DNA of 64,000 nucleotides, taken from positions 496,001-560,000 of the forward strand of contig NZ_AP029023.1 of NCBI RefSeq assembly GCF_037076555.1. Reading direction: 5' to 3'. Under the pieces are notes generated by a model. That model did not search any database. It was not told the DNA's origin and saw nothing but the letters and a program-made list of their open reading frames with translations. The DNA comes from Methylophilus sp. DW102 (GTDB lineage: Bacteria; Pseudomonadota; Gammaproteobacteria; Burkholderiales; Methylophilaceae). Shown in pieces: positions 1 to 64,000 of the stretch (the stretch's first letter is position 1; the number at the start of each line of letters is the position of its first letter). The position numbers and the translations under genes are program-made.

Positions 1-72
1 TCCAAGCAGCATTTAGTGCGGCAAATGTGGCATGGCCGCATTCACTTACGCAAATAAGCGGGCCTTGCGCCT

Positions 73-1863
73 TTAATCTACTTCAATCGGTGGGGCAACC
101 TTGAGCACTTCGTCTACGGTTGTCAGGCCTGCCGCAATTTTCTCAGCACCGTTTAGCATCAAAGGTTGCATCCCCGCTTGCGTGGCAGCCTGTCTGAGTT
201 GGATCAAATCGGTTTCAGGCGTGATCAGTTTGCGTAAGGTCGGTGTGAGTGTCAGCATCTCATAAATCCCGGTGCGACCACGGTAACCCGTGTTGCGGCA
301 CTCCTTGCAGCCCACGGCTTTCATGATTTTTGCCGGTTTGGCGGCCTTGAACGGGCGCGTAACGCTGGCCCATTCTGCGTCAGAAATGGTGGCTTCTGTT
401 TTGCAATGCGGGCACAAGGTGCGCACCAGCCGTTGCGCCATAATCCCTAGCAGGCTGGAATGTATCAGGTAGGCAGGCACGCCTAAATCCAGCAAGCGCG
501 TGACAGCCGATGGCGCATCGTTGGTGTGCAGCGTGGATAGCACCAGGTGGCCGGTCAGCGCGGCCTGAATCGCCATATCGGCGGTTTCCTGATCGCGGAT
601 CTCGCCGACCATGATAATGTCGGGGTCTTGGCGCATCAGTGTACGTATGCCTTCGGCAAAGCCCAGGCCGATATTCTGTGTCACCTGCATCTGGTTAAAG
701 GCCGGCTCTATCATCTCAATCGGGTCTTCTACCGTACATACATTGACTTCATCGGTCGCCAATTGCTTGAGTGTGGTATACAGCGTGGTGGTTTTGCCCG
801 AGCCGGTAGGCCCGGTGACCAGAATGATGCCGTTGGGCTGGTGAGTCCACTGTGCCCATTGCTCGCCCTGACGCTTGGAAAAACCGAGTAACTGAAAATC
901 CTGTACCAGCACGTCCGGCTTGAAAATCCGCATCACCAGTTTTTCGCCAAACGCGGTCGGCATGGTCGATAAGCGTAATTCAACCTCCTTGCCATCAGTG
1001 TCTACGGTTTTGACACGACCATCCTGCGGGCGGCGTTTCTCCACCATGTCCATCCGCCCCAGCAGCTTGATGCGGCTGGTAATCGCATTCATGATATTGC
1101 TCGGCAGCTGATAAACCTGATGCAATACACCGTCGATGCGGAAACGCATCAAGCCCAGATTGCGGCGCGGTTCCAGGTGGATATCACTGGCGCGCTGCTC
1201 GAAGGCATATTTAAACAACCAGTCGACAATGCTCACCACGTGCTGTTCATTCGCATCCAGTTGGCGGTCTTTGCCCAGCTCAATCAACTGTTCAAAGTTT
1301 TGTACGCCGACAATTTGCCCGGCCTTGGCGGCATTCGCAGATTGAATCGCTGCAGAAAGCTGATACACCTCGGGCAAATAACGCTGCAAGTCCAGCGGAT
1401 TCACCATCACCACTTCAATGCGCAACTTCAGCATCCGCTCCAGATCATGCAGCCAGGTCTGGTGGAATGGATCGGCCGTCGCAATTGTGGCCACCCCATT
1501 CCTGACCGTAATCGGCATGATGCGCAGGCGCTCGGCATAGGCTTGCGACACAATTTGCGCCGCGGCACTAAAGTCCAGTTTTAGGGGGTCGATTTGATAA
1601 TAAGGCACTGCAGCCTGCTCTGCCACAAAGCGGCTCAGGGCCTCTACAGTCAATAATTGATTGGGGTTTTGTAAATCCGGCCATTTTTGCTCGGCCACAA
1701 TCACAACCGGGTGAATTTTGGAGCTGTCCCGCTTGCGATCTTTATAAAGCTTTTCAGCCTGGACTTTATCTGCATGCCCATGAGCAACCAGCATGCGTAA
1801 CAAATCCGAGAGCCGCAGGCTCTCTATGGTTTTGGGCGAGGAAACGGGGATTGGACTATTCAT
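73..1863 (-). CDS. GspE/PilB-family type II secretion or type IV pilus assembly ATPase
   Basis: Hexameric cytoplasmic ATPase that powers pseudopilus or pilus assembly, or a related secretion machine. The 596-residue protein has an N-terminal GspE/PilB regulatory domain (about residues 15-170). The motor domain follows, with Walker A GPTGSGKTTT at 351-360, an Asp box (CTVEDPIE), a Walker B-like stretch (RQDPDIIMVGEIRD) and a His box (STLHTNDAPS). A zinc-binding module has paired cysteines (CPHC, then CKEC before RNTGYRGRTG). All catalytic elements are intact and the length is normal. No other secretion or pilus gene lies beside it, so its partner machine cannot be told from here; the left window edge may hide neighbours. 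Family is certain, exact subfamily is not. Confidence 0.93.
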   Translation of the reverse strand: MNSPIPVSSPKTIESLRLSDLLRMLVAHGHADKVQAEKLYKDRKRDSSKIHPVVIVAEQKWPDLQNPNQLLTVEALSRFVAEQAAVPYYQIDPLKLDFSAAAQIVSQAYAERLRIMPITVRNGVATIATADPFHQTWLHDLERMLKLRIEVVMVNPLDLQRYLPEVYQLSAAIQSANAAKAGQIVGVQNFEQLIELGKDRQLDANEQHVVSIVDWLFKYAFEQRASDIHLEPRRNLGLMRFRIDGVLHQVYQLPSNIMNAITSRIKLLGRMDMVEKRRPQDGRVKTVDTDGKEVELRLSTMPTAFGEKLVMRIFKPDVLVQDFQLLGFSKRQGEQWAQWTHQPNGIILVTGPTGSGKTTTLYTTLKQLATDEVNVCTVEDPIEMIEPAFNQMQVTQNIGLGFAEGIRTLMRQDPDIIMVGEIRDQETADMAIQAALTGHLVLSTLHTNDAPSAVTRLLDLGVPAYLIHSSLLGIMAQRLVRTLCPHCKTEATISDAEWASVTRPFKAAKPAKIMKAVGCKECRNTGYRGRTGIYEMLTLTPTLRKLITPETDLIQLRQAATQAGMQPLMLNGAEKIAAGLTTVDEVLKVAPPIEVD

Positions 1864-2082
1864 GTCACATGCTGGCTAGACTAGCTGCAAATGATGCAAG
1901 AGTCATGCCATCAGGAGGTGGCAGAAATGGTCATATTGGTTAGATTTGAAATGTGTTTAGCCCGGGGTGTCTAAAGGTTTTTAATTTGAATCTGTCACTT
2001 ATTGTTGAGCGTTATTAAGTTTTGATTTGGGGAAAATCTTGATGGATGTTTCTTAAAGAGATATTTTTTGCCTCTAGGCGAG

Positions 2083-2114
2083 TTGCTTTCTGGTGCTTTT
2101 CTACCAGAAAGCAA
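2083..2114. repeat. Perfect 12-bp-arm hairpin in gene-free region
   Basis: Arms TTGCTTTCTGGT (2083-2094) and ACCAGAAAGCAA (2103-2114) are perfectly complementary around an 8-nt loop. It sits at the left end of a repeat-rich intergenic stretch and is not followed by a T-run, so it looks more like a repeat end or structured RNA than a simple terminator. Confidence 0.6.
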
Positions 2115-2175
2115 TCTAAGAGGAGGACACCCAGCCATCACTGGCTTCGGCTGCCTTGCGTTGCTCGGTAAAGTG

Positions 2176-2523
2176 GGCTGCCATCAAAACTCGCCCTGGC
2201 GGCTTGCACAAACCGCAAGCCACTGCGGAACTCAAACAGTTGATGGCAGAAAGCTCCCACTTCATCTGCGCTACTCAGCGTGATGGGATGGGATTTATCT
2301 CGTCAAAGTCACACTGTTGAAGTTTGGACGCTTGCAAAAACCAATTCTTTTATTCAATCCACTGACCGTTACGCTCATCTGGTGTTCGGGGTCCCCCTCT
2401 GCCGCACGCTTTAATTAAAAGAGTGCAACGCAGGATTGGCGGGGGTCTTCGGCCATCGTCTGTTTAAGCTCCGCAGTGGCTTGCGTTTTGTGCAAGCCGC
2501 TAGGGCGAGTTTCGATGGCCGCC
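2176..2523. repeat. Long imperfect inverted repeat in the 785-bp gene-free region between gspE and nadC
   Basis: The left arm (2176-2252) and the reverse complement of the right arm (2447-2523) align over about 70 bp with roughly 62 identities, including a shared core CTTGCACAAA. About 195 bp separates the arms. The whole stretch 1864-2648 has no convincing gene; a 71-codon ORF at 2068-2283 only reads through the left arm. No transposase is present. The structure could be a degenerate palindromic intergenic repeat, a nonautonomous element, or two inverted copies of a dispersed repeat. Confidence 0.7.
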
Positions 2524-2648
2524 CGGCAAATCGAGTGGCACAGTAAAGAACGGTCACCTAAAGGTGAAAGCAATGGTTATTCAATCTAGCCAAAGCTTAA
2601 AGAATAACTTTTTACTGCGTTATTTAAATCGTCTGCGCGGATGTTCTA

Positions 2649-3518
2649 TCACTTCATCTGTATCCGCATACTCAAATCCACCGCCTGAATATTTTTAGTC
2701 AGTGCCCCAATCGAAATCCGGTCTACGCCTGTTTCCGCAATCGCCCGCACTGTCGTTAAGTCCACATTGCCCGATGCTTCCAGCAAGGCTTGTTTTTGAT
2801 TGATTGCGACAGCTTTGCGCAAGTCTTCCAGCGTGAAATTATCGAGCAAGATACTGGTGGCGCCGGCATCCAGCGCTTGCTGCAGTTCATCCAGTGTTTC
2901 CACTTCGATCTGGATATTATCCGTGCTGCGCATGGCGAAGGCGGCTTCAAGCACGGCGGCAATCGAGCCTGCGGCGGCGATATGGTTTTCCTTGATCAGG
3001 ATGCCGTCGTACAAGGCCAGCCGTTGGTTGGCGCCACCGCCAGCGAGCACAGCATATTTTTGTGCCAGACGCAGGCCAGGCAGGGTCTTGCGCGTATCGA
3101 GAATTTGAGTAGGGAGTTCACCAATCGCGTCAACATAGCGGCGGGTGTGAGTGGCTACTGCAGAAAGCGTTTGCAAAAAGTTGAGGGCCGGGCGTTCGGC
3201 ACTGAGCATGGCGCGAGCGTCGCCATGAATATGGACCAGCGCTTGATTGGGGACGACGCGGTCACCGTCTTTTACCAGCCATTCGATCTGGATGCTGCGA
3301 TCCAACTGCGCAAAGCACTGTTGCGCCCAGGCGCAGCCGCAGAGAATGGCAGCCTCACGGCTGATAATGGTCGCGCTGGCCTGGGTGCCGGCAGGGATTA
3401 GTGCAGCGGTCAGGTCGCCTTTGCCCAGGTCTTCTGCCAGGGCCGATTGCACTTGCGCCGCTATCAGATCGGCATTTAAGTAGTCGGGCAAGTGTTGGTA
3501 AAGTGATGCAGTAGTCAT
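2649..3518 (-). CDS. nadC: Nicotinate-nucleotide pyrophosphorylase (quinolinate phosphoribosyltransferase)
   Basis: Cytoplasmic enzyme of de novo NAD synthesis: quinolinate + PRPP gives nicotinate mononucleotide, CO2 and PPi. The 289-residue protein carries family signatures ERPALNFLQ (108-116), DTRKTLPGLR (141-150), the GGGANQR loop (160-166) and KENH (176-179), then the (beta/alpha) barrel ending in SIGALTKNIQAVDLSM. The start at 3518 (MTTASLYQHL) matches the family N-terminus; an in-frame ATG at 3620 would add 34 residues unlike the family and is not favoured. It is monocistronic and divergent from the neighbouring GST gene; nadA and nadB are not in the window. Confidence 0.97.
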   Translation of the reverse strand: MTTASLYQHLPDYLNADLIAAQVQSALAEDLGKGDLTAALIPAGTQASATIISREAAILCGCAWAQQCFAQLDRSIQIEWLVKDGDRVVPNQALVHIHGDARAMLSAERPALNFLQTLSAVATHTRRYVDAIGELPTQILDTRKTLPGLRLAQKYAVLAGGGANQRLALYDGILIKENHIAAAGSIAAVLEAAFAMRSTDNIQIEVETLDELQQALDAGATSILLDNFTLEDLRKAVAINQKQALLEASGNVDLTTVRAIAETGVDRISIGALTKNIQAVDLSMRIQMK

Positions 3519-3682
3519 GAGCAGCTCAGTCAATTTAAAATTTATGCAGATGAGCGTTCTAAGCCCATGGCAAAAGCTATTATAATAAAAGCACCCCAAG
3601 ACCAGCGAGTTTTGTACCATCGTATTGCGTCATGGGGTATTTTTTCGGTAAAAGTACTCTTCAATCCGGCTCACATCACACT

Positions 3683-4306
3683 ATGCAGCTTTTATATACG
3701 GTTAACAGTCCCTATGCACGTAAAGTGCGTATCGTCGCCATTGAGAAACATATTGACCTGACTTTGACGGAGGTCGTGCTGTCTGCGCTGGATTGTCCCG
3801 TGAGCCAGCACAACCCGTTGGGTAAGGTTCCGGTGCTGGTGCTGGATGATGGCGACGCCTTGTATGATTCACGCGTGATTGTCGAGTATCTGGATCATCG
3901 TACGCCGGTGGCCCACCTGATTCCGCAAGACCACTCAGCCAAAATCAAGGTCCGTCGCTGGGAGTCACTTGCCGATGGTGTGTGCGATGCTGCCGTGGCG
4001 GTGATCTTGGAACAACGCAAGCCAGAGGTGCAGCAGTCTGCGCCATGGATAGAAAAGCAATTTGCCAAGGTGACGGCTGGCCTGACCGTGCTTGATAATG
4101 ACTTGCTAAAGAAAAAGTGGTGTGTCAACGAAACGTTCAGTCTGGCAGACATTGCCCTGGGCACCGCGCTGGGCTACATAGACTTGCGTTTTAAAAATGT
4201 GCAATGGGAAGGCAAATACTGGCAAGAGAAGTTTCCTAATCTGGCCAAACATTACGGGGTGCTGGTAAAGCGTCCCAGCTTCAAGCAAACCATGCCACAG
4301 CCTTAA
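3683..4306 (+). CDS. Glutathione S-transferase family protein
   Basis: A soluble 207-residue GST-fold protein. The N-terminal thioredoxin-like domain (about 1-80) has the start-strand motif YTVNSPYARKVRI with a likely catalytic Ser/Tyr region, the cis-proline loop GKVPVL and the glutathione-contact segment DSRVIVEYLD. The all-helical C-terminal domain (about 90-207) carries the folding motif FSLADIALGTALGYIDLR. ATG at 3683 gives the canonical N-terminus MQLLYTVNSPY; the ORF extends upstream to 3632 without homology. The substrate cannot be read from the sequence. The hairpin at 4319-4349 probably ends the transcript. Confidence 0.9.
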   Translation: MQLLYTVNSPYARKVRIVAIEKHIDLTLTEVVLSALDCPVSQHNPLGKVPVLVLDDGDALYDSRVIVEYLDHRTPVAHLIPQDHSAKIKVRRWESLADGVCDAAVAVILEQRKPEVQQSAPWIEKQFAKVTAGLTVLDNDLLKKKWCVNETFSLADIALGTALGYIDLRFKNVQWEGKYWQEKFPNLAKHYGVLVKRPSFKQTMPQP

Positions 4307-4318
4307 GGCACCTTATCT

Positions 4319-4349
4319 CAGCATTCCGTCCTAAGCTGTCGGGATGCTG
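4319..4349 (+). terminator. Hairpin after the GST gene
   Basis: Arms CAGCATTCCG (4319-4328) and CGGGATGCTG (4340-4349) pair over 10 bp with one G-T wobble. A weak T-rich stretch follows (TCTTGATTTTC). Its position 12 bp after the GST stop fits a terminator. Confidence 0.55.
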
Positions 4350-4497
4350 TCTTGATTTTCTCCAGTTGATCTTCAGCCGTTCACCTTGTGATGCGGCGCT
4401 TTCCCCTCGTCTGCCTTCTTTTTCATTCTGCCTTTTGGCCTCACTGCATCTATCCACTTAAGCTTAATCACCGATCGTATTTTTACGTTGCAAAACT

Positions 4498-4518
4498 AAA
4501 TGATAATTGTTATCATTT
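4498..4518. promoter_or_regulatory. Fur box upstream of the small protein / PEP-CTERM / TonB receptor cluster
   Basis: Perfect 9-bp arms AAATGATAA (4498-4506) and TTATCATTT (4510-4518) around a TTG centre closely match the Fur consensus built on GATAAT repeats. It lies about 35-50 bp before the small ORF at 4551, where a Fur repressor would block transcription when iron is plentiful. Confidence 0.75.
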
Positions 4519-4550
4519 AAGAATACTCAAAAACATGATCAATACATGCT

Positions 4551-4748
4551 ATGCAGGCAATGAATGCACCAGTCAAAAAAAGATTGCTAGAACTGCTGGA
4601 TGAGCTCATCGCTCATGATGGCTTCGGTAGCATCAAAGTGGATATACGCCTGCTCAAGCGGGGCCAGAAAGAAGTCATTATTGATTGCGGCAAGCAGTAC
4701 CGCTATGTGGTTGATTTTGAGTCCAGGCAGGAGAAGCAAGGCGCCTGA
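4551..4748 (+). CDS. Small conserved protein under a Fur box (possibly DUF2292-like)
   Basis: A 65-residue (or 62-residue, from ATG 4560) soluble acidic/basic protein with no signal peptide. The stretch LLDELIAHDGFGSIKVDIRL followed by KEVIIDCGKQYRYVVDF resembles the small DUF2292-type family, in which a helix precedes a GxGSI strand, but the match was made by eye. The start is uncertain because neither ATG has a strong ribosome binding site. The Fur box immediately upstream suggests expression under iron limitation. It precedes a PEP-CTERM protein and a TonB-dependent receptor on the same strand, so it may belong to the same iron-linked locus. Function unknown. Confidence 0.6.
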   Translation: MQAMNAPVKKRLLELLDELIAHDGFGSIKVDIRLLKRGQKEVIIDCGKQYRYVVDFESRQEKQGA

Positions 4749-4799
4749 CCATGCGTGATTAAAACAACATCACTTTTATTTTTTAATTTCAATTTTATT

Positions 4800-4915
4800 G
4801 CCATGCGCAAAGCGTGGCGATTGAAATACTCAACGGTGTGGGTCCGTGAGACTTCATTTTAAAAAAATGGCGCGATGGCCTTCGAGAGGAAGGGGCACAA
4901 GCGCTCGTTGAGGAG
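4800..4915 (+). promoter_or_regulatory. Structured 5' leader of the PEP-CTERM gene with two mutually exclusive pairings
   Basis: The leader contains a 7-bp hairpin at 4800-4818. Segment CTCAACG (4829-4835) can pair perfectly with CGTTGAG (4906-4912), which overlaps the first bases of the Shine-Dalgarno AGGAG (4911-4915). The same segment can instead form a local hairpin with CCGTGAG (4844-4850) with one bulged A. A CCTTC/GAAGG hairpin lies between. Two competing helices, one touching the ribosome binding site, is the usual design of a cis-acting RNA switch. It matches no riboswitch class recognised here; the pairings were found by eye. Confidence 0.4.
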
Positions 4916-4924
4916 AAATAAATC

Positions 4925-5581
4925 ATGAAATTTTCAGCTTTGGCATTCACCTTAGGCATGCTGTTCAATAGTTCCGCGTTTGCGACCCAGGCAGTATGGG
5001 ACACCGCCAATCCCTGGGGGAGTCTGACACCAGCGAGTTATGCTGAGTGGAACGTGTTTAACAGCACCAATGACAATACACCAGATGTCGCTGTGACTGC
5101 CGGGATCACCGCTTCTGTGCAAGAAACTACAGGCGGTGCTTTTATCACTGGCGGGGGCAATATTTATAGTTTCTCTGGTGCTACGGCATTCACCGCGACC
5201 TTGAGCGGTGCCAGCACAGGCCTGTTTGATGTCTATCTGCGTATTGCAACCTTGGGCACCCTGGCCAACAGTTCAGCAACCTTGAATGGCGTTACAGCGA
5301 CTTCCGTGTTGCAGTTTAACGAAGATCAAGGCACCGTGATGGGAGGGGCAACTGCTGAACAAGAGTTGTATTGGAAATGGAGCAATGTCGCCGCTTCCAG
5401 CCTGTATACCTTTAAATTCAATGCCAATTCATCCAGTATGAGTTTGGATCAATTGGCATTGGCCGCCGTGTCTGTGCCTACTGTGACACCGGTGCCTGAA
5501 CCTGAGGCCTTTAGTCTGATGGGCTTGGGACTGGGTTTGATGGCATTTGTCGCGCGCCGCAACGCAAAAAAACAAGCCTGA
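4925..5581 (+). CDS. PEP-CTERM sorting-signal protein, exported
   Basis: Extracellular or envelope protein of 218 residues. A signal peptide (1-20, cleavage after AFA) is followed by a Thr/Ser/Gly/Ala-rich, probably beta-rich region. The C-terminus has a PEP-CTERM signal: VPEP at 190-193, a hydrophobic helix about 196-209, then RR (211-212) and a basic tail. PEP-CTERM proteins are recognised by an exosortase (EpsH/XrtA type), which is not in this window and would have to be encoded elsewhere. The Shine-Dalgarno AGGAG at 4911-4915 supports ATG 4925. The gene sits between a Fur-boxed small ORF and a TonB-dependent receptor, suggesting a role in surface capture of the receptor's ligand (inference). 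Body family unrecognised. Confidence 0.88.
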   Translation: MKFSALAFTLGMLFNSSAFATQAVWDTANPWGSLTPASYAEWNVFNSTNDNTPDVAVTAGITASVQETTGGAFITGGGNIYSFSGATAFTATLSGASTGLFDVYLRIATLGTLANSSATLNGVTATSVLQFNEDQGTVMGGATAEQELYWKWSNVAASSLYTFKFNANSSSMSLDQLALAAVSVPTVTPVPEPEAFSLMGLGLGLMAFVARRNAKKQA

Positions 5582-5603
5582 TTCCCATTCGGCTGACCAT
5601 GGC

Positions 5604-5625
5604 AAAGGGGCTGTTTAGCCCCTTT
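5604..5625 (+). terminator. Hairpin between the PEP-CTERM and TonB receptor genes
   Basis: Perfect arms AAAGGGGC (5604-5611) and GCCCCTTT (5618-5625) with loop TGTTTA. The T-tract is only the TTT in the arm plus CTTG, so it may be a leaky terminator or processing site that lowers receptor expression relative to the upstream gene. Confidence 0.5.
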
Positions 5626-5651
5626 CTTGCGCGCCCACTTATTTTCGTTAA

Positions 5652-8030
5652 ATGAACATCACCGGTTTAAAGCGGGCTCGCTCTCTTGCGATCCTCTCCA
5701 GTTGCCTGTCTGAAAAAAGCTTCATTCGCACAAGGTTAACCTTGTTTGTGGGGCTGTGTTGGCTCGCCTGTTTTTTTTGGCCTCACGCCGCCTGGGCTGA
5801 GCAGCCAATACCAGACGTGGAGGCAACGGACGTGCAAACGCCCCCTGCGTCTCCAGCACCCACGATAAAACAGCCAGTGGCCGAGGAGGTGGATACGCTG
5901 CCTGAGGTCACCATCCAGGAAAAAAAACAAAAAGCGCCCGAGACTGGGATCAATCCAACCTTGCCGGTTACCACCATTACCAGCGAACAATTGCAACGTG
6001 CCCAGCCCAGCAATATTTTTGATGCGGTCAGAGCCGTGCCAGGGGTGTCTATCTCTGGCGGACCACGGCCGAGTGGCATGACGTTTGGGATTCGAGGCTA
6101 CGTGGACAATGAAGACGTGCTGGTGAAAGTGGATGGCGTGCCCAAAGGATTTGAGAAATACCGTATGGGCGGGACATTTATCGAGCCGGAATTATTAAAA
6201 AGCATAGAGGTGCAACGTGGGCCGCAGATTTCGAGTGGTTCCGGATCACTGGGCGGCACCGTCAATGCGACGACTAAAAATGCTGAAGACTTTTTAAAAC
6301 CCGGCCAACACTATGGCGGCAAGGCCAAGTTTGGCTATGGCAATAACAGCGATGAATATTCACGTTCCTATCTGCTGTATGCGCGCCCCGATGAACGCGT
6401 GGATATTTTGTATAACTATTCCAATCGGCAGGCCAATAATTTGACCTTGGGCGATGGCTCCAAGCTACAAAGTTCTGCGATTGAATCTATTTCACAGTTG
6501 CTCAAGGTCAGTGTGTTTCCAACCGAAGACTTGCAGTTGGTGACCTCTGTGGTGAAGTTTGAGGATACCGGGCTACAACCCTATGATGCGACAGGCGGAC
6601 AACCCGGTTTCTTTGGCAATGTGGTGCGTTCGGTGGATGATCTCACCTGGTCAGAGACAGTGAACTACGATCCTCAACACCCGTGGATCAACTTTAAGGG
6701 CACTATCGGCGCCGGGCATACGCATTTGCAAGATGTGATTGGTCAGGGTGCGCCGTTCAATTCCACGTTTAATGCCTTGCAAAGGCAGTGTCAGGGTGTC
6801 ATCAATACGACAAATCCCGCGGATACCACGACTTGCCGCGGCAATTTGACGGATACGTACGAATATAAAACAAACACCGTAGACCTGAGCAACCGGGCAA
6901 TCTTTGCTGAGAAAGATCTATGGTCTGTTTCGTTACTGACGGGCTACCAATACAACGCCAGCGAACGTGAAATTACCCGCTTCTTCGACAATCGGAAGAC
7001 CGCGTTACAAGCGCTTTATCCCGACGGCTTTAATGCCTCAGCGCCGCCAGGGCGCAAGTCATTTCATGCCGTTTATGTGCAACCAAAGTTTGAGTTCGGC
7101 GCATTTTCAGTGATCCCGGGCTATCGCCAGGACCGTTATCAAGTAGAGGCTGATGGAGGGACTTTGGCCTTGCTCGCCCCCTATGGCCAGGCAAGTACCA
7201 TCAAATTCAAACAAGAGACCTGGAGTCTGGGCCTGGCCTATGATGCCTTAGCCAAACAAAACCCCGACAAACTAACCTTTTACAGCAATTACGGGCAAGG
7301 CTTCAGGCCGCCCCTGATTGATGAATATTTTACGCAGGGGCCGTTCAGCCGTTGTCGTGCGCAAGTCATGACAACCAAGGGGCCGAAGTCGCAGATTTGT
7401 GGGGATTTGTATGTGCCGCAGCGCTCTGAAACCACCGAGGCCGGGGTGAGTTATCAAACACCGCACTTGTTCAATAGCACTATCTGGTTTTCAGGCAAGC
7501 TGAATTTTTATCACACCTATACCTCGCATTTGCTGACCTCATTGCGTGAAGATGCCAATGGCAATCTTGCGCAAGATGGTTGGGAGCGCAGAAACGGGGT
7601 TGAGGTTGAAAGCTTTTTGCAATATCGTGGGTGGTATCTGCGTAGTGCGTATTCCAGAATCAATGGTGGGATTAATACCGGGCTGGTCAGTGCGCCGTTG
7701 TATACCGCGCCAGGCAATACCTTCAATGTGCAGCTGGGCGCCGTGCTCTCAGAGGCAGTCGATCTGAACCTCAGTTACCGCAAGGTTTCTGACCGGGATA
7801 TCCTGTTAAGTGGGGATGGCACCACCGCCAGCCCTTACCTGTTTGGGACACAGGACGGCTATGCGCTTTGGAATGCAGGTGCCCGTTGGCAGGCGAGTAA
7901 ACATGTGACGTTACGACTGATCGGTGAAAATCTCAAAAATACGCTGTATCGCCTGGATGGCACCATGGGCGGCCTGGGTATGTACGGCCCTGGCCGGAAT
8001 GTGAAATTTCAGGTTGAGCTGACCTACTAG
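5652..8030 (+). CDS. TonB-dependent outer-membrane receptor, hemoglobin/transferrin-receptor-like
   Basis: A 792-residue 22-strand outer-membrane barrel for active import of a scarce ligand. Visible parts: a long signal region (cleavage near AWA-E at 49/50), a proline-rich N-terminal stretch, a TonB-box-like DTLPEVTIQ (81-89), a plug (about 100-215) with IFDAVRAVPGVSISGG and IEVQRGPQISSGSGSLGG, the barrel, and a C-terminal strand ending in aromatic Tyr. The plug style and the NTLYRLDG...GPGRNVKF ending resemble the heme/hemoglobin receptor group. The FRAP-like site reads GFRPPLIDEYF and a clear NPNL motif is absent. Two extracellular loops each carry a cysteine pair. No Shine-Dalgarno precedes ATG 5652, so the start may lie further in. 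The ligand is not determined. Confidence 0.9.
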   Translation: MNITGLKRARSLAILSSCLSEKSFIRTRLTLFVGLCWLACFFWPHAAWAEQPIPDVEATDVQTPPASPAPTIKQPVAEEVDTLPEVTIQEKKQKAPETGINPTLPVTTITSEQLQRAQPSNIFDAVRAVPGVSISGGPRPSGMTFGIRGYVDNEDVLVKVDGVPKGFEKYRMGGTFIEPELLKSIEVQRGPQISSGSGSLGGTVNATTKNAEDFLKPGQHYGGKAKFGYGNNSDEYSRSYLLYARPDERVDILYNYSNRQANNLTLGDGSKLQSSAIESISQLLKVSVFPTEDLQLVTSVVKFEDTGLQPYDATGGQPGFFGNVVRSVDDLTWSETVNYDPQHPWINFKGTIGAGHTHLQDVIGQGAPFNSTFNALQRQCQGVINTTNPADTTTCRGNLTDTYEYKTNTVDLSNRAIFAEKDLWSVSLLTGYQYNASEREITRFFDNRKTALQALYPDGFNASAPPGRKSFHAVYVQPKFEFGAFSVIPGYRQDRYQVEADGGTLALLAPYGQASTIKFKQETWSLGLAYDALAKQNPDKLTFYSNYGQGFRPPLIDEYFTQGPFSRCRAQVMTTKGPKSQICGDLYVPQRSETTEAGVSYQTPHLFNSTIWFSGKLNFYHTYTSHLLTSLREDANGNLAQDGWERRNGVEVESFLQYRGWYLRSAYSRINGGINTGLVSAPLYTAPGNTFNVQLGAVLSEAVDLNLSYRKVSDRDILLSGDGTTASPYLFGTQDGYALWNAGARWQASKHVTLRLIGENLKNTLYRLDGTMGGLGMYGPGRNVKFQVELTY

Positions 8031-8063
8031 CCAAGATGGGACATTGGCGGTTGACGACCGCTG

Positions 8064-8393
8064 CTAGAGTGGGCCCAAATCGTCATCGCCCAGCAGATGC
8101 AGCTTGTTTTTGTGACGCAAGGTTTGACGCTCGTTCAAGCGTTTTTGTGCGGGGCTCGGGAAGTCGGTAAAGCTGATCAGGTTACGCTCAATCAAAATGC
8201 CAATCAGGTCTTCGAGCACGCGCGCGAGCTGAATGTCACTCTCACGGAAGGTGTGGTGCCTTTTGAGTTCGTCATCCAGAAAACACAAATACTCTGTGTC
8301 GGTATTATCTATTTCCACCCAGTCCGCAGCCACTTGCGTATCCGGGCTGGCCGCAATAATCGCACCTTGGTTATTTTTTAAGACGTAGGCCAT
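8064..8393 (-). CDS. Conserved hypothetical protein, betaproteobacterial (tryptophan-synthase-beta-like by old annotation)
   Basis: A 109-residue soluble protein without signal or membrane helix. N-terminus MAYVLKNNQGAIIAAS is followed by an acidic segment and the conserved-looking core SDIQLARVLEDLIGILIERN and LISFTDFPSPAQKRL. It resembles a small betaproteobacterial family that databases have often labelled tryptophan synthase subunit beta-like without support. Real function unknown. It lies 94 bp downstream of mnmA on the same strand. Confidence 0.7.
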   Translation of the reverse strand: MAYVLKNNQGAIIAASPDTQVAADWVEIDNTDTEYLCFLDDELKRHHTFRESDIQLARVLEDLIGILIERNLISFTDFPSPAQKRLNERQTLRHKNKLHLLGDDDLGPL

Positions 8394-8487
8394 CAGGTGT
8401 CATTCCTTGTCACTTGGCAGTGTATTTTGATTAAATGGTGTAAACAAAAGCAATAACCATGCCTCGCGCTTGCGATCTCAACCCGGG

Positions 8488-9582
8488 TTAAAGCGCACCC
8501 GTGATGATGCCGCCGCCCAGACAGACGTTGCTTTCGTAAACGACCACACTTTGCCCTGGTGTGATGGCCCATTGATGCTGACCAAAGCGAATAGTTGCTT
8601 CTTCTGCATTCACCGCATCGACCTCGCAAGGCGCATCCGGCTGGCGATAACGGGTTTTGGCCGCATATACCCAGTTGGTACGCGGCTCTTCGCCACTAAT
8701 CCAGTGCAGTTGTCCCGCTTTCAGCCCGTCGGATTTCAGAAGCGGGTGATCATGGCCTTGTACCACAATCAGCTCGTTATCGGCCATGTGCTTGGCGGCG
8801 ACAAACCACGGCTCGCCATTGCTTTCACGGCTACCGCCTATCTTGAGCCCCTGGCGCTGACCAATGGTGTAATACATCAAGCCTTCATGCTCGCCAACCA
8901 CTTTGCCTTCGGGCGTACGCATCACGCCAGGATGACGCGGCAGGTAGCGCTGTAAAAACTCCTGAAACGGCCGCTCGCCAATAAAGCAGATACCAGTTGA
9001 ATCCTTTTTCTCGGCATTGGCCAAACCATATTCCCGTGCAATTTCACGCACTTCACGCTTGAGGTATTTGCCTAACGGAAACAGCGTTTTTGACAACTGC
9101 GCCTGATTGAGGCGTGACAAAAAGTAACTCTGGTCTTTGCTGCCATCATCGGCTTTAAGCAGTTGAAAATTGCCTGGCTGGATCGGGTTTTCACGCACTT
9201 GTGCATAATGTCCCGTGGCGATTAAGTCTGCGCCCATCCCCATGGCATGGTCCAAAAACGCCTTGAACTTGATCTCGGCGTTACACAAAATATCCGGGTT
9301 GGGCGTGCGGCCCGCCTGATATTCCTGTAAAAAGTTAGCGAACACTCGCTCTTTATACTCGGCGCTAAAATTCACGGTTTCAATGTCAATGCCAATTCTA
9401 TCTGCCGCAGATACCGCATCAATCAGGTCCTGGCGAGAAGAGCAATACTCATCCGTATCATCGTCTTCCCAGTTCTTCATGAATAAACCGGTGACCTCAT
9501 AGCCTTGCTGTTTCAACAACAAAGCGGTCACGGAGGAATCAACGCCGCCGGACAACCCGACGATCACATGTGGCTTACTCAT
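8488..9582 (-). CDS. mnmA: tRNA-specific 2-thiouridylase MnmA
   Basis: Cytoplasmic enzyme that adenylates and thiolates U34 of Lys, Glu and Gln tRNAs, taking sulfur from the TusE relay. The 364-residue protein has the PP-loop SGGVDSS (11-17), catalytic Cys100 in TPNPDILC and Cys199 in STGICF, and the C-terminal beta-barrel domain. The start at 9582 ([10 protein letters not shown]) is fixed by an ATGA overlap with the upstream Nudix gene (stop 9579-9581); the longer reading frame to 9651 runs through that gene. The Nudix-mnmA pairing is common in proteobacteria and implies co-transcription. Confidence 0.97.
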
Positions 9583-10070
9583 AATGCTTGGCCCAAATGC
9601 TTCAAAATATCTAAAGAATAACGTTTCCCTGCGAGGTAGTCTTGCACGCACAACAATACTTGCGGGCTACGCATCAACTCGCCTTCGGCCGCAATCTCTG
9701 CTTCGGTTTTCCACACTGTGCGGAGAATACCATCATCCAAGGCCTGCTCTGGATAATGCGCACCCAATTTGCCAGTAAAGGCAAAACGCAAATAGGTAAT
9801 GCCATTAAGCGGATGCTGCCAGTGATAAATACCCACAATCGCTTCTGGCGTGAAATCGTAAGCCGTCTCTTCCAGCGTCTCGCGGATCGCCGCGGCAATA
9901 ATGGTCTCGTTTTCTTCCAGATGCCCGGCGGGCTGGTTAAAGCGATTACCTCTGTCCGTGGTTTCTTCCACTAACAAAAACTTGCCATCTTGCTCGATGA
10001 TGGCCGCAACGGTGACGTTAGGCTTCCATTGATGCGACGATTTGGAGGGTTGCAGAACAGAAGAATTCAA
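9579..10070 (-). CDS. nudJ: NudJ-like Nudix hydrolase
   Basis: A 163-residue cytoplasmic phosphohydrolase of the NudJ type, which in E. coli acts on nucleoside di/triphosphates and thiamine-PP precursors. NudJ-like features: [33 protein letters not shown], the Nudix helix REtLEE, then YLRFAF and RSPQVLL. The Nudix signature is intact in its metal-binding Glu residues, but the position normally Gly after EEx is Ala (EETAYDF) and the residue after RE is Thr. Its N-terminus is about 15 residues longer than E. coli NudJ. It is upstream of and overlaps mnmA by 4 bp. Confidence 0.9.
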
Positions 10071-10200
10071 GATGTGCGGGTTTCGTTAAAAAAACGCTAT
10101 TTTACCGCTATGTGATTGATTGGGCGAGGGATAGTTTTTGCTGCGGAGCAGCTAAAAGTCCGTTTAGCCCTCATTCACCAAACTAATGCATTGTTTATTT

Positions 10201-10220
10201 TGTAGCACAAATGTGCTACA
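10201..10220. promoter_or_regulatory. Palindromic operator of the first toxin-antitoxin module
   Basis: Perfect 8-bp arms TGTAGCAC (10201-10208) and GTGCTACA (10213-10220) with a 4-nt AAAT spacer lie 31 bp before the antitoxin start. Ribbon-helix-helix antitoxins autoregulate by binding such palindromes, so this is the likely operator (inference). Confidence 0.65.
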
Positions 10221-10251
10221 TTTGGGTTTGGCTTTATATCTGGAGTGCATC

Positions 10252-10536
10252 ATGACAACCACCACTATTCGATTACCTGATGAGTTGAAAGCGCGCGTGT
10301 CAGAAGCAGCAAAACGCGCGGGGACAACAACACACGGGTTTATTCTAGAAGCGATTGCTGAAAAGACTGCCCTTGATGAAAGACGTGCAGACTTTAGAGG
10401 AGAAGCTGAAGCGCGTTATGCGAAAGTGATTGCATCAGGGGAGTCCATCGCTTGGGATGACATGAAAAACTATCTCAAAGCCAACATTGCCAACCAGGAA
10501 ACTCCTTTACCCAAAAGCCGCAAGCTTGTGCGCTAG
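10252..10536 (+). CDS. Ribbon-helix-helix (CopG/ParD-like) antitoxin, module 1
   Basis: A 94-residue protein. The N-terminal strand TTTIRLPDELKARVSEAAKRA and following helix GTTTHGFILEAIAEKTAL form a ribbon-helix-helix DNA-binding fold (about 3-45). A flexible charged tail (about 50-94) would wrap the toxin. ATG 10252 (GGAG at about 10241 upstream) gives this canonical start; the longer frame to 10186 crosses the operator. It is followed 2 bp later by the toxin gene. It is clearly related to the antitoxin at 14757 (shared LPD.LK.RVS and EAIAEK). Confidence 0.9.
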   Translation: MTTTTIRLPDELKARVSEAAKRAGTTTHGFILEAIAEKTALDERRADFRGEAEARYAKVIASGESIAWDDMKNYLKANIANQETPLPKSRKLVR

Positions 10537-10538
10537 TC

Positions 10539-10838
10539 ATGGCAACGATAGAACTCGCGCCCGAAGTGGGCGAGGACTTTAGAAGGATACTGGAACACTT
10601 GAATGCGTTTCAGGTTGAAAAACCACAGCAACGCATTGAGCAAATCATCCATGCGATCGACATCCTCACCCACAGCCCACTGATCGGTCGTCCTGCCGAT
10701 TCTGGACTTAGAGAGCTGGTCATAGGTCGGCGTTCAAATGGATACATCGCACTTTATCGCTATATTTCAGAGATTGATACCGTTTTTATTTTAGCCATCA
10801 GGAGCCAAAATGAGGCTGGCTATGCTGAACGGGATTGA
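10539..10838 (+). CDS. ParE/RelE-superfamily toxin, module 1
   Basis: A 99-residue toxin of the RelE/ParE fold. Visible pattern: APEVGEDFRRILEHL (helical hairpin), ALTH-type segment DILTHSPLIGRPADSGLRELVIG, then beta strands GYIALYRYI and VFILAIRSQNEAGY. The G-R-P...LRELVIGR core is typical of plasmid-stabilisation RelE/ParE toxins. Whether it targets gyrase (ParE) or ribosome-bound mRNA (RelE) cannot be told. It starts 2 bp after the antitoxin stop. It resembles the toxin at 15038 (shared HPLVGR/SPLIGR and GLRELVI). Confidence 0.88.
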   Translation: MATIELAPEVGEDFRRILEHLNAFQVEKPQQRIEQIIHAIDILTHSPLIGRPADSGLRELVIGRRSNGYIALYRYISEIDTVFILAIRSQNEAGYAERD

Positions 10839-10968
10839 AGCTATGCCTGAGTTCATAACGGTTTTGCGGAGGTTAGTGAGTGTAGGGCATCTGTTTACGG
10901 TGCGCCTTATGAGCGTTTGTGTTTTATTCCCATGCGGCGGGACTGTAAACGAGTCCGACCTATTAGTT

Positions 10969-11922
10969 CTAAACACGCAATGGTATTTCTGATATTTGGA
11001 CGATCTTTTCAGGGTCTTCAATATCTAGATCTCTTAACAGCATCACAAAAGACTCGTAAGTGATCCACGGGTGTTCGCATGGGCCAATAATTATCTTCTT
11101 AATCATGTCTTTGAATCGTTTATTACCCCAATTCATAGAAGAAAACTTTAACTTTAGAATTTTCTGCGGTGTGCCATTAATGGTTTCAATGTCATATGTT
11201 ATGTACTCTGTATTGTGCCTTTTCTTTTCGGGCAGAATGCTTGGATTCATTATGAGTCTCCATTCTTTTTCCTCCTGAAAGCCCTGGTGTTTATTACAAA
11301 GTGCAGTAAGCCGCAGAATATCAAATAGCATATGACCTATGTTTTTAGTATCCAAAGTCTTTATAAGGTCTAAATTGTTTGATATTGAGTTTGCCAAATT
11401 AGCAATCTCATCTTTCAATTGTTGGTCTGATAAGTATGCTACAGAGCTGAAAGCGCAAGTTACTGGGGGGCTGTTAAAAAATAACGCTTGATCAAAAACG
11501 ATAGAGACGCCAGATCTTCCTCCATAAGCACGCCACATTGAAAGCGTTCCCAAATCATCCTCTGGCAGATGCTCTGAAAAACAAGATATAAATTGATCAT
11601 TTTTGATGTGAAACCCCCAATTTTTTAATGATTTAAAAACATCATCAAATATGTCTGGAGCTATTTGATCAAATGCTTGCTTTAATGCGTTTCCTTCTGA
11701 TGAGGTTTCAAGTAGGTTGCAAAGCATATTTTTTCCATGTTCGAACTCTTTAAAATCATTCATTACCGTTACATTTCTGAGCCAGATTTCTTGGTTTTGA
11801 ATAATTTTTAAGGCAGTTGCTGCTTGAGTGTAATGGCTAAAGCACAACTCATTCTTTATTACCCTCTGAACTTGTTTCATATGATAGGGGAAGAAAACGT
11901 AGTCTAATTCTGTTGCAGCCAT
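10969..11922 (-). CDS. DUF2971 protein, AT-rich
   Basis: A 317-residue soluble protein of unknown function. DUF2971 signatures appear in order: LCFSHYTQAATALKII and EIWLRNVTVMNDFKEFEHG (about 25-65), FISCFSEHLPEDDLGTLSMW then RAYGGRSGVSIVFD (about 110-145), and EEKEWRLIM (about 220). The gene is visibly more AT-rich than its neighbours and uses rare-looking codons, a sign of horizontal acquisition. It sits directly beside a toxin-antitoxin module in the opposite orientation. DUF2971 members occur in mobile and defence-associated contexts, but no biochemical role is established to my knowledge. Confidence 0.85.
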   Translation of the reverse strand: MAATELDYVFFPYHMKQVQRVIKNELCFSHYTQAATALKIIQNQEIWLRNVTVMNDFKEFEHGKNMLCNLLETSSEGNALKQAFDQIAPDIFDDVFKSLKNWGFHIKNDQFISCFSEHLPEDDLGTLSMWRAYGGRSGVSIVFDQALFFNSPPVTCAFSSVAYLSDQQLKDEIANLANSISNNLDLIKTLDTKNIGHMLFDILRLTALCNKHQGFQEEKEWRLIMNPSILPEKKRHNTEYITYDIETINGTPQKILKLKFSSMNWGNKRFKDMIKKIIIGPCEHPWITYESFVMLLRDLDIEDPEKIVQISEIPLRV

Positions 11923-12030
11923 TATTATTCTTTCTCAAAAGTAAAAATAACAATTGCCAGTATGCTTGGCATTTTGTGTTCTCGCTACAACCTCAATAAG
12001 GTATTCCGCAGGTAGGTATTCTTGGCAAGT

Positions 12031-12666
12031 TTATCCAAACAGCTTGGGAAACAAGCCCTCTAACCCATGCGCAATAAACTCCACCGACATCGCCGCCAAA
12101 ATTAAGCCCATTAAGCGGGTGACGATATTAATCCCGATCTTGCCCAGGTAGTGGGTAATGCCATCAGCCAGTTGTAACAGTCCCCAGATAAATAATGAGA
12201 TCAAGGCAATTGGTAACATCAGGCTCAAGTGCCCCCAAAAGCCGGGATGTTGCTGAGCGGTGAGGATCATGCTGGAAATGGCGCCGGGGCCGGCCAATAG
12301 CGGGATGCTGAGTGGGACGATGGCGATGACTTCACGTTCGCTTAAGTCTTGCGCTTCTTCAGGGGTTTGGCGTGTGGCGCTTTGTTTGCCGTGCATCATG
12401 GAGATGGAGATCAGTAAGAGCAAAATACCGCCGCCGACCTGAAACGAGGGGATGGTAATGCCAAAAAAGTCCAGAATCAGGTCGCCAAAAAAGGCTGAGA
12501 CACCCAGCACAATCATGACGGTGATGGCGACAGTGCGGGCGGTGCGCGAGCGCTCTTCTTTACTCCAGCCGCTGGTGGCGCTGATGAAAATCGGCAGGCA
12601 ACCAATGGGGTTGACGATGGCGATGAGGGCGATGGCCACTTTAATCAGGTATGCGTATTCGGTCAT
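12031..12666 (-). CDS. MarC family (UPF0056) inner-membrane protein
   Basis: A 211-residue integral membrane protein with about six hydrophobic segments and the family features IAIVNPIGCLPIFIS near the N-terminus, VGGGILLLLISISM, and VPLSIPLLAGPGAISSMIL in the middle. MarC proteins were once linked to multiple antibiotic resistance, but that was not upheld and their substrate is unknown. Length is normal. The gene is on the minus strand downstream of rlhA with a 45-bp gap, so co-transcription is possible. Confidence 0.92.
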   Translation of the reverse strand: MTEYAYLIKVAIALIAIVNPIGCLPIFISATSGWSKEERSRTARTVAITVMIVLGVSAFFGDLILDFFGITIPSFQVGGGILLLLISISMMHGKQSATRQTPEEAQDLSEREVIAIVPLSIPLLAGPGAISSMILTAQQHPGFWGHLSLMLPIALISLFIWGLLQLADGITHYLGKIGINIVTRLMGLILAAMSVEFIAHGLEGLFPKLFG

Positions 12667-12711
12667 GCTTTTTCAGACTCCCAAGTGCGGCTGGTGGCGT
12701 TGAGCAGGGGC

Positions 12712-14646
12712 TTATGCCGGACGTTTATCGAAAAATGTGATCGGCTGCGGCGGCGGGATTTGCAAAATATGTTTTCGCACTTTGCCCATCACATGCATTT
12801 CGCACGGTTTGCAGTCGAATTTGAGTGTATACCTGTCGTTACCGCTAATCAGTGTCATTGGCTCAGCCGTCACCGTGCCTTGTACACCGATGACACCTTT
12901 GGCTTCTTTGGGGCACAGGCCATGGCTAAAGCGCAGGCAGTGTTTGGTGATCATCACCGGCACTTCGTCTAGCATTTCATTCGCTTCATACGCATTGGCG
13001 ATGAGTTTGACGCCGTGCTTGTGGTAAAAGTCGCGTGCTTTCTGGTTGTAGACGTTAGCTAAATAACTCAGACTGTCTTGCGGGTAAAGTGCTGGTGGCT
13101 CGGCCGCTGTTCTTAATGCCGGGCGTTCGTAGCCCAAGGTGCGGACGGCTTGTAATTGGTCGATGGCTTCACGGCGTAGCTGGTTGACCACAGAGGCGGG
13201 TATGAACCAGAACTGGGTCAATTCCAGGCCAATGTCATTGGCGACGAAGTCGGTATTCCCCAGTTTGGAGAGGTTTTCACGCAGGGAGGCGGCGGCTTTT
13301 TCTGCATCGTTGGCAGGCTGTTTTTCGGCGGCACATTGCGCGGTGGCGCTAAAGCCTTGTTCATCGGTGAGGGTCAGTGCAAAACCGTCACGGGTTTCAT
13401 ACAGCACAGCATCCAGGACGATTTTGCGTGTTGCAGACTCTTTTTCCAGCAGGCGCATAAAAGCATGATCGCGGTTGCGGTATAGCTGCGTGTTGTTGCG
13501 GATATCAGTCGGCATTTCATTGGGAAACAGCCGTTGCGTGTATTTGTCTATTGCTTGTACTGTATTCACGCGTAGCCCGACGAGCTCTTTGTGGACGTCA
13601 AAAAAGCAGACGCCGTCACCGTTATGCAGTTCGATTTCGGTTGCCACATCAATAAAGTCTTTGCCCACTTTACGCACTTTGCCCAGTTCTTCCCCGGCAA
13701 ATTTTGGCGTATCAAAGGCACCAATATCGGCCTGTCTGCCGTTGGCAAAATAATCGGTGGCGCTGCGGTTAAAGGTTTTTTCCGGTTGCGGGGTGAAGGT
13801 GTACGTCGCATGTCCGGCCGAAGATTTGCTGTATTCCGGCATCTCTTCCAGAATCTCGTCCAGCAATTGCCGATAATGCGCGGTGGCGTTTTTCACATAG
13901 GGCAGGTCTTTGTAGCGGCCCTCGATTTTAAAGCTACTGACGCCTGCCGCAATCAGCGCGCGCAGGTTGGCGCTCTGGTCGTTGTCTTTCATCGACAAAT
14001 AATGCTTATCTTTGCCGATGATGCGGCCTTTCTGGTCTTCCAGTGTATAAGGCAGCCGGCATTCTTGTGAGCATTCCCCACGGTTGGCGCTGCGTCCTGT
14101 ATGCGCATGGCTGATAAAGCACTGGCCACTAAATGCCACGCATAGGGCACCGTGGATAAAGTACTCCAGGTTGGCGGTGGTCGCATCGGCAATTTTCTTT
14201 ACCGTTGCAATATCCAGTTCGCGCGCCAGCACCAGCTGGCTAAAGCCGACCTGGTCTAAAAATTGTGCTTTTTCGACGGTACGGATATCGGTTTGCGTAC
14301 TGGCATGCAGCTGAATAGGCGGCAAGTCCATCTCCAGCAAGCCCATGTCCTGCACGATCAATGCATCGACGCCACAGTCATACAATTGATGCACCAGCTG
14401 GCGCACGCCTTCAAGCTCGTTGTCATGAAAAATCGTATTGAGCGCGACAAACACCTCGGCATGAAAGCGATGTGCATGCGTGACCAGCCTGGCAATGTCC
14501 TGCACGGTATTGGGTGCCTTGGCGCGAGCACCAAACGCCGGGCCACCGATATACACGGCGTCAGCGCCATGGTTAATCGCTTCGATACCGAAATCGGCAT
14601 TTTTTGCCGGGGCGAGCAGTTCGAGATGTTTGCGGGTTTTTTGCAT
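12712..14646 (-). CDS. rlhA: RlhA-like U32-family 23S rRNA hydroxylation protein (YdcP)
   Basis: A 644-residue peptidase-U32-fold protein whose length and two-part layout match E. coli RlhA/YdcP, needed for 5-hydroxylation of C2501 of 23S rRNA. The N-terminal U32 core has LELLAPAKNADFGIEAINHG, GADAVYIGG, FIHGALCVAFSGQCFISH and the cysteine-rich GECSQECRLPY. A long C-terminal domain (DUF3656-like) and a final cluster with CLRFSHGLCPKE and FDCKPCEMHV follow. The four conserved cysteines could bind a cofactor or Fe-S cluster (inference). Start 14646 (MQKTRKHLELLAPA) is chosen over an in-frame ATG at 14688 on family N-termini. Confidence 0.9.
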   Translation of the reverse strand: MQKTRKHLELLAPAKNADFGIEAINHGADAVYIGGPAFGARAKAPNTVQDIARLVTHAHRFHAEVFVALNTIFHDNELEGVRQLVHQLYDCGVDALIVQDMGLLEMDLPPIQLHASTQTDIRTVEKAQFLDQVGFSQLVLARELDIATVKKIADATTANLEYFIHGALCVAFSGQCFISHAHTGRSANRGECSQECRLPYTLEDQKGRIIGKDKHYLSMKDNDQSANLRALIAAGVSSFKIEGRYKDLPYVKNATAHYRQLLDEILEEMPEYSKSSAGHATYTFTPQPEKTFNRSATDYFANGRQADIGAFDTPKFAGEELGKVRKVGKDFIDVATEIELHNGDGVCFFDVHKELVGLRVNTVQAIDKYTQRLFPNEMPTDIRNNTQLYRNRDHAFMRLLEKESATRKIVLDAVLYETRDGFALTLTDEQGFSATAQCAAEKQPANDAEKAAASLRENLSKLGNTDFVANDIGLELTQFWFIPASVVNQLRREAIDQLQAVRTLGYERPALRTAAEPPALYPQDSLSYLANVYNQKARDFYHKHGVKLIANAYEANEMLDEVPVMITKHCLRFSHGLCPKEAKGVIGVQGTVTAEPMTLISGNDRYTLKFDCKPCEMHVMGKVRKHILQIPPPQPITFFDKRPA

Positions 14647-14715
14647 GGATAATGCATATAAATCAATAAGATGCGCACTATAGCACAAAGAAGCATTTGA
14701 CAGGCAAAGGTTGCG

Positions 14716-14733
14716 GTGTTACTTTGGTAACAC
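14716..14733. promoter_or_regulatory. Palindromic operator of the second toxin-antitoxin module
   Basis: Perfect 7-bp arms GTGTTAC (14716-14722) and GTAACAC (14727-14733) with a TTTG spacer lie 23 bp before the antitoxin start. It has the same architecture as the module-1 operator (4-nt spacer) but a different sequence, which would keep the two repressors insulated (inference). Confidence 0.62.
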
Positions 14734-14756
14734 TTTTTCGGTTTGAGGGGAAAATC

Positions 14757-15041
14757 ATGGCAACCACCAGCTTAAAGTTACCCGATAGTTTAAAAGATCG
14801 TGTGAGTAACTTAGTGTCAAACACAGACAAAACTGCTCACGCATTTATGGTAGAAGCCATTGCAGAAAAGGCTGCACGTGAAGAACAAGAACGCGCATTT
14901 ATGGCACGGGCTGAGGCATCTTTACAGCATTATCGTGAAACTGGTATTTCTTATGCGGCTGAGGACGTGCACGCGTATGTGCGAGCAAAGCTGAATGGTC
15001 AGCCTCTGCCCGACTTGATTCCAGTAAAAGATAAAAAATGA
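14757..15041 (+). CDS. Ribbon-helix-helix antitoxin, module 2
   Basis: A 94-residue antitoxin paralogous to module 1. The N-terminal ATTSLKLPDSLKDRVSNL forms the DNA-binding ribbon, followed by KTAHAFMVEAIAEKAAREEQ. The C-terminal half (about 50-94) contains ISYAAEDVHAYVRAKLNG, comparable to the ISAWDDMKNYL region of module 1. A good ribosome site (GAGGGG, 14745-14750) precedes ATG 14757. Its stop overlaps the toxin start in an ATGA arrangement. It diverges from rlhA with only about 110 bp between starts, so its operator may also affect rlhA. Confidence 0.9.
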   Translation: MATTSLKLPDSLKDRVSNLVSNTDKTAHAFMVEAIAEKAAREEQERAFMARAEASLQHYRETGISYAAEDVHAYVRAKLNGQPLPDLIPVKDKK

Positions 15042-15337
15042 GCCAGCAACTCTGCCGAGTGGAATATGCGCTGGATGCGCGAGAAGATTTGATTCGGCTC
15101 AGCATGTTTCATCAAGATCATCTCGAGTTAGCGAATCACATTTTGTTTGTGATCAGTGATGGGATTGATTTGTTAAAAAAGCATCCTTTAGTTGGCAGGC
15201 AGCTACCAAACGGTTTAAGAGAGTTAGTGATTTCGCATGGCAGCACAGGCTATTTGGCGCGCTATCAATATGATGAGCTCGCAAATTTAGTGCTGGTGCT
15301 AGCGATTAAACACCAAAGAGAAGTGGATTACCATTGA
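15038..15337 (+). CDS. ParE/RelE-superfamily toxin, module 2
   Basis: A 99-residue toxin, same length and layout as module 1: VEYALDAREDLIRLSMFH helix, DLLKKHPLVGRQLPNGLREL core, then GYLARYQYDELANLVLVLAIKHQRE. It begins inside the antitoxin stop (ATGA, 15038-15041). Its own TGA (15335-15337) overlaps the TTG start of bioA, so the module is translationally joined to a biosynthetic gene. Target (gyrase or mRNA) unknown. Confidence 0.88.
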   Translation: MSQQLCRVEYALDAREDLIRLSMFHQDHLELANHILFVISDGIDLLKKHPLVGRQLPNGLRELVISHGSTGYLARYQYDELANLVLVLAIKHQREVDYH

Positions 15338-16647
15338 ACAACCCTGAGTTATTACAACGCTCCCTGCGTGCCGTCTGGCACCCTTGCACGCAAATGAAGC
15401 ATCATGAGCGCTATCCTCTGGTGCCGATTGCACGTGGCGAAGGTGCCTGGTTGTTTGATAGTGAAGGCAAGGGTTACCTCGACGCCGTCAGCAGTTGGTG
15501 GGTCAATTTATTCGGGCATAACCAGCCCGTCATCAAAGAGGCGATTAAATCCCAGCTTGATCAGTTAGAGCATGTGATGCTGGCCGGATTTACGCACGAA
15601 CCCGTGGTGAAGTTATCGGAAAAACTTTCTACGCTGACGGGATTGGGGCACGCGTTCTACGGCTCAGATGGGGCCAGTGCCACCGAGATCGCACTCAAGA
15701 TGAGCTTTCATTACTGGCGCAATATCGGGCAACCGGAAAAAACTAAATTCATTAGCTTGCAAAATAGCTATCACGGCGAAACGCTGGGTGCACTCAGTGT
15801 GACCGATGTCGCCATTTTTAAAGACACCTATGCGCCCCTGATTTTGCAGTCGGCACAAATGCCCAGCCCGGATAGCCGACTGGCGGAGCCTGGTGAAACG
15901 GAAGAGGCATATGCCTTGCGTTGTGCTGAGGCGCTGGAAGCCTATGTGGCCGCGCATCATGCCACCCTGGCTGCGTTTATTATCGAACCTTTGGTACAAG
16001 GTGCAGCAGGCATGGCGATGTATCACCCGGTGTATTTGCAGCGAGCGCGTGAAATTTGTAGTCGTTATCAGGTGCATTTAATTGCGGATGAAATTGCTGT
16101 CGGTTTTGGCCGCACTGGTACGCTGTTTGCCTGCGAACAAGCTGGGGAGAAGGTCAGCGATATTGCAGATTTTATCTGCCTGTCCAAAGGCATCACAGGA
16201 GGCTACCTGCCGTTATCAGTGGTGCTGACCAGAGATGAAGTGTATAAAGCGTTTTATCATGACCAGACCGTCAAAGGTTTTTTACATAGCCATAGTTATA
16301 CGGGTAATCCGCTGGCTTGCAGTGCGGCGTTGGCCACATTGGCGCTATTTGAGGCGACGGATGTGCTGGGGCAAAACCGTGAGACGGCGCAGGCTTTGCT
16401 GAGCGCCGTTGAGCACTATGATTTTGCCATGCAACATGTGCGCCAGCGCGGCATGATTACGGCTTTTGAGGTCGTGACGCAAAACCCGCAGTTCGCGCGG
16501 GATTGTTATGCCGCGGCCTTAAAGCATGGCCTGCTGTTGCGGCCAATCGGCAACACCGTTTACTGGATGCCGCCCTATTGCCTGACGCAATCGGATCAGC
16601 AGCATCTGGTGGAAGCTACACGGGCAGCGGTGATGGAGAGCATGTAA
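15334..16647 (+). CDS. bioA: Adenosylmethionine-8-amino-7-oxononanoate aminotransferase
   Basis: PLP enzyme of biotin synthesis: KAPA + S-adenosylmethionine gives 7,8-diaminopelargonate. The 437-residue class III aminotransferase shows LRAVWHPCTQM (12-21), SSWWVNLFGHNQP (53-65), YHGETLGALS, the PLP aspartate in ADEIAVGFGRTG (Asp252) and the Schiff-base lysine in CLSKGITGGY (Lys285). The start is TTG at 15334; the first internal ATG (codon 21) would remove the conserved WHP segment, so the TTG is probably real. The TTGA overlap couples it to the toxin upstream. The other bio genes are not in the window. It overlaps the next gene by 1 bp. Confidence 0.96.
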   Translation: MNNPELLQRSLRAVWHPCTQMKHHERYPLVPIARGEGAWLFDSEGKGYLDAVSSWWVNLFGHNQPVIKEAIKSQLDQLEHVMLAGFTHEPVVKLSEKLSTLTGLGHAFYGSDGASATEIALKMSFHYWRNIGQPEKTKFISLQNSYHGETLGALSVTDVAIFKDTYAPLILQSAQMPSPDSRLAEPGETEEAYALRCAEALEAYVAAHHATLAAFIIEPLVQGAAGMAMYHPVYLQRAREICSRYQVHLIADEIAVGFGRTGTLFACEQAGEKVSDIADFICLSKGITGGYLPLSVVLTRDEVYKAFYHDQTVKGFLHSHSYTGNPLACSAALATLALFEATDVLGQNRETAQALLSAVEHYDFAMQHVRQRGMITAFEVVTQNPQFARDCYAAALKHGLLLRPIGNTVYWMPPYCLTQSDQQHLVEATRAAVMESM

Positions 16648-18056
16648 TGCGCTGGTGGCTACTGTTTGCCAGTCTGTGGCCGGCGCTGGCGCAGGCGGCC
16701 TTGCCCGCCAGTTTGCAAGACGCACTCGCCAAAGCGCAACTGCCGCTTGAGAGTGTAGCAATTGTTGTACAGCCGGTGGAAGGCGGGCCGCCTTTGATCA
16801 GCCATCATGCGTCCAAAGCCATGAATCCCGCCAGCGTCATGAAGCTGGTCACCACCTATGTTGCGCTAGAGGCGCTGACGCCTGCCTATCGCTGGAAAAC
16901 CGAAGTCTATCGCAATGGGCCGCTCAATCAAGGCGTGCTTGAGGGTGATTTGATCATCAAAGGCGCAGGTGACCCGGCACTCAATGTTGCAGAGTTCTGG
17001 CGCTTGTTGCAACAAATACAGCAACAAGGCGTGCGCCAGATCAAAGGCAATCTGCTACTCGATTTAACCCTATATGCGCCTGAAGTCAGCCAACGGCCCG
17101 TGCTGGATGATGAACCTTGGCGCGCCTACAACGCCAACCCCAGTGCGCTATTGCTCAATGGCCGCAATACCAGCTTCCGTTTTTCGGTCAGCAGTCAGGC
17201 GAATAAGCCCGCCGTGCTCATCGCGCAAGAATTTGAGTTGCCGAATATCCATATCATCAACACCATGCAAGCGCGCAAAGGGGCCTGCAATGACTGGCGC
17301 AGTGACTTGCATTACAGCGTCACCCCGCAGCCGGATGGGGTCACCGTGGCCTTTAGTGGCACACTGCCCGAGCAGTGTGATGAGCGCTACCTTGAGTTGA
17401 GTGTGCTGTCTGATACGCAATATGTGTATGCCACGTTTAAAAAACTGTGGGCGCAATTGGGCGGGCAGTTTAACGGACAATTGGCACTGGCTCCGGTCAC
17501 GGATGCGGCGATCCCGCTCACGACCTGGTCATCGCCACCGCTGGATTCGGTGGTGCGCGACATCAATAAGTGGAGCAACAATGTCATGGCGCGCCAGGTG
17601 ATGCTGACGATTGCGCAAGATGCCGGGTTTACGCCCGCGGATGAAGCCGGAGCTGCTTTGGCACTCAAGCAGGTTTTGCGTCAGCGTGGTTTGGTGTTTT
17701 CTGAGCTGGTGCTTGAAAATGGGTCTGGGTTATCGCGCAATGAACGTATCAGTGCGGAACATTTGGCGCAGTTGCTCGTCACAGCCTATCAGCGTCCGGC
17801 GATGCCGGTGTTTATGGCTTCTTTGCCTATTTTAGGCATGGATGGCACCACCAAAAAGCGACTGGCCGATAGCACGAGCAAAGGCATGGCTTATCTCAAA
17901 ACCGGCTCGCTTGAGGGCGTGAGCAGTCTGGCTGGCTATGTGCAGGATCAGGCGGGCAAGCGCTATGTGCTGGTGATCGTCGCTAACCATGTGCGGGCAT
18001 CGGCCGTGCGTGCGGTGCAGGATCTGTTATTAAAACAACTGATAGAAGGTTATTGA
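16647..18056 (+). CDS. dacB: D-alanyl-D-alanine carboxypeptidase/endopeptidase (PBP4, peptidase S13)
   Basis: Periplasmic low-molecular-mass penicillin-binding protein that trims or cleaves peptidoglycan crosslinks. The 469-residue protein has a signal peptide (1-17, cleavage AQA-A), the serine nucleophile motif SVMK (Ser63, Lys66) in NPASVMKLVTTY, an inserted domain typical of S13, the SNN motif in INKWSNNVMARQ and the KTG motif in YLKTGSLEGVSSLAGY. The start at 16647 follows from the TAATG overlap with bioA; the frame is open further upstream inside bioA. All catalytic boxes are intact. Confidence 0.95.
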   Translation: MRWWLLFASLWPALAQAALPASLQDALAKAQLPLESVAIVVQPVEGGPPLISHHASKAMNPASVMKLVTTYVALEALTPAYRWKTEVYRNGPLNQGVLEGDLIIKGAGDPALNVAEFWRLLQQIQQQGVRQIKGNLLLDLTLYAPEVSQRPVLDDEPWRAYNANPSALLLNGRNTSFRFSVSSQANKPAVLIAQEFELPNIHIINTMQARKGACNDWRSDLHYSVTPQPDGVTVAFSGTLPEQCDERYLELSVLSDTQYVYATFKKLWAQLGGQFNGQLALAPVTDAAIPLTTWSSPPLDSVVRDINKWSNNVMARQVMLTIAQDAGFTPADEAGAALALKQVLRQRGLVFSELVLENGSGLSRNERISAEHLAQLLVTAYQRPAMPVFMASLPILGMDGTTKKRLADSTSKGMAYLKTGSLEGVSSLAGYVQDQAGKRYVLVIVANHVRASAVRAVQDLLLKQLIEGY

Positions 18057-18230
18057 ACCCAGATTTTCGATTAGGCGATTTTCAATCTACTTGAATGCCA
18101 ACTTGTCCATTTTGCGTCTTTTTTGCGTAAATTTTCGGCCAATAGAATGACTATTAACCTCAAATTTCCGTAAAAAATCCATCAAACTGTCCTTCGTTGT
18201 CATTTCAAGTCCTAATAGAAAATCTGGGTT
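18056..18230. mobile_element. MITE-like element with 20-bp imperfect terminal inverted repeats
   Basis: Left end AACCCAGATTTTCGATTAGG (18056-18075) and the reverse complement of the right end (18211-18230) match at 19 of 20 positions. The 175-bp body is AT-rich compared with the flanks and begins at the last base of dacB's stop region. No clear target-site duplication is visible. The interior holds one 38-codon ORF on the minus strand. This looks like a nonautonomous miniature transposable element or an internally deleted insertion sequence; the parent family was not recognised. It fills most of the gap between dacB and the FKBP gene. Confidence 0.65.
18087..18203 (-). CDS. 38-residue ORF inside the MITE-like element, doubtful
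   Basis: The frame runs from ATG (18201-18203) to TAG (18087-18089). It begins MTTKDSLMDFLRKFEV and ends FTQKRRKMDKLAFK, strongly basic at the C-terminus. It could be joined fragments of a deleted transposase, a small nucleic-acid-binding peptide, or chance. No ribosome binding site stands out. Confidence 0.2.
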   Translation of the reverse strand: MTTKDSLMDFLRKFEVNSHSIGRKFTQKRRKMDKLAFK

Positions 18231-18298
18231 GAACAACACACTAAAGAATTTGTGGGCAAAAGCGCGTAAAATGACGGACGTTTTCTGGGAGCAAATAC

Positions 18299-18763
18299 AT
18301 GAAATCTGGAATGAAATTAATCGGTTGCAGCTTGTTGATGCTGCTAACCATGACGGGTTGCCAGGCGCAATCTAACTCTGCGAATACAAAGGAAGCTACG
18401 CAAATGTCTGCCAAGGTGACTGAATTACAAAAAATTGATACGGTGGTAGGCACTGGTCGCGAGGCTGAAGTTGGTTTTAATGTCACTGTGCATTACACCG
18501 GTTGGCTCTATGACGCCAACAAATCCGATCATAAAGGCCAGAAATTCGATAGCAGCCTGGATCGCAATTCGCCGTTTAACTTTTTTCTTGGTGGTGGCCA
18601 AGTGATTGAAGGTTGGGATACGGGGGTGCAGGGCATGAAAGTGGGCGGCAAGCGCACCTTGATTATCCCTTCTGAGATGGGCTACGGTGCCCGTGGTGCA
18701 GGTGGTGTGATTCCGCCGAATGCGCCGTTGGTGTTTGATGTTGAGTTGCTGGGCGTGAAATAA
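18299..18763 (+). CDS. FKBP-type peptidyl-prolyl cis-trans isomerase, lipoprotein
   Basis: Envelope prolyl isomerase of 154 residues. A lipoprotein signal peptide ends at the lipobox MTGC (Cys21). After a short linker, the FKBP domain (about 40-154) shows [69 protein letters not shown] and FDVELLGVK, so the active-site pocket is intact. It has an insertion NKSDHKGQ in the first loop. The MITE-like element lies just upstream and may have separated it from older promoter sequence. Confidence 0.93.
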
Positions 18764-18816
18764 ATAATACCCGTGTCGGTGTCTTACGTTTTTATCCTTG
18801 TGAAATGAGAGTTTAG

Positions 18817-19242
18817 ATGCAAGTCCAGGTGAAGTGGATAGATGGGGTCAGTTTTGTCGGTGAGTCTGAAACAGGCCATGCCGTGGTACTCGATGGTGCG
18901 CCAGAAAATGGTGGCCGTAATATTGGCATGCGTCCCATGGAGATGTTGCTGATCGGGATGGGCGCATGCACTTCATTTGACGTGGTGACGATCCTGAAGA
19001 AAGCCCGTCAGCCCATTGTGGATTGTGTTGCGCAGATTCAGGCAGAGCGTGCTGATACGGTGCCTAAGGTGTTTACCAAAATTCATGTGCATTTTGTGGT
19101 GACGGGTGAAGGCCTGAATGCGTCCCAAGTGGAGCGTGCGGTAAAACTGTCTGCCGAAAAATATTGCTCGGCCAGCATCATGCTGCAAAAAGCCTGCGAG
19201 ATCACGCACGGCTTCGAAATCAAGGCGCCGACCTTTGAGTAA
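18817..19242 (+). CDS. OsmC/YhfA family protein
   Basis: A 141-residue OsmC-fold protein of the YhfA type. Features: VKWIDGVSFVGESETGH at the N-terminus, PMEMLLIGMGACTSFDVV with the first conserved Cys (51), and LSAEKYCSASIMLQKAC with the second (Cys117). These two cysteines are the peroxidatic pair in Ohr/OsmC proteins; YhfA-like members have no settled substrate. The gene is 53 bp after the FKBP gene on the same strand and may be cotranscribed with the VOC gene that follows. Confidence 0.92.
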   Translation: MQVQVKWIDGVSFVGESETGHAVVLDGAPENGGRNIGMRPMEMLLIGMGACTSFDVVTILKKARQPIVDCVAQIQAERADTVPKVFTKIHVHFVVTGEGLNASQVERAVKLSAEKYCSASIMLQKACEITHGFEIKAPTFE

Positions 19243-19290
19243 TCTACGCATGATGACACTGGCTGACATGATCAATCAACGGAGCGTGGC

Positions 19291-19698
19291 ATGAGTATTC
19301 CAAAAGGCATGATAGGCATTCGTCACGTCGCGTTGTTTATCAAGGAGCTAGAGTCAGCCGTGGATTTTTACACGCGTGTGGTGGGCATGCAAATCGAATG
19401 GCAGCCCGACCCTGACAATGTGTATTTGACCAATCATGGCGATGTGTTTGCCTTGCACCGCGTCAGTTATACACCGGACCCGATGCAACGGCTGGATCAT
19501 ATTGGCTTTGTGCTGACAGATGCGCAGGCGGTGGATGACTGGTATGCGCATATGGTGGCGCATGATGTGCGCATTACAGAAGCACCAAAAAGCCATCGGG
19601 ACGGCTCACGTGGCTTTTATTGCCTCGACAGCGTCGGCCATTTGCTCGAGTTTATCTATCACCCGCCCATCGTCCGGCATCTCTCGGCGATTGCGTGA
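19291..19698 (+). CDS. VOC (glyoxalase/bleomycin resistance/dioxygenase) family protein
   Basis: A 135-residue vicinal-oxygen-chelate-fold protein. It has the paired beta-alpha-beta layout: IGIRHVALFIKELESAVDFY (metal-ligand His near residue 12), VVGMQIEW, a second half beginning RLDHIGFVLTD with His, and GFYCLDSVGHLLEFIYHPP carrying a Glu ligand. This is a metal-dependent VOC enzyme, but the reaction cannot be assigned. It ends just before a strong bidirectional terminator. Confidence 0.9.
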   Translation: MSIPKGMIGIRHVALFIKELESAVDFYTRVVGMQIEWQPDPDNVYLTNHGDVFALHRVSYTPDPMQRLDHIGFVLTDAQAVDDWYAHMVAHDVRITEAPKSHRDGSRGFYCLDSVGHLLEFIYHPPIVRHLSAIA

Positions 19699-19707
19699 CT
19701 GGACATT

Positions 19708-19737
19708 AAAAAAGCCTCTAGTGTTAGAGGCTTTTTT
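19708..19737. terminator. Bidirectional rho-independent terminator
   Basis: A perfect 13-bp stem, AAAAAAGCCTCTA (19708-19720) and TAGAGGCTTTTTT (19725-19737), with loop GTGT. It serves the VOC gene on the plus strand and the DUF2322 gene on the minus strand. Confidence 0.93.
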
Positions 19738-19745
19738 GTTTGGCG

Positions 19746-20063
19746 CTACTCGGTAATGAGCTTGATATTGAGCGTTAGCTCTTTATCTAACACATTGAGC
19801 AAGCGGTCAATATTGGGATGCTTGCCTGGATGATCTTCCGCATCCTCGGTATGTTCGGCGTATAAGGCCAATCCCTCTACCGCTGCATCGGTGTTAATTT
19901 CACCAAAGACTTTGAACAGATGATGGTAAATCTTGATGGAGCCTTGGGTGCCAGGTTTGTTCTCGATGATCCCGGCAGGCTGATTGCTTTCATCATACAG
20001 TTCAATGCGTTTGACGTGATCCGCACTGTCCAGCATCAGAAGATTGTCACTAAATTTTTGCAT
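19746..20063 (-). CDS. DUF2322 family protein
   Basis: A 105-residue soluble protein. The family-like pattern is visible: FSDNLLMLDSADHVKRIEL, IIENKPGTQGSIKIYHHL, INTDAAVEGLALYAEHT and PGKHPNIDRLL. Function unknown. The start at 20063 (MQKFSDNL) is preferred; the frame stays open to 20438 inside coq7 in another frame. It lies 26 bp downstream of coq7 and probably shares its transcript. Confidence 0.82.
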   Translation of the reverse strand: MQKFSDNLLMLDSADHVKRIELYDESNQPAGIIENKPGTQGSIKIYHHLFKVFGEINTDAAVEGLALYAEHTEDAEDHPGKHPNIDRLLNVLDKELTLNIKLITE

Positions 20064-20089
20064 GGTTGACTCTAGGTTACTACAAATCA

Positions 20090-20731
20090 TTACAAGTGGT
20101 ACGCGGTGCGCGTCATCACTTTTGAAGCCAGCCGCATGGCCAGTTTGACTGGCGCTGGCAACCTGGCGCCGCCCAGTTGCTCTGCGGTATGGGCGTGGTG
20201 CTCTTCGTCTTCTTTCATTTGCGTCACAATCGCTTTGGATGCGGTATCGTGAGCCGGGAGCTGTTGCAGGTGACTTTGCAAATGCGCAGAAACTTGATGT
20301 TCTGTTTCCGCCAGAAAGCCCAGATTCCACTTGTCGCCAAGCAGGCCGGCTGTGATACCCATGCCAAAACTGGCACCGTACCAGAGCGGGTTGAGCAGAC
20401 TCTTGCGCCCCCCCAACTCTTGAATCCGTTGTTCGCACCAGGCAAGATGATCCACCTCTTCACGAGACGCTTGTTTAAGCGCTTCTACATTGGCCGGATC
20501 ACGTGAAACCAGGGCTTGACCACTGTACAAGGCCTGTGCGCAGACTTCGCCAACATGATTGATGCGCATGAGTGCCGCAGCATGTTTGCGTTCACGGTCA
20601 CTTAACGTGTCGGGGGTGGTTTCCGCAGGTGGGTAAGGGCGGCTGGAGACTGCCGGGCTGAACACCGTACGCAAACCCATATCCATGACGGCGATGGCTT
20701 TGTCTAGTGTCAGCGGCGGCAAGTTCAGCAT
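20090..20731 (-). CDS. coq7: Coq7-type demethoxyubiquinone hydroxylase
   Basis: Di-iron monooxygenase that adds a hydroxyl group late in ubiquinone synthesis, found in many betaproteobacteria in place of UbiF. The 213-residue protein shows the duplicated ferritin-like iron motifs: [40 protein letters not shown] and [16 protein letters not shown], which supply the Glu and His ligands. It acts peripherally at the inner membrane. The long N-terminal extension before residue 50 is usual for this bacterial group. Confidence 0.96.
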
Positions 20732-20750
20732 AGTGGTGTCTCAAGTAAGG

Positions 20751-20778
20751 CCTGTTTACACCTGCGGGTGTAAACAGG
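20751..20778 (-). terminator. Strong hairpin after ctpA
   Basis: A perfect 12-bp stem, CCTGTTTACACC (20751-20762) and GGTGTAAACAGG (20767-20778), with loop TGCG. It lies just downstream of the protease stop. There is no U-tract, so termination efficiency is uncertain; it may be an mRNA 3' stabiliser between ctpA and coq7. Confidence 0.6.
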
Positions 20779-20785
20779 CAGAACA

Positions 20786-22213
20786 TTATGGTTTGGTTGC
20801 GCTTACTTTAGCAGGTTCTGGCGCTTTTTGAACAGGCAAGCCTTTGAGTAAGTTCATGGCCTGAACAAACTGGAAGTCATCCTGAGTGGCTGGCTCAATC
20901 GGGCCACGTGTTTCAGCATGTTTTTCTTCCTTCAGTTTTTCAGCTGCGGCGCGTGATTTTGCCTCGTCAACGGATTTGCTGTCAGTCGCATTCTTGCCAT
21001 CGGTCGGGTTGGACAAGTGGCGCTTCAAGTCTGCTTCATGCAGGCTCAGGCTAGGATCGGAACCATCATCCACCGTCACGTCCGGCACAATGCCCTTGGC
21101 TTGAATCGAACGGCCATTTGGCGTGAAATAGCGCGCTGTGGTCAGTTTGATTGCGCTGCCATTGTTCATCGGCAATATGGTTTGCACAGAGCCCTTGCCA
21201 AAGCTTTGGATGCCCATAATGGTTGCGCGTTTGTGGTCTTGTAACGCCCCAGCCACAATCTCTGAAGCAGAGGCTGAGCCGGCATTGATCAGCACGACGA
21301 TAGGCACCGATTTAAACTCTTCTGGCAAATCTTTAAGGTAATCAGACTTGCCGCGACGTGCATAATCCAGAGGAGTTGCATTCAGGCGCATCTTGGAGTC
21401 TGCGACACGACCTTCGGTGTACACAACCAAGTCATCCTTGGGCAGGAACGCGGCAGAGACGCCTACGGCCGCATCCAGCAAACCGCCTGGGTTGTTACGC
21501 AGGTCGAGCACCAAGCCTTTGAGCGAGCCTTTATTTTCTGCACGCAAGTTTTTGAGCGCTCTGGCCAAATCTTCACCAGTGCGTTCCTGGAACTGGGTGA
21601 TACGAACATAGCCGTAACCTTGTTCAATCCATTTGTTCTTCACGCTTTGTGACTTGATAATGGCTCGTGTCAGGGTGAAGGTCAGCGGTTTGTCCTCGCC
21701 TTTGCGAATCACGGTCAATGTAATTTTGGTGTCTGGAACGCCACGCATGCGTTTAACTGCATCATTCAGCGTCATGCCACGTACTTGGGCATCATCCAGT
21801 TTCATGATCAGGTCACCAGACTTGAGACCTGCTTTATAAGCCGGGCTATCTTCAATTGGCGTAACTACTTTGACCAAGCCGTCTTCCATGGCGACTTCAA
21901 TTCCCAGTCCGCCAAACTCACCTTGCGTACCTGCTTGCAGCTCTTTATAAGCATCGGCATCCATAAAGGTTGAGTGAGGGTCCAGGCCTTGCAGCATGCC
22001 GGACAAAGCTTCGTTGATCAGCTTCTTGTCTTCTACAGGCTCAACGTAATCAGATTTTACTTTGGCAAAGACTTCGGCGAAGACGCGTAATTCATCAATA
22101 GGTAATTGAGAGACTGAGGTCCGGTCTGCCCATGCAGAAATATTGATACTGACCAGAATCCCTACAAATACGCCTGCACCCAGCAAGCCGAACTTTTCTA
22201 ATTTGGAACGCAT
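20786..22213 (-). CDS. ctpA: S41 family C-terminal processing peptidase (CtpA)
   Basis: Periplasmic serine protease of 475 residues. An N-terminal signal anchor (about 7-28) is followed by the PDZ domain (about 95-175, with GGLGIEVAMEDGLVKVV) and the protease core. The catalytic Ser lies in GSASASE (312-318) and the Lys in FGKGSVQT (Lys340), with LDLRNNPGG before them. The C-terminal tail (about 385-475) is charged and low-complexity. CtpA proteases trim envelope proteins and murein hydrolases. It is separated from coq7 by a hairpin. Confidence 0.95.
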   Translation of the reverse strand: MRSKLEKFGLLGAGVFVGILVSINISAWADRTSVSQLPIDELRVFAEVFAKVKSDYVEPVEDKKLINEALSGMLQGLDPHSTFMDADAYKELQAGTQGEFGGLGIEVAMEDGLVKVVTPIEDSPAYKAGLKSGDLIMKLDDAQVRGMTLNDAVKRMRGVPDTKITLTVIRKGEDKPLTFTLTRAIIKSQSVKNKWIEQGYGYVRITQFQERTGEDLARALKNLRAENKGSLKGLVLDLRNNPGGLLDAAVGVSAAFLPKDDLVVYTEGRVADSKMRLNATPLDYARRGKSDYLKDLPEEFKSVPIVVLINAGSASASEIVAGALQDHKRATIMGIQSFGKGSVQTILPMNNGSAIKLTTARYFTPNGRSIQAKGIVPDVTVDDGSDPSLSLHEADLKRHLSNPTDGKNATDSKSVDEAKSRAAAEKLKEEKHAETRGPIEPATQDDFQFVQAMNLLKGLPVQKAPEPAKVSATKP

Positions 22214-22385
22214 ACCATGCCTTGTGTGATCAAATAAGCGAAGAATATTACTTCATTCAGAATCAGGATGCATCAGTTGATGTCAGCCTGTTGCAGAGAG
22301 TAGATAGAACGCTGTTAAGTTCATTTTCCGCTATTTCAATAAAATTGACTATACTCTTCTAGCAAATAATTGTTTAGAGAAAAAC

Positions 22386-22673
22386 ATGCAAAAGCCTATC
22401 GTAGAAATCGAGTTTTGTACACAGTGCCGATGGTTGTTGCGGGCTGCCTGGCTGGCGCAGGAGCTGTTAACCACGTTTGATGGCGATTTGAAGTCAGTCA
22501 ATCTCGTCCCTGGAACGGGCGGTATTTTGGAGGTGCGCTGTGATGGTGCGGTGATTTTTTCACGCAAAGCCGCAGGGCGCTTTCCAGAAGCCAAGGAGTT
22601 GAAACAGCTGATCCGTGATGTGATTGATCCCGAGCGTTCGCTCGGGCACAGCGATACGCCAGTCAGTCCTTAA
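22386..22673 (+). CDS. SelT/SelW/SelH-family (Rdx) protein with CxxC
   Basis: A 95-residue thioredoxin-like protein of the Rdx group: VEIEFCTQCRWLLRAAWLAQ carries the redox CxxC (Cys11, Cys14), followed by VNLVPGTGGILEVRCDG and the helix FPEAKELKQLIRDVIDP. In selenoprotein W relatives the second redox residue is Sec; here both are Cys. Substrate unknown. It converges on the NlpC/P60 gene. Confidence 0.9.
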   Translation: MQKPIVEIEFCTQCRWLLRAAWLAQELLTTFDGDLKSVNLVPGTGGILEVRCDGAVIFSRKAAGRFPEAKELKQLIRDVIDPERSLGHSDTPVSP

Positions 22674-22719
22674 GCGGGCTGGAAGGAGACTGGTCGTCAT
22701 CCTGAAGAGGTGATGACGG

Positions 22720-23283
22720 TTATTGAGACGCTTCTACCTCAAGTCGCTTGGCACCGTTATAGCGCGATTTCCAGTAGCGCTCATCCATGTTTTCAATGCG
22801 TACCTTTGCCCCCGCGCGTGGCGCGTGGATAAACTGGTTATTGCCAACATAAATGCCCACATGCGAAAACGCAGATTTAAGGGTGTTGAAAAAGACCAGA
22901 TCGCCCGGTTGCAATTCCTCACGTTTGACGGTGTTGCCCATTTCGCTAATGGTACGGGCTGAAGGGGGGAGCGCAATCTGCGCAGCATTCATGAACACAT
23001 ACTGTACAAAGCCGCTGCAGTCAAAGCCGGTCTCAGGGCTGCGTCCGCCATATTTGTAATTGACACCGGTCAGGCTTAAGGCGCGGATCATGATTTCCTC
23101 GACCTTTTCAGACCAGCTGCCAGAGACGCCGGACTGACTCTCCATCACCTGCGCTTGAGAGTAGCTGTAGGCGTTTTGCCAGCGCTTGTCATCCCCGGGC
23201 GCGGCAACGCTTTTGCACTGGCAGAGCAGTACACTCACGAGTAAGGCTGCCAGCCGGAAAATGGATTTATTCATCACAATCAA
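22720..23283 (-). CDS. NlpC/P60 family peptidoglycan endopeptidase
   Basis: A secreted cysteine peptidase of 187 residues (184 if ATG 23274 is used). Signal peptide 1-27, possibly a lipoprotein (LLCQC). The NlpC/P60 domain (about 65-187) has the catalytic Cys in FDCSGFVQYVF, the first His in FSHVGIYVGNN and the second in FIHAPRAG. It cleaves D-Glu to diamino-acid bonds in peptidoglycan stem peptides by family knowledge. Single domain without a cell-wall binding module, like E. coli Spr/MepS. Confidence 0.94.
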   Translation of the reverse strand: MIVMNKSIFRLAALLVSVLLCQCKSVAAPGDDKRWQNAYSYSQAQVMESQSGVSGSWSEKVEEIMIRALSLTGVNYKYGGRSPETGFDCSGFVQYVFMNAAQIALPPSARTISEMGNTVKREELQPGDLVFFNTLKSAFSHVGIYVGNNQFIHAPRAGAKVRIENMDERYWKSRYNGAKRLEVEASQ

Positions 23284-23448
23284 GGGCTTGTTATATTGAA
23301 TTTGAAGCGGTTTAAAAAGTTTTACAGGCTAAACCATGCCATATTTTATATTGATATGCAAGTATTTGGCGCCTTTTGTACGTTGCTTGACTGACTGGAA
23401 GTCGCAAAAGTGCTGTCTGTTTTGGCGATGCTCATGGGATAATTACGC

Positions 23449-25395
23449 ATGTCTTTAGCGCAGCAAGTCAGTTCGGCATTTTCAGAAAACGGGTCTTTGG
23501 CACAAGCCATGCCCGATTTCCGCAGCCGCCCGCAGCAACAGGAAATGGCGCTGGCCATCGCCGAAGCCATTGAGCAGCAACAGCAGTTGGTCGCCGAGGC
23601 TGGCACCGGCACCGGTAAAACCTATGCTTATCTGGTGCCTGCGCTGTTGTCGGGGGGCAAGGTCATTATTTCTACTGGCACCAAAACCCTGCAAGATCAG
23701 CTCTTTCAGCGGGATTTGCCAGCGGTACGCGAAGCGCTCAAAGTGCCCGTGTCTGTTGCCATGCTCAAAGGGCGCGCCAACTATCTCTGCCATTATCACT
23801 TGCAACGTGCCAGCCAAGAAGGGCGCTTTCAGTCGCGGGAGGACGCACAATATATTCCTATCCTGCAAAGCTTTGCTGAACATAGCCAGACTGGTGATAA
23901 AGCAGAGTTGGTCGAAGTGCCGGAACAAGCCACCGTTTGGCAACAAGTGACCTCCACCCGCGACAACTGTGTCGGCCAGGATTGCCAGTTTTACAAGCAA
24001 TGTTTTGTCATGGAAGCACGCAAGCAGGCATTGGCGGCCGATGTGGTCGTGGTCAACCATCATTTGTTTTTTGCTGATGTCATGTTGCGCGATGAGGGCG
24101 TGGCCGAGTTGTTACCCAGCGCCAATACCGTGGTGTTTGACGAGGCGCATCAATTGCCTGAGGTGGCTGGGCTCTTTTTTGGCGAGGATATCTCCACCTC
24201 ACAGTTGATGGATCTGGCGCGGGATAGTCAGATGGCTTACCTGAGCCTGGCCAAGGATTGTGTTGCGCTGAGTGAAGCGGTGCCGCCGTTGGAAAAGGCT
24301 TGCCGTGATTTCAGGCTGGTGTTCCAGTTTGAAGGTTCGCGTATGCCAGCACAAAAGGCGCAAACCATGAAAAATTTTGATGAGGCTTTTCAGCGCATGC
24401 TGGAAACACTCGCCGCCCTGACCGCGGTACTAGAAACCCAAGCTGGACGTGATCCGCTGCTGGAAAAGTGCTGGCAACGCGGTGAAGCATTGCTCGCCCT
24501 GCTGCAAGCCTGGCTAAAAGGCAATCACGCCAATCTTGTGCGCTGGGTCGAGGTATTTAGCCAAAGTGTACAGTTACATGCGACCCCCCTCAGTGTGGCG
24601 GATGGCTTTGGCAAGCAACTCAATGCGCAGCCGCGTGCCTGGATTTTTACCTCTGCCACGTTGGCCGTCAAAAGTGATTTTAGCCATTATCAGAGCCAGA
24701 TGGGCTTGCTGGCGGCGCAAACCCGGCATTGGCAAAGTCCGTTTGATTACGGTCAGCAAGCGTTGCTATATGTGCCTACGGGTATGCCTGAACCGAATAG
24801 CAGTGCTTATGCCGCTGCCGTTGCCGCTGTCAGTTTGCCTGTGCTGCAAGCCAGCCGTGGCCGCGCGTTTGTGCTGTGTACTTCACTTAAGGCCATGCGC
24901 GAAGTGCATGCGTTGCTCAAAAATGCGTTTGAAGAACTTGGCCTCAATTACCCCCTGCTGATGCAAGGCGAGAGTAACCGCACCGAATTGCTGGATCGCT
25001 TCCGCAGTCATGGAAATGCCGTCCTCGTCGGCTCGCAAAGCTTTTGGGAGGGCGTGGATGTGCGCGGCGAGGCCTTGTCCTGCGTCATTATCGACAAGCT
25101 ACCGTTTGCGCCGCCCGATGATCCGGTCCTGGCCGCCCGCATCGACAAAATGAACGCCGAAGGCAAGAATGCCTTTATGGAGTACCAGTTGCCCTATGCT
25201 GTGATTACCCTCAAGCAGGGCGCCGGGCGTTTGATTCGGGATGAGCAGGATGTCGGGGTGTTGATGATTTGCGATCCGCGCTTGGTGGATAAACCTTATG
25301 GCCGCCGTATCTGGCAAAGTCTGCCTCCATTCAAACGCACGCGTGTACAACAAGAGGTGGAAGACTTCTTTGCACTGATCAATGGGGTTTCTTGA
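23449..25395 (+). CDS. DinG/YoaA-type ATP-dependent DNA helicase
   Basis: A 648-residue XPD-like superfamily 2 helicase with an iron-sulfur domain. Walker A AGTGTGKT (51-58), the Fe-S cysteines in NYLCHYHL and DNCVGQDCQFYKQC, DEAH box VFDEAHQLP, and C-terminal motifs SFWEGVDVRGEAL and QGAGRLIRDEQD are all present. E. coli YoaA and DinG unwind DNA with 5'-3' polarity and act in repair of stalled forks and R-loops. The 19-bp gap to arfB suggests co-transcription. Confidence 0.95.
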   Translation: MSLAQQVSSAFSENGSLAQAMPDFRSRPQQQEMALAIAEAIEQQQQLVAEAGTGTGKTYAYLVPALLSGGKVIISTGTKTLQDQLFQRDLPAVREALKVPVSVAMLKGRANYLCHYHLQRASQEGRFQSREDAQYIPILQSFAEHSQTGDKAELVEVPEQATVWQQVTSTRDNCVGQDCQFYKQCFVMEARKQALAADVVVVNHHLFFADVMLRDEGVAELLPSANTVVFDEAHQLPEVAGLFFGEDISTSQLMDLARDSQMAYLSLAKDCVALSEAVPPLEKACRDFRLVFQFEGSRMPAQKAQTMKNFDEAFQRMLETLAALTAVLETQAGRDPLLEKCWQRGEALLALLQAWLKGNHANLVRWVEVFSQSVQLHATPLSVADGFGKQLNAQPRAWIFTSATLAVKSDFSHYQSQMGLLAAQTRHWQSPFDYGQQALLYVPTGMPEPNSSAYAAAVAAVSLPVLQASRGRAFVLCTSLKAMREVHALLKNAFEELGLNYPLLMQGESNRTELLDRFRSHGNAVLVGSQSFWEGVDVRGEALSCVIIDKLPFAPPDDPVLAARIDKMNAEGKNAFMEYQLPYAVITLKQGAGRLIRDEQDVGVLMICDPRLVDKPYGRRIWQSLPPFKRTRVQQEVEDFFALINGVS

Positions 25396-25414
25396 TTTGT
25401 GAGGATTGCGCGCC

Positions 25415-25816
25415 ATGCTTGAGATTGCTGCTCACGAATATACCCTCACTGCCATTCGCGCCCAGGGCGCAGGCGGTCAAAACGTCAACAAAGTTTCGTC
25501 TGCCATCCATTTGCGGTTTGATATCCCAGCCTCCAGCCTCAGTGAGACCGTGAAAGCCCGCTTGCTCAGTCGCAAAGACCAGCGCATCAGTGCAGAAGGT
25601 GTGCTGGTAATCAAGGCGCAACAATACCGCACGCAAGAAGCGAATAAACGCGATGCGATTGCCCGGTTGCATGCGATTGTCGAAGCGGCAAGTCATGTGC
25701 ACGCGGTACGCCATGCGACCCGGCCAACACTGGCTTCGAAAAAAAGACGGGTGACCGGAAAGTTGTTGCGTGGGGTCGTTAAACAGGGTAGGGGCAAGGT
25801 GCTGGATGAGGCATAA
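25415..25816 (+). CDS. arfB: Alternative ribosome-rescue factor / peptidyl-tRNA hydrolase ArfB (YaeJ)
   Basis: A 133-residue protein that hydrolyses peptidyl-tRNA on ribosomes stalled without a stop codon. The GGQ catalytic loop is visible in AQGAGGQNVNKVSSAIHLRF and the basic C-terminal tail (KKRRVTGKLLRGVVKQGRGK) that enters the mRNA channel is intact. ATG 25415 is chosen because GAGGA (25401-25405) sits 9 nt upstream; the reading frame also contains TTG at 25406. A strong terminator follows. Confidence 0.95.
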   Translation: MLEIAAHEYTLTAIRAQGAGGQNVNKVSSAIHLRFDIPASSLSETVKARLLSRKDQRISAEGVLVIKAQQYRTQEANKRDAIARLHAIVEAASHVHAVRHATRPTLASKKRRVTGKLLRGVVKQGRGKVLDEA

Positions 25817-25876
25817 ATAAGACATGCCTTTGCTTGGCCGCTGTCTGGGTTGAAAGCGTTTTGCGTGCGCAAAATA

Positions 25877-25921
25877 AAAAAAGCCATCACAAAGCATGGG
25901 AAGACTTGTGATGGCTTTTTT
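25877..25921. terminator. Bidirectional rho-independent terminator
   Basis: A 16-bp perfect stem from AAAAAAGCCATCACAA (25877-25892) and its complement at 25906-25921, ending in a T-run on both strands. It lies between convergent arfB and argJ. Confidence 0.93.
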
Positions 25922-25927
25922 ATTGTG

Positions 25928-25952
25928 ACTGCCTCATTACCGATGAGGCAGT
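25928..25952 (-). terminator. Second hairpin after argJ
   Basis: Perfect 10-bp arms ACTGCCTCAT (25928-25937) and ATGAGGCAGT (25943-25952). It lies 11 bp past the argJ stop, so argJ transcripts meet two stacked hairpins. Confidence 0.6.
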
Positions 25953-25962
25953 CAGCTAACTA

Positions 25963-27189
25963 TTAGGATCTATAGTCGGCATTGATCTTTACATAGTCAT
26001 AAGAAAAGTCGCAGGTCCATACAGTCGCATTCGCCGCGCCGCGATTCAATACCACACGCACCAGGATGTCACTTTCTTTCATGACTGCCGCGCCTTGTTC
26101 TTCGACATAGCTGGCTGCACGGCCGCCTTTTTCGGCAACCAAAACATCGCCCAGATAAAGTTGCATGGTGTTGACATCAAGGTCTTCAATGCCCGCGTAG
26201 CCGATGGCGGCCAGAATCCGGCCCAGATTAGGGTCTGAGGCAAAGAAGGCTGTTTTGATCAACGGGGAGTGGGCAATCGCATAAGCCACTTTACGGCATT
26301 CCGCTTCATCTTTGCCTGCTTCAACCTGAATCGTCATGAATTTGGTGGCGCCTTCGCCATCACGCACAATCGCTTGTGCCAGTTCAATCGCAACGTCGGT
26401 CAGGGCGGTTTGCAAAGCCGCAAACTCAGGGCTTTGTTCTGTGATCATGGCATTGCCAGCCTCGCCGGTAGCCATCAGAATCAGGCTGTCGTTGGTGCTG
26501 GTATCGCCATCGACGGTGATGCAGTTAAACGATTTGTTCACAGCATGTTGAATGATGCTGTCAAGAGCTGGTTGTGCGATAGCCGCATCGGTCGCGATAT
26601 AGCCGAGCATGGTTGCCATGTTGGGGTGGATCATGCCAGAGCCCTTGCTGATGCCGGTGATGGTGATCGGCTTGCCGTCTATGGTCAGTTGGCGGGAAGT
26701 ACCCTTGGCCACAATGTCGGTGGTCATGATCGCTTCGGCGGCATTTAACCAGTTATCTTCCTGTAAGTTGGCGACTGCATTCGGGATGCCACCTAACAAG
26801 CGGTCCATCGGCAGCATCTCCAGAATCACGCCAGTCGAAAATGGCAGCACTTGTTCCGGGCTGATATTGAGCGCCTGCGCCACACCAATACAGCTGGCGA
26901 GTGCATCATCCAGCCCTTGCTGGCCCGTGCCTGCATTGGCACAGCCGGTATTCACCAACAGGGCGCGAATGCCTTTGTTGAGTGTCAGATGCGTTTTACA
27001 CACCGTCACTGGCGCCGCACAAAACCGGTTCAGGGTAAACACCCCTGAGACGCTGCTGCCTTCAGGCAGGGTCATTACCAGAATGTCTTTACGGTTGGGC
27101 TTGCGGATATGTGCCTGGGCAAAGCCAAGTTTGACGCCTTTGACAGGCAGTAAGGTCCCGGCAGCGGGAGCAGACAGTTTAACGGGCAT
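25963..27189 (-). CDS. argJ: Bifunctional glutamate N-acetyltransferase / ornithine acetyltransferase
   Basis: Arginine-pathway enzyme of 408 residues that transfers acetyl from N-acetylornithine to glutamate, and often also uses acetyl-CoA. It self-cleaves at the conserved Thr193 in [16 protein letters not shown], splitting into alpha and beta chains; Thr193 then acts as nucleophile. Other signatures: [24 protein letters not shown] and [16 protein letters not shown]. Its cyclic acetyl transfer makes argE unnecessary. It is followed by cysS downstream only in sense of neighbouring gene order upstream on the minus strand (37-bp gap), so both may be cotranscribed. Confidence 0.97.
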
Positions 27190-27226
27190 CCAAGTTCCTT
27201 CGTGATTGCTAATGAGTTGTTTTTAA

Positions 27227-28588
27227 TCAGGCACGACGCCAGGTGGTGCCTTGAGGCGTATCTTCCAGAATCACGCCCGCTTCAGACAGGGCTTTGCGAA
27301 TCCGGTCGGCCTCGGCATAGTTCTTGGCTGTTTTTGCGGCGATGCGTGCACTGATCATGCCTTCAATATCCAGGCTAGTGTTGTCGGTGTCGCCTTGCAT
27401 AAAGCTTTCCGGGTCACGTTGTAGCAAGCCGATAATCGCAGCCAATTGTTTCAGTAATGCGGCGGTGGTCGCAGATTTATCTTTATTGAGATCGTTGGCA
27501 AGTTCAAACAAGGCGGCAATCGCCTCTGGGGTGTTGAAGTCGTCATTCATGGCTGCCTGGAACTTGGCCGCTTGCGGTTGTTGCCAGTCGATCTCACATG
27601 CATCGACCTTAATCCCGCGCAAGGCCGTGTACAGGCGGGTCAACGAGGCTTTGGCATCATCCAAGTGCTTGTCAGAGTAATTAAGCGGGCTGCGGTAATG
27701 GGCGCGCAGAATAAAGAAACGTACGACCTCTGGGTCATATTTTTCCAGCACTTCACGGATGGTGAAAAAGTTGCCCAGCGATTTGGACATTTTTTCGTCA
27801 TCGACCCGCACAAAGCCATTGTGCATCCAGTAGTTGGCCATGGTGCAGTCGTGGGTGGCTTCGGATTGGGCAATTTCATTTTCATGGTGCGGGAACTGCA
27901 GGTCCTGCCCGCCACCATGAATATCAAAGTGCTGGCCGAGATGGGCGGCACTCATGACCGAGCATTCAATATGCCAGCCGGGACGGCCATTGCCCCAGGG
28001 GGATTCCCAGTAGGGTTCGCCAGGTTTGACGGACTTCCACAACACAAAGTCCAGCGGGTCTTGTTTGAAGCTATCGACTTCAACGCGTTCACCCGCACGC
28101 AGGTCTTCCAGGCTTTTGCCGGAGAGCTTGCCGTAATCATTAAAACTGCGCACTTTGTAAAAAACATCGCCATTTTGTGCCTGATAAGCAAAGCCTTTGT
28201 CTATGAGTTTGCTGATCATGTCCAGCATGCCTTGCACATGTTCGGTTGCGCGTGGTTCAAGGTCAGGGCGCAAAATGCCAAGCTTGGCCGAGTCCTCGTC
28301 CATGGCGGTAATAAAACGCTGCGTTAGACTTTGGATGGTTTCATTGTTTTCGTTGGCACGCTTGATGATTTTGTCGTCAATATCGGTGATATTGCGTACA
28401 TATGTCACTTGATAGCCAGTGGCGCGCAGCCAGCGCGCCACCATGTCAAACACCACCATGACGCGGGCATGTCCCAAGTGGCAAAAGTCATACACGGTCA
28501 TGCCGCAGACGTACATCTTTACCTGGTGGGGCTGAATCGGTTTGAAATCTTGCTTGCTGCGTGTAAGGGTGTTGTAAAGTTTTAGCAT
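27227..28588 (-). CDS. cysS: Cysteinyl-tRNA synthetase
   Basis: Class I aminoacyl-tRNA synthetase of 453 residues, charging tRNA-Cys. It has a zinc-ligand Cys28 in [19 protein letters not shown], the HIGH-like HLGH (37-40), further zinc ligands in GWHIECS and HHENEIAQ, and the KMSKSLGNF loop. The C-terminal DALR and zinc-poor tail are complete. ATG 28588 ([12 protein letters not shown]) matches the family; a longer frame to 28702 is not supported. Confidence 0.97.
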
Positions 28589-28854
28589 GCGAATGAAATT
28601 GAAGAAGGATGGATGCGTGATAAAATTAGCAGAAATAGTCTGGTGTTTAATTGGTGTTAAGCAGGCAGGCTGCATGTTTTGCCTAAAACAGTCTACAAAC
28701 AATCCCTTGCTTGATCAGCTTGTTGTGGTTGAGGCGACGCCAAACACAAAATGATGTGTAATTCGTCTGCATATTCACCTAATTTTGCACTGTCTCTAGT
28801 ACAATCCGAGTATAACATACTGATAAAAATCAACGATTACCCAGGTAATAGCTC

Positions 28855-30012
28855 ATGAACGCAACATTAAAAAAATATTTACTCGTGCTTGGCGTCTTTT
28901 TAAGCCAGGCGGCATTCTCCGATACCGTGCTGGCCGGTCAAACCAATGTCGAGTTGCGCGAAATCAACCAGCTCTCTGAGCAGGGCAATCAGGCAGCAGC
29001 GCTGGATCGCGTGAACAACTATTTGGCAGCCAACCCGAAAAATGCCGAAGCCATGTTTATGCGTGGCGTGATTCTGGTCGAGCTGGGCAAGCGGGACGAA
29101 GCGATCAAGGCTTTTACCGAATTGACTGACAAATATCCTAGCCTGCCTGAGCCTTATAACAACCTGGCCGTGCTCTATGCGGATCAGGGGCAATATGACA
29201 AAGCGAGAAAAGCGCTGGAGTCTGCCATCAAAACGCATCCAAGTTATGCCACGGCCCATGAGAATCTGGGCGATATTTATGCACGTCTGGCCTCTGAGGC
29301 TTATGACAAGGCGCTCAAGCTGGATACTTCAAATAGCCGTGCGCAGAATAAGCTGGCCATGATTACGGATCTGTTCGGCGGAAAGCGTGCGCAAGCGCGT
29401 CCAGCGACAGCTGTACCACCTGCCGCGAGCGTATCGCCTACGCCGCCCACCAATAATGCGGCTGTGAATCCACCGGCAGCGGTGACGCCACCGGCTGCGA
29501 CCGCCCCTGTGACCAATAATTCTCCCGTGACAGAGACTAAAAAACCGGTCGTCACTGAAGTAAAACCGCAGGAGATCAAGCCGGCTGAGCCAAAACCAGT
29601 AGAGTCCAAGGTCGCTGAGTCCAAGCCAACAGAGTCTAAATCTGCCGACAGTAAATCATCTGCACAACTCGAGCGCGCAGTGTTGGATGCGGTAAACGCC
29701 TGGGCGGATGCTTGGGAGGCACAAAATGTAGAGCGCTATCTGAACAGCTATGCCAAAGATTTTAAAACACCCGCAGGTGAGCCGCGCAAACAGTGGGAAT
29801 CCACGCGTCGTGATCGCGTGAGCCGGCCAAGTAAAATTTCTGTCAAGTTGAGCAATATCGATGTCAGGATGGAGGGCGACAGCAAGGCAAAAGTCACCTT
29901 CCGTCAGGCCTATAAAGCAACCGGCCTGGATGCAAACTCAAACAAAACACTCAATATGGTCAAAGAAGGTGGTCGCTGGTTGATTCAGCAAGAGCGTGTA
30001 GGCAAGTTTTAA
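28855..30012 (+). CDS. Exported TPR protein with C-terminal NTF2/SnoaL-like domain
   Basis: A 385-residue exported protein. Signal peptide (about 1-28) leads into four or so tetratricopeptide repeats (about 32-175; for example AEAMFMRGVILVELGKRDEA and PYNNLAVLYADQGQYDKARK). A low-complexity Pro/Ala/Thr/Lys linker follows (about 180-275). The C-terminal domain (about 278-385) has AVNAWADAWEAQNVERYLNS and ends with GGRWLIQQERVG, an NTF2-like fold. The same domain ends the next gene product. Likely a periplasmic scaffold; no partner is known from sequence. It is preceded by 266 bp of non-coding sequence after cysS. Confidence 0.85.
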   Translation: MNATLKKYLLVLGVFLSQAAFSDTVLAGQTNVELREINQLSEQGNQAAALDRVNNYLAANPKNAEAMFMRGVILVELGKRDEAIKAFTELTDKYPSLPEPYNNLAVLYADQGQYDKARKALESAIKTHPSYATAHENLGDIYARLASEAYDKALKLDTSNSRAQNKLAMITDLFGGKRAQARPATAVPPAASVSPTPPTNNAAVNPPAAVTPPAATAPVTNNSPVTETKKPVVTEVKPQEIKPAEPKPVESKVAESKPTESKSADSKSSAQLERAVLDAVNAWADAWEAQNVERYLNSYAKDFKTPAGEPRKQWESTRRDRVSRPSKISVKLSNIDVRMEGDSKAKVTFRQAYKATGLDANSNKTLNMVKEGGRWLIQQERVGKF

Positions 30013-30147
30013 ATTGGCGCACTTGCCTCTGGGGGCCTCTTGCATGATGCATGCTGGTGTTCTTGAGGCGGGTCACACCAAAGCCGCACTGCGGCGCCTG
30101 GGGCCTGAGCACACGGGTTTTTACTGAAACAATTGTATAATCATGGT

Positions 30148-31380
30148 ATGAGTCGGTTGAGAAAGTACTGTTGTATTGCGTTTGTCAGCGCTGCGCTTTT
30201 GCCCTGGAATGCAACTGCGGTTAACCATGAGGCGTTAACCGCCAGGTTGTTCATGCAAAGCAAAAACACCAATGCGGTAGAGCGCATGTTGGTGCAGACC
30301 TTGCAGTCTATCAAAGAAGGTCATTTGCAACAGGCGCTGGATTATGTCGATCAGTTACTCGCCATCTCTCCCAATTTTGCACTGGCGCACTTGATTCATG
30401 GCGATCTCTTATCCGCCAAAGCCAGAATCCTGCATGGCTTTGGCGATGCGCATGTCGCCGATGTCAGCCGTATCCAGGACTTCAAAGAAGAAGCTGAGAT
30501 TCGGATTCGTAATTACTTTGACCGCAATCGTGGCTTGACCCAACCGAATCTGCTGGTTGAGTTGTCCGAAAAACAAAGCCATGTCCTGTTTGTCGATACC
30601 GCACGCTCCCGTGTCTATGTCTACGAAAAAGGCAATGACAATGAGCTCAAGTACATGGCTGACTATTATGTCACGATAGGAAAAAATGGCATCGGCAAAA
30701 AAGACCAGGGCGACAAACGTACGCCTATCGGTGTGTATTTTGCTTCGCGCAAACTGAACCGTCCCTTACCAGATTTGTATGGCGATGCGGCTTATCCGCT
30801 CAACTACCCGAACGAAATAGATAGCTACGAGCGTAAAACAGGCTCGGGGATCTGGATTCATGGCACCCCACGCGATACCTACAGCCGTCCGCCAAGGGCC
30901 AGTGATGGCTGTGTTGTGTTGTCCAATCCTGACATGCAAGCGTTGCAAGGTATTTTGCAAGCTGGCAATACGCCCGTGGTAATCGGGGTGGATTTTCAAT
31001 GGGTGACACCCGAGTCCGCCCGTCAGCAAGATCGTGCCAAGGCTGATCTCAAACAGGCGATCGAGCGCTGGCGTAAAGACTGGATGGCGCAAAATACAGA
31101 GGCTTATCTGTCGCACTACACGCCTGACTTCTTTTACTCTGATGGTGATTTGTCTAAATGGGCCAGTTACAAACGCCAGATTCAAGCGGCCAAGCCCAAG
31201 GTCAATATCAATTTGTCTGATGTCAGCATGTTCACCTATCCGAACGCCAAGCGCAATATGGTGGTCGTAGACTTTGAGCAGGAATATATTAGCGCTGCGC
31301 TCAGGAATGTCATGAAGAAACGGCAGTACTGGGTGCAGGAAAACGGTGAATGGAAAATTCTTTACGAAGGATCAGCTTAA
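30148..31380 (+). CDS. L,D-transpeptidase (YkuD domain) with C-terminal NTF2-like domain
   Basis: Envelope peptidoglycan crosslinking or protein-anchoring enzyme of 410 residues. Signal peptide about 1-24, a short helical repeat region (about 30-125), then the YkuD domain (about 143-280) with His238 in WIHGTP and the nucleophile Cys255 in RASDGCVVLSN. The C-terminal domain (about 290-410) resembles that of the preceding protein (ERWRKDWMAQNTEAYLSHY against NAWADAWEAQNVERYLNSY). ATG 30148 is preferred to TTG 30133; a TATAAT lies only 11 bp before it, so the message may be nearly leaderless. It overlaps the next gene by 1 bp. Confidence 0.92.
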   Translation: MSRLRKYCCIAFVSAALLPWNATAVNHEALTARLFMQSKNTNAVERMLVQTLQSIKEGHLQQALDYVDQLLAISPNFALAHLIHGDLLSAKARILHGFGDAHVADVSRIQDFKEEAEIRIRNYFDRNRGLTQPNLLVELSEKQSHVLFVDTARSRVYVYEKGNDNELKYMADYYVTIGKNGIGKKDQGDKRTPIGVYFASRKLNRPLPDLYGDAAYPLNYPNEIDSYERKTGSGIWIHGTPRDTYSRPPRASDGCVVLSNPDMQALQGILQAGNTPVVIGVDFQWVTPESARQQDRAKADLKQAIERWRKDWMAQNTEAYLSHYTPDFFYSDGDLSKWASYKRQIQAAKPKVNINLSDVSMFTYPNAKRNMVVVDFEQEYISAALRNVMKKRQYWVQENGEWKILYEGSA

Positions 31381-31943
31381 TGCGTGTGTGGTCAAAATTA
31401 GTAGGTGTGTGCTTGATGTTGGCTGTGAATCTGGCGATTGCAGCAACGCAGGTCATGTTTGAAACCAATCAGGGTAATTTTACGGTAGAGGTTTATCGTG
31501 ACAAGGCACCTAAAACCGTGGATAACTTTTTGCAGTATGTGAAAGACGGTTTTTACAGCAATACCATTTTTCATCGTGTGATTGGCCGTTTCATGATTCA
31601 GGGCGGAGGCTTTGACCGTGACCTCAACGAAAAGCCGACCCGCGCACCCGTCGTCAATGAGGCGGCCAATGGGTTGATCAACCAGACTGGCACGATTGCC
31701 ATGGCTCGTACACCAGACCCTAACTCGGCCACCGCCCAGTTTTTCATCAATGTTGCAGATAACCAGTTTTTGGATTACACCAGCCCGGAACCAGACCGTA
31801 TCGGCTACTGTGTCTTTGGCAAAGTGGTGTCTGGCATGGATGTGGTATTCAAAATCAGCAACTTACCGACAGGTAACCAGCGCGGTTTTTCGGATGTGCC
31901 CTATCGTACGGTCATCATCAAACGTGCAACGATAGTCAATTAA
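31380..31943 (+). CDS. ppiA: Periplasmic cyclophilin-type peptidyl-prolyl isomerase
   Basis: A 187-residue cyclophilin with an N-terminal signal peptide (about 1-21, cleavage AIA-A). Catalytic core: FETNQGNFTVEVYRDKAPKT, FYSNTIFHRVIGRFMIQGGG, GTIAMARTPDPNSATAQFFI, and [15 protein letters not shown]. Start 31380 overlaps the L,D-transpeptidase stop (TAATG). Compared with the next gene product it is the exported copy, so the two likely serve different compartments. Confidence 0.93.
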   Translation: MRVWSKLVGVCLMLAVNLAIAATQVMFETNQGNFTVEVYRDKAPKTVDNFLQYVKDGFYSNTIFHRVIGRFMIQGGGFDRDLNEKPTRAPVVNEAANGLINQTGTIAMARTPDPNSATAQFFINVADNQFLDYTSPEPDRIGYCVFGKVVSGMDVVFKISNLPTGNQRGFSDVPYRTVIIKRATIVN

Positions 31944-31987
31944 TTGAGCTTATTGATTGTCGCAACCTTTAATCAACGGAGAATATT

Positions 31988-32482
31988 TTGGTCAAACTGA
32001 CGACTAACTTTGGCGATATCACGCTAGAACTCAACGCAGAAAAAGCACCGATCACGGTCGCTAACTTTTTGAGCTATGTAGAAAAAGGCTTTTATGATGG
32101 CGTGATTTTTCATCGCGTGATCAAAGACTTCATGATTCAAGGCGGTGGCTTTGATGTCGACATGAAGCAAAAACCAACTGACGCGCCGATCAAAAACGAA
32201 GCCGATAATGGCCTCAGCAATGACAAATATACCATTGCCATGGCACGTACCATGGTGCCAGACTCAGCGTCTGCCCAGTTTTTCATCAACGTGAAAGATA
32301 ACGATTTCCTCAACTTTAGCGCACCCACCACTCAAGGTTGGGGTTACTGCGTGTTCGGTAAAGTGGTCGAAGGCATGGACGTCGTGGATAAAATCACAGC
32401 AGTCAAAACAGCTAGCCGCGCTGGTCATCAGGATGTGCCGGTTGAACCTGTGGTGATTGAAAAAGCAGTTTTGGTTGCCTAG
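31988..32482 (+). CDS. ppiB: Cytoplasmic cyclophilin-type peptidyl-prolyl isomerase
   Basis: A 164-residue cyclophilin without signal peptide. It shows [60 protein letters not shown] and [18 protein letters not shown]. It starts at TTG (31988-31990) with GGAGA 5 nt upstream; this gives the standard MVKL N-terminus, and no ATG fits. It is followed 3 bp later by lpxH. Confidence 0.95.
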
Positions 32483-32485
32483 GGC

Positions 32486-33232
32486 ATGACCACCTGGATC
32501 ATTTCTGATCTGCACTTGAGTGCGCAAAGGCCTGCGGTAACGCAGGCTTTTTTGCATTGGCTAGACACCGTGGTTAGTCAGGCCAACGCATTGTATATTC
32601 TCGGTGATTTTTTTGAGGTCTGGGTGGGTGACGACCTGCTGCAAGACGCCGAGTATGGCCGAGCATTTTTGCCAGTCGTCCAGGCGCTTAGGGCTTTATC
32701 AGCACAAGGGATTCAGCTTTATTTCATGCATGGCAACCGCGATTTCTTAATCGGGGATGCCTTTGCTCAAGCCTGTGGCCTCACTTTACTCCAAGACCCT
32801 GCACGCTTGCAGATGGCAGGCAAAAGTATTCTGTTGAGTCATGGGGATGCGCTATGCACGGACGACGTGGCTTATCAGCAATTTCGTCAGCAGGTGCGCA
32901 GTCCGGCCTGGCAACACGCTTTTCTGTCGCAGCCGTTGGCAGCTCGCATTGCCTTTGCCCAACAAGCGCGTAGCCAGAGTGCGCAAAACAAAGCCAGCCA
33001 AAGCATGCAGATCATGGATGTGAATGGTGAGGCGGTCAACCAGTTGATCCACGATAATCACTATCCGGATGTGTTGCTGCATGGCCATACACACCGGCCA
33101 GCGATACATCCTTTGCTGGTCGATCAGCATGCCTGTGAGCATTGGGTGTTGGGGGATTGGCACGATACCGCAGTGGTGGCACGTTTAGATGCTGCTGAAA
33201 TGCGGTTGGTGACGTTATCACTTGATGCGTAA
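32486..33232 (+). CDS. lpxH: UDP-2,3-diacylglucosamine diphosphatase
   Basis: Lipid A pathway metallophosphatase of 248 residues, making lipid X from UDP-2,3-diacylglucosamine at the inner membrane. Metal and catalytic motifs: WIISDLHLS (Asp8, His10), LGDFFEVWVGDD, FMHGNRDFLIG, LSHGDALCTDD and LHGHTHRPAIH. Length is normal. It is last in the ppiA-ppiB-lpxH run and is followed by a strong terminator. Confidence 0.96.
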   Translation: MTTWIISDLHLSAQRPAVTQAFLHWLDTVVSQANALYILGDFFEVWVGDDLLQDAEYGRAFLPVVQALRALSAQGIQLYFMHGNRDFLIGDAFAQACGLTLLQDPARLQMAGKSILLSHGDALCTDDVAYQQFRQQVRSPAWQHAFLSQPLAARIAFAQQARSQSAQNKASQSMQIMDVNGEAVNQLIHDNHYPDVLLHGHTHRPAIHPLLVDQHACEHWVLGDWHDTAVVARLDAAEMRLVTLSLDA

Positions 33233-33262
33233 TTGCTATTTTTTGTGACTTACTCACTCCGC

Positions 33263-33304
33263 ACATAAAAAAGACAGCGCTTTTAAGCGCTGTCTTTTTT
33301 ATGT
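33263..33304. terminator. Bidirectional rho-independent terminator
   Basis: An 18-bp perfect stem: ACATAAAAAAGACAGCGC (33263-33280) and its complement at 33287-33304, loop TTTTAA, with T-runs on both strands. It separates convergent lpxH and nusB. Confidence 0.95.
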
Positions 33305-33331
33305 CAGATCCAGGTTCAAACCGTCAAAGAA

Positions 33332-33802
33332 TTACTTTTTGACTTGTTGACCAAATTCATGCGGACGGACTTGCGCGGCGACTTTATCCAAGACGCCATT
33401 GATGTATTTATGGCCGTCTATGCCACCATAAGCTTTGGCGAGCTCCACGCCTTCATTGATCGCGACCCGGTACGGGATGCTGACATCAAACATCAGTTCA
33501 TAACCTGAAATACGCAAAATGGCATGCTCGATTGGACTCAGTTCTTCGAGTTGACGGTCAATAAACTGGCCGATCATGGCGTCGATTTGCTCGGTCTGCT
33601 CGAGTACCCCGGTCAGCAGTTGCTTGAAATACGCTTCATCCGCTTTGAAATAGTCTGGGTCATCCAAACTGTCCAGGCGCAGTTGTTTGACGTCGCCCGC
33701 ATTCATACGGTTTCGATACAGGGCCTTGAGCGCCAGCTCACGCGATTTGCGGCGGTTTTTACTGCCTTTGCTTTTGCTGGGTGCTGCCTGATCAGCACTC
33801 AT
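33332..33802 (-). CDS. nusB: Transcription antitermination protein NusB
   Basis: A 156-residue all-helical RNA-binding protein that joins NusE (S10) on boxA of rRNA leader transcripts. It has the N-terminal basic helix [34 protein letters not shown] and the C-terminal [34 protein letters not shown]. The first ATG overlaps the ribH stop (ATGA), the common ribH-nusB arrangement. Confidence 0.96.
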
Positions 33803-34248
33803 AGTGCATTCACCAGATTGGCCATTTCAATCGCCACTTGTGCAGCTTCAGCGCCTTTGATGGCCATGCGTGCTTCGGCTTGTTCGTCGTTTTCGGTGGT
33901 CAGGATGGCGTTGGCGACGGGCACGCCAGTGTCACGCTGTACTTCGGAAATGCCGCGCGCGGACTCGTTGGACACCACTTCAAAGTGGTAGGTCTCGCCG
34001 CGGATAATCGCGCCCAGGGCAATCAGGGCATCGAAGTTTTCTGACAGCGCCATGTGCTGCAGAATCAGGGGCGTTTCGAGCGCACCAGGGACACTGGCAA
34101 GCGTAATATCTTCAGCAGCGACGCCCAGTTTGAGCAGTTCTTGTTCGCAGGCGTTAAGCAAACCTGCACCGATATTGTCGTTAAAACGGGAAAGAACGAT
34201 ACCGATTTTTTTACCGGTACCGTCCAGATTTTGGGCAATTTTGTTCAC
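33799..34248 (-). CDS. ribH: 6,7-dimethyl-8-ribityllumazine synthase
   Basis: Penultimate riboflavin enzyme, condensing ribityl-aminouracil with dihydroxybutanone phosphate. The 149-residue protein has the family strands [54 protein letters not shown] and [14 protein letters not shown]. The start is taken as GTG 34248 with GGA upstream, matching normal lumazine synthase N-termini; an earlier GTG (34269) in the frame lacks a ribosome site. ribBA is not in the window. Confidence 0.93.
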
Positions 34249-34308
34249 TTTGAGTCCGTGGATTAACACATAAAAGTACTATTTTAACCCAAACGGCTGC
34301 TTTACGGA

Positions 34309-35982
34309 TTATGCGAACAATGACCAGGCTTTTTGTACGGTCATCCAGATGCCGTAACTGATGGGGATCAGTACTGCCAGCCAGGCCAGTTTTACCAGTA
34401 TGGCAGGTGTTGGTGTATCCGCGTTAACAAGGCTGACTGCGTTGTCTGCCGGTTTTTTGCCGCTTTGCTGTTCAGCCGCCAGTTCGCTGTCGGACATGAA
34501 GTATTTGTCTGCCACTGGCCGGACCAGCAAATTGGCCGTGAAGCCCACCCCAAGCAAAGCCGCCAGCGTCATGAATATCGGCGCATAAATATCTGCATAC
34601 GGAACATGAGCCTCCAGCCTCACATCGTGCATGTAGTTGACGATGACGGGCCCCAAAATCCCTGCGGTCGACCAGGCGGTTAACAGGCGGCCATGAATCG
34701 CACCAACAAACTGCGTGCCAAACAGGTCTGCCAGGTAGGCGGGAATGGTCGCAAAGCCGCCGCCGTACATGGAGGCGATCACACAAAACACCAGTAGGAA
34801 CAAGGCTAGCTGATGATGGTTGGCGGCATAGGTGCCGCAGACATACATCATGATACCCAGCACAAAAAAGATAAAGTAAGTGGTTCTGCGCCCCAATTTA
34901 TCGGAAGAGGTGGCCCAGCCGATACGGCCAAAAATATTGAACAGCGAAATGAGACCGACAAAGCCTGCGCCAACCGCGGCTGCTGTGGCGGTTAATGCTT
35001 CGTCTGCCTTGATCTCGGCAAAGCCCAGTTCTGGCTGGCCTATCAATACGCCACCAAAGGTCTCTTGTAACATCGGCGCTGCTGCGCCAATAATACCGAT
35101 GGCTGCGGACACATTCATGCACAAAATCAGCCATAACAGCCAGAACTGTGGCGTTTTATGGGCATTTTTCAAGTGTACATGCCGGGTGGCTACCAGTCGG
35201 TTGTGTTGTACATCGGGTGGCGTCCAGCCAGCAGGTTTCCAGTTGGCGGCTGGGACACGGTAACCCAGCGAACCACAAGTCATGAATACCGCGTAAATCA
35301 GCGCCAGCACCACAAACGTTTGCCAGACACCAGGGTCTGTCGGTGTGGCAAACATCGCCATCAGCTTAGTCGCCAGAGGTGAGCCTATCATGGCGCCCCC
35401 GCCAAAGCCCATAATCGCCAGGCCGGTCGCCATGCCGCGACGATCTGGGAACCATTTAATCAGGGTGGAAACGGGTGAGATGTAGCCTAGCCCCAAGCCG
35501 ATGCCGCCGATGACGCCGCTACCCAGCCACATCATCCAGAGTTGATGCTGGTGTATGCCCAGCGCCGAAATCAGTAAACCACCGCACCAGCAAAGCATGG
35601 CTACCAGGCCGGCTTTACGTGGTCCTGCCCGTTCCAGCCAGCCGCCCCAAATGGCCGCCGAGCAGCCAAGTAAGACAAAAAATAAGGTATACATCCAGCC
35701 CAGATCAAACTGGGTCCAGTTACAGTCGGTGGCGGTCAATGCTTTTGCGGTGCCGGCCAATTTGTCGGCGAAAGTGGATGCGCCTGCAGCACAGGCGGCA
35801 ACAGGTTTGCCGTCTGGTCCGGTCAATGCATTGCCTAACGGTTTCCAGAACACGCTAAAGCCATAGGCCATGCCTATTGAAAGATGTACTGCCAATGCGG
35901 CTGGCGGTACCAGCCAGCGATTAAACTGATTGCCGGCTGTAATGTGTTCTTTGGAAAGATTAATCAAGATAAAGCCCCTCAT
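34309..35982 (-). CDS. OFA-family MFS transporter (oxalate/formate antiporter-like)
   Basis: A 557-residue inner-membrane transporter with about 12 helices. It carries OFA-type segments: RWLVPPAALAVHLSIGMAYG, the periplasmic Cys pair region (AACAAGAS...ATDCNWTQFDLGW), the loop WFPDRRGMATGLAIMGFGGG and SDKLGRRTTYFIF. The long first periplasmic loop and C-terminal tail are usual for betaproteobacterial members. Substrate unproven: oxalate, formate or another organic acid. ATG 35982 has no ribosome site; TTG 35967 lies 7 nt after AGGGG and may be the true start. It is divergent from phoB. Confidence 0.88.
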   Translation of the reverse strand: MRGFILINLSKEHITAGNQFNRWLVPPAALAVHLSIGMAYGFSVFWKPLGNALTGPDGKPVAACAAGASTFADKLAGTAKALTATDCNWTQFDLGWMYTLFFVLLGCSAAIWGGWLERAGPRKAGLVAMLCWCGGLLISALGIHQHQLWMMWLGSGVIGGIGLGLGYISPVSTLIKWFPDRRGMATGLAIMGFGGGAMIGSPLATKLMAMFATPTDPGVWQTFVVLALIYAVFMTCGSLGYRVPAANWKPAGWTPPDVQHNRLVATRHVHLKNAHKTPQFWLLWLILCMNVSAAIGIIGAAAPMLQETFGGVLIGQPELGFAEIKADEALTATAAAVGAGFVGLISLFNIFGRIGWATSSDKLGRRTTYFIFFVLGIMMYVCGTYAANHHQLALFLLVFCVIASMYGGGFATIPAYLADLFGTQFVGAIHGRLLTAWSTAGILGPVIVNYMHDVRLEAHVPYADIYAPIFMTLAALLGVGFTANLLVRPVADKYFMSDSELAAEQQSGKKPADNAVSLVNADTPTPAILVKLAWLAVLIPISYGIWMTVQKAWSLFA

Positions 35983-36052
35983 TTACGTCTGTTACATATT
36001 GTTACAATTTGCCCCAAAAGGCAATAACAGTCTTGATTAAATTTATGTGATG

Positions 36053-36070
36053 TTGTCATTAAAATGTCAT
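36053..36070 (+). promoter_or_regulatory. Pho box upstream of phoB
   Basis: Direct repeats TTGTCAT (36053-36059) and ATGTCAT (36064-36070) recur with an 11-bp period and AT-rich spacers, the design of a PhoB-binding site (consensus CTGTCAT repeats). Lying 69 bp before the phoB start, it suggests positive autoregulation under phosphate limitation. Confidence 0.75.
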
Positions 36071-36138
36071 AATTCATTCATAAACTGGCGAGCATTCAAT
36101 TAAGTAGTTTGATCTCAATATTGCTCGAAGGGAGTGTC

Positions 36139-36846
36139 ATGGCTGCAGCGAATATTTTGGTGGTAGAAGACGAACCGGCGATCCAGGAATTGCTGGCGTT
36201 GAATATCAAACAGGCGGGGCATCATGCTATCCGTGCCACCAGCGTTGAACATGCACAAATGTTGTTACGCGAAACGATGCCAGACCTGATTTTACTGGAC
36301 TGGATGTTGCCTGGCATGAGCGGGATCGAGTTTGCGCGCAGGCTTAAATCTGACAGCATGACCAAAGAAGTGCCGATTATCATGCTCACTGCCCGCGGCG
36401 ATGAGTTTGACAAGGTGCGTGGTCTAGAAGTGGGTGCGGATGATTATGTGACCAAGCCATTCAGCCCGCGTGAATTAAATGCACGCATCAAGGCCGTGTT
36501 GCGCAGACGTGCGCCGCAGATGACAGATGATCCGATTGAAATTGCCGGCTTGCATCTAGACCCGACTACCCATCGTGTGACTGGTCATAATGTCCATATT
36601 CCACTGGGACCTACCGAATTCAAACTGCTGCATTTCTTCATGACCAATCCGGAGCGTGTGCATAGCCGTACGCAACTGCTGGACAAGGTGTGGGGTGACC
36701 GTGTCTTTGTTGAAGACCGTACCGTGGATGTGCATATCCGTCGTTTACGCAACGCACTGGTGGCCTCCAATCATCAGGAAATGATTCAGACTGTCCGCGG
36801 TTCAGGCTACCGTTTCTCCGTGCATACCGATCCTGGTACGCAATAA
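36139..36846 (+). CDS. phoB: Phosphate regulon response regulator PhoB
   Basis: A 235-residue OmpR/PhoB-family transcription factor. Receiver domain with acidic pocket (Asp11, Glu12), phosphoacceptor Asp54 in [13 protein letters not shown], and TARG and KPFSPREL. The winged-helix effector has the PhoB-type [37 protein letters not shown] and [13 protein letters not shown] 36139 follows AAGGGAG (36128-36134); longer frames to 36109 are not needed. No phoR, phoU or pst gene is adjacent, unlike the common phoB-phoR pair. Confidence 0.95.
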
Positions 36847-36873
36847 GCATTCTTCCTTAATTTGACAAAATAC

Positions 36874-36896
36874 GAGCAAGACCATGGGTCTTGCTC
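36874..36896 (+). terminator. Hairpin after phoB
   Basis: Perfect 10-bp arms GAGCAAGACC (36874-36883) and GGTCTTGCTC (36887-36896) with a 3-nt loop. It has no U-tract. It sits between phoB and the glycosyltransferase operon and may partly uncouple them. Confidence 0.55.
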
Positions 36897-36946
36897 TACC
36901 ATCCGGCAGGGTGTCGTGATACGCTTGCGCCTGTTTCATTTTTTTA

Positions 36947-38587
36947 ATGGCAAGGCCCATGAACGCTGCTGCAAATGCTTCCTTGAATGAGTCACTTTAC
37001 CGCTGGTTGATCCGGCTGTTTTGGCTTGTACTGGTCGCATGGGTGGCGTTGACCTTCCGTCAGCATGGCATCAGCAATGATGAGTATGTGCAGCATACCT
37101 ATGGCCAAATGCTGCTCGACTGGTATCAGTCGGGATTCAAGGACCAGGACGCTTTTCATTACCGTAATCTATATCTCTATGGCGGCCTGTTCGATATTAT
37201 CGCGGCCGCACTCGACCCCTATATCCCGGTCATGATCTGGGATATCCGACACCTGCTCTCGGCCTTGTTTGGCTTGCTTGGTTTTTATGGTGTCTCGCAA
37301 TTTGGCCGGTTGCTAGGCGGCCCCCGTCTGGCACTGTTGGCAATGACCATGTTGTTTTTGACGGTGTCGTGGTCAGGCACCATGTTTACCCATACCAAAG
37401 ATGTTCCGTTTGCGACCTGCATGCTGTGGGCGCTGTATGCCACCGCCTTGGTGGTGCGCGACATGGAACTGGTGAGTGGCAGAGTCATTGTCCTGCTTGG
37501 CTTTGCGGTCGGCGGTGCGCTTGGCTTGCGCGTGGGCGGCGCCTTTGCCGTGATTTACCTGGTTTTGCTGGTCATGCTGCGGGCCTGGCTCGATCACAGG
37601 CAACTGCATACCCCGATATTTTCGCGCCTGGTGCGTATGGTGTGGGTGTTGCTGCCTGCGGCAGTGCTGGCGTTTGTGTTTATGGCCATGTGCTGGCCGT
37701 GGAGCGTGATCGAGGCCGACAACATGCTGGAGGCGGCCAAGTCGTTCTCCCATTTTGACTTTAATATGCAAACCATCGCCAACGGGGTGGTGTATAACAT
37801 CAGCGAAGTTCCACGCAGCTATTTGTTCCAGTATCTGGCGGTGAAGTTGCCTGAGGCAGCGCTATTGGCGTTTGCCGGGGTTGTCCTACTATGGCTGCTG
37901 AATAGACGGTCACTGCGCCTGGCCGACAATGCAACACGCATGCCTATGTATACGCTGTTGATGGGCATCCTGTTTCCGTTGGTCTTTGTCATGGATGACC
38001 GTCCCGCTTTGTACAATGGCGTCCGACACTTTACCTTTATCTTGCCCTTGCTGGCCATCTTGTCTGCCTGGTCTGTGCTCGCGGTTTGGCAGGCCTGCCT
38101 GCAGTGCACATCGTCCTTGCATTATCACGCCCAGGCGCTGTGGGCGGGGGTTATCGCCGGACTCATGCTGGTGACGCTGGTGGATATTGTGCAAATGCAT
38201 CCGTATCAATACGTCAGGTTAAATCGTCTGGTTGGCGATCAGGCACAAGCACAGTTCAAATGGGAGGGCGATTACTGGTCCAGCGCCCTGCGGGCGGCTG
38301 CGGCCCAACTCACGGCCCTGCATTTGCCCGCGCGCAGCCAGCCTTATTGGGTGGCCGCCTGTGTGGATACGCCACAAATTGAGCCCTATCTGGATGGTCG
38401 CTTCAGTGTCACCCGCCGCTGGGAGGAAGCAGATTTTTTCCTCTCCACCACCAATATGCATTGCCACGAGGTCATGCAAGGCAAACTCATCAGTGGCGTC
38501 CAGCGCGATGGCATGTGGCTGGCGGTAGTCAAGGACCGTCGTCACTTGCAAGGGGCGGATCGCAAAGCGACGCCAGCCAAAAACTAA
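36947..38587 (+). CDS. Membrane glycosyltransferase, GT-C/ArnT-like
   Basis: An inner-membrane protein of 546 residues with about 11-12 hydrophobic segments, the acidic first periplasmic loop motif GISNDEYVQHTYGQ (about 45-58) typical of GT-C/GT39/ArnT-like polyprenyl-phosphate sugar transferases, and a C-terminal periplasmic domain (about 435-546). Such enzymes move a sugar from undecaprenyl phosphate to an envelope acceptor. Its neighbours are a GT2, a GtrA and a YdjC-like deacetylase, which together fit a lipid A amino-sugar pathway. ATG 36959 is an alternative start. Acceptor unproven. Confidence 0.82.
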   Translation: MARPMNAAANASLNESLYRWLIRLFWLVLVAWVALTFRQHGISNDEYVQHTYGQMLLDWYQSGFKDQDAFHYRNLYLYGGLFDIIAAALDPYIPVMIWDIRHLLSALFGLLGFYGVSQFGRLLGGPRLALLAMTMLFLTVSWSGTMFTHTKDVPFATCMLWALYATALVVRDMELVSGRVIVLLGFAVGGALGLRVGGAFAVIYLVLLVMLRAWLDHRQLHTPIFSRLVRMVWVLLPAAVLAFVFMAMCWPWSVIEADNMLEAAKSFSHFDFNMQTIANGVVYNISEVPRSYLFQYLAVKLPEAALLAFAGVVLLWLLNRRSLRLADNATRMPMYTLLMGILFPLVFVMDDRPALYNGVRHFTFILPLLAILSAWSVLAVWQACLQCTSSLHYHAQALWAGVIAGLMLVTLVDIVQMHPYQYVRLNRLVGDQAQAQFKWEGDYWSSALRAAAAQLTALHLPARSQPYWVAACVDTPQIEPYLDGRFSVTRRWEEADFFLSTTNMHCHEVMQGKLISGVQRDGMWLAVVKDRRHLQGADRKATPAKN

Positions 38588-38632
38588 CCGCAATCCGCTA
38601 CAATAGTCCCAGTTATTTTTGAGTATGACGCC

Positions 38633-39610
38633 ATGACCACTGCTGTTAGCCATCGCCAATCTGCCCAGCCGCATATGACGGTGATGGTGCCTGCTTACAA
38701 CGAAGAAAAAAATATTGCAAAAACCTTGCAAAATATCCGGCAAGATTTGCAGCAAATGTCGCCCAACTGGGACATTGTCGTGGTGGATGACGGTAGCCGT
38801 GATCAGACCTCTCTCGTGGTGCAGTCGCTGGTGGAAGAGTGTCGTGTGACCCTGGTCAAGTTCTCCCGCAACTTTGGCAAGGAAAACGCCATCAGCGCTG
38901 GCCTGACTTATGCCAAGGGTGAGATCGTCATTTGTATGGATGCCGATGGTCAGCACGCTTCAGATCTGATGTACACCATGCTGGAAAAGTGGCGGGAAGG
39001 ATATGACATGGTCTATGCCGTGCGTCAGGACCGCGAGCAGGAATCGCCTTTCAAACTCTGGGGATCTCGGCTGTTTTATCGCATGATGAGTAGCAGCACC
39101 CATGTGGAAATCCCACGCGACGCCGGTGATTTCCGCCTGATGGACCGTAAAGTGGTCGATGCGCTGTGTGCACTGCCAGAACGCAACCGCTTCATGAAAG
39201 GTATCTATGCCTGGGTTGGCTACAAGTCGATCGGCATTCCGTACACCCCATTGCCGCGGTTGCATGGTGAAAGTGCTTATTCAAAACTCAAGCTGATTGC
39301 CTTGGCCTGGACTGGCATTACCAGTTTCTCGGTGTTGCCTTTGCGTCTGGCCAGCCTGACTGGTGCCACCCTGGCTATTCTGGCGTTTGCTTATGGTCTG
39401 CTGGTGGTCATTGATGCGCTGTTTTTTCATGAGTCTGTCCCTGGATGGCCCACGGTCGTCGCCAGCATGATGTTCCTGTCTGGTGTGCAGTTGTTGTTTA
39501 TCGGCGTGCTTGGCGAATATCTGGCACGTGTTTACGATGAGGTCAAAGGGCGGCCACCCTACATTGTGGCAGAAGTCGTCACGCCTGCGCCATCAGCGGA
39601 TTCCCGCTAA
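38633..39610 (+). CDS. Family 2 glycosyltransferase, ArnC/DPM1/GtrB-like polyprenyl-phosphate sugar synthase
   Basis: A 325-residue enzyme. The cytosolic GT2 domain has MVMVPAYNEEKNIAKTL, the nucleotide site VVVDDGSRDQT, FSRNFGKENAIS and the catalytic ICMDADGQHASDLM. Two C-terminal transmembrane helices (about 235-300) anchor it. This layout belongs to polyprenyl-phosphate-sugar synthases (GtrB, ArnC, FlmF), which load a sugar onto undecaprenyl phosphate. It is 45 bp after the transferase and 7 bp before gtrA, hence in one operon. Confidence 0.92.
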   Translation: MTTAVSHRQSAQPHMTVMVPAYNEEKNIAKTLQNIRQDLQQMSPNWDIVVVDDGSRDQTSLVVQSLVEECRVTLVKFSRNFGKENAISAGLTYAKGEIVICMDADGQHASDLMYTMLEKWREGYDMVYAVRQDREQESPFKLWGSRLFYRMMSSSTHVEIPRDAGDFRLMDRKVVDALCALPERNRFMKGIYAWVGYKSIGIPYTPLPRLHGESAYSKLKLIALAWTGITSFSVLPLRLASLTGATLAILAFAYGLLVVIDALFFHESVPGWPTVVASMMFLSGVQLLFIGVLGEYLARVYDEVKGRPPYIVAEVVTPAPSADSR

Positions 39611-39617
39611 GCGTCCC

Positions 39618-40004
39618 ATGCGTGCCTCGGTACTCGGGTTTGTCAGTGTTGGTGCCTTCGCGGCCGCCGTCCATTATGTCATGGCGCTACTGGCTCATGC
39701 CTGGGGCCTGTCACCGGCACAGGCGAATTGGATCGGTTTCTTATGCGCATTTCCGGTCAGTTACCTCGGTCATCGGCTTTGGTCTTTTCGCGGCACACAA
39801 GCCAATCATCTGGCGGCATTCTGCAAGTTTTTTGCGGTGGCCTTATTGGGGTTCTTTGGCAATCAGGCCCTGTTATGGCTGGGGCTGAACTATACGCCGC
39901 TGCCTTTCTGGCTGGTGCTCGGCTGCGTGATGGTGATGGTCGCGGCAAGCACCTGGCTGCTCAGCCGCTTTTGGGCGTTTCAACACCATGAGGGCCAAGC
40001 ATGA
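39618..40004 (+). CDS. GtrA-like flippase protein
   Basis: A 128-residue protein with four transmembrane segments and GtrA features: LGFVSVGAFAAAVHYVMALL, WIGFLCAFPVSYLGHRLWSF, FFAVALLGFFGNQALLWLGL and a final TWLLSRFWAFQ. GtrA proteins are thought to flip polyprenyl-linked sugars to the periplasmic face. ATG 39618 lies 8 bp after the GT2 stop; a longer ORF (39483) reads through GT2 in another frame. Its stop overlaps the YdjC gene (ATGA). Confidence 0.88.
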   Translation: MRASVLGFVSVGAFAAAVHYVMALLAHAWGLSPAQANWIGFLCAFPVSYLGHRLWSFRGTQANHLAAFCKFFAVALLGFFGNQALLWLGLNYTPLPFWLVLGCVMVMVAASTWLLSRFWAFQHHEGQA

Positions 40005-40852
40005 CGCAGCTGATTATTTGTGCAGATGATTATGCGCAGTCCGCCGAGATTGATGACGCCATCCTGGCCTTGATCGAGCGCGGCGTATTGACCGCCACCT
40101 CTTGCATGACCTTGAGTCCGCGCTGGCAAGAGAGTGCCCGGCATGTCACGCCAGCCATCCGCAATTTGGCAGACATCGGCTTGCATCTTGATTTCACGCA
40201 GTACGCGCACACCTCACGCTTTGCACATCCCGTCCTGATCATGCGCAGCCTGTGCGGCATGCTCAACCCTGCAGATGTGACGGCGAATATCACACAGCAA
40301 CTGGATGCCTTTGAAGCGGCCTTGCACACGCCGCCTGATTATATTGATGGTCACTTGCATGTGCACCAGTTGCCAGTCATCCGCGAATCGTTGATCACAC
40401 TCATGCAACAACGCTATGGCCATCTGCCCGTGGATCAACGTCCCTGGTTGCGTATTTCCAGCCCGCCAGCAGCAACCGGTCTCAAGGCGCGCATTATTCA
40501 TTGGCTAGGCGCACAAGCCTTGCAGCGACAGGCAAGTGCGGCTGGTTTCCGGGTCTCGCCAGTCTTATTAGGCGTCTATGATTTTCAGGGCGATGCTGCC
40601 GCCTATCAGGCACACTGGATAGAATGGGCCAGACAACTCAAGCAACTGGCGCCTGTCAGGCAAAACGAATTGCCACCTGTGCTCATGTGCCATCCTGCCC
40701 GGCCAACACAGACGGTGGATCCCTTGGACCCCATCGCCATTGCGCGCATGATCGAGTGGCAAGTCATGCAGTCCGCCGATTTTTCAGCCTGGCTTAAGAT
40801 GGCAGATTTACAGCCGGTCAAAGGCCACCCGAAAGGCCTGCCATGCGCGTAA
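40001..40852 (+). CDS. YdjC/ChbG-family carbohydrate deacetylase (NaxD/HpnK-like)
   Basis: A 283-residue metal-dependent deacetylase. The N-terminus LIICADDYAQSAEID carries the metal-binding Asp pair; IGLHLDFTQ and DYIDGHLHVHQLPVI supply His ligands; ending with MCHPARP. In Francisella the related NaxD deacetylates undecaprenyl-P-GalNAc before transfer to lipid A; the family also includes HpnK of hopanoid synthesis and ChbG. No hopanoid genes are adjacent, while polyprenyl-sugar genes are, which supports the NaxD-like reading (inference). Confidence 0.88.
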   Translation: MTQLIICADDYAQSAEIDDAILALIERGVLTATSCMTLSPRWQESARHVTPAIRNLADIGLHLDFTQYAHTSRFAHPVLIMRSLCGMLNPADVTANITQQLDAFEAALHTPPDYIDGHLHVHQLPVIRESLITLMQQRYGHLPVDQRPWLRISSPPAATGLKARIIHWLGAQALQRQASAAGFRVSPVLLGVYDFQGDAAAYQAHWIEWARQLKQLAPVRQNELPPVLMCHPARPTQTVDPLDPIAIARMIEWQVMQSADFSAWLKMADLQPVKGHPKGLPCA

Positions 40853-42321
40853 TGAATGCTTGGCTTAATCAGGCCTCGTGGATGCAGCAAGCCGCTCTTT
40901 CATGCCTGTTAGGCGCGTTAACGGTGTTTGGTTTTGCGCCGTTTAACCTGTTTTGGCTACCTTGGCTGACGCTGGCAGCGTTGCTGGTAATTTGGCAGCA
41001 GGCGGCCACACCCGCGCAAGTGTTCAGGCTGGGCCTGGCGTTTGGCTTGGGCTTATACGGTGTTGGTATCTACTGGATTTATATCAGCCTGCATACCTTT
41101 GGCGGCATGCCCTGGTGGTTTGCCGGTTTTTGTACCTTTTGCCTGTGCGCCTTCATGGCACTGTTCCCGGCCATCGCGGGTTACCTGGCAAAGAAAGTCG
41201 GTCATCTGCTATGGTCTGCGCCACTGCTATGGGCTTTGTCAGACTGGGTGCGTAGCTGGATTTTTACCGGGTTCCCCTGGTTGACTCTGGGCTACAGTCA
41301 GGCCCCAGATAGCCCGCTCAGCGGTTTTCTGCCTGTCGTTGGCATCTATGGCGTCTCTGCCTTGCTCATGCTGGGGGCTGCCAGTCTTGCTTGCCTGCTG
41401 ATCACGCCGCAGCGTAAACCTGCTTTCATCATGCTCGCGCTATTGTGGCTAGGCGGCAGCCTGCTGACACTGGTGCCGTGGACGCAGCCTACGGGAAAAC
41501 CTGTCTCGGTCGCCTTGCTGCAAGGCAACATTAGCCAAACCATCAAATGGTCGCCTGAGCACGCGGAACAGGCCCTGCGTCAGTATTTCGACATGGTGCA
41601 GCAAACACGAGCCCAACTGATGGTGCTGCCCGAAACCGCCTTGCCAGTGTTGCTTGACCAACTTGCGCCCAGCTATCTCGATGCTCTCAAACAGCACGCA
41701 GTACAGCAAAAAGGCGACCTCTTGGTCGGCGTTGTTGAGTCCAAACAAGACCAGTACTTTAATAGCGCCATCAGCCTGGGCAGCTCTCCCACACAGTCAT
41801 ACTCCAAAAGCCACCTGGTGCCTTTTGGCGAATTTATTCCGCTTAAAAGCCTGTTCGGCTGGATCTACCGAGACTGGCTGCATATGCCGCTCAGCGATTT
41901 ATCCCGCGGCACATCGAAACAGCCATTGCTGATTGCCGGGCAAAAAGTCGGTGTCAATATTTGCTATGAAGACGTGTTTGGGGAAGAAATTGCCCAGCAA
42001 CTGCCGCAAGCCGAGCTCTTGGTCAATATCAGCAACGATGCCTGGTACGGACAATCGTTTGCGGCCGACCAGCATATGCAATTCAGCCAGGTGCGCGCCA
42101 TTGAAACCGGGCGGATGGTGTTGCGTAGCACCAATACGGGCGCGACCGCCATCATCGATAAAAATGGCCAGGTATTGCAGCATGCACCGCATGATGAGGC
42201 GGTGATTTTGACGGGCGAAGCGCAGAGCTACCAAGGACAGACGCCTTATGTTTGGTGGGGGAATTGGGCGTTTTTGGTCTTGAGTGTGGCAGGATTGATC
42301 TGGATTAGGGTAAGAAGGTAA
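40843..42321 (+). CDS. lnt: Apolipoprotein N-acyltransferase
   Basis: Inner-membrane enzyme, 492 residues, that adds the third acyl chain to lipoproteins. The N-terminal half has the transmembrane helices; the periplasmic nitrilase-like domain has catalytic Glu264 in LPETALPVLL, Lys322 in SYSKSHLVPFGEFIPL and Cys374 in VNICYEDVFGEE. The ORF overlaps the deacetylase by 10 bp from ATG 40843, or by 1 bp from ATG 40852 (TAATG). The operon setting places lipoprotein maturation with the sugar modification genes. Complete length. Confidence 0.97.
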   Translation: MRVMNAWLNQASWMQQAALSCLLGALTVFGFAPFNLFWLPWLTLAALLVIWQQAATPAQVFRLGLAFGLGLYGVGIYWIYISLHTFGGMPWWFAGFCTFCLCAFMALFPAIAGYLAKKVGHLLWSAPLLWALSDWVRSWIFTGFPWLTLGYSQAPDSPLSGFLPVVGIYGVSALLMLGAASLACLLITPQRKPAFIMLALLWLGGSLLTLVPWTQPTGKPVSVALLQGNISQTIKWSPEHAEQALRQYFDMVQQTRAQLMVLPETALPVLLDQLAPSYLDALKQHAVQQKGDLLVGVVESKQDQYFNSAISLGSSPTQSYSKSHLVPFGEFIPLKSLFGWIYRDWLHMPLSDLSRGTSKQPLLIAGQKVGVNICYEDVFGEEIAQQLPQAELLVNISNDAWYGQSFAADQHMQFSQVRAIETGRMVLRSTNTGATAIIDKNGQVLQHAPHDEAVILTGEAQSYQGQTPYVWWGNWAFLVLSVAGLIWIRVRR

Positions 42322-42818
42322 TTCTTGCTGCTTGCGTTTGCGGATTGAAGTAGACCAGTCTTGTCGCTAGCGCAGTCACTTCTGCGTGGGTTTAAGAGGC
42401 GATTCTTACGACATTCTTGGTCCACATCAAGGTTGATTGATAGAGTAGTAGGGTGGGCATGGATGCCCACGCGGATAGTTGCTTGTAATCTGTGATGTTC
42501 TATTTCGCCACTCGGCGAGTGATTTTTCTTTGCTTGCTCAAAGAACAAGTCAGCAAAAGAAAGTGCACCCGAGTTTCCGCTGATTCCCTGCGGTGCTCGG
42601 CTTAGGGATTTCGTCCATTGCTTTGCCGGACTTAGGCTAAGCGCTCGCGAAACTCATCTTGGCTAGAACTGCCAATACGGCTTCACCTGAAGCTCAGCCT
42701 ATGCCGCAACACGGTGCTGGACGAGGTGACTTTCTGGAGGTAAGTCACTGGTCTAAAGGCGAAAAGATTGCCTGACCAGTCAGCCAAACATCAATGCTAA
42801 GAAGAGTTGCTTGCTCAT
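42322..42818. repeat. 497-bp gene-free region with several palindromes
   Basis: No supportable gene lies here. Palindromes seen: GTGGGCAT/ATGCCCAC (42453-42470), CACTCG/CGAGTG (42509-42521), a two-part stem CCGAG..CCGC with GCGG..CTCGG (42569-42600), and GAGTTTC/GAAACTC (42571-42577 with 42649-42655). The segment shares ordered words with the 2.04-2.2 kb region (GGCGAGT, a CTTTC-rich stretch, GCTCGG, AAACTC), suggesting diverged copies of one dispersed intergenic repeat. No tRNA, sRNA promoter or coding signal is convincing. Confidence 0.55.
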
Positions 42819-45800
42819 TTAACCCCTCTTTTCCCTACCAAAAAAGTGCTGATACAAAATCGGCAAGACAAACAATGTTAAAAAGGTCGCTGTGATGAGG
42901 CCACCAATCACCACAATGGCTAATGGCCGTTGAATCTCAGCGCCTGGTCCGGTGGCAAACAATAAGGGAATCAAGCCAAAGGCGGTGATGCTGGCGGTCA
43001 TGAGTACAGGCCGCAGGCGGCGTTTGGCGCCTTCGTAGGCGATGAGGCTGGCGGCCATCCCTTGTTCGGCCAGGTGTTGGAAGTGACTGACCATCACGAC
43101 GCCATTTAGTACGGCGATCCCTAGCAGCGCGATAAAGCCGACCGAGGCTGGGACAGACAGGTATTCACCTGACAGCCACAGTGCGAACACACCACCGATC
43201 ATGGCGAATGGGATGTTGGCGAGTATGAGCAGGGCTTTGGGCAGGGAGCCGAAGGTCATGAACAGCAGCAGGGCAATCAGTGTGACTGCAATCGGGATGA
43301 CGATGCTAAGCCTTGCGGCGGCACGTTGCTGGTTTTCGAACTGGCCGCCCCATTTCAGCCAGTAGCCTTCGGGTAGCGCTACTTGCTGTGCCACTTTTTG
43401 CTTGGCTTCTTCTACAAAGCTGACCAGATCGCGCCCTTTAACATTGGCGGTGACGACGACCATGCGGTTGCCGCGTTCGCGGTCTACCTTGACCGGGCCT
43501 TCTTCGCGCACGACGTGAGCGACGCTGGAAAGCGGGACGGTGCCACCTTGTGGCAGCGCCAGCATCAGCTGGCTGAAGTCGGCGGCAGATTCGCGCACGA
43601 TCTGGCTGCCGCGCAGCAAGATCGGGGTGCGGCGGTTGCCTTCCAGCACGATACCCAGCAATTTGCCTTCGAGCTGGCTTTGCAGCAGGGTGTTGATGTC
43701 CGCCACGCTAAGGCCGAGTCGTCCGGCGGCGACGCGGTCTATCTTGATTTGCAAATATTGCACGCCACTGTTTTGCGGCGTATAGACATCCTGATTGCCA
43801 GGGATGGATTCGAGCACTTTGATGATTTGCTGCGCTTTCTGGTCGAGTACGTTGAGGTCTGTCCCAAAGATTTTGAGCGCCAAATCACCACGCACACCGA
43901 GGATCATTTCGTTTACGCGCATTTCGATCGGTTGCGTGAAGTTGTAATCCAGTCCGGGAACGCTGTGCATGACTTGGCGCAGCTTTTCGATCAGCGTCGC
44001 TTTGTCTGGCACTTGCCATTGGTCACGTGGTTTGAGCACCAGAAAATTATCGGTCTGATTCACGCCCATCGGGTCCAGGCCCAGTTCATCAGCGCCCGCC
44101 CTGGAGTAAACGCCTTCGAGTTCTGGCACCTGTTGTAGCAGCGTTTGTTGCAGATGGTTATCTGTTACGATGCTTTGTTGCAGGGAAATAGAAGGCAGTT
44201 TTTCGGTGCCGATGATGATGTCGCCTTCATCCATGGTGGGCATAAAGGTTTTGCCGATCCGTGGATAGACGATGGCTGTGAGCACCAGCAGGACAACCGC
44301 GGCTAAAAGTACAGGGCGCTTATGTTGCATGGCCGTGTTCAGTGCGCTGGCATACCAGTGATTGAGGTGCCGGATCAACCACGGGTTTTCGCTGGTCTGG
44401 TCGCGGATGAGGAACGAGGCCAGTACTGGAATAATGGTGAGCGATAGCAACAACGATGAACCGAGAGCGAAAATAATGCTCAGCGCCACCGGTGCAAACA
44501 GCTTGCCTTCCAACCCTTGCAGACTGAGCAAGGGGAGGAAGACGGTCATGATGATGATCATACCAGCACTGACAGGCACACTGACCTCGCGCATGGCCGC
44601 GAGAATGATGCCGAGTTTATCTGTGGTGGGTGAGGCTTGCTTGTGCGCCAGATGTTCGACGATGTTTTCGACCACCACCACGGCAGAGTCGACCAACATG
44701 CCAATGGCGATGGCAAGGCCCCCCAATGACATGAGATTGGCTGACATGCCATATTGCTGCATCAGCCAAAAGGTGGCGAGCATGGCCAGGGGCAAGGCGC
44801 AGGCGACCGTGAGCGCTGCACGCAGGTTACCTAAAAACAGTACCAGTAAAATCAGCACCAGCACTACCGCTTCCATCAGCGCCTTGTTCACCGTGTGTAC
44901 CGCGTGTTCGACCAGATTGCCACGGTCATAAAACACATGAATATTGACGCCCTTGGGGAGGGTGGGGGCGATTTCATCCAGTTTGGCACGTACGCCTTCC
45001 ACCACTTGTCTGGCGTTCGCGCCCCTTAAGCCCAACACCAGGCCTTCCACCGCTTCACCTTTACCATTACGGCTGACGGCACCGTAACGGGTCAATTCCC
45101 CGATGCGGACTTCGGCAACATCCGCGATGCGTATGGGGCTGCCCTGGTGACCTTTGAGCACGGTATGGCGCACATCATCCAGCGTCTTAAAGGCGCCTTC
45201 AGCACGGACCAGTAAAGACTCTTCGCCATCCTTGAGGCGGCCTGCACCATCATTGCGGTTGTTTTCGCTGATGGCTTGTTGCAGCTCGCTCAAGGCGACG
45301 CCACGGGCCTGCAGCTTGGTGTTATCCGGCACGATTTCAAAGCTGCGCACCAGTCCGCCCAGGGCATTGACATCGGCCACGCCAGGCACGGTGCGCAAAC
45401 GTGGACGAATCACCCAGTCCAGGAGCGAGCGCTTTTCCTGCAGGCTGAGCGTGTCCGACTCTATGGTGAACATGAACATTTCGCCGAGCGGAGTGGTCAT
45501 GGGGGCGATGCCGCCAGAAATCTCGGCGGGCAAGTTGGGCCAGGCATTGTTGAGCCGCTCGGTGACTTGCTGTCGCGCCCAGTAGATATCGGTGCCGTCT
45601 TCAAAGTCGATGGTGATGTCGGTCAGGGCATATTTCGCCACCGCGCGTAAACTGGTTTGTTTGGGGATGCCCAGCATCTCGACTTCAATCGGTGCGGTAA
45701 TCCGCGTCTCAACTTCTTCCGGCGTCATCCCTGGTGATTTGATGATAATTTTGACTTGCGTCGAAGAGACGTCCGGGAAGGCGTCAATGGCAATGGTCTG

Positions 45801-45893
45801 ATAAGCGGTCCAGCCTGCGAACAGCAGTCCGATCGCAAACACGCACACCAGTAGCCGCTGCTTGAGCGAGTTTTCAATGAGCCAGTTCAACAT
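42819..45893 (-). CDS. Heavy-metal efflux RND pump, CzcA/CusA family
   Basis: A 1024-residue inner-membrane proton-driven pump of the HME group. Two duplicated halves each have a large periplasmic loop; TM4 carries GLAIAIGMLVDSAVVVVENI, an HME-type motif distinct from the Cus form (VDAAIVMIEN). PTMDEGDIIIGTEKLPSISL and DPMGVNQTDNFLVLKPRDQW also fit HME proteins. Substrate is probably a divalent or monovalent metal, but the motif does not match the Zn or Cu types exactly. The start is 45893 (MLNWLIENS) with GGGGAGA upstream. Genes run czcI-like, OMF, MFP, pump on the minus strand. Confidence 0.92.
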   Translation of the reverse strand: MLNWLIENSLKQRLLVCVFAIGLLFAGWTAYQTIAIDAFPDVSSTQVKIIIKSPGMTPEEVETRITAPIEVEMLGIPKQTSLRAVAKYALTDITIDFEDGTDIYWARQQVTERLNNAWPNLPAEISGGIAPMTTPLGEMFMFTIESDTLSLQEKRSLLDWVIRPRLRTVPGVADVNALGGLVRSFEIVPDNTKLQARGVALSELQQAISENNRNDGAGRLKDGEESLLVRAEGAFKTLDDVRHTVLKGHQGSPIRIADVAEVRIGELTRYGAVSRNGKGEAVEGLVLGLRGANARQVVEGVRAKLDEIAPTLPKGVNIHVFYDRGNLVEHAVHTVNKALMEAVVLVLILLVLFLGNLRAALTVACALPLAMLATFWLMQQYGMSANLMSLGGLAIAIGMLVDSAVVVVENIVEHLAHKQASPTTDKLGIILAAMREVSVPVSAGMIIIMTVFLPLLSLQGLEGKLFAPVALSIIFALGSSLLLSLTIIPVLASFLIRDQTSENPWLIRHLNHWYASALNTAMQHKRPVLLAAVVLLVLTAIVYPRIGKTFMPTMDEGDIIIGTEKLPSISLQQSIVTDNHLQQTLLQQVPELEGVYSRAGADELGLDPMGVNQTDNFLVLKPRDQWQVPDKATLIEKLRQVMHSVPGLDYNFTQPIEMRVNEMILGVRGDLALKIFGTDLNVLDQKAQQIIKVLESIPGNQDVYTPQNSGVQYLQIKIDRVAAGRLGLSVADINTLLQSQLEGKLLGIVLEGNRRTPILLRGSQIVRESAADFSQLMLALPQGGTVPLSSVAHVVREEGPVKVDRERGNRMVVVTANVKGRDLVSFVEEAKQKVAQQVALPEGYWLKWGGQFENQQRAAARLSIVIPIAVTLIALLLFMTFGSLPKALLILANIPFAMIGGVFALWLSGEYLSVPASVGFIALLGIAVLNGVVMVSHFQHLAEQGMAASLIAYEGAKRRLRPVLMTASITAFGLIPLLFATGPGAEIQRPLAIVVIGGLITATFLTLFVLPILYQHFFGREKRG

Positions 45894-45895
45894 GC

Positions 45896-46984
45896 TTATT
45901 CTCCCCCCATGCCCAGCCAATAACCTTTTAAGGCGGCTACGCCATGCGTGGCGATACGCTCATTGCCAGTTAAATCGGCTTTGATAATGAGCTGTTGGTC
46001 TTCTTCCAGCAGAATGTTGACGGGCATGACGGTCACGCCGTTGGCTTGTTGCACAAAAATCAGGGCCTGTTCGCCCTGGCGGGCCACCGCCGTTCTCGGG
46101 ACGGCAAAACTGTGTTGTGTCGTATGCTCAACCAGCGCCACATCTACGATTTGCCCGATAGACAGTTGCTCGGCGCCTTCGCTAATCACGGCACGGACTT
46201 GCGTTGTTTGGTTGTTTTTGTTGAGCTTGCGCAACACGGTTTCAACTTTGGCGCTCAGCCCCAACTTGGGCAATTTGACGGCTGTGCCAGGCGTCAGTGT
46301 GCTGGCCTGAGTCATCGGCAGCTGCATCATCAGCCATAACGGCTTAGGATTCATGATCGTGAAAATCGGCATGGCCATGTCCACGCGTGCACCTACGGAT
46401 TGTTGCTGATCCATGATTTGGCCGCTGATAGGCGCAATAATGACCATGCCGTTTTGCATGCTGCGTTTTTGCGCCAGCTGATGGATTTGCGTTTCGCTCA
46501 GGCCAGACAGCTTGAGGGTTTGTTGCCGCTCATGCATGAGCGCCTGGCTGGTTTCATAGGCGCTTTGGGTTTCCTGCATCCGGCGCTGGGCAATAATGCC
46601 GTCCTTGAATAATTCCTGGTCACGTTTGAGGGCTTGCTCATGCAGTCTGGCCTGGGTTTCTGCTTGCAGATAATTGCTTTGCAAGGCGATCAGGTCTGGG
46701 CTGCTGAGCTGGCCGATGACCTGGCCTTGTTTCACACTATCGCCGACACTGACATTCAGTTTGGTAATCAGGCCGGCTTGCGGCGCGGTGACGACGCGTG
46801 TTTGCGTGGGCGGCAAGACGACTTCTGCGGGATAGCTGGCAGAAAGACCGGTTTGCTGGGCTTTCAACGGCCCCCATTGCACCTGCATTTGCTGCAGTTG
46901 TGACGCGGTCAGTGGCAAGCGTATGGCCGCCAGGGTGTTCAAGGATAGGCAAGCCGCGAGCGTGAATAACAGTATTTTTTTCAT
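45896..46984 (-). CDS. RND membrane fusion protein, CzcB/CusB-like
   Basis: Periplasmic adaptor of 362 residues linking the pump to the outer-membrane channel. Signal peptide about 1-19 (LNTLAA). Lipoyl/barrel-sandwich segments VVTAPQAGLITKLNVSVGDS and VIIAPISGQIMDQQQSVGAR flank a helical hairpin (about 105-165), then beta-barrel and membrane-proximal domains. No His-rich N-terminal metal-binding extension is present, unlike many CzcB proteins. The start at 46984 is set by the ATGA overlap with the outer-membrane gene and by AGGAG upstream. Confidence 0.92.
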   Translation of the reverse strand: MKKILLFTLAACLSLNTLAAIRLPLTASQLQQMQVQWGPLKAQQTGLSASYPAEVVLPPTQTRVVTAPQAGLITKLNVSVGDSVKQGQVIGQLSSPDLIALQSNYLQAETQARLHEQALKRDQELFKDGIIAQRRMQETQSAYETSQALMHERQQTLKLSGLSETQIHQLAQKRSMQNGMVIIAPISGQIMDQQQSVGARVDMAMPIFTIMNPKPLWLMMQLPMTQASTLTPGTAVKLPKLGLSAKVETVLRKLNKNNQTTQVRAVISEGAEQLSIGQIVDVALVEHTTQHSFAVPRTAVARQGEQALIFVQQANGVTVMPVNILLEEDQQLIIKADLTGNERIATHGVAALKGYWLGMGGE

Positions 46985-48273
46985 GGGAGGACTCCTACGG
47001 CCTGATTGTATTTGGCGATATTCCATTGCACTTGAAGTTGCTGGCTGCTCAAACTGCGTTCAGCTTCAAAAGCCAGCAGTTGCAGGCGTAATAATTGGTT
47101 GAGGTCAAGCTCGCCCAGCCGATAGGCTTTGCGTGCCAGCGCAAAATTTTCACTGGCGATGGCTTGTTGTTGCTCGATGACGGCGAGCTCCTGGCGGCTG
47201 ACATGCAGGTTGTGCTCAGCCTCGTGCAGGCTGTTTTCGAGCTGGCGGCGCAGGGTTTCCAGTTGCATGCGGGCATCGCCGATATTTTGTTCTGCATTGG
47301 CAATCAGGGGCGCACGCTGCACTTCGCTTTGCAGCGGGATGTTGACATAAAGCCCCATGCTGCTATTGAACTTGCTATCAAACCCTCCTTGCATAGTGCG
47401 CGTGTTCACCGTGAGCGTCGGGTTTTGTCGCTGCTCTATCATGGTCAGGTCACGCTGCCCTTCTGCCAGCTTGACTTTTGCCTGGGCTGCCAGCCAAAAC
47501 GGGGATTCTGTATAGCCTTCACGGCTGGAGAGGGATTCTTCGAGGCGGGCTGGCATTTCATTCAGACCGGTCAACTGCTGGTAGCGGAATTGCGCATGCA
47601 TGAGTTCTGCCTGTGCCGTGATCCACAAGCGCTCAGCCTGCAAGGTTTCCTGGCTGGTTTGCATCACCTCGAGTCTGGCCACCTCTCCCGCCCGAAAGCG
47701 TTTTTGCACATCCTCGGCAATGCTGCGCAAGGTGTCGCGTCTGCTTTCTGCCAGACGCAACTCGTTACGGCGCATGGCAATCTCCCAAACCGCATTGCGC
47801 AACAAGTCTGCCGCCAGCTGTTGCAGACTGGCCTGGTCCTGTGACAGGCTGTTATCGGCCAAACTGGCCACCTGGCTACGCGCTTCGCGTTGCCCCGGTA
47901 GCCAGATCGGGATTTGCATTTGTGCTTGCCATTCGCGCTCATCGCGATCACTCAGCCAGGCATCGTTTTGATGAGAGAAACCGACGCTAGGTGCCAGGGG
48001 CAACCAGCTTTTTGCCATGATTTTGCGTGCGTTGACCATTTGCTGATGCGCGGCCAGCAAGGCTTGTTGCGGGTGAATGGCCACCACCTGCTGCAAAACC
48101 TCGTGCAGTGACAGGCGTGCATTGAGCGCCACGGTATCTTCGTGCTCGGTAGGATGCTGGGCGACACTGGCGGGCATTTTCTCGGCCAGCGCTGGTTGCG
48201 CAAGCCAGACGCCGCAGGCGGCAAGCCAGGCGATCAGCAGGGAGCGGTTGACTCCCCTAACTAAATGAAACAT
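46981..48273 (-). CDS. RND outer-membrane channel protein, CzcC-like
   Basis: A 430-residue TolC-fold protein with a signal peptide (about 1-30) and two coiled-coil repeats (for example LLRNAVWEIAMRRNELRLAE and LRRQLENSLHEAEHNLHVSR) typical of OEP-domain efflux channels. The tail carries LRLQLLAFEAERSLSSQQLQ. It is the upstream partner of the fusion protein and pump. Confidence 0.9.
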   Translation of the reverse strand: MFHLVRGVNRSLLIAWLAACGVWLAQPALAEKMPASVAQHPTEHEDTVALNARLSLHEVLQQVVAIHPQQALLAAHQQMVNARKIMAKSWLPLAPSVGFSHQNDAWLSDRDEREWQAQMQIPIWLPGQREARSQVASLADNSLSQDQASLQQLAADLLRNAVWEIAMRRNELRLAESRRDTLRSIAEDVQKRFRAGEVARLEVMQTSQETLQAERLWITAQAELMHAQFRYQQLTGLNEMPARLEESLSSREGYTESPFWLAAQAKVKLAEGQRDLTMIEQRQNPTLTVNTRTMQGGFDSKFNSSMGLYVNIPLQSEVQRAPLIANAEQNIGDARMQLETLRRQLENSLHEAEHNLHVSRQELAVIEQQQAIASENFALARKAYRLGELDLNQLLRLQLLAFEAERSLSSQQLQVQWNIAKYNQAVGVLP

Positions 48274-48336
48274 AGAGACTCCTGAATAAAACAGGCAAAC
48301 GGATGGCTAATGCCAACCGGTGCTACGCGTATTTAT

Positions 48337-48774
48337 TCAGGCGTAAGGCGGTGCGCGTGGGGCGTGGCAGGCGAGAGTGAGATTGGACGGAGCGCGTTCC
48401 TGACGGTGTCGCTCAAAAGGTTTTTCAGATCGTTGCAGCGCGATTGCCAGCAACAGTAGTGCGGGCAAAATGGCGGCGGGCAGCCAAAAGCTGGCATAGG
48501 CATCTATCAGTGATGACAGCGGATTGCTTTCGCTGATGGCTTGGCCTAAGCCGATGATTTGACCGTGCGATTTGTTGGAGTGTACATGCCAGTGAAAAGG
48601 GTGCTTGGAAGCTTCGGCCTGAGTATGCAGGGCGGGGATATCCACCATGTGCATGTGCGGACCGTCATCCGCTGCGGTATCACCGGCGGCATGGGCGTGC
48701 ATGAGTGGCGCGACGGTTTGCAGCAAGGCAAACCATAGCGTCAACAACAATACCCATGTGCGATAAGTGTTCAT
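48337..48774 (-). CDS. CzcI-like His-rich membrane protein
   Basis: A 145-residue exported or membrane protein: a signal-like N-terminus (7-28), a histidine-rich stretch with HAHAAG, HMHMVD and HPFHWHVHSNKSHG (about 26-72), one transmembrane helix (about 92-110) and a C-terminal basic tail ending APRAPPYA. This is the pattern of CzcI/DUF2946 proteins found at the head of Czc-type operons, presumed to bind metal or tune expression. It lies 63 bp before the outer-membrane gene in the same direction. Confidence 0.75.
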   Translation of the reverse strand: MNTYRTWVLLLTLWFALLQTVAPLMHAHAAGDTAADDGPHMHMVDIPALHTQAEASKHPFHWHVHSNKSHGQIIGLGQAISESNPLSSLIDAYASFWLPAAILPALLLLAIALQRSEKPFERHRQERAPSNLTLACHAPRAPPYA

Positions 48775-48945
48775 CTTCTCAATCTAACAAAATTCAGTGA
48801 ATGCCACAATCGCAAAAAGCCGTAAAAAAAGCATTCAACTCTTCAAATCGGGCTGCCAGGTAGCTGGACAAGGCCTGAATGCAATTTCTTTACCCGGGCT
48901 GAATCAGGTAAAATATTGGTTTTACATTTATCTGGATCAGGCGTC

Positions 48946-49890
48946 ATGGTACTGACCTTTCAACAAATTATTTTAAAGCTTCAGGAATACTGGGACAAAC
49001 AAGGCTGCACTTTGTTGCAACCTTACGATATGGAAGTGGGCGCCGGTACCAGCCACACCGCAACTTTTTTGCGCGCCCTGGGCCCTGAGCCCTGGAAAGC
49101 CGCCTATGTGCAGCCTAGCCGCCGCCCCAAAGATGGTCGCTATGGCGAAAACCCAAACCGTTTGCAGCATTACTACCAATTTCAGGTGGTACTGAAGCCC
49201 GCCCCCGCCAATATCCTGGAGCTCTACCTCGGCTCACTTGAGGCACTGGGGTTTAATCTGAAAGAAAACGATATCCGTTTTGTCGAAGATGACTGGGAAA
49301 ACCCGACGCTGGGCGCCTGGGGTCTGGGCTGGGAAGTCTGGCTCAACGGCATGGAAGTGACGCAATTCACCTATTTTCAGCAAGTAGGCGGTATTAACTG
49401 CAAACCCATCACCGGTGAGATTACCTATGGTCTGGAGCGGTTGGCCATGTATCTGCAAGGCGTGGAAAACGTCTATGACCTCGAATACTCGCCCGGCGTG
49501 AAATATGGCGATGTGTTCCACCAGAATGAAGTGGAACAATCGACTTATAACTTTGAGCATTCTGATGTGGATTTCCTGTTCACGGCCTTTAATGCACATG
49601 AGAAACAGGCCAAGCATTTGATGGAAGTGAAGCTGGCTCTGCCGGCGTACGAGCAAGTGCTCAAAGCCGCGCATACGTTTAACCTGCTGGATGCGCGGGG
49701 GGCGATTTCCGTCACCGAGCGCGCGGCTTATATTGGCCGTATCCGCAACCTGGCGCGCGCTGTGGCCGCCAGCTATCTCGATAGTCGCGCCCGTCTGGGC
49801 TTCCCGATGGCGCCTAAAGCCTGGGCGGATGAAGTCATCGCCAAACTGGAAAGCGAACAAGCCGAACAAAACAAGAAAGCCGCCGCATGA
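48946..49890 (+). CDS. glyQ: Glycyl-tRNA synthetase alpha subunit
   Basis: Class II catalytic subunit, 314 residues, of the alpha2-beta2 GlyRS. Signatures: [60 protein letters not shown] and [19 protein letters not shown] 48946 gives the standard MVLTFQQ start; the longer frame (48916) is not supported. ATGA overlap with glyS. Confidence 0.97.
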
Positions 49891-51986
49891 GTACCCGCAA
49901 TCTGTTAGTTGAATTATTTGTAGAAGAGCTGCCGCCCAAAGCACTGAAAAAACTGGGCGAGTCGTTTAGTAGTGTGCTGGCCGAGAGCTTGAAAGCTTCT
50001 GGCCTGGTGGCAGAAGGCAGTGTAGTCACCTCCTTTGCGTCACCCCGTCGTTTAGCCGCACATATCACACAGGTATCCGAAAAAGCGGCGGACAAGCAAG
50101 TCGCGCAGAAACTGATGCCAGCAACCGTTGGTCTTGATGCCAACGGGCATGCAACGCCGGCATTAGTGAAGAAGTTGCAGGCCTTGGGTGAGAATGAAAG
50201 CGCGGTTGCTAAATTGCGCAAGGAGCACGATGGCAAGGCCGATATTCTGTTTCTGGATGCCACTCAAGCGGGGGCGACCTTGCAAGAAGGCTTGCAAAAA
50301 GCGCTGGATGAAACGCTAGCCAAATTGCCTATTCCCAAAGTGATGACTTACCAGATCAATGATGGCTGGGAAAGTGTTCATTTTGTGCGGCCGGCGCATG
50401 GACTGGTCGCCTTGCATGGCGATACCGTCGTGCCGATTTCAACCCTGGGGTTGACGGCAGGCAACACCACGCAAGGGCACCGCTTTGAAGCGAAAAATCC
50501 GGTGGTGACGCTCACGTCTGCCGACACCTATGCGCAACAACTGGCGGATGAAGGGGCGGTGATTGCGAGTTTTGATGCCCGTCGTGCCGAGATTACGCAG
50601 CAATTGCAAGCTGCGGCTGACAAACAAGGCCTAAAGCCGATTGAAGACGACGCATTACTTGATGAGGTCACGGCGCTGGTGGAGCGCCCGAATGTATTGC
50701 TGGGCCAGTTTGAAGAAGCGTTTTTGGCGGTGCCGCAAGAGTGCCTGATCTTGACCATGAAGGCCAACCAGAAATACTTCCCGCTACTGGATGCCAACGG
50801 CAAGCTGACGAATAAATTTTTAATTGTGTCCAATATTAATCCGGCCGATCCAAGCAAGGTGATTGGCGGTAACGAGCGCGTGGTGCGTCCGCGTCTGGCC
50901 GATGCCAAGTTCTTCTTTGACCAGGATCGCAAAAAGACGCTGGAAAGCCGTCTGGCGGGCTTGGGGAGAGTGGTTTACCACAACAAGCTCGGCTCGCAAG
51001 GCGAGCGTAATGAGCGTGTGGTGGCGATTGCCACCGCCATTGCGCAACACATCGGCGGTGATGGCTTTGTCGCCAAAGTGGCACAAGCCGCGCGCTTGTC
51101 CAAGGCTGACCTGCTGACCGATATGGTCGGCGAGTTCCCTGAATTGCAAGGCATTATGGGCCGCTATTACGCCCAGCATGAAGGCTTGGCCGATGACGTG
51201 GCATATGCGATAGAAGACCACTACCGCCCACGCTTTGCCGGTGATGACTTACCACGCAGCCAGGTAGGTGTGGTGGTGGCGTTGGCAGATAAGCTGGAAA
51301 CCCTGGTGGGCTTGTTCAGCATCGGCGAGAAGCCGACTGGCGATAAAGACCCGTTTGCCTTGCGCCGTCAGGCCCTGGGCATTTTGCGTATGCTGATGGA
51401 AACCGATTTGCCGTTGGCCTTTGACCAGTTAATCGCACAAACGCTGAGCGTCTTTCATGGGGATGCCGAGGTGGCAGAAGCCATCCAGGCTTTCTGCTTT
51501 GATCGTCTGGCGGTAAACCTGCGTGACCAGGGTGCGACTGCGCAAGAGGTGGATGCGGTATTGTCCTTGTCACCGAACCAGTTGGCAGAAGTGCCGCGCC
51601 GGTTAAGTGCCGTGCAAGCGTTTGCCAATTTGGCAGAAGCGCCTGCGCTGGCGGCTGCCAATAAGCGTGTGTCGAATATCCTCAAGAAAGTTGAAGGGGA
51701 TGTTAAGGCCGAAGTGAACGACAGTTTGTTGCAAGAGCCGGCTGAAAAAGCCTTGTATCAGGCCCTGGCTGACACCAAGCCTAAAGCGGATCAGCTGTTT
51801 GAAGCAGGCGATTACACCGCTTCTTTACAGGCACTGGCCGTGCTTAAGGCGCCGGTGGATACCTTCTTTGATGAGGTCATGGTGAATGCCGAGGACCCTG
51901 CCTTGAAAGCCAATCGTCTGGGACTGCTGGCGACCTTGCATCAGGCCATGAACCGTGTGGCTGACTTGTCCAAGTTGGCCAGCTAA
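49887..51986 (+). CDS. glyS: Glycyl-tRNA synthetase beta subunit
   Basis: A 699-residue subunit with anticodon-binding function. Features: [73 protein letters not shown] and [15 protein letters not shown]. It is complete and needs GlyQ for activity. It is translated by coupling to glyQ. Confidence 0.97.
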
Positions 51987-52007
51987 ACAGCCGTCAGGAG
52001 TGTAGCC

Positions 52008-52550
52008 ATGAAACTCGTCATTCTTGATCGTGACGGCGTGATTAACCGCGACAGCGCGACCTTTATCAAAAATCCTAACGAATGGATTCCGATTCCGGGG
52101 AGCCTGGAGGCGATTGCGCTGCTCAACCAGCATGGCTATCGGGTGGCGGTGGCGACGAATCAGTCGGGCATCGCACGCGGCTATTTTGATATGGCCACGC
52201 TCAATGCCATTCACGACAAAATGCACAAAGCCTTGGCGCAAGTCGGTGGTCGTATTGACGCCGTCTTTTATTGCCCACATGCGGCCGATGCCCATTGTGA
52301 CTGCCGCAAGCCCAAGACCGGCATGCTGGAAGAAATCAGCCGCCGTTTTAATGTTGAGCTGACCAAAGTGCCAGGCGTGGGCGATGCCTTGCGAGACTTG
52401 CAGGCCTTCGCCAAAGCCGGTTGCCAGCCTTACCTGGTCCGCACCGGCAAGGGCGAAGAAACCTATAACTTGTCCGAAGTGCCTGCAAACACGATTGTGG
52501 TGGCTGATTTGGCCGCTGCGGTACAGCACATCATCGCCGGGGACAAGTAA
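52008..52550 (+). CDS. gmhB: D-glycero-beta-D-manno-heptose-1,7-bisphosphate 7-phosphatase
   Basis: HAD-family phosphatase of ADP-heptose synthesis for the LPS inner core, 180 residues. Nucleophile and acid Asp in LDRDGVINRDS (Asp7, Asp9), ATNQSGIARG, and the zinc-binding loop CPHAADAHCDCRKPKTGML. It ends with VVADLAAAVQHI. The last base of its stop overlaps the ATG of the acyltransferase (1 bp). Confidence 0.94.
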   Translation: MKLVILDRDGVINRDSATFIKNPNEWIPIPGSLEAIALLNQHGYRVAVATNQSGIARGYFDMATLNAIHDKMHKALAQVGGRIDAVFYCPHAADAHCDCRKPKTGMLEEISRRFNVELTKVPGVGDALRDLQAFAKAGCQPYLVRTGKGEETYNLSEVPANTIVVADLAAAVQHIIAGDK

Positions 52551-53263
52551 TGCAAACGGTGCTGCTATATGTGCGGGCCTGGCTGTTTTATGTTGGCCTG
52601 TTTGTGCTGACCATTCCATTTTCATTGTTGGCAATCTTGCTGATTCCGCTGCCCGCGGTGACGCGTTCACGCTGGGTCAGTGGTTGGGCGCATGCGGTGA
52701 TGTGGTGGCTGAAGGTCACCTGCAATCTGCGTTATGAAGTCAGTGGCCGCGAGCATATCCCGGCCACGCCCAGTATTATTCTGGCAAAACATCAATCTGC
52801 CTGGGAGACCATTGCCCTGCAAACCATTTTGCCGCCGCAAGTGTGGGTGCTCAAAAGAGAGTTGCTCATGATCCCGTTTTTTGGCTGGGGTTTGTGGGCG
52901 GTGGGCTCGATTCCGATTGACCGCAGCAGTGGCCGCGAAGCGCTGAAGAAATTAGTGAATCACGGCAAAGACCGGCTCAAGCGTGGCTTGTGGGTGGTGA
53001 TTTTTCCGGAAGGCACACGTACCGCCCCCGGTGCCCGCGCCAAGTATCATATTGGTGGCGCCTGGCTGGCGAGCCATACCCAAACCGCGGTGTTGCCGGT
53101 GGCGCACAATGCAGGCCGCTACTGGCGTAAAAACTCCATCCTTAAATATCCAGGCGTGATTCAGGTGGTGATCGGCCCAGCCATCGCCACCAACGGCCTC
53201 AAGCCGGATGCACTGAATCAGCAAGTCGAAACATGGATTGAAACGGAGATGCAGCATCTGTGA
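52550..53263 (+). CDS. plsC: 1-acyl-sn-glycerol-3-phosphate acyltransferase (PlsC family)
   Basis: An inner-membrane acyltransferase, 237 residues, making phosphatidate. N-terminal membrane helices (about 6-45), acyltransferase domain with HX4D-like box KHQSAWET in which the usual Asp is Glu (a form seen in betaproteobacterial PlsC), GSIPIDRSSG, FPEGTRTAPG and VLPVAHNAG. Its 3' end overlaps the next gene by 4 bp (GTGA). Confidence 0.92.
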   Translation: MQTVLLYVRAWLFYVGLFVLTIPFSLLAILLIPLPAVTRSRWVSGWAHAVMWWLKVTCNLRYEVSGREHIPATPSIILAKHQSAWETIALQTILPPQVWVLKRELLMIPFFGWGLWAVGSIPIDRSSGREALKKLVNHGKDRLKRGLWVVIFPEGTRTAPGARAKYHIGGAWLASHTQTAVLPVAHNAGRYWRKNSILKYPGVIQVVIGPAIATNGLKPDALNQQVETWIETEMQHL

Positions 53264-53973
53264 TCACGCAGCAGTTGCAACTGCCAAATGGGCAAACGAT
53301 TGCTTACCAGCTGGATCTGCGGGCACGTAGAACCATAGGCCTTAAAATCACGGCCGAGGGCTTGGTGGTCCATGCGCCCAAGCGCATTTCTACCTCGCAA
53401 TTGCAGCAAGTTTTGCAGGAAAAATCCAGCTGGATACAGCAAAAGCTGGCTCTGCGTGAGGCCAACCAAGTGGCCCCCATGCAATGGCTGGATGGTGAGC
53501 CGCTGTTGTTTATGGGCCAGGATATTGTGCTGACCCTAATTGCGCATCCCACCAGCAAGGCAGTCACGCTCGAAGGTGACAAGTTGCTGGTCCGTTCACC
53601 TTATATCAACAATCCCGACTGGGTCGCGCGCAAAGTGCTGCAATGGTATGCGCAGCAGGCTTTGCCTGATTTTAAACGCCGCGTTGCCTTAATTGCCGCC
53701 CAAATGGGCGAGCAGGTGAGCGGTGTCGGACTTTCCAATGCCAAGTCACGCTGGGGCAGTTGCAATAGCCGCAAGCAGATTCGCCTGAACTGGCGCTTGA
53801 TCCAGGCGCCGCCGCATGTGATTCAATATGTGGTGTGTCATGAAATGGCGCATCTGAAAGAAATGAATCATTCAGCCAGGTTTTATGCGGTGCAGGCCAG
53901 TTTGTTTCCGCAATACGAACATGCCGAGAAGGCGTTAAAGGCCCTGTCGCCTATCCTGCATCGCATGGCTTGA
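53260..53973 (+). CDS. YgjP-like zinc metalloprotein (DUF45, SprT-like fold)
   Basis: A 237-residue protein with the metallohydrolase signature VVCHEMAHLKEMNHSARF (HExxH and downstream His) and SNAKSRWGSCNSRKQIRLNW. N-terminal half (1-120) has RARRTIGLKI and VHAPKRISTSQLQQVL. YgjP has been described as an UTP pyrophosphatase-like or metal-dependent hydrolase; activity here is unproven. GTG 53260 start, coupled to plsC. Confidence 0.9.
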   Translation: MITQQLQLPNGQTIAYQLDLRARRTIGLKITAEGLVVHAPKRISTSQLQQVLQEKSSWIQQKLALREANQVAPMQWLDGEPLLFMGQDIVLTLIAHPTSKAVTLEGDKLLVRSPYINNPDWVARKVLQWYAQQALPDFKRRVALIAAQMGEQVSGVGLSNAKSRWGSCNSRKQIRLNWRLIQAPPHVIQYVVCHEMAHLKEMNHSARFYAVQASLFPQYEHAEKALKALSPILHRMA

Positions 53974-53985
53974 TTCATCAGGCTT

Positions 53986-54894
53986 TTAGTGAGGCTTGCC
54001 TGTGTTCGCCAGCCCAATACCACAAAAGATCGTCAGCATGCCTGCCAGTTGGTAGCCATGAAAGGGTTCGCTCAATAATACGCTGGAGAGTAATGAGCCA
54101 AAAATCGGCATGGCATGAATAAACACGCTGGCGCGCACCGAGCCGACCAATGTGACAGCCTTGGCATAAGCCAGGAAAGCAATCACCGAAGGAAAAATCC
54201 CAATATAAAGCAGTGACCAGACCGTTTGTATATGGTCTACCGTTGTCACGGCGGTCTGCTTCTCCCAAATATAGAGCGGTAACAATAAAATCAGCGCAAT
54301 CAGGACCTGGCATAGCATGAGCCCGGTGCGGTCAATAAACGCTGGAATCTGTTTTAGCCACAAGGTAAACAACGCCCAGCAGATCATGGCGACAAAAATA
54401 ATCATATCGCCAGGAGCAAATGCCAGCGATCGCAGCACTTGTATATCGCCATGCGAGACGACCGTCAGGACGCCGATCAATGAAATCAGTAGCCCGAGCA
54501 ATTGACGGGTCGATAAGCGTTGCTGATAAAACAACCCGCCAAAGATTGCGACTAGAAAGGGAATAAACGAATTCAGGATAATCCCGTTGGTTGCGCTGGT
54601 GCTATGCAAGCCCCAGTACACCAGCAGATTAAATGCAAGTACGCCCGTCATTGCGGTCCCTAGCACATGCCAGCGGTAATTTAGGTAGTGGACGCGGTCA
54701 CGCAAAAACGGTTTGATCGCAAAAGGGAGCAAGCATAAAAACGCCAGGCCCCAGCGGATCAGGGATAAAGCAACGGGCGGCACCTCATGGCTGACGGCGC
54801 GGCCTGCGATAAAGTTACCTGCCCAAAGCAGGGGCGGGAGAAGTAACAGCCCCAGTGTATATGGGGTAAGAGTGGCGTGCGATGTGTCTGTCAT
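53986..54894 (-). CDS. EamA/DMT-family transporter
   Basis: A 302-residue inner-membrane protein with ten hydrophobic segments in two EamA repeats: PPLLWAGNFIAGRAVSHEVP, SLIRWGLAFLCLLPF, STSATNGIILNSFIPFLVAI, LGLLISLIGVLTVVS, then SVIAFLAYAKAVTLVGSVRA and GYQLAGMLTIFCGIGLANTG. Start 54894 (MTDTSHATL) avoids a hydrophilic 24-residue extension to 54966. Substrate unknown. Confidence 0.9.
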   Translation of the reverse strand: MTDTSHATLTPYTLGLLLLPPLLWAGNFIAGRAVSHEVPPVALSLIRWGLAFLCLLPFAIKPFLRDRVHYLNYRWHVLGTAMTGVLAFNLLVYWGLHSTSATNGIILNSFIPFLVAIFGGLFYQQRLSTRQLLGLLISLIGVLTVVSHGDIQVLRSLAFAPGDMIIFVAMICWALFTLWLKQIPAFIDRTGLMLCQVLIALILLLPLYIWEKQTAVTTVDHIQTVWSLLYIGIFPSVIAFLAYAKAVTLVGSVRASVFIHAMPIFGSLLSSVLLSEPFHGYQLAGMLTIFCGIGLANTGKPH

Positions 54895-55072
54895 CTGGGG
54901 ATTGCATACGATGATTACCTGTTTGCTGACATGGTATGCTGCCCCAGCCTCTCTGGCTAGGGGCAATGTTGGATGATTGTGTACCTGAGTGCTAAAAGGG
55001 TTAGTGAGGCGAATGGCCAGGCCGCTGGCGGGTCAGGGGGCGATCGCCCGCGTTTCCTTTGTGCTCCTGATG

Positions 55073-56479
55073 TCAGAATGCGCCGCCCCCCAGGACTTTA
55101 TATAAGGTCACCTGATTGGAGACTTCCGACAGCCTGACGCTGATGAGATTCTGTTGCGCAGCGTAGTAGCTACGTTGCGCATCCAGTACCGTCAGGTAAC
55201 TATCCAGGCCTTTCTCGAATCTGGCGCGTGATAGTACAAAGCTTCTTTGCGTGGCATTCACCTGTGCCGTTTGTGCCGACAATTGTTCTTCCAGCGTGGC
55301 ACGCAATGCCAGCGCGTCAGAGACCTCTTTGAACGCGGTTTGAATCGCTTTTTCATATTGCGCCACGCTAATCTCCCGGCTGACTTCGGCAACCTTCAGG
55401 TTGGCCTTGTTTAACCCACCATTGAAGATGGGCAGTACGATTTGCGGTGCAAAACTCCAGACATGGTTATTGCCGCTAAACAGGCTCCCCAACTCCGGGC
55501 TGGCCAAACCGGCGGATGCCGTCAATGAAATGGTCGGAAAGAAGGCTGCTCTGGCCGCACCAATATTGGCGTTATTGGCCTGAAGCGTGCGCTCTGCTTC
55601 CAGCACGTCCGGCCTGTTCTGCAAGACCGTAGAGGGAAGGCCATCAGGCAGGCTGGCGGTTTGGGAGACGGCCTGCAAATTGTTCACCTGTTCAAGATTG
55701 ATATTCGGAGGCTCACCCACCAGTAGTGCCAGCGCGTTTCTATCCTGGTCTACCTGGGTCATATATTTGGCGACATTGACGCGGGCAGATTCCACGCTGG
55801 TTTCCACTTGCCGCAGCGTCAGCTCATTGATACTGCCCAAAGCCAGTTGCCGTTTACTCAAGTCGAAAGTCGCCTGTTGGGTGCGCAAGGTTTCCCGTGC
55901 CAGCGCCAGGTTTTCACTATCTGCGGCCAATGTCAGGTAGGCGTTCGCCACCTCAGACACCAGGCTGATCTGGGCGCTTCTCTTGGCCTCTTCTGTTGAC
56001 AGGTATTGATACACGGCCTGATCGCGCAGGCTGCTGATGCGCCCGAAAAAGTCCATCTCATAGGAAGAGAATCCCAGGTTTGCCGAATACTGGTGGCTGT
56101 TAAATGTCATGGGTCCGGTCGGCAAGTTCAGCATCATCCGTTGATTGGTCCCGCTGACCGTGCCATTCACCTTGGGAAACAGGGCCGCCCGCTGGATCTG
56201 ATATTGGGCACGCGCCTTTTCGATATTGAGCGAGGCGACCCTTAAGTCACGGTTGTTTTCCAGCGCCTGCCGGATCAACTTTTTCAATTCGTTGTCGGTA
56301 AAAAATTGCTCCCAGCCCAATTCAGCCGAGAGTGTGTCTCCCGTCAGTTTTGCTTGGCCTGACGATGGCTGCCATTGTGCAGGAATCGGTGCGGCAGGCC
56401 TTTCATAGTTGGGTTGCATGTTGATGCAGCCTGCCAGCAGCAGGCTGGCAATCACAATGGGATAGCGTGATTTATTCAT
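55073..56479 (-). CDS. RND outer-membrane lipoprotein channel (NodT/OprM family)
   Basis: A 468-residue TolC-fold lipoprotein: lipobox LLAGC (Cys18), NYERPAAPIPAQWQ, then two repeated OEP domains with coiled-coils (for example ALENNRDLRVASLNIEKARA and LPSTVLQNRPDVLEAERTLQ) ending SVRLSEVSNQVTLYKVLGGG. It is third in the mfp-pump-omf operon, 27 bp after the pump. Confidence 0.94.
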   Translation of the reverse strand: MNKSRYPIVIASLLLAGCINMQPNYERPAAPIPAQWQPSSGQAKLTGDTLSAELGWEQFFTDNELKKLIRQALENNRDLRVASLNIEKARAQYQIQRAALFPKVNGTVSGTNQRMMLNLPTGPMTFNSHQYSANLGFSSYEMDFFGRISSLRDQAVYQYLSTEEAKRSAQISLVSEVANAYLTLAADSENLALARETLRTQQATFDLSKRQLALGSINELTLRQVETSVESARVNVAKYMTQVDQDRNALALLVGEPPNINLEQVNNLQAVSQTASLPDGLPSTVLQNRPDVLEAERTLQANNANIGAARAAFFPTISLTASAGLASPELGSLFSGNNHVWSFAPQIVLPIFNGGLNKANLKVAEVSREISVAQYEKAIQTAFKEVSDALALRATLEEQLSAQTAQVNATQRSFVLSRARFEKGLDSYLTVLDAQRSYYAAQQNLISVRLSEVSNQVTLYKVLGGGAF

Positions 56480-56506
56480 GTTCGTTATTCCTTTTAATGA
56501 GCGACC

Positions 56507-59500
56507 TTAGCCTTTGAATACCCTGCGTACCGCCACGAAAAACAGCGGTACAAACAGGATGGCGAGTACGGTGGCTGTGAGCATGCCGCCAATCACACCT
56601 GTGCCCAGCGCATTTTGGGCACCAGAGCCTGCGCCAGTCGAAATGGCAAGCGGCAGCACGCCAAGGATGAAGGCCAGCGATGTCATGATAATTGGCCGGA
56701 AGCGCAGCCTTAACGCCTCTAATGTGGCCTCTGTCATCTCTTTGCCTTGCTCCATTTTTTCCTTCGCAAACTCCACAATCAGGATGGCATTTTTGGCAGA
56801 CAGGCCTATCGTCAGCAGCAAGCCAACCTGGAAATACACATCGTTGGAGAGTCCCCGCATGGACGCTGCAATCAAGGCGCCGACGACCCCCAGAGGCACC
56901 ACCAGCATGACTGCAAATGGAATGGACCAGCTCTCATACAATGCTGCCAGGCATAAAAACACAATGAGCAGTGATAAAGCATACAGAGCGGGGGCTTGTG
57001 AACCGGTCATGCGCTCCTGGTATGACAATCCTGTCCACTCGTAGCTGATGCCGGGAGGCAAGGTTGCCGCCAATGATTCCATGATGGCCATCGCCTCGCC
57101 GGTACTATGCCCGGGTGCCGGGGCGCCCAGGATTTCTACCGAAGATTGACCGTTATAGCGTTCCAGCTTGGGTGACCCATAAGCCCAGTGTGCGCTGGCG
57201 AATGAGGAAAATGGCACCATTTCACCGCTGGCATTTTTCACATACCACTGATCAAAATCCTTGGGTTCCATCCGTGCTGAAGTGGCCCCTTGCAGGTACA
57301 CGCGCTTGACCCGGCCGCGGTCCATAAAGTCATTGACGTAAGTGCTCCCCCAGGCGGTGGAAAGCACTGAGTTGATATCCGCGAGGGAAATGCCCAGGGC
57401 ACTGGCTTTGGCTTGATCAATATCCAGCTTGTATTCTGGTGAGTCTTCCTGCCCGTTTGGCCGCACCCCGACCAATGACCGATTCGCCGAGGCCATCCCC
57501 AGCAGCTGGTTGCGTGCCTGCATGAGGGCTTCATGCCCAAGGCCTGCCCGGTCTTGCAACTGGAGGTCAAAACCCGAAGCATTTCCTAACTCGACCACGG
57601 CTGGCGGGCCGAATGCAAAGACCATGGCCTCGTTAATGGTTGAGAATTTGCCCATGGCTTTTCCGATCACCGCTGATATTTTCAGGTCAGGTCGTTTACG
57701 TTCTGACCAGTCTTTCAAGCTGACAAAGGCGAGCCCATTGTTCTGGCCACTCCCCGCAAAGCTGAAGCCAGACACCGTGAACACGGATGCGACAGCCTCC
57801 TTTTGTTCGGCCAGGAAATGATGCTCTACCTTGTTTAGGACTGCCCGGGTGCGCTCTGTTGTTGCCCCGGCAGGCAAGATCACTTGCGTAAACAGGATAC
57901 CCTGGTCTTCATCAGGCAAGAAAGCCTGCGGCAAACGGAGAAATAATAGCGCCATCACGCCAACAATCAGCGCATATATCAGCCCGTAGCGGCCAAGACG
58001 ATGCAGCATACGGGCAACCACGGATTGACTGCCTTGCGTCGTGCGTTCCACGCCACGGTTAAATACCTTAAAGGCACCCGTCAACGGGTTGTGTGTCTTG
58101 GCGTGTGGTTTGAGTAAGGTGGTGCACAGGGCAGGTGTCAGAATCAGGGCTACTAGCACTGAAAGCACCATGGCCGATACGATGGTGATGGAGAATTGCC
58201 GGTAAATGACGCCGGTCGAGCCACCGAAAAATGCCATGGGGACGAATACCGCCGAGAGCACAAGCGCGATGCCGATCAAGGCCCCGCTAATTTGCGTCAT
58301 CGAGCGGCGGGTAGCTTCCTTGGCAGACAGCCCCTCTTCGTGCATCACCCGCTCGACGTTCTCTACCACCACAATGGCATCGTCTACCAGCAGGCCAATC
58401 GCCAGTACCATGGCAAACATGGTCAGCGTATTGATCGAGTATCCGGTGGCGGACAACACGGCAAATGTCCCCAGCAGGACCACAGGCACGGCAATGGTCG
58501 GGATGAGTGTGGCACGGATATTTTGCAGGAAAAGATACATCACCAGAAATACCAAGATGATGGCTTCTACCAGCGTTTTGATGACTTCCTCGATGGAGAC
58601 TTTGACAAAGGGGGTCGTGTCATACGGCATCACCGCCTTCATGCCCGCCGGGAAAAACTGCTCCAGCTCAAGCAGTTTAGCCTTGACGGCTTGAGCCGTT
58701 TCCAGCGCATTGGCGCCGGTTGCCAGCTTGATTGCCAGGCCTGTTGCCGGTTTGCCGTTATATTGAGCGACAACCTCATAGCTTTCGCCACCGAGTTCAA
58801 TTTGGGCGACATCCTGCAATCTGACCGCAGCCCCATTGGCGGTGCTTTTTAATAAAATCTGCCCAAACTGCTCGGGTGTTTGCAAACGACTTTGCGCCGT
58901 CACCGTGGCATTTAATTCTTGCCCTTTTTTGGCAGGCATGCCACCGATTTGTCCTGCTGACACCTGGGCGTTCTGTGCTGTGATCGCCGCGCTGATTTCG
59001 GCAGGCGTCAGCCCAAAATTGTGCAGCTTGGCCGGATCCAGCCATATGCGCATGGCATATTTGGTCCCAAAAACCTGCGTATCGCCTACGCCATTCACCC
59101 GGCTGATAATGTCCTGGACATTCGACCCGACATAGTCCCCCAGATCGATGCTCGACATGCTGTTGTCTTCTGAGATAAACGCAGCCACCATGAGGAAGTT
59201 ATTGGAAGCTTTGGCGACCTGCACGCCTTGTTTTTGCACATCCTGCGGCAGCAGCGGGGTAGCCAGCGCGAGCTTGTTCTGGACCTGTACCTGTGCAATA
59301 TCCGGGTCAGTTCCCGCGTCAAAGGTCAGTGTAATGGTGACGCTGCCTGAAGCGTCGCTGGTCGAGGACATATAGGTCAGGTGGTCGATCCCTTTCATTT
59401 TTTGCTCGATCACCTGGGTGACGCTGTCTTCCACCGCTTTGGCTGAGGCGCCCGGGTAAGTGGTTGTGATGGAGATGGCTGGCGGTGCAATCATCGGGTA

Positions 59501-59602
59501 TTGCGCAATCGGTAATGACCGGATCGCGAGTATGCCTGCCAGCATGATCACGATCGCAATCACCCAGGCAAAAATAGGGCGGTCAATAAAAAATTTAGAC
59601 AT
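56507..59602 (-). CDS. RND multidrug efflux pump (AcrB/MexB, HAE-1 family)
   Basis: A 1031-residue drug/proton antiporter of the inner membrane. N-terminus [20 protein letters not shown]; porter domain repeat; TM4 carries the proton-relay Asp pair in [18 protein letters not shown]; the second half has [16 protein letters not shown] with the relay Lys, and [20 protein letters not shown]. These mark HAE-1 drug pumps as opposed to the metal pump above. It lies 9 bp after the fusion protein gene. Confidence 0.96.
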
Positions 59603-59611
59603 GATGACTCC

Positions 59612-60787
59612 CTATATTGGCTTGGTTGAGCGGCTTTTGTCGGTCGACACAATTTTTACCGGCATTCCAGGCCGTATTTTTTGCAGCCCATTCACTACCA
59701 GTCTGTCGCCTGCATTCAGGCCCTGGCGTACCACCCACTGGCCATCCAGCGTCTTGTCCGCCTGAATATTCCTGAGTTGCACCTTGCTATCCTTGTCCAG
59801 CACATACACGACAGGGTCCCCTTTGGCGTCGCGACTCACGCTTCGTTGTGGCACCAGGATGGCGGTTTCTGCAACGCCTTGTTCCAGGACTGCGCGCACA
59901 TACATGCCCGGTAAGAGTACGCCTTTGGGGTTGGGGAATATGGCCCGCAGCGACACGGTGCCTGTCGACTGGCTTACGGTAATGTCTGCAAATGCCAGCT
60001 TGCCAGTCAGTGCATAGGTACTGCCATCCTCAAGGACGAGTTTCACTTCGGCCTGGTTTTCTCCTGCCTTCTTGAGGCGGCCACTCTCCCAGTCATGGCG
60101 CAGCCGCAACAGATCAGCGCTAGACTGGGTCACATCGACATAAATGGGATCAAGCTGCTGGATATTGGTCAGCATGGTTTCCTGATTCGCAATCACCAGG
60201 GCGCCCGGTGTAATGTTCGATTTCGCCACCCGTCCAGAAATCGGCGCCAGGACGCTGGTGTATGCCAGGTTGATTTTTGCTATTTGCAATGCGGCCTTCG
60301 CCAAATCTACCTCTGCCTGTGCCTGATCCAGCGCTGATTGCGCATCTTCCAGATCCTGCTTGCTCACGGCTTGTATGCTCGCCAGCTCGTGATAACGCTC
60401 AGCCTTGCTTTTTGCAGCCACAAGATTCGCCTGGGCTTTATTCAGGCTTGCCTGCGCACTGTCTAATGAAGCCTTGTATGTGGAAGGGTCAATTTGGTAC
60501 AGCTGTTGGCCCGCCTTGACATCTGTCCCTTCGGTGAACAGGCGTTTTTGCAAAATACCACTGACCTGCGGCCGGATCTCGGAAACCAGAAAGGGGGATG
60601 TGCGTCCAGGTAACTCGGTTTTCAGGTTAACCGATTGTGGCTGGAGGTTAATGACTTCCACTTCTGCTGGCGGAGGGGCTGCCGGTGCAGGGGCTGCGCC
60701 CTGATGACAACTGGTAAGTAATTCACATAAAGCGAGCAATACCGGAAATGCCGTCGCCAAACGCATGGTCTGTAATGTTGGTTTCAT
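59612..60787 (-). CDS. RND membrane fusion lipoprotein (AcrA/MexA family)
   Basis: A 391-residue periplasmic adaptor. Lipobox-like LLTSC (Cys27), Ala/Pro linker, then FLVSEIRPQVSGILQKRLFT and the lipoyl/helical hairpin (about 90-170, SLDSAQASLNKAQANLVAAK), ITPGALVIANQETMLTNIQQ and LNAGDRLVVNGLQKIRPGMP. First gene of the operon and divergent from tetR, whose operator lies in its promoter. M8 could be an alternative start. Confidence 0.95.
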   Translation of the reverse strand: MKPTLQTMRLATAFPVLLALCELLTSCHQGAAPAPAAPPPAEVEVINLQPQSVNLKTELPGRTSPFLVSEIRPQVSGILQKRLFTEGTDVKAGQQLYQIDPSTYKASLDSAQASLNKAQANLVAAKSKAERYHELASIQAVSKQDLEDAQSALDQAQAEVDLAKAALQIAKINLAYTSVLAPISGRVAKSNITPGALVIANQETMLTNIQQLDPIYVDVTQSSADLLRLRHDWESGRLKKAGENQAEVKLVLEDGSTYALTGKLAFADITVSQSTGTVSLRAIFPNPKGVLLPGMYVRAVLEQGVAETAILVPQRSVSRDAKGDPVVYVLDKDSKVQLRNIQADKTLDGQWVVRQGLNAGDRLVVNGLQKIRPGMPVKIVSTDKSRSTKPI

Positions 60788-60851
60788 AGGATTCTCCTTT
60801 TAAGTGCCGCCATGAAAATTGGTTTTTTTCAGGTTGCCTTAAATTAGATTG

Positions 60852-60894
60852 AGTATTCATTCTAGATTGAATGATCATTCTAATATAGAATACT
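60852..60894. promoter_or_regulatory. Palindrome cluster (TetR operator) between the RND operon and tetR
   Basis: AGTATTC (60852-60858) and GAATACT (60888-60894) form outer arms. Inside are TCATTC/GAATGA (60857-60862 with 60869-60874) and the perfect 12-mer GAATGATCATTC (60869-60880). Overlapping palindromes in a divergent 147-bp promoter region fit TetR dimers controlling both directions. Confidence 0.65.
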
Positions 60895-60934
60895 AAAAAA
60901 GCAACTTTTATTTTTAATGATGACAGGAGAAGTC

Positions 60935-61561
60935 ATGTCCCTCTCGAACATACAGAATAGCCGTGCGGACCTACGGCGCAACCAGGTGCTGACGGCCGCG
61001 ACTGAGTGCTTTAGAAACCAGGGCTTTCATGGCACCAGCATGTCCCAGATATCCAAAGCTTCGGGCATGAGTGTTGGGCACATCTATCATTACTTTGAGA
61101 ATAAAGAGGCCATTATTGAGGCGATCGTGGAAAAAGATTTGCTCAAAATACTCAATGTTGCTAACCGCGTTGAGCAAAACCGGGGCGACGGTGATATCTT
61201 TGATGCCCTGATTGCTGACGTTGAAACGACTGCGATGGATACTTTCTATGATCCAGATGCGCCCTTATTGCTGGAGGTGATTGCCGAGGCCGCACGCAAT
61301 CCAAAAATTGCCAATATCATCCGCCGCGCAGAAGCCACGGCCATGGAAAGTATCAAAAGTTATTTTCGTAAAGGAATGATGCAACGGCAAATGAACATCT
61401 CAGAAGAGGCGCTAGATACCGCTTGTAATTTGATAGCTTCTTTGTTTGAAGGCTTTACTATCCGGTTGATCAGGAATCCTGACCTTTCACTGAAACGTAC
61501 TATCCCGATGTTAGGCAGGACGATTCGGTATGTTCTGGAGCACGAGTTAAATGCCAGCTAA
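60935..61561 (+). CDS. TetR/AcrR family transcriptional repressor
   Basis: A 208-residue regulator. The N-terminal helix-turn-helix (about 14-60) reads RRNQVLTAATECFRNQGFHG, TSMSQISKASGMSVGHIYHY and FENKEAIIEAI. The C-terminal ligand domain includes LLEVIAEAARNPKIANIIRR. Start ATG 60935 has AGGAGA (60925-60930) upstream; ATGs at 60917 and 60920 lack one. It is divergent from the RND operon and most likely represses it until a drug or metabolite binds. Confidence 0.93.
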   Translation: MSLSNIQNSRADLRRNQVLTAATECFRNQGFHGTSMSQISKASGMSVGHIYHYFENKEAIIEAIVEKDLLKILNVANRVEQNRGDGDIFDALIADVETTAMDTFYDPDAPLLLEVIAEAARNPKIANIIRRAEATAMESIKSYFRKGMMQRQMNISEEALDTACNLIASLFEGFTIRLIRNPDLSLKRTIPMLGRTIRYVLEHELNAS

Positions 61562-61689
61562 CAAGTAGGATGGTTAAAAGTAACTGTGTTTTGAGAGATT
61601 AGACAAGCGCTGAGAGTTGCTTTTGGCTCACTTGTGCACGCGGAGAAGATCGTGATTGGCAAGAGTGATGTTTGCCAAAAGCGGGCAAT

Positions 61690-61716
61690 AAAAAAGGGCT
61701 GATAGCCCCTTTTTTT
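61690..61716. terminator. Bidirectional terminator between tetR and bfd
   Basis: An A-run, GGGCT (61696-61700), loop GAT, AGCCC and a T-run; the right arm has one extra C. U-tract on both strands; placed between convergent genes. Confidence 0.8.
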
Positions 61717-61730
61717 GAAACTGTATGTAA

Positions 61731-61958
61731 TCAGGCGGCGCCTAATTGTACAGGTGTTAACTGGATCAGTTTTTTAACCAGGCCCGGATGTTGTTCTGCA
61801 TGTGCCTCTTTCAGGCAGGCTTTGGCACAGCTGGCACATTTGCCGCATTCTGCCCCTACGCCCAGTTGATCTTTCAAATGCTTGACGGTTTTTGCGCCAT
61901 TCTTCACTGCTTGATGAATCTGTCGCTCTGTCACTGCATTACACACGCAAACGTACAT
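61731..61958 (-). CDS. bfd: Bacterioferritin-associated ferredoxin Bfd
   Basis: A 75-residue [2Fe-2S] protein that reduces ferric iron in bacterioferritin so it can be released. Cluster ligands: Cys4 and Cys6 in MYVCVCNAV, Cys38 and Cys41 in GAECGKCASC. The start MYVCVCNAV (61958) has GAGG upstream. A textbook Fur box lies 23 bp before the start, so it is made under iron starvation. It precedes the bfr genes on the same strand only in order of position, with a terminator after bfr between them. Confidence 0.95.
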   Translation of the reverse strand: MYVCVCNAVTERQIHQAVKNGAKTVKHLKDQLGVGAECGKCASCAKACLKEAHAEQHPGLVKKLIQLTPVQLGAA

Positions 61959-61980
61959 ATTGCCTCTAATTAAGTTCACT

Positions 61981-61999
61981 AATGATAATTATTATCATT
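61981..61999. promoter_or_regulatory. Fur box upstream of bfd
   Basis: A perfect 19-bp palindrome with arms AATGATAAT (61981-61989) and ATTATCATT (61991-61999) around one base. It matches the Fur consensus closely and lies 23 bp before the bfd start, overlapping the expected promoter. Confidence 0.88.
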
Positions 62000-62040
62000 T
62001 AATGTGACTTTGTCAAGCGGCATATGGTTCCTTGCAGCCA

Positions 62041-62064
62041 TAAAAAAAGCCGCTTTCGCGGCTT
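62041..62064 (-). terminator. Rho-independent terminator of the bfr operon
   Basis: Arms AAGCCGC (62047-62053) and GCGGCTT (62058-62064), loop TTTC; on the minus strand a run of seven T follows (62041-62048 read as TTTTTTT). It lies 29 bp after the bfr stop and isolates bfd from the bfr genes. Confidence 0.88.
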
Positions 62065-62092
62065 AATTCAATGATTCACTAGCGTGTATCAG

Positions 62093-62569
62093 CTAATCAG
62101 ACTCAATCTGTGATTGCAGGTAATTAGGTAGGGTCACGTCTTCGATCAGGCTTTGCTGGGTTTCCAGCCAGTCGATGGCTTCTTCACACGCTTCAAGCAA
62201 CTCGGTCAACAAGTCGCGTGTGACGTAATCTTGCAGTTTCTCGGCTTCTGCAATCGCCTCTACCAGTTGCGGGCGCTGTACTTCTTTTTCAAAGCTCAGG
62301 TCGCCCTGCAGACATTCCACCACCTCTTCGCCTATGAGTAACTTGCCCAGGTTTTGCAGGTTAGGCAGGCCATCCAGAAAAAGAATGCGTTCAATCACCT
62401 CGTCCGCTTCTTTCATGACGCGGATGGATTGTTTGTACTGGTAGTCATTCAGTCGCTCGAGCCCCCATTTTTTGAACATGCGCGCATGCAAAAAATATTG
62501 GTTGATCGACGTCAGTTGGTTTTTAAGCACCTTGTTCAAGGTGGTAATGATTTGTTTATCGCCTTGCAT
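62093..62569 (-). CDS. bfr: Bacterioferritin subunit, heme-binding type (ferroxidase residues lost)
   Basis: A 158-residue bacterioferritin. By alignment with E. coli Bfr numbering, heme ligand Met52 is kept (IRVMKEADE), but ferroxidase ligands are changed: Glu18 is Gln, Glu51 is Val, His54 is Glu, Glu127 is Cys-like and His130 is Ala; Glu94 remains. The subunit should bind heme at the two-fold interface yet not oxidise iron well. It is second in the operon, 12 bp after the other bfr gene. Such a split between two subunits fits a mixed-shell bacterioferritin. Confidence 0.93.
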
Positions 62570-62581
62570 GCGTGATACTCC

Positions 62582-63070
62582 TTATGCAGCAGAAGGGCTG
62601 CTACCCATTTGGCTCTGGCAGTAGTTTTCGATACCCACCAGTTTGATCAGATTGAGCTGTTTTTCCAGCCAGTAGGCGTGGTCCATTTCGGTATCTTCGA
62701 GTTGCACCAGCAACATTTCGCGGGTGACGTAATCTTGCGCTTGTTCACAGGCTTCCATAGCCTTTTTCAGGTGTTTGACCACGGTGTACTCCAACGCCAG
62801 ATCAGACTCCAGCATGGATTTCACATCCTTGCCAATATTGAGTGATTCACGCTTGGCCAGATTGGGTTTGCCTTCGAGGAACAGAATGCGCTGTATCAAG
62901 GCACGTGCATGTTCGCGTTCGTGCAGCGATTCATGCAGGCTATGCTCTGCCAGGCTGACCAGGCCCATATCGGCATACATTTCACCGTGAATCAGGTATT
63001 GATCGGTGGCGGACAACTCGCCTGCCAGCAAGTCGTTCAGTATCTCTATAATTTTTTTGTCGCCCTTCAT
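62582..63070 (-). CDS. bfr: Bacterioferritin subunit, ferroxidase type (heme ligand replaced)
   Basis: A 162-residue bacterioferritin. Ferroxidase ligands Glu18, Glu51, His54, Glu94, Glu127 and His130 all appear kept (GELSATDQY, HEREHARALI, DTEMDHAYWLE). The heme-axial Met52 is Arg. It should oxidise and store iron but not hold heme by itself. ATG 63070 has AGGAG 6 nt upstream; an earlier ATG at 63085 adds five residues. First gene of the two-gene operon. Confidence 0.93.
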   Translation of the reverse strand: MKGDKKIIEILNDLLAGELSATDQYLIHGEMYADMGLVSLAEHSLHESLHEREHARALIQRILFLEGKPNLAKRESLNIGKDVKSMLESDLALEYTVVKHLKKAMEACEQAQDYVTREMLLVQLEDTEMDHAYWLEKQLNLIKLVGIENYCQSQMGSSPSAA

Positions 63071-63234
63071 GACGGCTCCTTGCACGTTTCAGATGCTAGC
63101 CATCATACAGTAAAAATAAATTGATGCAATTGAAATTTTTATGTAACTATTTGATTTTAAATGATATTTTAAATAGAAACATAAATGACAATCGTTCTTG
63201 ATGCGCTTGGGGTGAATCATTCCAGTCAGCGAGG

Positions 63235-63825
63235 CTATAACAGCAACGAGAGGTCATGCGCAATATTCTCTGGCTTTTCGCCATAGCCCTCGTAAACACG
63301 CGGTGCGCCAGTCTTATCAAACACATACAAGCCTGCACTGTGGTCCATGGTGTATCCTGATTTTCCCGGCTCACTGACTTTGGCAGCATACACCTTATAT
63401 TCGCTCAAATTGGCCGCCACTTCAGCCGGGGTGCCGCGCAAGCCAATAAAACGCGCATCAAAGCCGGGGACGAACTGCGCCAACACCGCTTGCGTGTCGC
63501 GCTCCGGGTCCACCGTCACAAACAGCACCTGTACATCGTTGGATTTTTCACCCAGTAATTGCATCGTCTTTTTCAGGTCGGTCATGGTAGTGGGGCAGAC
63601 ATCCGGGCAATGCGTGTAACCAAAAAACATCACCACGACCTTGCCTTTAAAGTCGCTCATATGACGCAATTTGCCCGTGTGATCGGTGAGAGACAGCGGC
63701 TGCCCAAACTGGGTACCAGTCAGGTCGGTGCCAATAAAGCGGGCAGAGGGCCCTTGCTGGCAAGCCACCAGCAGCATGCTCAATAGCGAGAACACCAGAT
63801 AAAGCCACTTAAATCGCACAGGCAT
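63235..63825 (-). CDS. SCO1/SenC family copper chaperone
   Basis: A 196-residue membrane-tethered thioredoxin-fold protein that delivers copper to cytochrome oxidase CuA or senses redox state. Lipobox LVAC (Cys22); copper-binding CPDVC (Cys73, Cys77) in GYTHCPDVCPTTM; and His162 in YTMDHSAGLYVFD. All three ligands present. No cytochrome oxidase gene is adjacent. Confidence 0.94.
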   Translation of the reverse strand: MPVRFKWLYLVFSLLSMLLVACQQGPSARFIGTDLTGTQFGQPLSLTDHTGKLRHMSDFKGKVVVMFFGYTHCPDVCPTTMTDLKKTMQLLGEKSNDVQVLFVTVDPERDTQAVLAQFVPGFDARFIGLRGTPAEVAANLSEYKVYAAKVSEPGKSGYTMDHSAGLYVFDKTGAPRVYEGYGEKPENIAHDLSLLL

Positions 63826-63937
63826 GCAAAAAATCCTTGTAAATCATCATTGAAATGGATTCTAGCATAGGCGAAAAGCGCGCAGATTAGTTTACAATAC
63901 TGGTTTTTGATGACTGACGGATTAAAGGCGAGTTTAA

Positions 63938-64000
63938 ATGGCAATACCGAGTTCGATGGCAGACCGTGACGGCGTTATCTGGTACGACGGCAAAATGGTC
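63938..64000 (+). CDS. ilvE: Branched-chain amino acid aminotransferase, 5' fragment
   Basis: Only the first 21 codons lie in the window. They read MAIPSSMADRDGVIWYDGKM, which matches the N-terminus of betaproteobacterial IlvE (MADRDGxIWYDGK). A second ATG at codon 7 could be the true start. AAAGGCG lies upstream of 63938. The gene continues past the right edge. Confidence 0.75.
   Translation, partial: MAIPSSMADRDGVIWYDGKMV

Follow-up and report, generated by a model that had tools for sequence, protein, structure and literature searches.

A four-gene cassette of Methylophilaceae that probably decorates the cell envelope with a positively charged sugar

We find that four adjoining genes of Methylophilus sp. 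DW102, to judge from their sequences, probably furnish the cell envelope with a sugar that bears a positive charge. They lie in one row on the + strand of the window, by which we mean the whole stretch of 64,000 nucleotides that was analysed, and encode a GT-C fold membrane glycosyltransferase as putative final transferase (36947..38587), a GtrB/ArnC-type GT2 predicted to be an undecaprenyl-phosphate N-acetylhexosamine synthase (38633..39610), a small GtrA-type membrane protein proposed as flippase (39618..40004) and a YdjC-family deacetylase predicted to act on carrier-linked HexNAc (40001..40852). We see an even chance that the four constitute one periplasmic glycosylation pathway that places hexosamine on an acceptor in the envelope, with a lipid A phosphate as the likeliest target. 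In such a pathway the GT2 would load N-acetylhexosamine onto undecaprenyl phosphate, as its homology to GtrB and ArnC suggests, and the YdjC protein would strip the acetyl group at the cytoplasmic face, in keeping with its family and conserved residues and as reported for NaxD. GtrA, itself a flippase by proposal, may carry this lipid-linked sugar to the periplasmic side of the inner membrane. The GT-C protein would finally move the hexosamine (GlcN or GalN) to the acceptor, leaving a less negative surface. A literature search combining Methylophilus, outer membrane and lipid A found no paper in the library searched.

Results and Discussion

The four genes form a real unit and are no chance neighbours. 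The GT-C and GT2 genes are separated by 45 nt and the GT2 and gtrA genes by 7 nt, while gtrA and ydjC overlap by 4 nt; for GtrA the longest open reading frame begins at 39483, with the ATG at 39618 as the likely start. The start of lnt (40843..42321, +) overlaps the end of ydjC, and phoB (36109..36846, +) lies upstream of the GT-C gene. This is the arrangement of consecutive, tightly spaced or overlapping genes, followed by an overlapping lnt, that the original prediction had described. Scanning the window for Rfam families and tRNAs gave no hits. Of 120 Methylophilaceae genomes, 47 carry the GT-C gene, and the same 47 carry the YdjC gene (thresholds E 1e-20 and E 0.001, hit tables matched by eye), and in 47 of 47 they are adjacent on the same contig and strand. 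The gene order is kept in all 20 loci fetched, with GtrA detected in 19. This GT-C subfamily is almost confined to Methylophilaceae, although its rarity beyond the family is possibly overstated by an order-level search (the order being, presumably, Burkholderiales) that scored at most four candidates per genome. The 120-genome sample and a 300-genome sample are draws from larger groups.

Three of the proteins belong to familiar families. In a Pfam/NCBIfam profile search the GT2 matches PF00535 (E 1.1e-34), GtrA matches PF04138 (E 2.9e-20) and the YdjC protein matches PF04794 (E 9.6e-45). The best solved relatives of the GT2 are GtrB sll0501 (E 4e-82, 279 bits) and ArnC (8e-47), a result that does not discriminate, as GtrB sll0501 scores as well as many GT2s of YdjC loci. 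The AF2 model of the YdjC protein (pLDDT 92.2) finds EF3048 and ChbG as best folds; against the ChbG sequence model NF002559 it stays below threshold (46.5 bits, cut-off 227). Its residues D9, D10, H62, H118, H120, H122, R151 and H231, which we take to be the catalytic and metal residues, are invariant (8/8) with the Acinetobacter, Chromobacterium and other rows. The window thus holds a polyprenyl-phosphate GT2 adjoining a deacetylase and a YdjC deacetylase with the presumably catalytic residues conserved, which are traits of NaxD-type systems.

By sequence comparison the GT2, GtrA and YdjC proteins are part of a module of wide distribution, which in other bacteria (Acinetobacter, Chromobacterium, Aquitalea) stands mostly beside an ArnT-like transferase, the arrangement of NaxD/Lgm-type lipid A systems. 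Among 99 YdjC loci outside Methylophilaceae, a GT2 was found within 5.5 kb in 95 and a GtrA within 5.5 kb in 81, so that the flippase, which had been regarded as a special addition here, turns out to be the usual case. An ArnT-like GT-C accompanies 67 of the 99 and another PMT_2-type GT-C 11, while the GT-C type of the window accompanies none; of the 422 relatives of an Aquitalea-like query just the best 80 were kept for this set, a bias toward ArnT-like partners, and six of the loci are duplicates. "ArnT-like" denotes, here and in the YdjC tree, a match at E 1e-8 to a home-made model of seven GT-Cs, six of them checked with NCBIfam. With the ArnT model PRK13279, eight of ten GT-Cs that adjoin related YdjC genes in other families reach 101-192 bits (those of loci L060 and L061 do not). 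In the tree, from which L107 and L109 were dropped for their split or short frames, as were six rows that were identical, the Methylophilaceae proteins form one clade (SH-aLRT 94, quick method) amid Burkholderiales rows with an ArnT-like GT-C, another GT-C or none found; the last label, given to 20 of 112 rows, is an upper bound, as the ORF caller mislabels GC-rich loci.

The GT-C protein is the part that differs. At E 0.001 it has no hit to any Pfam or NCBIfam family, and sequence searches of the PDB gave nothing meaningful; PF13231 is present in many of its relatives among the 120 of 718 that were listed (a further protein search listed 120 of 1588). Its predicted fold is nevertheless GT-C, with a multi-TM architecture and conserved acidic residues that analogy to ArnT places in the first periplasmic loops. 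ArnT is the first fold match, with scores that barely separate it from OST, ALG12 and PMT. HHalign aligns the protein to the ArnT-like profile over 314 columns (probability 91.9, E 6.8e-7), so that D45 falls on the PDEGRY aspartate and D152 coincides with the second of the conserved aspartates. With ArnT (PDB 5f15, 5ezm) it has in common the fold, the DE pair and the second Asp, but structural alignment gives 13-14% identity and the protein lacks KPP, a motif that does not vary among 18 ArnT-like rows; 30 of 31 homologues carry (R/K)-N-L-Y in its place. None of 32 homologues matches PRK13279 (cut-off 567) even at E 1. The earlier description of this protein as ArnT-like consequently stands at the level of fold and remote profile and falls at that of the sequence model, which makes lipid A a presumptive acceptor. 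We regard the GT-C as probably an unusual, lineage-specific final transferase paired with a known deacetylase-based sugar-loading module.

Known systems offer close parallels. The galactosamine system of Francisella, made up of NaxD, FlmF2 and FlmK, has by description the GT2, YdjC deacetylase and GT-C seen in the window, and so does the Acinetobacter naxD locus. Loci of the latter type also contain GtrA: the seven Acinetobacter loci have the order ydjC-GT2-gtrA-ArnT-like (GT2 split in L127), with YdjC first and not last as in our cassette. Identities between the window and one of them, L123, are 35% for YdjC, 46% for GT2 and 36% for GtrA. In A. baumannii, naxD reportedly removes the acetyl group from carrier-linked GalNAc destined for lipid A (excerpt of PMC10927774), and we infer that L123 and like loci are naxD orthologues. 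The NaxD systems differ in their ArnT-like transferase, which the window lacks by sequence model, and in having lipid A as acceptor where ours is putative. The Bordetella lgmABC(D) genes place hexosamine on a lipid A phosphate as a glucosamine modification (excerpts of PMC4993483, PMC11401268 and PMC11895810), and going by that description the same type of outcome would be expected of our cassette. Loci of Chromobacterium, Aquitalea and Pseudogulbenkiania share the order GT-C, GT2, GtrA, YdjC but carry another GT-C type, and the three of their YdjC proteins that were compared (L071, L079, L090) are 32-34% identical to that of the window. Given the unity of the cassette and the kinship of its GT2, GtrA and YdjC proteins to NaxD-like loci, the prediction that a hexosamine is loaded, deacetylated, flipped and transferred is well supported, and the original proposal of a complete set for these four steps is upheld by homology. 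The carrier-linked hexosamine module is widespread and paired with differing final transferases, so that a YdjC/NaxD homologue alone is no proof of lipid A modification.

The conserved order, the strict co-occurrence, the three-gene kinship to NaxD-like loci and the GT-C fold with its conserved acidic and basic residues are observed, and they speak for a hexosamine pathway directed to lipid A, as do the frequent ArnT-like partners elsewhere and the HHalign result. The missing KPP motif and PRK13279 match, the near-equal fold scores, the absence of this GT-C type from the other YdjC loci and the undiscriminating GT2 speak against it. The original prediction had itself named two other outcomes. 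In three-component gtrABC O-antigen glucosylation, GtrB is the synthase, GtrA the proposed flippase and the GT-C variable (excerpt of PMC11127046). The GT2 of the window, with its 279 bits to GtrB sll0501, could accordingly make Und-P-glucose for GtrA to flip and the GT-C to add, with YdjC unrelated. We consider this very improbable: our cassette has a constant deacetylase in addition, adjoining the GT-C in 47/47 genomes, and a GT2 lies near YdjC in nearly all loci elsewhere, and plain gtrABC does not account for the deacetylase. That YdjC is HpnK in a cluster for hopanoid decoration has next to no likelihood, since the faint match to the HpnK model (46 bits) is far below its cut-off of 232.6, this is the single YdjC found in the genome, and the squalene-hopene cyclase PF13243 was absent from the complete genome (a control search was positive in 2/14 known genomes); we exclude it.

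A tentative but real possibility is that the same carrier-linked pathway serves another acceptor, namely LPS core/O-antigen or a periplasmic beta-glucan made by the GH17 and NdvB-like genes that neighbour the cassette in other genera. It is the GT-C, not ArnT-like by sequence models, that sets the cassette apart from other loci. Directly after the cassette, 16 of the 20 Methylophilaceae loci read have a small gene on the opposite strand, followed by GH17 and GH17-GT2 genes (in a few, gene calling did not identify the small gene or GH17); downstream one thus meets glucan synthase genes instead of lipid A genes, which also counts against lipid A. Furthermore, each of the 47 genomes with the cassette belongs to the 60 (of 120) that carry an NdvB-like gene, a co-occurrence confounded by phylogeny and genome reduction, for which the sole control gene proved core (114/120) and uninformative. 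Yet the small gene is on the opposite strand, and in the window's genome the cassette (0.53 Mb) and the NdvB-like gene (1.08 Mb) are far apart. Three of nine cassette-less loci with an NdvB-like gene (L152, L154, L156) retain queG, GH17, ndvB and the small gene but have no cassette in the space from queG to the small gene, so that glucan synthesis does not depend on the cassette; in the other six queG was not found in the stretch read. It is speculative, and we think unlikely, that Methylophilaceae swapped a NaxD-type lipid A transferase for a new GT-C family with a different acceptor such as the GH17/NdvB-like beta-glucan; in that case the glucan would become zwitterionic or cationic. This methylotroph, which is not known as a pathogen, could serve as a test bed for whether a divergent GT-C family acts on lipid A or some other glycan.

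The neighbours of the cassette, PhoB (TIGR02154, 356 bits, cut-off 296) and Lnt (TIGR00546, 343 bits, cut-off 133), lie outside the module. Direct repeats resembling a Pho box, TTGTCATTAAAATGTCATAATTCATTCAT, span 36053..36081 (+) upstream of phoB and are kept in the window and 4/4 other phoB-linked Methylophilus loci, two of which carry one or two changes. This bears out the predicted Pho-box-like repeat before a directly upstream phoB; taken by itself, scanning the window for the pattern did not exceed chance (18 matches, 16.4 expected). These features would fit a cassette placed in the Pho regulon by read-through from phoB, as part of an envelope response to phosphate starvation, a reading independent of those above that we judge improbable. 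The positional link to phoB holds in the window but extends to just 6 of 24 genomes examined, all Methylophilus, in which phoB, cassette and lnt occur together. Between phoB and the GT-C gene, the Methylophilus loci read have no Pho-box match, and a hairpin is predicted in five of five loci (z just -1.2 to -2.8). In the window it lies at 36874..36896 (+; z -2.8 against mononucleotide shuffles) and is a possible phoB terminator lacking a T-run on the + strand. Since no Pho box precedes the cassette and the linkage is not conserved, we do not count it in a phoB operon or the Pho regulon. Ahead of the cassette, the window and 4/4 other phoB-linked loci share TGATACGCT, and the 14-mer GTGATACGCTTGCG (36916..36929, +) may be a promoter-like element of the cassette in Methylophilus. 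With up to two mismatches the 14-mer has 31 genome matches against 12 for the reversed pattern; having one exact match in the genome, it was rejected as a regulon mark. Most other genera read have, judged by eye, a TATAAT-like sequence ahead of the cassette, which is probably transcribed from its own promoter and not from that of phoB. Of the 20 genomes examined that bear the cassette, 14 have neither lnt nor phoB next to it, for which reason lnt was rejected as a functional partner, and the phoB and lnt neighbourhood appears to stem from a rearrangement in one lineage.

Results and Discussion

The four genes of the cassette lie one after the other on the forward strand of the window. They encode a GT-C protein, our candidate for the final transferase (36947-38587), a GT2 protein (38633-39610), a GtrA protein (39618-40004, with an inferred start) and the predicted deacetylase YdjC (40001-40852), and they are flanked upstream by phoB (36109-36846) and downstream by lnt (40843-42321), both on the same strand. 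All four are open reading frames; family membership was confirmed for GT2, GtrA and YdjC, while the GT-C matched none of the curated family models searched. The source genome is complete (3.02 Mb), the window spanning positions 496001-560000 of its contig C1, and close protein relatives among the listed matches carry the name Methylophilus. A second GtrA-family gene is found in the same genome (contig C1, 301584-301922), and therefore another gtr-like system may exist there.

When 120 Methylophilaceae genomes were searched (YdjC at E 0.001, GT-C at E 1e-20), YdjC and GT-C were found together in the same 47 genomes, in every case on one contig and one strand; in two of these, G058 and G071, the GT-C gene is fragmented. 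The order GT-C, GT2, (GtrA), YdjC is conserved in all 20 loci that we read, with GtrA detected in 19 of them. The four cassette genes are one unit, and the original prediction of four consecutive genes is thereby borne out by the reading frames, the families and the 47/47 co-occurrence. Genus g18 carries the cassette without GtrA; at its locus L041 only 3 bases separate GT2 from YdjC, with no GtrA in between. In the genomes G017, G035 and G047 of this genus, the GtrA-family genes detected sit away from the cassette.

Outside the family, the components occur in other combinations. Among 300 genomes of the order (YdjC at E 1e-15, GT-C at E 1e-25), YdjC was detected in 27 and the GT-C in six, namely five Methylophilaceae and G176, a genome of another family; all six are also YdjC positive. 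In G176, roughly 174 kb separate the GT-C from a trio of GT2, gtrA and ydjC. This stand-alone relative (locus L070) shares 41% identity with the GT-C of the window. We then considered the genes near 99 YdjC loci from outside the Methylophilaceae. GT2 is nearby in 95 and GtrA in 81, showing that GtrA is a usual partner and not the special addition of a flippase that had been supposed. A GT-C that is ArnT-like by a home-made model from 7 GT-Cs is near YdjC in 67 of these loci and another PMT_2-type GT-C in 11, while the GT-C type of the window was found in none of the 99. On a YdjC tree of 112 rows, made with a quick method and with "none found" counted as one label, the GT-C label changes 18 times by parsimony, and for the ArnT-like label at least five changes are forced by well supported branches. 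The Methylophilaceae rows form a single clade (SH-aLRT 94). Judging from the survey of GT-Cs at YdjC loci together with the label changes on the tree, GT2, GtrA and YdjC appear to form a module whose final transferase can be exchanged. What is new here is the pairing of a lineage-specific GT-C with this already known module.

Parts of such pathways are known from other bacteria. The excerpts of the papers cited here report flmF2 and flmK in connection with the galactosamine modification of lipid A in Francisella (PMC4688374), ascribe the deacetylation of carrier-linked GalNAc to NaxD of A. baumannii (PMC10927774), state that GlcN on Bordetella lipid A needs lgmA-C and not lgmD (PMC4993483), and describe the phosphates as receiving GlcN via LgmB (PMC11401268; see also PMC11895810). 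For three-component systems with a variable GT-C, GtrA is the proposed flippase in the excerpt of PMC11127046. Our literature searches, which left most subscription journals outside, found nothing linking Methylophilus, outer membrane and lipid A, and no title on such a cassette in the literature on Methylophilaceae lipopolysaccharide and glycosyltransferases. We judge the proposed logic of loading, deacetylation, flipping and transfer of an amino sugar to be right, and the cassette probably encodes such a pathway for a hexosamine. Lipid A is the most likely acceptor, a candidate that overall could go either way.

The genes flanking the cassette differ between loci. phoB, cassette and lnt stand together in 6 of the 24 genomes examined, all six of them Methylophilus; 14 more contain the cassette with the three non-adjacent, and in the remaining four, which are cassette-less, phoB and lnt are non-adjacent too. 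The phoB/lnt neighbourhood is thus probably not part of the cassette, and the links to PhoB and lnt, which the original prediction had drawn, look incidental. Pho-box-like repeats precede phoB in the window and in 4/4 other phoB-linked loci. In such loci, the GT-C gene is preceded by a hairpin and a common TGATACGCT element rather than by Pho-box-like repeats; the hairpins reach z values of only -1.2 to -2.8 against mononucleotide shuffles.

The 16 loci that we read without phoB linkage (L034, L035, L037-L050; two from the genus of the window, 14 from other genera) all have a GH17-GT2 gene downstream of ydjC, usually with an opposite-strand small gene and a GH17 gene in between, and queG/tsaE/amiC or other genes upstream of the cassette. 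The GH17-GT2 architecture is that of the NdvB-like cyclic beta-glucan synthase in pseudomonads, according to the excerpt of PMC10237404. The NdvB-like gene is present in 60 of the 120 genomes, among them all 47 cassette-bearing ones. Of nine cassette-less loci read, three (L152, L154, L156) keep the row, with the cassette absent between queG and the small gene.

Additionally, a further Pho-box-like match with 2 mismatches lies between lpxH and nusB (33290-33306), such matches being not above chance in the window. The divergent pair of an MFS transporter gene and phoB (34309-36846) is also present where the cassette sits elsewhere, for example in the genomes G048 and G057. Finally, a genome of the same species, G087, carries a second lnt (contig C1, 120757-122178) that is 44% identical.
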